DNA of 25,313 nucleotides from a virus: IMG/VR virus record IMGVR_UViG_3300033571_000692, positions 1 through 25,313 of that record. One strand, written 5' to 3'. A model generated the notes under the pieces. It saw only the letters and a program-made list of their open reading frames with translations. It was not told the origin of the DNA and searched no databases. How positions within the stretch are numbered: the first letter of the stretch is position 1; every line of letters starts with the position of its first letter. Made by a program: the position numbers and the translations under genes. Below, piece by piece: positions 1 through 25,313 of this stretch.

Positions 1-690
1 GAGGCGATCCGGTCGGTGGACTACCCCATCGAGAAGGTACTGGGCGAGGTGGTGCAGACGATCAAGGCGCAGGCTGCGGCCACCGACGCGCCTGATGCAC
101 CGCTCGTGCCCGGTGAGAAGCAGTGCAAGTGGTGCCCTGCGAAGGGAGCGTGTAATGCACTGGCGAACAAGGCACTCGGTGTGGTCGATGCGGGCATTGA
201 TCTGTCAAGCGCTGCGGCGCAGCAAGATCCCGGTGCTATGTCTGATGATCGAATCGTTGCGATCATGGAAGCAGCGCCGCTGATGCGTCAGTTGCTTGAG
301 GGTGTCGAGAAGGAGGCACAGCGCCGCCTCGACGCAGGACAGCAGATCGCAGGGCTGAAGCTGGTCAAGGGTAAGGGTTCACGCTCGTGGAGTCTGCCTG
401 AGGATCAGATCGCAGAAAAGCTAGTCAAGATGGGCGTACCCAAGGCATCAGTCTATAAGACGAGTTTGGTGTCGCCAGCACAGGCCGAGAAGCTGGTCTG
501 GAAGAAACGTGATGGTAGCGAGGCCAGTTTGACCGAGCGCCAGATCGAGATGATGGGCAAGGAGTATGTGGCCTGGACGACCGGCAAGCCCGTGATCGCT
601 CTGGCCTCCGACTCCCGGCCTGCCATCGAAACGAACGTTGCGCCGCTGTTTAGCGCAATTGAGCCGGATGTTCCGGCGTGGTTGAAGTAA
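1..690 (+). CDS. DUF2800 family Cas4/RecB-like nuclease, 3' part (5' end outside window)
   Basis: The reading frame is open from base 1 and ends with TAA at 688-690, so this is the last 229 residues of a longer protein. The internal GTG at 16 is not a convincing start because the frame continues upstream. Three cysteines lie close together (residues 42, 45 and 51 of this fragment, in the pattern C-K-W-C-P-A-K-G-A-C). This is typical of the C-terminal iron-sulfur or metal-binding part of Cas4/AddB-type PD-(D/E)XK nucleases. The helical C-terminal half matches what I know of DUF2800, a phage family found beside DUF2815 and a phage polymerase. The catalytic nuclease core would lie upstream of the window. 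The role is inferred: exonuclease processing of DNA ends in phage replication or recombination. The next gene follows after 23 bases in the same direction, consistent with one operon. Confidence 0.75.
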   Translation, partial: EAIRSVDYPIEKVLGEVVQTIKAQAAATDAPDAPLVPGEKQCKWCPAKGACNALANKALGVVDAGIDLSSAAAQQDPGAMSDDRIVAIMEAAPLMRQLLEGVEKEAQRRLDAGQQIAGLKLVKGKGSRSWSLPEDQIAEKLVKMGVPKASVYKTSLVSPAQAEKLVWKKRDGSEASLTERQIEMMGKEYVAWTTGKPVIALASDSRPAIETNVAPLFSAIEPDVPAWLK

Positions 691-713
691 TCCTAACCTC
701 TGGAGTAAACGTA

Positions 714-1358
714 ATGTCTGATGTCATTTTTCTGTCCAACGTGCGCCTTTCGTTCCCTCACCTTGTCGAGCCGCAAAAGCGTGTCTCGCCTGAGACTGGC
801 AAGGAGCGCCTGTCGTATTCCGCTGACTTCATCATGCCGGTCGATCACGCCGGGTTCAAACAGTTTATGGCTAAGGTCAACGAGATGGGCCTTGCCAAGT
901 GGAAGGAACACGCTGCTCAGGTCATGCAGATGATCCAGGCGGATCGCAAGCTGCGCTGCTTCGGTGATGGTAACCAGAAGGTCAACAGCAAAACCTTCCA
1001 GCCCTACGACGGGTATGCGGGTAACGTATTCGTTACCGCTGGCCGCGACACCCCGCCACAGATCATCCAGGCAGACGGCACGCCTATCGACCCGAGCAAC
1101 ACCATGGCGTACCAGGCGCTGACCCGCAAGATGTACGGCGGTTGCCGTGTCAATGCAGCGGTCAAGCCTTGGCTGCAGGAGAACAAGCACGGGCGCGGTA
1201 TCCGTGCGGATCTGGTTGCGATCCAGTTCGCCGCAGACGACAAGGCGTTCGGTGAGGGCGCTGTGGATGTGTCGAGCATGTTCGGCGCTGTGGCCGCTGC
1301 GCCTGCCGCGCCCACTGCCCCCTCGATGGGCCTGCCACCCTTCATGATGGCGCAGTAA
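714..1358 (+). CDS. DUF2815 (Enc34-type) ssDNA-binding protein
   Basis: This 214-residue protein begins with residues MSDVIFLSNVRLSFPHL, the typical opening of DUF2815, renamed after the ssDNA-binding protein of Enterobacter phage Enc34. The frame is open from an alternative start at 678. I choose ATG 714 because GGAG at 702-705 sits eight bases upstream and family members start here. Proteins of this family have an OB fold and coat single-stranded DNA during phage replication. The last 25 or so residues are rich in Ala and Pro and look like a flexible tail; unlike bacterial SSB tails they are not acidic. It lies between the DUF2800 nuclease and the polymerase, the usual neighbourhood. Family assignment is confident; the biochemical role is known from the family, not shown here. 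Confidence 0.85.
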   Translation: MSDVIFLSNVRLSFPHLVEPQKRVSPETGKERLSYSADFIMPVDHAGFKQFMAKVNEMGLAKWKEHAAQVMQMIQADRKLRCFGDGNQKVNSKTFQPYDGYAGNVFVTAGRDTPPQIIQADGTPIDPSNTMAYQALTRKMYGGCRVNAAVKPWLQENKHGRGIRADLVAIQFAADDKAFGEGAVDVSSMFGAVAAAPAAPTAPSMGLPPFMMAQ

Positions 1359-1362
1359 GCCC

Positions 1363-3192
1363 GTGCGCGACTTCGTGTATGACCTCGAAACATTCCCTAA
1401 CGCCTTCACCATGGCCGTGCAGCACGCGGACAGTGGGCTGCGGTGGATGTTTGAGATCAGCGACTGGCGTAATGACTCGCGGCAGATTGTCGAGTTCGTG
1501 CGCCACCTCGCTGACACGAAGTCGCGCATGGTGGGCTTCAACAACATTGGGTTTGACTACCCGATCCTGCACACCCTAGTGCAGATGGGCCGCAGTGACG
1601 CTGCGACCCTGTACAACAAGGCGCAGGCCATCATCGCCGCGCAGGACAGCGACAAGTGGGCGCACAGCGTCAAGCCCACGGATCGTTACGTCGAGCAGAT
1701 TGATCTGTACAAGATCCATCACTTCGACAACAAGGCCCGCAGCACGAGCCTGAAGGCGCTGGAGTTCAACCTGCGTATGGACAGCATCGAGGATCTGCCG
1801 TTCAAGGTGGGCACCACGCTGACCGTCGATCAGGCGCAGATACTCAAGCGCTACAACCAGCACGATGTCACTGCCACGCGGATGTTCTACGGGCACACGA
1901 AGGACATGATCGCGTTCCGTGAGGGGTTGTGCCGCAAGTACCCCGGCAAGGATTGGCTCAACTTCAACGATACGAAGATTGGCAAGGAGTATTTCGTCAT
2001 GCGTCTGGAGGACGCGGGCGTGCCGTGCTACGAGTTCGGCAACGACGGACGCACCCCACGCCAGACACCTAGGCCGCAGATCGCGCTGGCTGACGCCATC
2101 CTGCCGTGGATCGCGTTCCAGCAGCCCGAGTTCAACCGGGTGCTGACATGGCTCAAGTCGCAGGTGATCACGGAAACCAAGGGCGTGTTTACGGATCTGA
2201 CGGCGACCGTGAACGGGTTCACCTTTGTCTTTGGCCTTGGCGGTATCCACGGGTCGGTCGAGAACCGGGTGATCAGCGCCGACGAGGATCACGCCATCAT
2301 CGACCTTGACGTGGCCTCGTACTACCCGAACCTGGCCATCACCAACTCGCTGTATCCGCAGCATCTGGGCGAGCGGTTCTGCGAGATTTACAAGACCCTA
2401 TTTGAGCAGCGCAAGCAGTACCCGAAGAAGTCTGCCGAGTCTGCGATGCTCAAGCTCGCACTGAATGGCGTGTATGGGGACAGCAACAACCAGTTCAGCC
2501 CGTTCTACGATCCGCTGTTCACCATGTCGATTACGCTGAACGGCCAGTTGCTGCTGTGCCTGCTGGCCGAGCGCTTGATGGAGATCGAGGGTCTGGAGTT
2601 GATCCAGATCAATACCGACGGCGCTACGGTGCGCGTGCCGCGTGCCCAGGTGCAGCAGGTTGAGAGCGTGTGCGACTGGTGGATGGGCCTGACGGGGCTG
2701 GTGCTGGAGCAGGCGATCTACCGCTCAATGTTCATTCGTGATGTGAACAACTACATTGGCCACTACGAAAGCGGCGGCGTCAAGCGCAAGGGTGCCTACG
2801 AGTGGAACGCTCTATTGCACCAGGACGCTGGTGGCCTCGTAATCCCCAAGGTAGCCGAGAAGGTGCTGATCGAGGGCGCACCGATCCGCGAGACGGTTGA
2901 GAACTGGCCCGACAGGATGGACTTCATGCTGCGCGTCAAGGTGCCCAGGAGCAGCTATCTGCAGTGGGGCGAGCAGCAGGTGCAGAACACGACGAGGTAC
3001 TACATCGCCAAGGGTGGCAAGCCGCTGCTCAAGTGGATGCCGCCTCTGAAGGGCAAGACCGACTGGCGCAAGATCGGCGTCGAGAGCGGCTGGAACGTGC
3101 AGGTATGCAACAACATTGAGGACGCTGTGCTGCCGGTGGATTTTGAGTACTACATCCAAGAGATTGAGAAACTGACACTCGGACTATCGTGA
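1363..3192 (+). CDS. Family B DNA polymerase with 3'-5' exonuclease
   Basis: This 609-residue protein should replicate the phage genome. Exonuclease motifs are visible: Exo I YDLET (D7, E9), Exo II with N60/N61 and D65, Exo III YNQHD (Y164, D168). A GLGGIHG segment (291-297) links the exonuclease and polymerase parts. Polymerase motif A is DVASYYPN (D316), motif B is KLALNGVYG (K364, N368, Y371) and motif C is INTDG (D419). A KRKGAY element (474-479) fits the K-x-G-Y motif of the thumb side. Motif C has Asn where most family B enzymes have the first Asp; the metal-binding second Asp is kept. Only about 48 residues separate motifs A and B, so the fingers are very short and no phi29-like TPR2 insertion is present. 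The start is GTG 1363 just after the upstream stop; no strong ribosome binding site is seen. It ends in a TGATG overlap with the next gene. Confidence 0.88.
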   Translation: MRDFVYDLETFPNAFTMAVQHADSGLRWMFEISDWRNDSRQIVEFVRHLADTKSRMVGFNNIGFDYPILHTLVQMGRSDAATLYNKAQAIIAAQDSDKWAHSVKPTDRYVEQIDLYKIHHFDNKARSTSLKALEFNLRMDSIEDLPFKVGTTLTVDQAQILKRYNQHDVTATRMFYGHTKDMIAFREGLCRKYPGKDWLNFNDTKIGKEYFVMRLEDAGVPCYEFGNDGRTPRQTPRPQIALADAILPWIAFQQPEFNRVLTWLKSQVITETKGVFTDLTATVNGFTFVFGLGGIHGSVENRVISADEDHAIIDLDVASYYPNLAITNSLYPQHLGERFCEIYKTLFEQRKQYPKKSAESAMLKLALNGVYGDSNNQFSPFYDPLFTMSITLNGQLLLCLLAERLMEIEGLELIQINTDGATVRVPRAQVQQVESVCDWWMGLTGLVLEQAIYRSMFIRDVNNYIGHYESGGVKRKGAYEWNALLHQDAGGLVIPKVAEKVLIEGAPIRETVENWPDRMDFMLRVKVPRSSYLQWGEQQVQNTTRYYIAKGGKPLLKWMPPLKGKTDWRKIGVESGWNVQVCNNIEDAVLPVDFEYYIQEIEKLTLGLS

Positions 3193-3476
3193 TGCTTGAA
3201 AAACAAATTGAAGATAAGGTCTGCGACTACGCCAAGCATCGGGGCTTGTTGGTCTATAAGTTCACCTCACCAGCGCGTGCCGCTGTGCCTGATCGCCTGT
3301 TCGTGCTGCCCACCGGGCGCATGTTCTTCTGCGAGTTCAAGCGCGAGGGTCAAAAGCCCACGCCCCCGCAAGAGCGCGAGCATCTGAGGCTGCGCCAGCA
3401 CAAGGTGGCCGTGTTCGTGATCGACAACGTGGACGATGGGCGAGCCATGATTGATCAGATGGTGGCGATGTGCTGA
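3192..3476 (+). CDS. VRR-NUC domain nuclease
   Basis: A 94-residue stand-alone VRR-NUC protein of the PD-(D/E)XK superfamily. The signature is plain: E7 in the first helix, PD at 33-34, E48-F-K50 in the second strand, then Q60 after a Pro-rich turn. Stand-alone phage VRR-NUC proteins are thought to act on branched DNA such as Holliday junctions or flaps. That activity is inferred from the family. The start is ATG 3192, whose A is the last base of the polymerase stop (TGATG), in preference to the GTG one codon upstream. The gene overlaps the next one by seven bases, so polymerase, nuclease and helicase are translationally coupled. Length and context match the usual phage replication module containing DUF2815. 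Confidence 0.88.
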   Translation: MLEKQIEDKVCDYAKHRGLLVYKFTSPARAAVPDRLFVLPTGRMFFCEFKREGQKPTPPQEREHLRLRQHKVAVFVIDNVDDGRAMIDQMVAMC

Positions 3477-4876
3477 CCCCCGACAAGCTGCACGACTATC
3501 AGAAGCGTGCGGTCAACTTCCAGTGCAGCCACAACCACTCGATGCTCTGGTTGGACATGGGCTTAGGAAAGACCGTCATTACACTCACCAGCATCGCGCA
3601 TCTGATCTCCTCGGGCTTCCTGCGCGGTGTCGTCATCGTCGCACCGATCCGGGTGATCCGGCTCGTCTGGCGTCAGGAGGCACTCAAATGGCAGCACACC
3701 AAGGGTCTGCGATTTAGCGTTGTCGCTGGCACAAAGGATCAGCGCACCCGCGCCCTGCTGCGCCCTGCTGACATCTACTTGGTGAACTACGACGTTCTGG
3801 GCTGGCTCGGGGATACGCTGCACACCTACTTCATCACCAAGGGCAAGCCGCTGCCGTTCAACGGGGTGGTCTGGGACGAGGTGAGCAAGATGAAGAACAG
3901 CGCCACGGACCGGGTGAGGTCGGTACGCAAGATCCTCGATCACTTCGACTGGACGACCGGGCTGACCGGCACCCCTGCCTCCAACGGGTACAAGGATCTG
4001 CACGGCCAGTTCCTCGTGGTCGATAAGGGTCAGCGTCTGGGCACATCCAAGACTGCCTTTCGCACCCGGTTCTATCACAAGGTCGGGCCGTACAAGGAGG
4101 TGCCGTTCGCTGACACCGAGGACACGATCAAGAAGCTCATCGGTGACATTACGCTCGAAATGAGTGCCGAGGACTACAACCCGCTGCCAGACCTCATCGT
4201 CAACAACGTCGAGGTGGATCTGACCGACGAGTTGCGGGCCAAGTACGAGCAGATGGAGCGCGAGTTCTTCTTGGCGCTCGACAGCGGCACCACGGTTGAG
4301 ATGTTCAACCAGGCTGCGCTGACCAACAAGGCGCTCCAGTTCTCCAACGGCGCGATCTACCCGGTGGCCGGGATGCCGCTGTGGGAGGCGGTGCACGACC
4401 TGAAACTCGATGCGCTAGAGGAGATCATCGACGAGGCGCAGGGTTCCCCGGTTCTATGTTCCTATGCGTACCGATCCGATGCCGAGCGGATCATGACGCG
4501 CTTCAGGCACCTGAACCCTGTGAACCTGACCGAGTGCAAGAGCGAGGCGTCGCTCAACGATGCGATGGATCGGTGGAAGCGCGGTGACTGTGCGCTGATG
4601 ATCGGCCACCCGGCTAGCATGGGCCATGGGATTGATGGGCTGCAAAAGACTGGCCGCACGCTGGTCTGGTTCGGTCTGAACTGGAGCCTTGACCTGTACG
4701 AGCAGTTCAATGCACGGGTCAGGCGTCAGGGTCAGGGTGCGCCTGTGATCTGTCACCGAATACTGACGAGGGATACGCTCGACCAGGCGCAGGCGATGGC
4801 GCTCGACGAGAAGGCCACCACTCAGGCTGGCCTACGCAGCGCCGTGAAGCAGTACCGCCAGCAGAAGGGCGTCTGA
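3470..4876 (+). CDS. SNF2-type superfamily 2 DEAD/DEAH-box helicase
   Basis: A 468-residue SF2 ATPase with both RecA-like lobes. Walker A is MGLGKT (30-35), motif Ia lies near VAPIRV (58-62), Walker B is WDEVSK (135-140, with DEVS in place of DEAH), motif III is TGTP (166-169) and motif VI is QFNARVRRQGQ (412-422) with its arginine fingers. The LYEQFNARVRRQGQ signature is the SNF2 pattern. It probably moves or remodels DNA-bound proteins or forks during phage replication; the exact substrate is not evident. The start is GTG 3470, overlapping the VRR-NUC stop. This is the last gene of the + strand operon; 64 bases beyond its stop the opposing late operon ends. Confidence 0.87.
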   Translation: MLTPDKLHDYQKRAVNFQCSHNHSMLWLDMGLGKTVITLTSIAHLISSGFLRGVVIVAPIRVIRLVWRQEALKWQHTKGLRFSVVAGTKDQRTRALLRPADIYLVNYDVLGWLGDTLHTYFITKGKPLPFNGVVWDEVSKMKNSATDRVRSVRKILDHFDWTTGLTGTPASNGYKDLHGQFLVVDKGQRLGTSKTAFRTRFYHKVGPYKEVPFADTEDTIKKLIGDITLEMSAEDYNPLPDLIVNNVEVDLTDELRAKYEQMEREFFLALDSGTTVEMFNQAALTNKALQFSNGAIYPVAGMPLWEAVHDLKLDALEEIIDEAQGSPVLCSYAYRSDAERIMTRFRHLNPVNLTECKSEASLNDAMDRWKRGDCALMIGHPASMGHGIDGLQKTGRTLVWFGLNWSLDLYEQFNARVRRQGQGAPVICHRILTRDTLDQAQAMALDEKATTQAGLRSAVKQYRQQKGV

Positions 4877-4885
4877 GGGATGCTA

Positions 4886-4925
4886 ACCGCCAGGTGCCCG
4901 CTCACGGACACGAGGGGGTGGTGGT
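4886..4925. terminator. Possible branched hairpin between convergent operons
   Basis: The only space between the two convergent operons (4877-4940) contains ACCGCCA at 4886-4892, which pairs with TGGTGGT at 4919-4925 with one G-U pair. An inner imperfect hairpin lies at 4894-4911 (GTG/CAC and CC/GG with one mismatch, loop GCTCAC). No T-run follows on either strand, so it is not a standard intrinsic terminator. It may slow or stop polymerases, or be chance in GC-rich DNA. Confidence 0.22.
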
Positions 4926-4940
4926 CATAAGGTGTTGGGA

Positions 4941-6716
4941 TCAGCGCTCGCCGGTGCCCATGGTCACAGCGTGGAAGGTAGCGCTAGACGCAGTATTGTT
5001 TTGCAAAACGTAGTTCCCGCCGCTGTGATACAGGTTGTAGTTCGCCGCGCCAGCCGATGTGCCGAACCATCCTGCGTCGCTTTGCACAAGGACTCGTGTT
5101 GAGTTTCCTGTTCCGTTACAAGCCAAAACCCCAGATACTGTCGCTGAGTCTGCGTAGATAAACACCAGACCCCTCAAAGCGTTTGTAGCAAACGTGATTG
5201 TTGCTCCAGCAGACACAGTGAAAGCCTTTGGCTCCAACTGGCTGAAGCCTAAGGTCTTGCTCGGGTTCCACAACTGAGTTAGGTTTGAACCTGCTGGAAC
5301 GCTTGATAACAAATCTGTTACATTTCCGCCAATCAGATATTTACCCGACGTTCTTAGGGCAGAAATAGATACCGTCGCAAGATTGTTAGTGGCCGTTACG
5401 AACACTTTCCCAAAACTGCAAGTGGTATTTGCGTCAAAGGCAGCAAGCGTTGAGCTATATACGAAATTGTTAACGTCAAAGTACTGCACGGTGCGTAAAT
5501 AAACACCGTTCACACTAGACGAGCCAGCATAGCAATTGCTAAAATTTAACTGCTGCAAAAACGCTGCAGTGCGGTTGATATAGAGCATGTACCCACCAGG
5601 GGTAAAGGGCTGTTCCCACCGTGCGTTTTCTATGTGCAGCCCTATAGATACGCCGGCTGAGGTTGTATCGTTCCACTCCAACCCATAATTCCCCCCGACC
5701 CATGCTTGATAGCCGTCAAAGGTTGTATGAGTCAGGGAAACACCATCATCAATGGTGATAAGTGGGTTTGCTGAAACTGTGTTGCCCAGATAGCAATCAC
5801 TGAAGTGAAAGTGATCAATACCAATTCCAGCTGCAACATGAGGCGCAGGGATGGGGCTAATTCTAATTGGCTTGTCAGCGAATGCTGAAACGCTTGTTAC
5901 TGTGGTGTTATCACGGCCAAGAATATGCAGAAAAATAGACCCATTTCCATACCAGTGCGGGGAAATAGTCCTAACGTTTTCCACAATGCACTGACTTACA
6001 TCCACCAATTTGATTGCTGTCTTGGTGTAGGTTGTGTCCGTTGAGTAAAACGAAATGTCGCGGATCGTGTTCTGAACACTCGACGTAGACCCTTTATCAA
6101 ACAGGAAACAAACAGCGTTTGCCGTGGGCATGAAAAGGATCTTGGTAGCAGAGCCGTCGCCGTGCAGCATCACGCGATCATTCGCAATCGTGATTTGCGA
6201 CGTGACCTTGTATGTCCCGGATGGGAAATAAACGCTGAGAAACCCGACGCTGGCATTGATAGCCGCTTGAATCGCCGCCGTATCGTCAGTGACCCCATCG
6301 CCCACCGCACCGAAGTCCTTCACCGACACCGTGTCGCGCAGCTTTGCCTGCACCGTGCGGCTCACCGCACCAGTACCTGCTTGAACGAACGTGACCAGCG
6401 CCGATGAGATGTCGCCTACGGCATCAGAGCCAACAGGCGCGTTGTACAGCGTCGCGGCGTTCTTGTTCTGCACCCGAATGCTGTAGTCGCTGTTGACGTA
6501 CAGACGGGCTGGCGATCCATTGCGAACCGGGTAGCCGTTCATCGTTCGGATCGGCTGGCCTGCAAGCTGGGTCAGCGCAGCATCCCAGTACACGTTGATC
6601 GGATAGCCCTGCGGATCGAGGTTAACCATCCCGATCCAGATGTAGCCATTGTCGAGGGGAGTACCGTCCGAGTCAGTGAAGATCGGGTACGGATGGGTGA
6701 CGGACAAAGCAGACAT
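4941..6716 (-). CDS. Tailspike 1: P22-like head-binding anchor plus right-handed beta-helix
   Basis: A 591-residue receptor-binding protein. Residues 1-90 resemble the P22 tailspike head-binding domain: HPYPIFTDSDG, GYIWIG, YWDAA, then P-I-R-T and YVNSD. Residues about 133-170 carry DFGAVGDGVTDDTAAIQAA, the entry motif of pectate-lyase-type right-handed beta-helices. The rest is Ser/Thr/Asn-rich with the irregular short strands expected of a trimeric beta-helix. Such spikes bind, and often hydrolyse, surface polysaccharide; no catalytic residues can be assigned here. The start is ATG 6716 with AAGGGAAC upstream. It is the last gene of the late operon. The body (about 4950-6200) is visibly more AT-rich than the anchor, as if the receptor-binding part was exchanged. 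The anchor is shared with tailspike 2. Confidence 0.85.
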   Translation of the reverse strand: MSALSVTHPYPIFTDSDGTPLDNGYIWIGMVNLDPQGYPINVYWDAALTQLAGQPIRTMNGYPVRNGSPARLYVNSDYSIRVQNKNAATLYNAPVGSDAVGDISSALVTFVQAGTGAVSRTVQAKLRDTVSVKDFGAVGDGVTDDTAAIQAAINASVGFLSVYFPSGTYKVTSQITIANDRVMLHGDGSATKILFMPTANAVCFLFDKGSTSSVQNTIRDISFYSTDTTYTKTAIKLVDVSQCIVENVRTISPHWYGNGSIFLHILGRDNTTVTSVSAFADKPIRISPIPAPHVAAGIGIDHFHFSDCYLGNTVSANPLITIDDGVSLTHTTFDGYQAWVGGNYGLEWNDTTSAGVSIGLHIENARWEQPFTPGGYMLYINRTAAFLQQLNFSNCYAGSSSVNGVYLRTVQYFDVNNFVYSSTLAAFDANTTCSFGKVFVTATNNLATVSISALRTSGKYLIGGNVTDLLSSVPAGSNLTQLWNPSKTLGFSQLEPKAFTVSAGATITFATNALRGLVFIYADSATVSGVLACNGTGNSTRVLVQSDAGWFGTSAGAANYNLYHSGGNYVLQNNTASSATFHAVTMGTGER

Positions 6717-6726
6717 GATGTTCCCT

Positions 6727-7128
6727 TTACTTGGCTACGCCTTTGATCTTTTCGACACTTCTCAATCCACCGATACCTAGCATGCCGGTGATGACCACCC
6801 ACAGCAGATCGAGGTTGAGGTCAGGGGGTGTAGGCCACCCCTTCGTTGCGCTTACCCACGCCAGCACGGGTTGACCGATAGTAGCGTACACGAACCCTGC
6901 TGCACCGCACCAACCGAATGCTGGCCTCCACCCACTGACCCAGACCGATGCGTGCTGCGCTTCACGGGCATTGATCTCAAGCTGCGCGATGATCTGCTTG
7001 AGTTCGCCATCAGCGGCCATCCGCACCAGTTCTAGTTCAGCGGCTTGCTTGGCTGCGGGGTCAGGTACGAACCGATCCAGCAGGGTCTTGCCAACTTCAA
7101 GCACAGTTCCCAAGATGAGTGGGTTCAC
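6727..7128 (-). CDS. 3-TM holin (GTA_holin_3TM type)
   Basis: A 133-residue protein with the layout of the holin family first named from gene transfer agent release. It has an N-terminal amphipathic or hydrophobic helix (about 2-20), a charged helical section (28-60), the WRP...GW motif (W67, R68, P69, W73), a hydrophobic segment 70-92, and a second hydrophobic segment 105-123 followed by a basic tail. It would sit in the inner membrane and release the endolysin, which has no signal peptide. The start is GTG 7128, overlapping the endolysin TGA by four bases (GTGA), so translation is coupled. It lies ten bases before tailspike 1. The gene is read as a holin by family resemblance and position. 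Confidence 0.8.
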   Translation of the reverse strand: MNPLILGTVLEVGKTLLDRFVPDPAAKQAAELELVRMAADGELKQIIAQLEINAREAQHASVWVSGWRPAFGWCGAAGFVYATIGQPVLAWVSATKGWPTPPDLNLDLLWVVITGMLGIGGLRSVEKIKGVAK

Positions 7129-7604
7129 GCTTGCTCCATCAGGTCACAGATGCGCCGTGCCCAACCGCGCCCGAAGGTGGGCCAGGTGGTCAGGTTGGTC
7201 ATGAAGCGCAAGCGGCTGGCAAGGACTGCGCGGCGCAGTTGCTCAGGGTCAGCCTGGTGCGCCTTGCCCAGCGTCTGCGGCCCGATGACGCCATCGACGT
7301 AGACGCCAAGGGCTTGCTGCAGCCAGCAGATCGACTGCCGTGGGCCTGAGTTCACCGCTGCGTCGAACACGACGTAACGCACCTCGGCAGGCAACTCGTC
7401 AGCGCGTACAGCGTTCCAGTAGTCCTCACGATAGATCCGCTTTGCGAGATCCACCGGCAACTCGCGCATGTCGCCCTTGTAGCCTACCCGGCGAGCCACG
7501 CGCTCGGTGATACCCCAACGGGTGGCACCTGCGGGATCATCCGGGTGATCGACGTACCCGCCCTCGTGCGCGAGGACTTTATCGACTGCTTGATCGAAGT
7601 TCAT
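7125..7604 (-). CDS. Endolysin, glycoside hydrolase 108 with peptidoglycan-binding C-terminus
   Basis: A 159-residue muramidase-type endolysin. The GH108 signature is at the N-terminus: HEGGYVDHPDDPAGATRWGIT (13-33), with E14 as the expected catalytic acid. The C-terminal half has the PG_binding_3 pattern (GVYVDGVIGPQT, 100-111) and ends with the family's WPTFGRGWARR stretch. It cleaves the glycan strand of peptidoglycan at the end of infection. There is no signal peptide or SAR anchor, so export must depend on a holin. ATG 7604 overlaps the stop of the upstream 55-aa gene (ATGA), and its own stop overlaps the holin start. Family and role are confident. Confidence 0.92.
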   Translation of the reverse strand: MNFDQAVDKVLAHEGGYVDHPDDPAGATRWGITERVARRVGYKGDMRELPVDLAKRIYREDYWNAVRADELPAEVRYVVFDAAVNSGPRQSICWLQQALGVYVDGVIGPQTLGKAHQADPEQLRRAVLASRLRFMTNLTTWPTFGRGWARRICDLMEQA

Positions 7605-7768
7605 CGAATGTTTACGACTACGCTGACGAGCAGCATAATGATTGCACCAGTTGCCGCGATCAGGATCTGCTCAAGGCGCTTCAGGCGAGCATTGATGCCC
7701 GTGTAGCGCTCGGCACAAACAGCTTCGTGCGTAGACAATCTGCTTTCCACCGAATCGACTTGTGCCAT
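7601..7768 (-). CDS. Small coiled-coil protein with C-terminal membrane anchor (lysis cassette)
   Basis: A 55-residue frame. Residues 1-34 are hydrophilic and heptad-like (V4, V7, L11, I25, L29, L32). Residues 35-53 form one hydrophobic membrane span (ILIAATGAIIMLLVSVVVN), with only two residues after it. This layout resembles XhlA-type hemolysin/holin accessory proteins, which are coiled coil followed by a TM. A role in lysis is inferred from shape and position directly upstream of the endolysin; an inner-membrane spanin is less likely because the coil precedes the TM. ATG 7768 has a weak AAGTGA upstream. Its TGA overlaps the endolysin ATG by four bases, so the two are coupled. Confidence 0.7.
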   Translation of the reverse strand: MAQVDSVESRLSTHEAVCAERYTGINARLKRLEQILIAATGAIIMLLVSVVVNIR

Positions 7769-7773
7769 AACGA

Positions 7774-7980
7774 TCACTTGAGATCAAGAGGTTTGCTGGT
7801 CACCCAGCGCAGGAGCCAGAATGCCACGCCAACGAGCGACAGCGCCAATCCGGAATAGTCAGCGGGGATGACGGACTGCAGCAGGCCAGGAGCCAACTGC
7901 TCAAGGACTCCAATGACCGCGACGACGATGGCCGCGTTGCTAGTCTTTGAGTACAGGGAGCCTTTAAGTTTATTGAGCAT
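7774..7980 (-). CDS. Small two-TM membrane protein, candidate second holin
   Basis: A 68-residue protein with two hydrophobic segments (about 16-38, containing one Glu, and 43-60) joined by a short Pro/Asp turn. It has a Lys-rich N-terminus (K4, K6, K12) and a charged C-terminus (KPLDLK). Size and layout fit class II-like small holins or holin antagonists. It begins five bases after the tailspike 2 stop and ends five bases before the 55-aa gene, so it heads the lysis cassette. I see no clear Shine-Dalgarno before ATG 7980, so translation may depend on re-initiation from tailspike 2. No family name is recognised. The lysis role is inferred. Confidence 0.65.
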   Translation of the reverse strand: MLNKLKGSLYSKTSNAAIVVAVIGVLEQLAPGLLQSVIPADYSGLALSLVGVAFWLLRWVTSKPLDLK

Positions 7981-7985
7981 GATGG

Positions 7986-9977
7986 TTAAACAACAATGCG
8001 GACTTCGCCGGTCGCGGTTTTGTAAATACGTCCAACTGCCAATCCAGCAGCGGTAGCAGCAGCATTGTCGGCGTAAGTCGGAATGCCAGTTAGACTGATG
8101 TTTGAACTTGCCGACGCAATATTTCCAGTTGGCCCAACCAAAAAATGCGTTACGGTTCCAGCGTTATTAATTACGCGCAGAATGTTTGAGCCTTGGCTTG
8201 ATCCTGCTTGAACTGTAACGCTGGTATCTCCAGACCCATCAAGAAACAATGTAGGGCTACGGTGACGAATGGCTTGCAGCCCAACCCCTGTTTTGAAAGC
8301 CTGCAAATAGCCAACAGATCCTGAGTCATCCCACCCAAATCCAATGTACTCGTTGGGGTCAGTCTGGTTTGAAACACGTAATTGACAAAACCCGCTTGCT
8401 GCCGAAGAACCAACGCTTCTAAAATCAAATGGCCCTGATGGCGTGGCAGTACCAAAACCAAGGTAGTTTGCGTAGGAAGGCGAAACTATAGAATAGTTAT
8501 GGATCAGGCCGGGTTGATTTAGCTCAGAATACACTGTGTCTTTCTGAGCGTTTGAACTACGGTTGTTCAATAAAATGTGCGGCTGTGTTGCGTACGAGCG
8601 AATTCCGTACAGCGTGTGCCCAACGACATAGTTGTTGCTTACGAAACAAGTTGACTGTCGATTCGACAGATAAATTCCATAATCGGAATCTTGAGCAGCG
8701 CCGCCGAAGGCACAGACGTTTTGCGCGACCGAACAAGTCTGAGCGTTGTCCAACCAGATTGTCGCGGAAACACCAGTCGCCACGTCCTCCGTAAGAAACA
8801 CTTCCCCGGCAGTGATGGTTCGCTTTACAACATCGCCAAGCGCTCCGGCTTCACTTTCGCCAGGAATACAAGCGTTACCAAATACGTTGCAGTAGCCCGC
8901 GTTTTTGAGAAAAACGCCGCCGCCTACGTTTGCAAGATTATTTTGGGAAATCTCGACAGAAGCAGCGCCCGCCGTGCCCTCAAATTGAACGGCCACAGAC
9001 CGCGAAATGTTTGTGACGTTATGTCGGACTTGTATGCCATCGCTGGCCGCTTCAACGCGGAGCAAATAGCCGCCTTGAGAGCAAATGTTTCCTTCAACCT
9101 TGAGGCCAAGCGTCTGCGACGTAACAAGAATAGCGCCGCCCGCAGAGGCGGTTACAGTCTCTTTCTTACCAACGGCTTCAAACCAGCAATCGTGAATGTT
9201 AGCCTCAAGCGTCCCCTGCATGTACGAGCCGTTTGACGCGCCGGAAAATAGGAAGCCGTATTGCCCATCAACATTAGTTCCGACAAGCCACAAACCTTCT
9301 GCTTCGAACCCGTAACCAATAACTGGAATATCAAAGAACGCGCCTGCGCCGGTTTTTCTGATTTGGGTATATTTTTGGCCGACCAGTTTCATTTCTGAAG
9401 ATGGTACGGAAATGGTGGTAGAACCTAAATTGTAGGCAGTGCCATTCGTTGTATTTTTCCCTTGTGGAAACAATACGATTTTTGACCCATTTGACGCAGC
9501 GTAATCTATCGCCGCTTGAATTGCGGCAGCATCGTTGGTGACCCCATCACCAACCGCGCCAAAGTCCGTGACGCTCACGGTATCGCGCATCTTGGCCTGG
9601 GCGGTGCGCGTGACTGCGCCGGTGCCGGCTTGTAGGAACGTGACATCTGACGAGTCAACCTGCACCACCGCATCGTTGAACCGATCAGTGCAAGTGGGCG
9701 ACGAGAACACTTGGAACCCGTTGCGGTTCTTGACCACAATCGAGAAGTCGCTGTTGACGTACACCCGCGCCGGTACGCCAGCGTTCACCGGGAAGCCGCC
9801 CCTCGTGCGAATCGGCTGCGTCGCTGCAACCGTCAGCGCTGCATCCCAATACGCTTGGATCGGATTGGCCTCTGTGGCCTGGTTCGCCACACCGAGGTAG
9901 ATGTACCCGGCATCAAGCGGTTGCCCGTCAATGTCGAAAAAGATGGGGAACGGAGGATTGACGGACAGTGCGGACAT
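7986..9977 (-). CDS. Tailspike 2: same anchor, different beta-helix body
   Basis: A 663-residue receptor-binding protein. Its first 85 residues align without gaps to tailspike 1 (MSALSV start, PIF.D.DG.PLD.GYI, YWDAALT, QPIRT, YVNSD). Both then share QAGTGAV.RT.QAK.RDTVSV.DFGAVGDGVT.D.AAIQAAI around residues 117-157, which opens a right-handed beta-helix. Beyond that the two have no obvious similarity. The C-terminus ends with a YADNAAATAAGLAVGRIYKT-type segment found at the end of many phage fibre and spike proteins. Role: recognition or cleavage of a host surface glycan; specificity unknown. ATG 9977 has AAGGAAC at 9981-9987. The body (about 8000-9500) is more AT-rich than the anchor and flanking genes. 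Confidence 0.85.
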   Translation of the reverse strand: MSALSVNPPFPIFFDIDGQPLDAGYIYLGVANQATEANPIQAYWDAALTVAATQPIRTRGGFPVNAGVPARVYVNSDFSIVVKNRNGFQVFSSPTCTDRFNDAVVQVDSSDVTFLQAGTGAVTRTAQAKMRDTVSVTDFGAVGDGVTNDAAAIQAAIDYAASNGSKIVLFPQGKNTTNGTAYNLGSTTISVPSSEMKLVGQKYTQIRKTGAGAFFDIPVIGYGFEAEGLWLVGTNVDGQYGFLFSGASNGSYMQGTLEANIHDCWFEAVGKKETVTASAGGAILVTSQTLGLKVEGNICSQGGYLLRVEAASDGIQVRHNVTNISRSVAVQFEGTAGAASVEISQNNLANVGGGVFLKNAGYCNVFGNACIPGESEAGALGDVVKRTITAGEVFLTEDVATGVSATIWLDNAQTCSVAQNVCAFGGAAQDSDYGIYLSNRQSTCFVSNNYVVGHTLYGIRSYATQPHILLNNRSSNAQKDTVYSELNQPGLIHNYSIVSPSYANYLGFGTATPSGPFDFRSVGSSAASGFCQLRVSNQTDPNEYIGFGWDDSGSVGYLQAFKTGVGLQAIRHRSPTLFLDGSGDTSVTVQAGSSQGSNILRVINNAGTVTHFLVGPTGNIASASSNISLTGIPTYADNAAATAAGLAVGRIYKTATGEVRIVV

Positions 9978-9989
9978 ATTGTTCCTTGA

Positions 9990-12899
9990 TTACTCGGTGT
10001 CTGCGGCCATACCACCTGCAACCGCAGGCACCACCTTGGAAACACCAGCAGCACGAGTCGCCCTCTGCGAACGAGCCAGTGCGTTTTCGATAGCCTTGGC
10101 AGCAGCTTCGGGGTTATTGTAGAGAATTACCGCAAGTTCTGCGTTAACTTTTCGATTTAGGGCGCTCTCAAGCCCCTCAAAAGTATTGCGAATCGCGGTA
10201 GCAATCGTACTCATGTATTTCGCACGCAACGGGCCGCGCAGCGCACCCTCGTCACCCACCTCGGTCAGCAGCGCCCGAGCATTTGGGGTTGCGACCTGAA
10301 TACCCGCACGAGTAGCCTCTTGTGCCTGTTTCATGCGAAGCAAGTCATCGACTACAGGCTGCAGAGCAGTTAACTGCTGAGGGGTGAACTTGGACTTGTC
10401 GATCCACGGCTGCACGGCGTTAGCGCGTTGCAGCAGGGGATCTGCTTGCACCTTGCGAACCTCAATGAAGTCATTCGCCTGTCGGACGAGTCGCTGTGCA
10501 TCCTGACCCAGCGCAGCCTGGTATGCACCGCGCACCTTGCCGGTCGAGTCGAGCAACTCTTTGAGCGCCTGCTGCGGCGCATCATCCATCAGCGTACCGA
10601 TGCGGGTCATCAGCACACGGCGCAGGGTGTCCTGCTCAGTCGGGTTCAGGTTACGCAGCGCCGTGTTCATGTTGTCGGCACTCGATGTGATTTGCGTCAG
10701 CACCTGATCGGGCGTCTTGCCAGCGAACTGCTTGGCTACTGCACCCAACCGATCGAACATGTCGGCGGATTGCGCCGCTCGTCGCTCGGCTGCTTCCAGA
10801 CCCTGACGAACACCAACGCCGTTGTTCTCCAGCAGATTGAACACGGCCTTGTTGCTCTCAAGGAACGAAGCCGCTTTACGCGGGTCGATCCGGCCTGTCA
10901 TCGGGTCAGTCGCAGCACGAGCGAATCGCTCTGCCACACCCTCACGCAGCGCCGAGTAGGCGTTGGCGTCACCGGCAAAGGTTCTCACGAACTGAGCAGC
11001 AGCGTCCTCGTCCTTGATGAAGTTCTGGACGATCTGCGACGGCTCGATCCGCATCTCACCAAACATGGCAGGCTTGAGCAGTCGGCCAGTCTCACCCTCG
11101 CGGAACCGTGGGACGTACAGGGTGCGGTAGTTCAACAATGCCGCAGCGTATAGGCTCTTGGCGTCATCTGACAGCGTGGTTGAGGTGTCGATGGCAGTAT
11201 CGACGGCGCCGTGCAGGTTACGCAAATCACGAACTTGTACGCCAGATAGCGACCCCGCGCCGCGCTGCGCCGCCGCAATGTCCGAATTAATGGCTTTACG
11301 CAAGTCATCCAACTCTGCCAAAGTAGCCGTTGCCGGACCTCGGGCCGCAGGAGTAGTCATCATGCGGCCTGAAATCTTGCCTGCACCGACGGGCTGTGGT
11401 TTGCCTGCATCAGGCGCAAGTTGCACGATACGCCGAGCTATAGAAGATGGATCCGCAGGGTCAAACGAGTACAGCGGGCGCCCAAGCACTCGCTCGGCCT
11501 CAGTAATCAAGTTGTCGATGTTGATGCGGGTATTTCCTGCCGCCTCAATCGCCTTGTTATACGCCGGGGTGATCGTGGTTTGGCGCAGGTTCTTTTGCAA
11601 GTTTTCAGCGGTTGCGGCGATGCGCTCACCAAACTGCTGCGTACCCACGGGCATCTGCGAGGCGAACTGCTGCTCAGCCTGGGAAAGCGCCGACTGCTGT
11701 GAGTCGATCTGACGCAGGATGGCGTCGCGGGTGCCGGTCAGTTCATCAAGGGCAGCAGGAGTCAGCACACCGCGCTGCTGGGTAATCTGCTCGTTGATCC
11801 GAGCCAGTTGACCTTGCAGCGCACCGATGCGCTGGTTTTCCTGCTGGAAGATTTGGTTGCGAGCGGCAGGCGAGGCTTTGGCAATTCGATCCGACAGTGC
11901 ACCAAGCGTTGTTGAGGGTTGTGCGCCGCCAGCGATGAGCGACTCCTGAACGGTGCGCTGGAACCCAGGTGTGGTTGGTATTGCCTCTGACCGGCGCAGG
12001 GCTTCGGCTGCGTCTGGGCCTGCGGCTTTCAGAAATACATCCTCAGCGACTTGCTGGGGTGCAGTAAATGGCTTGATCGCTGCGCGACTGACACCGCTTA
12101 CGAGAGGCCAGACCGACTGAACGACGGTGGGTACAGCAGCGCCAACCAAAGCACCTATCTCAGCACCCTCGGGCGTCCCCTCGGTCAACGCACCAGCAGC
12201 AGCACCACCGACAGCACCACCAGCGACACGAGTGCCTAAACCAACAGCGCCGGTAGCACCACCACCGCCAGTTGCACCCATGCCGCCCGTGCGAATAGCT
12301 TCAAGCAGACGCATCGAGCGGGGAACCATGGGGCCGACATTGCGTGCGCCAGCAGTCAGTGCGGAAACAGCGGGCATGGCCGCACCAGCGATGGCTGGGC
12401 CTACAAATGCCGTGGGTGCAACTTGCCCAGCCACACGCCCGACACTGAACATATCGGACTCAGGCTGCGCCAAAGTTAGATCGGCAAGCCCTCGTTCGGT
12501 TTGCTGACGCTGCGCGGCAATGCGAGTAGACAGATCGGGTTCGCCAGGTTTTGTTCCACCCAATGCTGCCGGCAGAACAGAACGAGCGCCTTGATACACT
12601 GTCGAGGCAATGTCTGCCAATCCAGTAACAGCACCCGTGACGAGGTTGGTCGCCGGTTGTAATTGCGCCGCGAAGACTGGGGCCATGCCGGTGTCTGCGA
12701 GTGTGGGTCGCTTGGTCGGGGCGGCAGCAGGAGCGGGTGCGGTAGGAGCGGCGGTACCGCGACCGCCATCCAACGCAGTAACAGTTTTTCCGAATTCTTT
12801 CTTGGCTCGGGCCTCAACTGCCGCAGGAGTAACGTTGTCAGGAACGCCGTTGTAAACGTGCGTCGTCCCATCTTCAAAGGTAACCGTGACGTTTCTCAT
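9990..12899 (-). CDS. Large ejection/internal virion protein in the P22 gp16 position
   Basis: A 969-residue protein in the place P22 gene 16 occupies: last of three ejection genes, just before the tailspike. Residues 1-45 form a small beta-type N-terminal unit (VTVTFEDGTTHVYNGVP). A Pro/Ala linker follows, then an Ala/Gly-rich section around 170-290 with glycine-zipper-like repeats (GGAVGGAAAGALTEG) that could insert into membrane, then long Gln/Arg-rich helices (about 330-430 and beyond). I see no lysozyme or transglycosylase motif. P22 gp16 is ejected with the DNA and helps it cross the inner membrane; that role is inferred by position and composition. I choose ATG 12899, which overlaps the upstream TGA by one base, over the GTG immediately before it. 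Confidence 0.7.
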   Translation of the reverse strand: MRNVTVTFEDGTTHVYNGVPDNVTPAAVEARAKKEFGKTVTALDGGRGTAAPTAPAPAAAPTKRPTLADTGMAPVFAAQLQPATNLVTGAVTGLADIASTVYQGARSVLPAALGGTKPGEPDLSTRIAAQRQQTERGLADLTLAQPESDMFSVGRVAGQVAPTAFVGPAIAGAAMPAVSALTAGARNVGPMVPRSMRLLEAIRTGGMGATGGGGATGAVGLGTRVAGGAVGGAAAGALTEGTPEGAEIGALVGAAVPTVVQSVWPLVSGVSRAAIKPFTAPQQVAEDVFLKAAGPDAAEALRRSEAIPTTPGFQRTVQESLIAGGAQPSTTLGALSDRIAKASPAARNQIFQQENQRIGALQGQLARINEQITQQRGVLTPAALDELTGTRDAILRQIDSQQSALSQAEQQFASQMPVGTQQFGERIAATAENLQKNLRQTTITPAYNKAIEAAGNTRINIDNLITEAERVLGRPLYSFDPADPSSIARRIVQLAPDAGKPQPVGAGKISGRMMTTPAARGPATATLAELDDLRKAINSDIAAAQRGAGSLSGVQVRDLRNLHGAVDTAIDTSTTLSDDAKSLYAAALLNYRTLYVPRFREGETGRLLKPAMFGEMRIEPSQIVQNFIKDEDAAAQFVRTFAGDANAYSALREGVAERFARAATDPMTGRIDPRKAASFLESNKAVFNLLENNGVGVRQGLEAAERRAAQSADMFDRLGAVAKQFAGKTPDQVLTQITSSADNMNTALRNLNPTEQDTLRRVLMTRIGTLMDDAPQQALKELLDSTGKVRGAYQAALGQDAQRLVRQANDFIEVRKVQADPLLQRANAVQPWIDKSKFTPQQLTALQPVVDDLLRMKQAQEATRAGIQVATPNARALLTEVGDEGALRGPLRAKYMSTIATAIRNTFEGLESALNRKVNAELAVILYNNPEAAAKAIENALARSQRATRAAGVSKVVPAVAGGMAADTE

Positions 12900-14323
12900 C
12901 ACCAGTTGCTCACAGTTGCGCCGGATTGAGTACCACCAGCAGGCGCACCAGAACGTTCGCCCATTTTCTTACCACCACCTGCAATGAACGTTTCCAGATT
13001 TTCAAGAATCTTTTCGTTAGCCTGAATCGACTTAGTGGGGTCGGTAAGCGACTCAAGCCAACTACGAAATTCGACGTTGGAGTTCAACTGCTGTGCGGAC
13101 ATTCCAGTTGCGTTCTTGACCGCGTTAAGAAGTTGATTTCGTGCGCCTTGAATTATGTCACGCTGGGTTTGTTCCTTCGTACCAGCCATGCGACCAGCAA
13201 CCTGACCAGCACCTGTACTTGCGATATACGACAAGGTGTTGGAAATCGCGTTTCTCTGATCACTCGGAATTGCTCTTCGCAAATCAAGGTCTTGATATGC
13301 GGTTCTAAGTGTGTCGATGATGTCTCTTGCCTGAGCCTGACCCTCAACTTTTTTGGTTTCAGCGGCAGCGGCAGGTGCGGTTTTACCGGAAGCGCCGATT
13401 ACACCAGGCGAACCCATACCGCCACCCTGATAGCGTCTGGCGTCGATGGTGATCATTCGATTGGGGTCGGTCGGATCTTGAATCTGCGTGATAGTCGGCA
13501 CTGTACTTTCAGCATCGGGACGCCTTGCTTTTTCCGCAGTTGCCCTCGCCGCATCAGCCTGTGCAGCCTTAAGCGCAAGAGCCGCCTTCCGCTCACGCTC
13601 AGCAAACTGAGCCTGAATCCTAGCTGTTTCCGCGTCACTGGTTGCGCGGGCAAGCGCCAAGCGTTTTTCTTCGGCAATCGTCGCGGCTTCAGTCTGTTTA
13701 ATTTGTACTTCTGCTTTGAGTCTGTCGAGTTCGGGGCCAGCCTTCGCTTCTGCTCGCGCTGCGGCTTGCGACGACTCTATTCCCGCGACCAACTTTCGGC
13801 CTTCTTCTGAAGTCATCATGGGTACGCTGATGATCTTAAAAAGAGCGCTTGGGTCAGACTTTCCCATATCAATGTACGACTGCAATACCTTTTTCTCCGC
13901 AGGATCTTGTGTCGCGTCGCGGCTTTCTTCCAGCAAAGAAATGGAAAGGTCTGGCCTACCCGCTACCACCGCTGACAGCACTTGAGCACCACGCGCTAAA
14001 TTTGCCTGCGCTCGATCCTTGCCAAGCAGTTCAAACTGCTGGCGCATGGCGTTGGCTTGCTCCGGAGGAATGTACGCCGAGTAGCGCATCAAATCTTTAA
14101 TCGTCGGGTTGTCAAGCCCAAAGAATCGCTGTTGCTCGGCCATCGCCAGTTGCTGCTGTGCCAGTAGTTGCTGCTGCTGTTGCGCCTTCAACTGCGCTTG
14201 ATTGCGCTGCGCTTCAATGTCAGCAACAGTAGCCCCGAGCTTCAACCCCTGCACCGCTTGTTCGAAGGGTGACGCGACGTTGATACCGTAGTTGATTGGG
14301 GGAGCGTAAAAAGGCGTTGCCAT
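12899..14323 (-). CDS. Ejection/internal virion protein in the P22 gp20 position
   Basis: A 474-residue, mostly helical protein. After a short N-terminus there is a Gln-rich coiled-coil segment (about 39-67, with a run of five Gln). A second long Ala/Glu/Lys/Arg helix follows (about 195-270), then a Gly/Ala linker and a helical C-terminal domain (about 335-455) ending in a Gly/Ser-rich tail. This composition is typical of DNA-ejection proteins stored in the capsid of P22-type phages. No enzyme motif is visible. It lies between the gp7-like and gp16-position genes. ATG 14323 has AAGGAAC at 14328-14334, which covers the upstream stop codon. The exact function is inferred from synteny. Confidence 0.65.
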   Translation of the reverse strand: MATPFYAPPINYGINVASPFEQAVQGLKLGATVADIEAQRNQAQLKAQQQQQLLAQQQLAMAEQQRFFGLDNPTIKDLMRYSAYIPPEQANAMRQQFELLGKDRAQANLARGAQVLSAVVAGRPDLSISLLEESRDATQDPAEKKVLQSYIDMGKSDPSALFKIISVPMMTSEEGRKLVAGIESSQAAARAEAKAGPELDRLKAEVQIKQTEAATIAEEKRLALARATSDAETARIQAQFAERERKAALALKAAQADAARATAEKARRPDAESTVPTITQIQDPTDPNRMITIDARRYQGGGMGSPGVIGASGKTAPAAAAETKKVEGQAQARDIIDTLRTAYQDLDLRRAIPSDQRNAISNTLSYIASTGAGQVAGRMAGTKEQTQRDIIQGARNQLLNAVKNATGMSAQQLNSNVEFRSWLESLTDPTKSIQANEKILENLETFIAGGGKKMGERSGAPAGGTQSGATVSNW

Positions 14324-14332
14324 AATCGTTCC

Positions 14333-15073
14333 TTACATTCCAGCAGCGCCGCCAGCGATATTCATCGCCGCTTCGTTTTGGAGTGCGTACATTTCGTTAG
14401 AAGAAGGCAATCCCTGACCACCAAATAGTGATCCGCCAAACATTGACCCACCACCGCCACCCATCTGAAACCCAGCAAGTTGAGCAGGAAGACCGAACAT
14501 ATTCGCTCGTGCAGCCCCTGCACCAAGGATACCGCCAGCCTGAGCAGCACCCTGCTGCTGAAGCAGACTACCAATGTTCGTACCAGCAGCCTGAGCGCCT
14601 GCAGCGGTGCGAGCAGCAGACGCCTGACCGTACTGGGCTAGACCGCCGAGGTTGGCAAACTGCTGCTGGATCTGCTGCTGCAGCATCGCGGGACGAAACT
14701 GAGCCAGTGCAGCCTGCAGATTACCGCCACGCAGGCCACCCGTTGCGGATGCACGCTGCAGCAGCGCCTCTTCACCCTGACGAGCCAAAGCCTGAAATTG
14801 AGGCGACATCTCAAGCGCCCGGATTGCAGCATCCTGCGTACCGGGTGCGCCTAGACCGAGCAGGTTCTGCTGCGCTTGGAACGCTGTAGCTCCACCTTGC
14901 ACATAGGGAGAAAGCAGTTGCTGCATTGCATCGAACTGACGCCGCTGCTCGTCGATGCCCATCTGAGCAGCTTGAGTCTGTGCATCAGCAGCAGACTGGG
15001 CGGCTTTACGCTGAGATCTGGACGAAAGAAGCGCTGATGCGCCACCAACTAAAGCAGTTACTGGACTAGGCAT
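14333..15073 (-). CDS. Ejection-type protein in the P22 gp7 position
   Basis: A 246-residue protein rich in Ala, Gln and Gly. The N-terminal helix carries a basic Ser/Arg patch (LLSSRSQRKAAQ). A segment near residues 55-130 follows the pattern SPYVQGGATAFQAQQNLLGL...ALEMSPQF..L..QGE..LLQ.ASATGGLRGGN, which I recognise from many phage proteins annotated as DNA transfer or internal virion proteins. The C-terminal part is Gly-rich with a GGGGGSMFGGSLFGG stretch. It is the first of three ejection-type genes, as gene 7 is in P22. ATG 15073 has AAGGAA seven bases upstream and overlaps the end of the 149-aa gene by eight bases. Role by family pattern and position. Confidence 0.68.
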   Translation of the reverse strand: MPSPVTALVGGASALLSSRSQRKAAQSAADAQTQAAQMGIDEQRRQFDAMQQLLSPYVQGGATAFQAQQNLLGLGAPGTQDAAIRALEMSPQFQALARQGEEALLQRASATGGLRGGNLQAALAQFRPAMLQQQIQQQFANLGGLAQYGQASAARTAAGAQAAGTNIGSLLQQQGAAQAGGILGAGAARANMFGLPAQLAGFQMGGGGGSMFGGSLFGGQGLPSSNEMYALQNEAAMNIAGGAAGM

Positions 15074-15515
15074 CTTGAAATTCCTTCATGTACTGGTCGA
15101 AGCCTTCACCGTATAGGCGCATGACTTTGGCTGCATATTCGGTCGCAAACTCATTGCCTTTGCAGCACTGCACGACCATCAGAACCACATCGTAGTACCC
15201 TGCTCGCCACACGAATGACTTGGCATCGTGTTGCTGGCACCGCTCGGCCTCGTTCGCACCATGCCACTTGAGGATCATGGACGCGACAACAGGCAGCATC
15301 GTTGCCGAGTGCTGCATGAAAAATGGATTAGCGGGCATGGCGACCAGTGTTTGCCAGATCGCAGCGTTCAGGTCGGCAGGCTTGACGGCATCACCATCAG
15401 CCACATCATCGAAAACCTGAATGGCGTTCCACAGCATCAACAGCCAATCAATAGCTGGTGCTGGGAGATCAAACACTTGTTGAAGATTCTGGCGCAGCCA
15501 GTGTTCGTCGCTCAC
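15066..15515 (-). CDS. Conserved-looking 149-aa protein in the P22 gp14 position
   Basis: A helical 149-residue protein that I do not assign to a named family. It lies between the needle-region genes and the gp7-like gene, where P22 has gene 14, a head-assembly factor. A striking local motif is QVFDDVADGD (about 33-42), a DDxxD pattern in a helix, followed by many Trp, Cys and Met residues (WRAGYYDVVLMVVQCC). The start is GTG 15515; the frame is open upstream to a TGA at 15564-15566 but contains no ATG, and no good ribosome binding site precedes it. It is the first gene after an 84-base gap with a promoter-like sequence. Function unknown; an assembly or ejection role is inferred from position. 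Confidence 0.65.
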   Translation of the reverse strand: MSDEHWLRQNLQQVFDLPAPAIDWLLMLWNAIQVFDDVADGDAVKPADLNAAIWQTLVAMPANPFFMQHSATMLPVVASMILKWHGANEAERCQQHDAKSFVWRAGYYDVVLMVVQCCKGNEFATEYAAKVMRLYGEGFDQYMKEFQDA

Positions 15516-15575
15516 GGGGGCTATCCAAATGGACGAGTTTGGGCCACTGGAAAGCCCCGGCGCTCAGTTATCCGC

Positions 15576-15603
15576 ATTATGCCGCATCGGGCGTATGCGT
15601 CAA
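15576..15603 (-). promoter_or_regulatory. Sigma70-like promoter candidate ahead of the ejection genes
   Basis: On the - strand TTGACG (15603-15598) and CATAAT (15581-15576) are separated by 16 bases. Each differs by one base from the sigma70 consensus. It lies at the end of the 111-aa gene and in the 84-base gap before the 149-aa gene, one of the few real gaps in the late operon. It could raise expression of the ejection, tailspike and lysis genes. Only sequence resemblance supports it. Confidence 0.4.
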
Positions 15604-15935
15604 GTAATCTCGCGCCCTGACACACGAATCGTGAGCGAAGTGGCCGCGCTGGCAATAGTCGAGATAAAACCGCTGGCCTCAAGCACCTGACCGACGAGTT
15701 CTTGACACAGATATGTTTCACCAGGTACTACAGTTCGCTCGTCAATAACCAAGTTGGAGTTGCCAGCAGAGCCGCCAGAGGTCACGAGGTTGACGCTGAA
15801 CGTGCGGTTCACCGTATCCGTGTTGGTCACCGTGGCCTTGTCGATGATGGCCTTGGCGTTCGTAGCTGTGTACTGCGTGGTTTGCGTTGCCTCCATCTGC
15901 TTGGGAGGAACGAGTAATTTTACGGTGACGGTCAT
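15600..15935 (-). CDS. Small beta-rich structural protein, 111 aa
   Basis: A 111-residue protein with alternating Thr/Val/Ser strands (VTVKLLVPPK, TTQYTATNAKAIIDKATVTN, RTFSVNLVTSGG, LTIRVSGREIT), giving the look of a single beta-sandwich or Ig-like domain. Similar short proteins occur next to tail genes in podoviruses, but I cannot name a family. ATG 15935 overlaps the stop of the needle-like gene by four bases (ATGA). A part in the tail or as a surface decoration protein is plausible, but position is the only evidence. Confidence 0.6.
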   Translation of the reverse strand: MTVTVKLLVPPKQMEATQTTQYTATNAKAIIDKATVTNTDTVNRTFSVNLVTSGGSAGNSNLVIDERTVVPGETYLCQELVGQVLEASGFISTIASAATSLTIRVSGREIT

Positions 15936-16699
15936 TGGAACCCCTGAATGTTGTTGGATACCGTGACGATAATGGACGGAATGCCCGGATGCGGTGTAGC
16001 AGCGGGCACAGCAAGCAATTGCACCGAAGTATCCGTCACCGAGAACATGATTTCAACGTAGTCACCGGCCTTCAAACTGAAGAAGAAGTTCAGCGCCGTG
16101 AAGATTTCAGAATCGTTGCCCTGAATCCTGACCTGACTTGCCGAGTCGGTGACATCGACGCCGTTCTTGCGGAACCAGATGAAAAACTCAGCCGTGCCGC
16201 CCGTGGTCTTGTCAAGCTGAACAGACAACTGCAGGTTGTAGATACCGTCCGTATCCACAGTGATTTGCGACGAGGTGGCAAGAAACACACCAGACGACAG
16301 GTCGGTCGTATTGAATGTGATCGCAGTTGCGGTGTTGATAGCGGCAGCGGTCTGCGTGTTCGTGTCGTAGAACGACCCGTACCGGGAGCGCTTGTACTCA
16401 CGCTCAGGCGGCGCAGTGGCGAGCAACTCCACCATGTTGCTCAGTTGCGCGAGCGTATCGAGGGCTTGCTGCGCCTTGCTCTCAGCTTGAAACGCCATAT
16501 CGCGGGCTAGCACAGCGACAGCATCTATCGCCTCAACGGCCTTCTGATCTGCATTGCTCGCTGTTAGCGTGATGTCGTTGAGCGTGGTCGGCTCAAGCTG
16601 CTTGACATCCGAAAACAGTTTCTCAAACTGCTTGACCTGCTCGTGATCCTGCAGGAACGACGCAAGTTGATCCCGCGTGAGTTTGAGCTTGGTTGCCAT
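15932..16699 (-). CDS. Tail-needle candidate: helical stalk with C1q/TNF-like knob
   Basis: A 255-residue protein with two parts. Residues 1-100 are helical with many Gln, Leu and Ala and a heptad pattern (LFSDVKQLE, AVAVLARDMAFQAESKAQQAL). Residues about 108-255 look like a C1q/TNF jelly-roll: YGSFYDTNTQTA, AITFNT, VDTDGIYNLQLSVQL, FFIWFRKNG, then FFFSLKAGDYVEIMFSV. Phage Sf6 has a tail needle (gp26) with an N-terminal coiled coil and a TNF-like knob. This gene follows the gp10-like gene exactly where gene 26 lies in P22. It would close the tail channel and help penetrate the outer membrane. Fold and role are inferred from pattern and synteny. The start is ATG 16699, two bases after the gp10-like stop. 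Confidence 0.68.
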   Translation of the reverse strand: MATKLKLTRDQLASFLQDHEQVKQFEKLFSDVKQLEPTTLNDITLTASNADQKAVEAIDAVAVLARDMAFQAESKAQQALDTLAQLSNMVELLATAPPEREYKRSRYGSFYDTNTQTAAAINTATAITFNTTDLSSGVFLATSSQITVDTDGIYNLQLSVQLDKTTGGTAEFFIWFRKNGVDVTDSASQVRIQGNDSEIFTALNFFFSLKAGDYVEIMFSVTDTSVQLLAVPAATPHPGIPSIIVTVSNNIQGFQ

Positions 16700-16701
16700 G
16701 A

Positions 16702-18108
16702 TCAGTAGTTTAGCGGTTCAATCTGCGCCTCAAGACGCACAAACGACAAGTGCGCCTGGCTGTCGCCACGGAACCTCTGAACGCGCCAGTGGCGCATGTT
16801 GCCCTGCTGGAACCAAACGAGGCGCTTCTGTGTCTGCCCGGTCGAGCCAATCTGGATCGCTCGATCTTGGCTCCACGCCTGCCCGTCGTATGAGTACGAG
16901 GTGCTGATCCACGGGTTCGTGCCCAGAGCAACCCGGCCTGTCAGTGCGACGAGTTCAAGCTGATGGAAGAGCGCACCCTTACCGTCGTTGTACACGATGG
17001 TGGTGCCAAACTCCCAGCGCACCGTCTCGCCCCAGTGCGTCGCAATCGTGTCAACGCAATAGCCGATTTTAGTGCTAGTGGGATCGCCCACCATCCACTT
17101 GTCATAGGCCCAGACGAAGTTGCGGGCTCGGTACTGCGCGAAGTCAACGATGCTGCTGGTCATGACGAACCAGACCTGCTGCTGCAGCGCCTGACTCGAT
17201 GCTGCGTCGTAGACTAGGGTGCGATCCGGCAGATGGACGTACAGCAACTGCTGCGCCTTGAGGTTACGAGCCTCCAGCTTGACCTGCGCCAGTTGAGCGT
17301 CTGTGTACGTTGAGAGAATCTCATCGACCTCTTGCGTACTGAGCTTGGTCGCCATGGCATTAGCGCCGATGTAGATCGCAGGCGCTTCGTTGCGGCCAGA
17401 GCCAAGGAACGCGATGGTTTCTTGGTACACGCAACAGGCTTGAGTGCCGACGGCACCCTTCTGGATCTGGGCACCCTCGATGCGCTCAAACGGAAAGAGA
17501 CTGCCGCCAGCGTTGTCAAACACCTCGATGGTGTTGCGGTTGATGGCGTAGATTTCGTTGCGGAGTTTCAAAATCGCAACAATGGGGTCTGGGTCAGCCT
17601 CAGATGCTCCGTACTTGATCGGATTGACCTGCAGCGGGTCGCTCAACTCGGTGACGACAAGGTAAGTGCCGTCCGTGGTCATGAAGTACCCATCTACCCA
17701 CGCAAAGTCTAGGACTGTGCCGAGGTCGGGATCGGTGACCTGCACCAGCCCGAGGGTGGGCGACCAGTAGAAGAAGTTGCCTACGGAGCAGACAGCCAGC
17801 CGGTCGAAGGAGTAGTCAAATACGACTAGCTCGGTTGTACCACCAACATCACCCAGAATGGTGATGACGCCAGCGTCAGAGATGCTGACCAGTTTGCTGC
17901 CCATGACGCGGTACAGCACCCCATTCCAAAGGATGCCACCTCGATCTACACCAGGCCCAGTAGCCTGCTCGACCAGCCCGTCACCAGGCCGCAGGTAGCC
18001 CGAACTGATGCCCTGCACCTTGGGTACAGGCACCATGTTCACAGGGTAGCTGCTGCGAAGGTCTGGGCCTTGGTCAGTGTAGATGCCGCTGACGATGGGG
18101 ATTTGCAT
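16702..18108 (-). CDS. P22 gp10-like tail hub / packaged DNA stabilisation protein
   Basis: A 468-residue homologue of P22 gp10 (472 residues). Clear matches include YPVNM (21-25), SSGYLRPGDGL (35-45; P22 has SSGYLRSFPGI) and VHLPDRTLVYDAASSQ (291-306; P22 has IHLPRHVLVYDASSSQ). The KGAVGTQACCVYQETIAFLGSG stretch matches the P22 region after its KGIAGT. It binds below the gp4 ring, helps hold packaged DNA and connects to needle and tailspikes. ATG 18108 follows the 86-aa gene with a short GGTGA upstream. The next gene is the needle candidate, as in P22. Confidence 0.9.
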   Translation of the reverse strand: MQIPIVSGIYTDQGPDLRSSYPVNMVPVPKVQGISSGYLRPGDGLVEQATGPGVDRGGILWNGVLYRVMGSKLVSISDAGVITILGDVGGTTELVVFDYSFDRLAVCSVGNFFYWSPTLGLVQVTDPDLGTVLDFAWVDGYFMTTDGTYLVVTELSDPLQVNPIKYGASEADPDPIVAILKLRNEIYAINRNTIEVFDNAGGSLFPFERIEGAQIQKGAVGTQACCVYQETIAFLGSGRNEAPAIYIGANAMATKLSTQEVDEILSTYTDAQLAQVKLEARNLKAQQLLYVHLPDRTLVYDAASSQALQQQVWFVMTSSIVDFAQYRARNFVWAYDKWMVGDPTSTKIGYCVDTIATHWGETVRWEFGTTIVYNDGKGALFHQLELVALTGRVALGTNPWISTSYSYDGQAWSQDRAIQIGSTGQTQKRLVWFQQGNMRHWRVQRFRGDSQAHLSFVRLEAQIEPLNY

Positions 18109-18111
18109 TCG

Positions 18112-18372
18112 TCACCACTTGGTCTTGTTGGCCCAATAGGCCGCGCTCATCTTGCCCTTGGCAATGTTGGATGCGTGGCGGGCCTTGAATGCTTTGTTCC
18201 GGACAGATCCGTCAGGTGAGCCAGAAACGCCTTGCTGACCGAATCGAATGGTCTTAACCTGATCGCCTTCCTTCGCCACAACAACGTGACTCTTGGTCGG
18301 GTGATCTGGCGTTTTCTTGGGCTTGTTGTAGCCGCTGACCCCGGCTCGCTCAAGCCTTGGGTCTTTAGCCAT
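18112..18372 (-). CDS. Small basic phage protein, 86 aa
   Basis: A strongly basic 86-residue protein. The N-terminus (KDPRLERAGVSGYNKPKKTP) is Lys/Pro-rich. The C-terminus contains KTIRFGQQGVSGSPDGS followed by FKARHASNIAKGKMSAAYWA and ends N-K-T-K-W. I recognise this C-terminal pattern from other podovirus late operons, where it has no assigned function. Such composition suggests nucleic acid contact, but no known DNA-binding fold is visible. ATG 18372 overlaps the stop of the upstream gene by one base (TGATG). It lies directly before the gp10-like gene. Function unknown. Confidence 0.7.
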   Translation of the reverse strand: MAKDPRLERAGVSGYNKPKKTPDHPTKSHVVVAKEGDQVKTIRFGQQGVSGSPDGSVRNKAFKARHASNIAKGKMSAAYWANKTKW

Positions 18373-18671
18373 CAGATACCGCCCTCACCCGTTTGGATGT
18401 GCAGCGTGGTGCCCGCAGCGGAGATGTAGGCTACGGTCGTCTCGCCTTCCTGACGATGCAGAATCAGTTCGCTGTTAGGCAGCACGGGCGTGTCGGCGGT
18501 CGTGGCCGTCTGAGCGCCTTCGCCAACGCGAACGTGGCAGATGTTCGCGCCACTGTTTACCAGTCGGATCGACTTGGGGAAGATCGAAACAGTCACGGAC
18601 GCCGAAGCAGCGCCGGGAGTGACAACCTGATTGGCACCTCGTTGTGCCTGAAACGGTGCTTGAATAGCCAT
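18372..18671 (-). CDS. Small beta-rich structural protein, 99 aa
   Basis: A 99-residue protein of short strands: VTVSIFPKSIRLVN, ICHVRVGEGAQTAT, SELILHRQEGETTVAYISA, TTLHIQTGEGG. This looks like a single small beta-barrel, as in capsid decoration or tail proteins. The frame is open to a TTG six codons upstream. I choose ATG 18671 because AGGA lies seven bases before it and it overlaps the previous stop by one base (TAATG). No family is recognised. Its place between the gp4-like and gp10-like genes is an insertion relative to P22. A virion role is likely but unproven. Confidence 0.65.
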   Translation of the reverse strand: MAIQAPFQAQRGANQVVTPGAASASVTVSIFPKSIRLVNSGANICHVRVGEGAQTATTADTPVLPNSELILHRQEGETTVAYISAAGTTLHIQTGEGGI

Positions 18672-19123
18672 TACGCGATCCTGTACCAAGAGTTAGTCGC
18701 GGAGTAATACCGCATACGGAAGAAGTCCTCTGCGGCCAGCGTCGTCGGATCACCAAACGCAGCCGCAGCACCGTTCAAGCCAAGCGTAAACGATGTAATC
18801 TGCTGCGTCGTCGTCACCAGCACCTCCTGACCATCAAGGATGCTGGTGTTCAGCGGTAGCGTCACAGTGCCGCTAGCAAGCGTGCCAGCAGGCTGCAGCA
18901 GGAGCCATGCCTGCGTGCTGTTGGTCGCAACAGTGACGTTGAACCCGGTGCCGGGAGTAGCGTACTGCACCGACATCGTGGGTGAGGCAAACGTCTGCTG
19001 GAAGTAAGTCAGCAGCGAGCCAATCGACATCTTGCGGGCGTCGCCGTTGCTGCTGTTGTAAACCGGCAACTGATCGCCAGACGAAACAGTCGAAAGAGTC
19101 GGCAGTTGATTAATCGTAGGCAT
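18671..19123 (-). CDS. Fibre-like structural protein, 150 aa
   Basis: A 150-residue protein beginning MPTINQLPTLSTVSSGDQLP, then YNSSNGDARKMS and a helix IGSLLTYFQQTF. This opening is widespread at the N-termini of small phage fibre and decoration proteins. The remainder is Thr/Ser-rich beta structure ending RMRYYSATNSWYRIA. It could be a short trimeric fibre or capsid/tail decoration. ATG 19123 lies one base after the gp4-like stop. Attachment site on the virion and partner are unknown. Confidence 0.65.
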   Translation of the reverse strand: MPTINQLPTLSTVSSGDQLPVYNSSNGDARKMSIGSLLTYFQQTFASPTMSVQYATPGTGFNVTVATNSTQAWLLLQPAGTLASGTVTLPLNTSILDGQEVLVTTTQQITSFTLGLNGAAAAFGDPTTLAAEDFFRMRYYSATNSWYRIA

Positions 19124-19124
19124 G

Positions 19125-19607
19125 TCAGTTGTACTCCAGCACCCCGTCCGGCCCCGAATCTACAGGGTCATACGGCGGTCGCAGATACGGGTCGTCGTAG
19201 GTACGCCACGGCTTGTTGCCAGAGCCAGAAGGCATCGAACCAGGGAACTGCATCTCGTTCGGTATTGTCGCACGGGAGAGCAGCGTGTTGTAAGCGTTTT
19301 TGGCAGCAACCATCGTATTGACGGATACTTGCTTGCCATAACTGGGAGCCAGTCGGATGCCCAGATTCGTGATAATCGCCTCGTTGGCGCTATCTGGCAC
19401 CGTGGTCACTTCATCAAGGTCACTATCCTGCGGGCTACCCGGCAGCGGGTAAGCCAGTCGGATGCCCTTGGCGTTCCACTCGGCCATCATAGTGTCCAAG
19501 CGACGCATGGCAGACTGAAGCTGCTGGGGCTGCAGGTCGAACACATAAGAAGCAAGCCCAATCTCTTCAAGTGCGGCTTCGATAAACTGTCGCTTGCTGT
19601 AACTCAT
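19125..19607 (-). CDS. P22 gp4-like tail accessory factor (head-to-tail adaptor)
   Basis: A 160-residue homologue of P22 gp4 (166 residues). Matches include the N-terminal helix (FIEAALEEIGLAS), the MRRLDTMMAEWNAKGIRLAY segment (P22 has LEAMMAEWYQDGI), NLGIRLAPSYGK (P22 NLACRIAPDYAL) and the C-terminal MPSGSGNK (P22 MPTGSGN). gp4 forms a ring under the portal after packaging and is the platform for gp10. P22 gp4 is also reported to have muramidase activity; no catalytic site can be assigned here. The start is ATG 19607, two bases after the 102-aa gene. Confidence 0.9.
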   Translation of the reverse strand: MSYSKRQFIEAALEEIGLASYVFDLQPQQLQSAMRRLDTMMAEWNAKGIRLAYPLPGSPQDSDLDEVTTVPDSANEAIITNLGIRLAPSYGKQVSVNTMVAAKNAYNTLLSRATIPNEMQFPGSMPSGSGNKPWRTYDDPYLRPPYDPVDSGPDGVLEYN

Positions 19608-19609
19608 GG

Positions 19610-19918
19610 TCAGCCTTTCAAGGCGGCGTCGATCAACGACAACAGTTTACGATCAGTTGTCCTGCCGTCAAACTTGATTTTGAGTTCTCGCGCCTTTTGT
19701 TCCATCTCGGCACGGGTCGGCGGCGCGTTGTCAACAGGCGCTGGCGGCTCCACAGGCTTACCGTCTACAGCCTCATCAAGAGTCGTACACCATCCCTCGA
19801 TGATACGCAGTACAAGTTCGTCCTCGTTAGCAACTCCGACGCAGTTGTACGTCGAGCCACGGGGGCCGAAGTGTGGCCCAGGGCAACGGTAGACGAGGGT
19901 AGGGAACTCAATACTCAT
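19610..19918 (-). CDS. 102-aa protein with C-terminal HeH/LEM-like helices
   Basis: The N-terminal half ([16 protein letters not shown], then GSTYNCVGVANEDEL and GWCTTLDEA) is a compact domain common in phage head operons; it has three Cys. A Pro-rich linker (KPVEPPAPVDNAPP) leads to PTRAEMEQKARELKIKF and DRKLLSLIDAAL (about 67-100). This last part has the shape of a HeH/LEM helix-extended-loop-helix DNA- or protein-binding unit. ATG 19918 overlaps the stop of the 48-aa gene (ATGA). It may be a head-completion or scaffold-type factor; function unknown. Confidence 0.65.
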   Translation of the reverse strand: MSIEFPTLVYRCPGPHFGPRGSTYNCVGVANEDELVLRIIEGWCTTLDEAVDGKPVEPPAPVDNAPPTRAEMEQKARELKIKFDGRTTDRKLLSLIDAALKG

Positions 19919-20061
19919 TTCTTCTTCGCAGTCTTGGCAGACTCTTTGAACGCCTTGTTGGTAGGCGCACCGGGTGATCCGGGTTTACGCATCTTCTCGC
20001 CAGACCCTGCTTTGATACGGGCGCGTTTGGCGTTGACATTGGCGTACAGACCAGGTTTCAT
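19915..20061 (-). CDS. Small Lys-rich protein, 48 aa
   Basis: A 48-residue, strongly basic protein: [20 protein letters not shown], then [18 protein letters not shown] and a C-terminus KTAKKK. The [11 protein letters not shown] pattern recurs in small late-operon proteins of many phages without a known role. It overlaps both neighbours by four bases (ATGA on each side), which supports it being translated. Its charge and place next to the coat gene suggest packaging with, or binding to, DNA. That is inference. Confidence 0.75.
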
Positions 20062-20222
20062 TTCTTCTTGGGAGCCTTGCCGGGTTTGCCAGCCTTCATG
20101 GCCGCAGTACGAGCAGTGCTAAGAGCAATGGCAATTGCCTGCTTTTGAGGCTTGCCAGACTTCATCTCTTTGCTGATGTTGCTTGAGATGGTTCGTTTTC
20201 CGTAACCTTTGGTCAAAGGCAT
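20058..20222 (-). CDS. Small Lys-rich protein, 54 aa
   Basis: A 54-residue basic protein: [20 protein letters not shown], a helix with [18 protein letters not shown], and a tail [12 protein letters not shown]. The pattern K-G-Y...I..NI..E...GKPQKQA(I/V)AIAL recurs in phage genomes. It starts inside the last codons of the homing endonuclease gene (10-base overlap). Its AAGGAAC site (20227-20233) is encoded within that gene's 3' end. Its stop overlaps the 48-aa start. Function unknown; nucleic acid binding is plausible from charge. Confidence 0.75.
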
Positions 20223-20956
20223 TTCAGTTCCTTGTTCTTACGGCGGGTTTCGCCTGCTTTCTTACGCGCCTCAAGAAACGCAGTACGTTCTTCTTCGGTC
20301 ATGTTGGCGCGTCTGGCTTTAGCTGCCGCCTTACGCTCATCCGACCAAGGGCCTTTCTTCTTACCCTTGGCTGCTGCACTCATTTTAGCGCGGGTTTCTG
20401 CTGTGCGCTCATAAGATGCCAGCTTCTGCTTTGTCTCTTCAGACATTGCATAGCCGTCGGCTTTACGCTTTTCCCAAACTGCTTTTGCAAGAACAGATCT
20501 AGCTGCTCTACGCTCATCAGTCCAAGATGCTTTGAGTCCTTCGGAAACTTTCTTCCTGTATTCGTTGTCTTTCCAGAGTTGAGTAGTAGCCTCAATCCAC
20601 GGGGAGACATCATCGTACTTTCGACCAGTAGCGGCAGCAGCAATCTTGGCTGCTACTTCTGGATTTTTTGAGGGTGCTGTATCGCCACCAAACGACACGT
20701 TGTATCCGTTAGGAGACAAAGTATCTGCCGCAAGAATCGCGGCCTTTTCTGCTGCGTGCAACTCTTCGTGTGTTTCAAACTCAGCAAGAATAGAAACAGA
20801 CGGCTCACCATGTTTACGCCAAGCACAGTGCACAGGAAGCTGACTGTCGGCTTTGACAGACCTCTTGTGCTGAAGTAGACGTAGGTGCATGGATCTTGCC
20901 GTCTGCCCTATGTATGCCTTACCAGACGCAAATACCAGTTTGTAAAGAGTGTACAT
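20213..20956 (-). CDS. Free-standing GIY-YIG homing endonuclease with NUMOD3-like repeats
   Basis: A 247-residue site-specific endonuclease, a selfish element. The GIY-YIG core is at residues 1-92: Y5 in TLYKLV, YIGQT (15-19) after a short loop, R21/R26 and H30 on the next helix, E70 (HAAEKAA) as the metal ligand, and [11 protein letters not shown] (81-91). The rest is Lys/Arg/Ala-rich helices with NUMOD3-like DNA-binding repeats ([30 protein letters not shown]). The frame is open to an ATG at 20986, but that codon has no ribosome binding site. ATG 20956 has AAGGAG six bases upstream and starts right at the catalytic domain, so I choose it. The gene is visibly more AT-rich than its neighbours and sits just after the coat gene, separating it from the small basic genes. 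Confidence 0.88.
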
Positions 20957-20990
20957 ATCATGCTCCTTGCTTTTGACAAAGAGCATGATA
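20956..20990 (-). promoter_or_regulatory. Inverted repeat forming an RNA hairpin over the endonuclease ribosome binding site
   Basis: TATCATGCTC (20956-20965 on +) and GAGCATGATA (20981-20990) are a perfect 10-bp inverted repeat around a 15-base loop. In the late mRNA the 3' arm contains the GAG of the AAGGAG site and its last base is the A of the start codon 20956. Folding would therefore block ribosome access. No T-run follows, so it is not an ordinary terminator. RBS-sequestering hairpins are known for phage homing endonuclease genes such as T4 mobE and I-TevI. Function here is inferred. Confidence 0.65.
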
Positions 20991-21005
20991 GCACAACCGG
21001 TATTA

Positions 21006-22280
21006 TTATGTTTGGCTGAACAAAATTACCCCCGACATCTCGGGTTGTTTATTTACAACACCGTACAGCGTATCGAGACGATACTTGGTGGTCATGGTGT
21101 TGATGTCGTAGAACTTCTGCATGACCAGTTCGATACCCTGATCGGTAGCAGCACGCATCACAGCCACGCCAGCGTCAGCGGGAACCGCATAACGACCGGG
21201 CAGGATCTCGATGGAGTCCTTCTGCCAGAACGGGTTCACATACGCGGAAACCGTGTTCAGGAACACGATGTTCGCGGTTGCGGACGGGGTAACGATCACG
21301 TTCTGGTACTGAGCCTCGGCATCGGTCGCGCCCTGATCGGAGATGATCGGGGGCGAGATCACCATCGTGGTGGCGTTGGTCACGCTGATCACCCGGAAGG
21401 TTTTCAGCAGGCCAGTGTCACTCTTGGTGATGTGATGCACAGCGTTCACACCGGAGATGGTAAAGCAGTCGCCAGCGGCCACGTTGGTGGTGCTGGAAAC
21501 AGTCACGGTCTGGTAGCGGTTATCGACGTTGATCTGACCACCCACCGAGGTGCTGGTAGCACGCGGGGTGTAGTAGTTGTTGGCAGCAGTCAGGGTCGAG
21601 ATGGTGATACCAGTGCCAGCGGCAGCCGCTTTACGGTTGGCGTAGTCGAGTTTGAAAGTATCAAACGACGCCACCATACCGACGTAAGCACGCTCGAAAG
21701 CGTTGTCCGACTTGCGGTTGCCGAAGGAGCGCGACAGACCCTGCAGGTTCGACGCCATGCCGTTGTAGTCACGGGTGGACAGAGCCAGATACCGATCATA
21801 CGAGGGGACGCCTTGCTCGTTCATGATGGCGTCGCACTGAGCAACGTCGTCAAAGCCCGAAGCGGCGGCGGTGCGCTTGACAACCAGAGTGCCTTGGTTG
21901 GCAGCAACGTTCATAACGGCAACGTTGATGTCCGAGGCAAGCTTTTGCTTAGCGGCATCGCCCAGACGACCCTCTTGCAGCGCGTCACGCAGTTCAAGCG
22001 CGTTCAGCGTGAAGGGCACCGACTTGGAAAAGCCGATGGTGGCCGGGACGGCCAACTGGGTCATGTTCTTGTAGGACGACGAGATGTCGGTGCCAGGAGC
22101 AGCAGTGATCGACTCAGCGATGTAAGGCTGGGGACGCCAGATGGTGTTGTTGGTACGCTCCATCATCGTCTGGTCGGTGTTGTAGACGGCGACGTTGCGC
22201 GACAGAACGAGGGCGTCCTGGAAGCCCTCAAGCAGGTTCTCAAATGCAACCCGCTCCTCTTTATTAAATGCGTTAGGCAT
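21006..22280 (-). CDS. Major coat protein, P22 gp5 type (HK97 fold with I-domain)
   Basis: A 424-residue homologue of the P22 coat protein (430 residues). The NTIWRPQ segment (45-51) matches P22 NTIWMPV. LRDALQEGRLGDAAKQKLASD (98-117) covers the region after P22 LRDE. GQINVDNRYQTVTVSSTT (248-265) matches P22 KVNVDNRFATVTLSATT and marks the inserted I-domain (about 224-342). The VNPFWQKDSIEI segment (348-359) matches P22 TNVFWADDAIRI. It forms the icosahedral head. ATG 22280 has AAGGAAC at 22286-22292 inside the end of the scaffold gene. It follows the scaffold gene by two bases, as in P22. Confidence 0.93.
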   Translation of the reverse strand: MPNAFNKEERVAFENLLEGFQDALVLSRNVAVYNTDQTMMERTNNTIWRPQPYIAESITAAPGTDISSSYKNMTQLAVPATIGFSKSVPFTLNALELRDALQEGRLGDAAKQKLASDINVAVMNVAANQGTLVVKRTAAASGFDDVAQCDAIMNEQGVPSYDRYLALSTRDYNGMASNLQGLSRSFGNRKSDNAFERAYVGMVASFDTFKLDYANRKAAAAGTGITISTLTAANNYYTPRATSTSVGGQINVDNRYQTVTVSSTTNVAAGDCFTISGVNAVHHITKSDTGLLKTFRVISVTNATTMVISPPIISDQGATDAEAQYQNVIVTPSATANIVFLNTVSAYVNPFWQKDSIEILPGRYAVPADAGVAVMRAATDQGIELVMQKFYDINTMTTKYRLDTLYGVVNKQPEMSGVILFSQT

Positions 22281-22282
22281 GA

Positions 22283-23149
22283 TCAGTTCCTTTCAGATTG
22301 TTTGGCACGTTGCTGCGCCTTGTAGCGAATGACCTTGGTGTAGTCACCAGTCTTTTCCGCTTCAATACGCAGCCGGTCGAGGGCAGAATCAATTGCTCCA
22401 CCTGAAACCCGAGCGTTACCGCTGACGGTTTTTTCAGGAGGAGGTACGGCTTTGCGAGGAGTCACTTTCAAGTCCTTTTCCAGTTTCGCCACCGCAAAAG
22501 CGAATTTCACAGGGTCTTTGATTGAGCCAAGTTCAGCCGCTTTCTTGGGGTTCTTGCCGAGTGCGTACACCACCAGTGCGGGATTATCAGCGCCTTGCAG
22601 AACGATGCCTTGCTGTGTGACATCCAGAGTCTGCTGAGTGACATCTTCAGCGTCCTCAAAGTCTTTCACTTTCAGTTCGGACTTAGCCTTACCGTAAGCG
22701 TCCAACTTGGCCTGCCACGACTTTTGCTGCTGTTCTTCAGCAACTCTAGCCTGCTGCTGCTCTTCATCGTACTTGCGCTTGCGTTCGTACCAATCCGCAA
22801 GGGACGATTCGAACTTTTCCGCGTCGTAGTCATGCTCTTCAAGTGTCGGCTTTCTACCTAGCACCACCTTTTCAGGTACATGCTGAGATGTCAGCTTGGC
22901 CTCAAGCTCACGATTACGCTTTTGCAGTTCCCGGTGAGACTTTCTCAGTTCACGAACCCAATCAGGAGCGCGATTCTGATCTTCTTGGGGAGCAGGCGAC
23001 TCATCCCCAATTGATACGACAACCTCGTCAGATTCTTCCTGTTGCTCAGGCTCTTCCTGCTCAGAAACTACCTGCTCAGGGGCTTCCTGCTCAACCTCGG
23101 AAACTTCTTCCTCGATCACCACATCTTCGTTTTCTGCCTGTTCGCTCAT
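22283..23149 (-). CDS. Scaffolding protein, P22 gp8 type
   Basis: A 288-residue protein (P22 gp8 has 303). Residues 1-60 are very acidic, with many Glu, Gln and Val. A coiled-coil helix follows (about 64-90, RELRKSHRELQKRNRELEAK), then charged helices with a Gln/Glu-rich run (EEQQQARVAEEQQQ). The basic C-terminal helices (DRLRIEAEKTGDYTKVIRYK, then QQRAKQSERN) fit the helix-turn-helix that binds coat in P22. It directs procapsid assembly and leaves before or during packaging. Position directly before the coat gene is diagnostic. ATG 23149 overlaps the previous TAA by one base (TAATG). Assignment rests on composition, tail charge and synteny. Confidence 0.85.
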   Translation of the reverse strand: MSEQAENEDVVIEEEVSEVEQEAPEQVVSEQEEPEQQEESDEVVVSIGDESPAPQEDQNRAPDWVRELRKSHRELQKRNRELEAKLTSQHVPEKVVLGRKPTLEEHDYDAEKFESSLADWYERKRKYDEEQQQARVAEEQQQKSWQAKLDAYGKAKSELKVKDFEDAEDVTQQTLDVTQQGIVLQGADNPALVVYALGKNPKKAAELGSIKDPVKFAFAVAKLEKDLKVTPRKAVPPPEKTVSGNARVSGGAIDSALDRLRIEAEKTGDYTKVIRYKAQQRAKQSERN

Positions 23150-24039
23150 TACAACCCTACCAAACTCGCCAGATTCAAAGGCCCGACGGTTGCCTCAATG
23201 ACACATCTCGTGTCGAAGTCATCTGTCAGCATGAGCAGCGTTATCGCATCCTGCTCATCCTGAACGAATTCTTGCATGATCCGCGCTGCTTCGCGCAGAT
23301 CGTTATCCAACTGTGCCCGATTATTGTGCAAAGTTTCAAGTTTTGCAAACTCTACTTCCAACCTTGCAATTTCGGCCAGTTCCGCATCAATATCGAGTTG
23401 CGCGGTGATGTAACGGTCAAGCCGCTTGGCAATGCGCTTGACAGTCTTGTTCTTAGACTTGGAAAGCGTTTCGACAGCCGACCGCTGCTCAAGCGACAAC
23501 TCAAGCCGCTGGCGCTCAACTGACCAGCCCTTGCTCGGCCCACCACCGCCAAGTTCCGAGACTTGAGAGACAACAGCCGGAAAGAACTGGTTATTGTTAA
23601 CGACCAGCGGAGGCAGCAGATATTGCGTGCCGCCAGCTTGCGTAACAATCGGGCTATAGAAGGTCTGGGTATTGTCGTACCGCGCAGGCAGCAGTGTGAC
23701 CGTGCCGGCGGTGACAGTTGCGCTATAGAACGAGTTGCTGTTGTCGTAACGCGCAGGCGAAAGTGTTACAGCACCAGGCGTGAGCGTCGGGCTGTAGAAC
23801 GCATTGGCATTGTCATATCGCGCAGGCAGCAGGGTCGTGACCTGCGTGATCGTCGGCCCGAAAAAGACGCTTGTGTTCTCGACTGGCGATACAGTCAGCG
23901 CGTATGTGGCCGATACGGTGGCCGCATAGAACGTCTGCGATTGCGTATATAGGCTCGGGGATAGGTTTTGTGTGCCACCCCCCCCGCCGACTTCAAACGC
24001 GCCAGCGTCAAACGCGCCTGAATCAAAAGCAGCAGCCAC
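23149..24039 (-). CDS. 296-aa virion protein with N-terminal 23-residue tandem repeats
   Basis: The N-terminus MAAAFDSGAFDAGAFEVGGG is a Phe-Asp/Gly pattern seen at the start of several phage structural proteins. Residues about 26-160 consist of six repeats built on L-(S/L)-P-A-R-Y-D-N-x-N-x-F-Y-S-P-T-V-T. The central three are exactly 23 residues apart (P72, P95, P118); the outer ones are diverged. After a Gly-rich hinge (GGGGPSKG) the C-terminal half (about 170-296) is a long charged coiled coil with many Leu and Glu. The start is GTG 24039, three bases after the 45-aa gene, with only a weak ribosome binding site, so coupling is likely. Placement before the scaffold gene suggests a head-associated or decoration role. 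Function unknown. Confidence 0.75.
   Translation of the reverse strand: MAAAFDSGAFDAGAFEVGGGGGTQNLSPSLYTQSQTFYAATVSATYALTVSPVENTSVFFGPTITQVTTLLPARYDNANAFYSPTLTPGAVTLSPARYDNSNSFYSATVTAGTVTLLPARYDNTQTFYSPIVTQAGGTQYLLPPLVVNNNQFFPAVVSQVSELGGGGPSKGWSVERQRLELSLEQRSAVETLSKSKNKTVKRIAKRLDRYITAQLDIDAELAEIARLEVEFAKLETLHNNRAQLDNDLREAARIMQEFVQDEQDAITLLMLTDDFDTRCVIEATVGPLNLASLVGL
23626..23832 (-). repeat. Three 69-bp in-frame tandem repeats
   Basis: The three central repeats of the 296-aa gene have a 69-bp period at the DNA level (23764-23832, 23695-23763, 23626-23694). The conserved core on the + strand reads about GTCGTAACGCGCAGGC, encoding PARYDN. Identity is clear but imperfect, so the repeats are not a recent duplication. 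Confidence 0.75.
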
Positions 24040-24042
24040 GGC

Positions 24043-24180
24043 TTATCCCAGCGAGGCCATGTATTCCAGATAATCTGGATTCGCAGTGACGGCCACAACT
24101 GTCCAACCGTCGGGCACTGGATCACCCGTCGGGATCAATTGCAGATCTCCATTCGCGTCTTGCAGCACGTCCCAGGTCAT
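24043..24180 (-). CDS. Small protein, 45 aa
   Basis: A 45-residue frame beginning MTWDVLQDANGDLQLIP and ending PDYLEYMASLG. It has a D-A-N-G-D turn, a Pro/Gly turn (PTGDPVPDGW) and a strand TVVAVTAN. ATG 24180 overlaps the stop of the 310-aa gene by four bases (ATGA), and the next gene starts three bases after its TAA. Tight coupling on both sides supports expression. No family recognised; function unknown. Confidence 0.65.
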   Translation of the reverse strand: MTWDVLQDANGDLQLIPTGDPVPDGWTVVAVTANPDYLEYMASLG

Positions 24181-25109
24181 AGGTCACTCTCCAGGTACAT
24201 CCGATTCAGAGCAAGCAACTTGGCGGTGATACCGGTGACGCTTTGATTGTGAGCCTGCATGTGCATGAATTGTGTATTGACCGGCAGCGTCGTGTTGAAC
24301 ACCACATTGTCAACGTACACCGTGCCAGCTACGGCATCAGTCAATCGCACCGTCACATTGGATCCATTGGGCGGTGCAAACATCGTCAGATCAAGAATCT
24401 GCCCTGCGGTCACCGTGCAGCCCGTGCTGGTCTTGGTGGCCGTAGATCCGTTTCGCTCAAGAACATTCCAAACGGAATCCGCGCTGTCTTTGGTGATGCC
24501 GATGGTGTTGTTCCATGTGGAAGCATCTGCGGCCATTGTCGCGTTGTTCGCGGACAGGCCTACGAACGCTCGCATGTCAGAAGCCAGCGTCTCAATGCCA
24601 AAGCGAGAGAAAAAGAAAAACCCGCCCAAGCCCGCCGAATTACCGCGCCACGCCACTGTCGACGATGACTGAACTCCAGATGCGCCGGTCGCCGTAGTCC
24701 CCGTGCCGAAGGTCGCCCGGTTGAGCGATGTCATGGCGTTCGTGCTGGTTTTTGTGGGCGTTGCCTGTGCAGCGGATGTGCCGTTGTTTCGAGCAGTAAA
24801 CGCCGTGCCGAAACTAATGGAGGATGTGGTGCCGGTGTTGGGCATCCACATATAAACCGTATTGCCAAACAAGGCGGGCTGAAGCGTGACATCAAGGCCC
24901 GAAGGCCCGACGACACCCGGAAGAATCCGACCGGCTCGATTGCGCGCAAACGTCCTCAGACCAGAACCCGGCGCGGCGGGAGTTGATACCGTGGGATAGT
25001 CGAGGTACTGGTCAAGCGAATGCTCGGCGTTCCAGTTGCTCGGCTGCACCAGAGTGGCATCCGCCCCATCCGATTTGCCGGATGTAAATGCGTGCTTGAT
25101 GTTTGGCAT
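24177..25109 (-). CDS. 310-aa beta-rich structural protein, possible lectin-like fold
   Basis: The N-terminus NIKHAFTSGKSDGADATLVQ followed by PSNWNAEH is a common opening of phage structural and tail proteins. The rest is Thr/Ser/Asn/Gly-rich with aromatic strands (GGFFFFSRFGIET, MRAFVGLSA, SVWNVLERNG, LDLTMFAPPNGSNVTVRL). This suggests a jelly-roll or concanavalin-like sandwich able to bind carbohydrate. That fold is inferred by eye. ATG 25109 lies two bases after the previous gene's stop; its own stop overlaps the 45-aa start. It sits upstream of the scaffold and coat, which hints at a head-surface or fibre role. Confidence 0.7.
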   Translation of the reverse strand: MPNIKHAFTSGKSDGADATLVQPSNWNAEHSLDQYLDYPTVSTPAAPGSGLRTFARNRAGRILPGVVGPSGLDVTLQPALFGNTVYMWMPNTGTTSSISFGTAFTARNNGTSAAQATPTKTSTNAMTSLNRATFGTGTTATGASGVQSSSTVAWRGNSAGLGGFFFFSRFGIETLASDMRAFVGLSANNATMAADASTWNNTIGITKDSADSVWNVLERNGSTATKTSTGCTVTAGQILDLTMFAPPNGSNVTVRLTDAVAGTVYVDNVVFNTTLPVNTQFMHMQAHNQSVTGITAKLLALNRMYLESDL

Positions 25110-25111
25110 GG

Positions 25112-25313
25112 TTACAGCGCAAAGATGCCGGAAGCGTTCCAGGTCACCGTGATATCTCCCCCGTTGGGAGTCACAGGAAGGCCCGTCACGCCCGTGTCGA
25201 TGTACGCCACCAGAGGCGATGTCGCAGCAGACCCGGTGTCCACATAAATCACCAGAGCCTCAACCGTGTTGCCCGTCACGGCGGTGTAGGTGACATCGCC
25301 ACCATCAAAGACA
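25112..25313 (-). CDS. Structural protein, C-terminal 66 residues (5' end outside window)
   Basis: The frame is open to the window edge and ends with TAA at 25112-25114. The visible residues contain VFDGGDVTYTAVTGNTVEAL, VIYVDTG, SPLVAYIDTGVTGLPVTPNG, ITVTWNASGIFAL. This is a recurrent C-terminal pattern of small phage structural proteins, all beta strand. No function is known; it could be a decoration or head-fibre protein. It is the first late gene visible in the window, followed two bases later by the 310-aa gene. Confidence 0.7.
   Translation of the reverse strand, partial: VFDGGDVTYTAVTGNTVEALVIYVDTGSAATSPLVAYIDTGVTGLPVTPNGGDITVTWNASGIFAL

Follow-up and report, generated by a model that had tools for sequence, protein, structure and literature searches.

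The window, a stretch of 25,313 nucleotides of viral DNA, includes a P22-type coat protein gene, an endonuclease gene and a short third gene in that order on the minus strand, which is the late mRNA strand, with an inverted repeat lying between the coat stop codon and the endonuclease AUG (Table 1). The GIY-YIG domain of the window protein scores slightly below the Pfam cut-off (E 6e-4, 20.5 bits against 22.6), and its NUMOD3 match is above the cut-off for that domain (24 bits against 20.4). Among the relatives, 8 of 15 match Pfam GIY-YIG, with E values as good as 1e-5, and in the family alignment (A1) the YIG motif and single Arg, His and Glu positions are invariant.

Table 1. Features at the coat–endonuclease junction (window coordinates)
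Feature	Position	Strand	Basis
P22-type coat protein gene, 49 nt upstream of endonuclease AUG	21006..22280	-	P22_CoatProtein E 1.9e-88 (Pfam)
Hairpin with lower stem: GUGC 20994-20991 pairs with GUAC 20954-20951, bulged U 20955	20951..20994	-	Fold; compensatory changes in relatives' lower stem
Candidate extended -10 TGCTATCAT, in 5' arm; predicted start about 20976-20979, in loop	20985..20993	-	Motif score, conservation
Core hairpin, 14-15 bp stem, 5-7 nt loop	20956..20990	-	Sequence, fold, conservation in relatives
Shine-Dalgarno (SD) AAGGAG, wholly in 3' arm; spacer to AUG 6 nt	20963..20968	-	Sequence, fold
Endonuclease start codon AUG; its A closes the core stem	20954..20956	-	Fold; loop stops in relatives
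Free-standing homing-type endonuclease, GIY-YIG and NUMOD3, 247 aa	20213..20956	-	Pfam, family alignment
Next gene, 54 aa, no Pfam match; ATG within endonuclease 3' end	20058..20222	-	Similarity to L003 resumes at 20222

The coat gene has many relatives among viral contigs, and one of these, L003, shares 96% DNA identity with the window (the coat protein is 100% identical over the residues matched) and lacks the endonuclease gene, so that presence and absence at one site can be compared between close relatives. The distance from the coat stop to the next ATG is 60 nt in L003 versus 783 nt in the window. Because similarity ends at the coat stop codon and picks up at the ATG of the next gene, the endonuclease gene and the hairpin jointly replace the whole intergenic region, including a terminator-like hairpin. 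On this comparison of sequences, the gene, which encodes a homing-type GIY-YIG endonuclease, is a mobile, free-standing insertion behind the coat gene. The 60-nt stretch of L003 contains a GC-rich hairpin, and nearly all of the insert-free relatives (L003-L081) have a short GC-rich, often tetraloop, terminator-like hairpin after the coat stop, which is missing from both endonuclease-bearing loci among the coat loci examined (L002 and L064). Descent of the hairpin studied here from the coat terminator was ruled out, because the hairpins of insert-free loci are rich in GC and their sequences are unrelated to it.

Further features of the insert were noted. At its 3' end the endonuclease gene overlaps the start of the next gene and also holds what is likely the SD of that gene (AAGGAA; window 20213-20232). 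The 3' arm of the hairpin may possibly derive from the SD region of the next gene (AGGAGCATGAGATG in L004, AGGAGCGTGATATG in L014), the match being too short to distinguish from chance. Many members (L082-L206; window 21005-20995) have a AGGATAATACC-like element after the coat stop and before the hairpin, even where the stems differ. A single-sequence search of the genome collection gave no relative, and a profile search of the same collection gave one weak match (31%, L263). Among isolated phages, only two Xanthomonas phages match, at about 31-33% identity; in these (PhiXhv-7, L264:2415-2492, and PhiXhv-2, L265) the distant endonuclease genes lie directly behind the major head gene, and in L264 a strong GC-rich hairpin is predicted just before the annotated TTG start.

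The hairpin over the endonuclease start

The initial annotation described a perfect 10-bp hairpin with a 15-base loop. Its two arms, TATCATGCTC (20956-20965) and GAGCATGATA (20981-20990), are indeed present at those positions, 15 nt apart, and the hairpin is real, but the stem is longer than was described. TATCATGCTCCTTG and CAAAGAGCATGATA form 14 pairs round a 7-nt loop (93% complementary), a 15th pair was added to this core by the folding program, and an outer GUGC/GUAC helix lies beyond the core, past a one-base bulge. Similarly, the SD had been correctly recognized as buried in the 3' arm, but all of AAGGAG rather than part of it is inside the stem, and its computed unpaired probability in the full transcript is 0.00. 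The A of the AUG (20956) pairs with U 20990 as the last pair of the core, as had been proposed.

The predicted fold of 20930-21020 (minus strand) has an energy of -35.4 kcal/mol, compared to -14.8 +/- 3.2 for shuffled versions (z -6.4, n=200), and none of the 200 shuffles was as stable. Apart from this hairpin, the window has just one inverted repeat of 10 nt or longer within 40 nt, and that is a self-overlapping palindrome. However, the hairpin ranks 7th in energy among 5056 forty-base windows; hence, it is position and conservation, not stability alone, that mark it out. A search of Rfam gave no match anywhere in the window.

Translation from an ATG at 20986 was also considered and ruled out because in many relatives the loop ends this frame with a stop codon (ATG CTC TTG AGT TAA) and there is no SD at that position, which upholds the original choice of 20956 as the start.

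Conservation of the buried start

Relatives down to 47% identity were reached using a 15-member protein profile, the hairpin not being used as a criterion. In the members checked, the gene lies 45-69 nt after a P22-type coat gene, the coat proteins being 44-99% identical. The start region is buried in all 27 members analysed, i.e. the window and 26 of 26 others, the distant ones having been found by protein rather than by hairpin. At the SD, the mean unpaired probability is 0.05 in the 27 members, whereas 174 other genes from these contigs average 0.48 (Mann-Whitney p 3e-15, a value that ignores kinship and overstates independence because the members are related). A stronger point than the p-values is that different stems appear to bury the same start. 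The start is still buried in distant members (47-70% protein identity; z -3.8 to -7.8), several of which have different stems, and in L177/L206, L178, L179, L180, L181 and L182 the stem letters are wholly different, with the stem again ending at or enclosing the start codon. No relative without the inverted repeat, which the initial annotation had named as grounds for abandoning the idea, was found among these members; the stem is imperfect in L176, L170 retains the stem with a mutated SD, and L181 lacks a clear SD.

Changes on both sides of a pair were also found, as would be expected of a conserved RNA helix. Across 19 close loci an 18-pair helix is 97.7% paired, and it includes four two-sided changes, compared to 0-1 in slid versions, a number matched by none of 500 shuffles. 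Examples are U-A to C-G in L172, C-G to A-U in L173 and G-C to A-U in L124. The double change in L172 is recent, since this locus is nested in the closer group on the tree. Some of the 19 loci were first found by hairpin pattern, and L158, L170, L172 and L173 by protein only. The hairpin-pattern search gave 29 loci, 25 of which have the endonuclease gene right behind the hairpin (some cut at the contig end), the remaining four being one deleted gene and three unrelated chance matches. A buried start is not a generic feature of GIY-YIG genes, an explanation that was rejected because most of the unrelated GIY-YIG genes found in passing are open at the start. In one such unrelated gene (L225:435-549), a GGAG is in a stem shortly before the ATG, with an SD unpaired probability of 0.10.

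The spacing bears on whether ribosomes that finish the coat gene might open the hairpin and start again on the endonuclease. In all members just 45-69 nt separate the coat stop from the start downstream, which would favour such coupling, but in most members the core stem begins about 20-25 nt past the stop, farther than a terminating ribosome is generally understood to reach, and the half that includes the SD would presumably stay closed. Hence, we regard translational coupling as very improbable.

A second explanation is that the hairpin serves mainly as the 3' end of the coat mRNA, as a terminator or an exonuclease barrier, its overlap with the endonuclease start being secondary. This would fit the presence of a hairpin just after the coat gene in nearly all insert-free relatives and its disappearance from insert-bearing ones. 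It would also fit L140 (2945-3045), where the hairpin is intact and the endonuclease is cut to four codons (ATG TAC ATT CTC TAA) before the next gene. As the hairpin has outlived the gene in this one case, the stem may have another use, and sequestration of the start does not explain the L140 hairpin unless the gene was lost recently or the coat mRNA also makes use of the stem. However, the hairpins of insert-free loci are rich in GC, mostly lie clear of the next SD and often have a T-rich tail, whereas those of the inserts are AT-rich, take in the SD, have the start codon at their edge or inside them and are not followed by a T run. A primary role at the coat 3' end therefore seems unlikely.

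Frozen stem letters and a candidate internal promoter

Among the 19 close loci, pairs sharing <75% protein identity are 94% identical in the arms, 57% in the loop and 40% at four-fold sites, and for pairs sharing <66% the corresponding values are 92, 50 and 31%, synonymous sites being saturated. The arm values are somewhat inflated by the hairpin-pattern search; in the four members found by protein only, the arms are 83-96% identical to those in the window. Pairing alone would permit drift with compensation and so leaves the frozen letters unexplained.

Conservation of letters in both arms beyond what pairing demands could indicate that the repeat acts as DNA, as an operator or as a site bound by the endonuclease itself or by another dimeric protein, and autorepression by I-TevI is known (PMC2988022). 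However, distant members exchange the whole sequence and keep the pairing and the position over the start, G-U pairs are tolerated, as fits RNA, and further copies of the half-site in the window are no more numerous than chance would give. A DNA site is accordingly an improbable reading.

An extended -10-like element, TGnTATCAT, is found in the lower half of the 5' arm in 17 of the 19 close loci, and a transcript initiated from it is predicted to begin in the loop, 20-22 nt before the AUG. Few if any of 167 control gene starts score as high as this element. The window element has the top score, with p 0.026 against composition-matched shuffles, and p values of 0.01-0.04 were obtained in some members only; these scores depend on the base frequencies assumed for the -10. 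TATAAT is at the equivalent place in L176 and L180, both of which have other stems. The match is poor in L179, L181 and L182, and position -9 is C in 19 of 19 loci where the consensus has A. A promoter scan gave no promoter and no -35 is evident, and a sigma-70 promoter with a -35 was therefore dropped. The motif TATAAATA, which we take to be the T4-type late promoter consensus, is absent from the window hairpin and, in the family, from the 45 nt that precede the start.

The initial annotation had suggested that a transcript starting inside the hairpin could be active, and the placement of the promoter-like element agrees with this. Without the 5' arm, as in a transcript started in the loop, the computed openness of the SD over all members rises from 0.05 to 0.41, near that of ordinary genes. 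Whether the 5' arm doubles as an internal host-type extended -10 promoter is, in our estimate, an even question. Double coding, with the -10 in the lower 5' arm and the SD in the upper 3' arm, would be a simple account of the frozen stem, because one side of each pair would then be fixed by one or the other.

Nearly as plausible is that the hairpin merely cuts translation from the late mRNA to a tolerable leak, TATCAT being a by-product of pairing and not a promoter. The hairpins of L179, L181 and L182 without a good -10, and a -35 seen nowhere, would be expected if this were so. It does not explain why the stem letters are near-frozen despite saturated synonymous sites, why G11 of the TG motif is fixed while its partner varies freely between C and U, or why two other stems have TATAAT in the equivalent position. 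P22-type phages are not known to make a late sigma factor of their own, and hence the internal promoter, if used, should be of host type. The timing may then be the reverse of that in T4, early and low rather than late.

A proposed translational lock and its counterparts

We propose that the hairpin acts as a translational lock and moves together with the mobile GIY-YIG gene behind the coat gene, and put the probability of this at roughly 0.8. It is based on computed evidence: the fold, its conservation, compensatory changes, a fixed geometry and the pair of occupied and empty sites. Sequestration of the SD and start is strongly supported, and we infer that it leads to translational repression in the cell. 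On read-through transcripts of the coat gene, pairing of the 5' arm with the SD, the spacer and the first base of the start codon would keep 30S subunits off, so that the abundant coat message would yield little endonuclease. A short transcript begun in the loop would lack the 5' arm and expose the SD. The strong late message would thus probably make little endonuclease unless such a transcript starts inside the hairpin, and the protein would be made from its own weak promoter rather than from the late operon. A more elaborate version, which we hold only tentatively, is a convergent lock and key in a non-T4 group, in which a single 14-bp stem would be both host-type -10 and SD, the strong late operon would be prevented from yielding endonuclease, a constitutive short transcript would act early and weakly, the reverse of T4, and double coding would freeze the stem.

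A conserved, compensated and repeatedly re-sequenced hairpin in P22-type phages would extend such control beyond the T4-like phages of the literature searched. It suggests that selfish genes in heavily transcribed phage regions tend to gain the same solution, and with two groups using different promoter types, the usefulness of a homing endonuclease early versus late becomes testable.

A second GIY-YIG family, in T4-like cyanophage contigs (L228-L247, e.g. L228:715-805; also L091-L118), has a 17-bp hairpin abutting the AUG, with double compensatory changes at four pairs. No SD is visible at these hairpin loci. TATAAATA is in the loop at 20 of 20 loci (8 distinct sequences), these being among 22 occurrences on that strand in 79 kb. 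Because the loop motif is the presumed T4-type late promoter consensus, this seems to be the T4 design in a different family of homing genes. A photosystem II D1-like gene, read by eye, is near the gene in L099. In another GIY-YIG gene (L259:1914-2013), TATAAATA lies 28 nt before the ATG and AAAGGGG is in the 3' arm of a stem.

RBS-sequestering hairpins combined with a bypass promoter have been described for I-TevI, I-TevII, I-TevIII and segB of T4 and for mobE of Aeh1 (PMC2988022, PMC3014915). For homing genes outside the T4-like phages, no such hairpin was found in the literature searched, which consisted largely of open-access papers. I-TevI is likewise a GIY-YIG enzyme whose SD and AUG are in a hairpin on read-through transcripts, and the transcript from its own promoter cannot form that hairpin (PMC2988022, PMC3014915), the candidate promoter here being similarly placed. 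The published T4 I-TevI sequence, the experimentally studied case, folded similarly in our analysis. However, I-TevI is encoded within an intron and expressed from a phage late promoter, whereas the gene described here is free-standing behind the coat gene with a candidate host-type extended -10, and the two stems are unrelated in sequence. The homing genes mobE of Aeromonas phage Aeh1 and segB of T4 are also free-standing with a hairpin-sequestered RBS (PMC2988022, PMC3014915), but mobE is an HNH gene flanked by ribonucleotide reductase genes, segB has tRNA genes around it, and both are in T4-like phages. A stable hairpin is also present just upstream of the segD-like homing gene seg43(25) of Aeromonas phage 25 (PMC2988022), where it leaves the RBS uncovered, while the hairpin here covers it. 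The T4 genes e, soc and 49 have the start region in an RNA helix, gene e on long transcripts (PMC3014915), but, unlike the endonuclease gene, they are not mobile. Since stem sequence and promoter type are unrelated, the P22-type case appears to be independent of the T4 homing genes; it shares with them the proposed lock and possibly the bypass, and differs in position, stem and promoter type.
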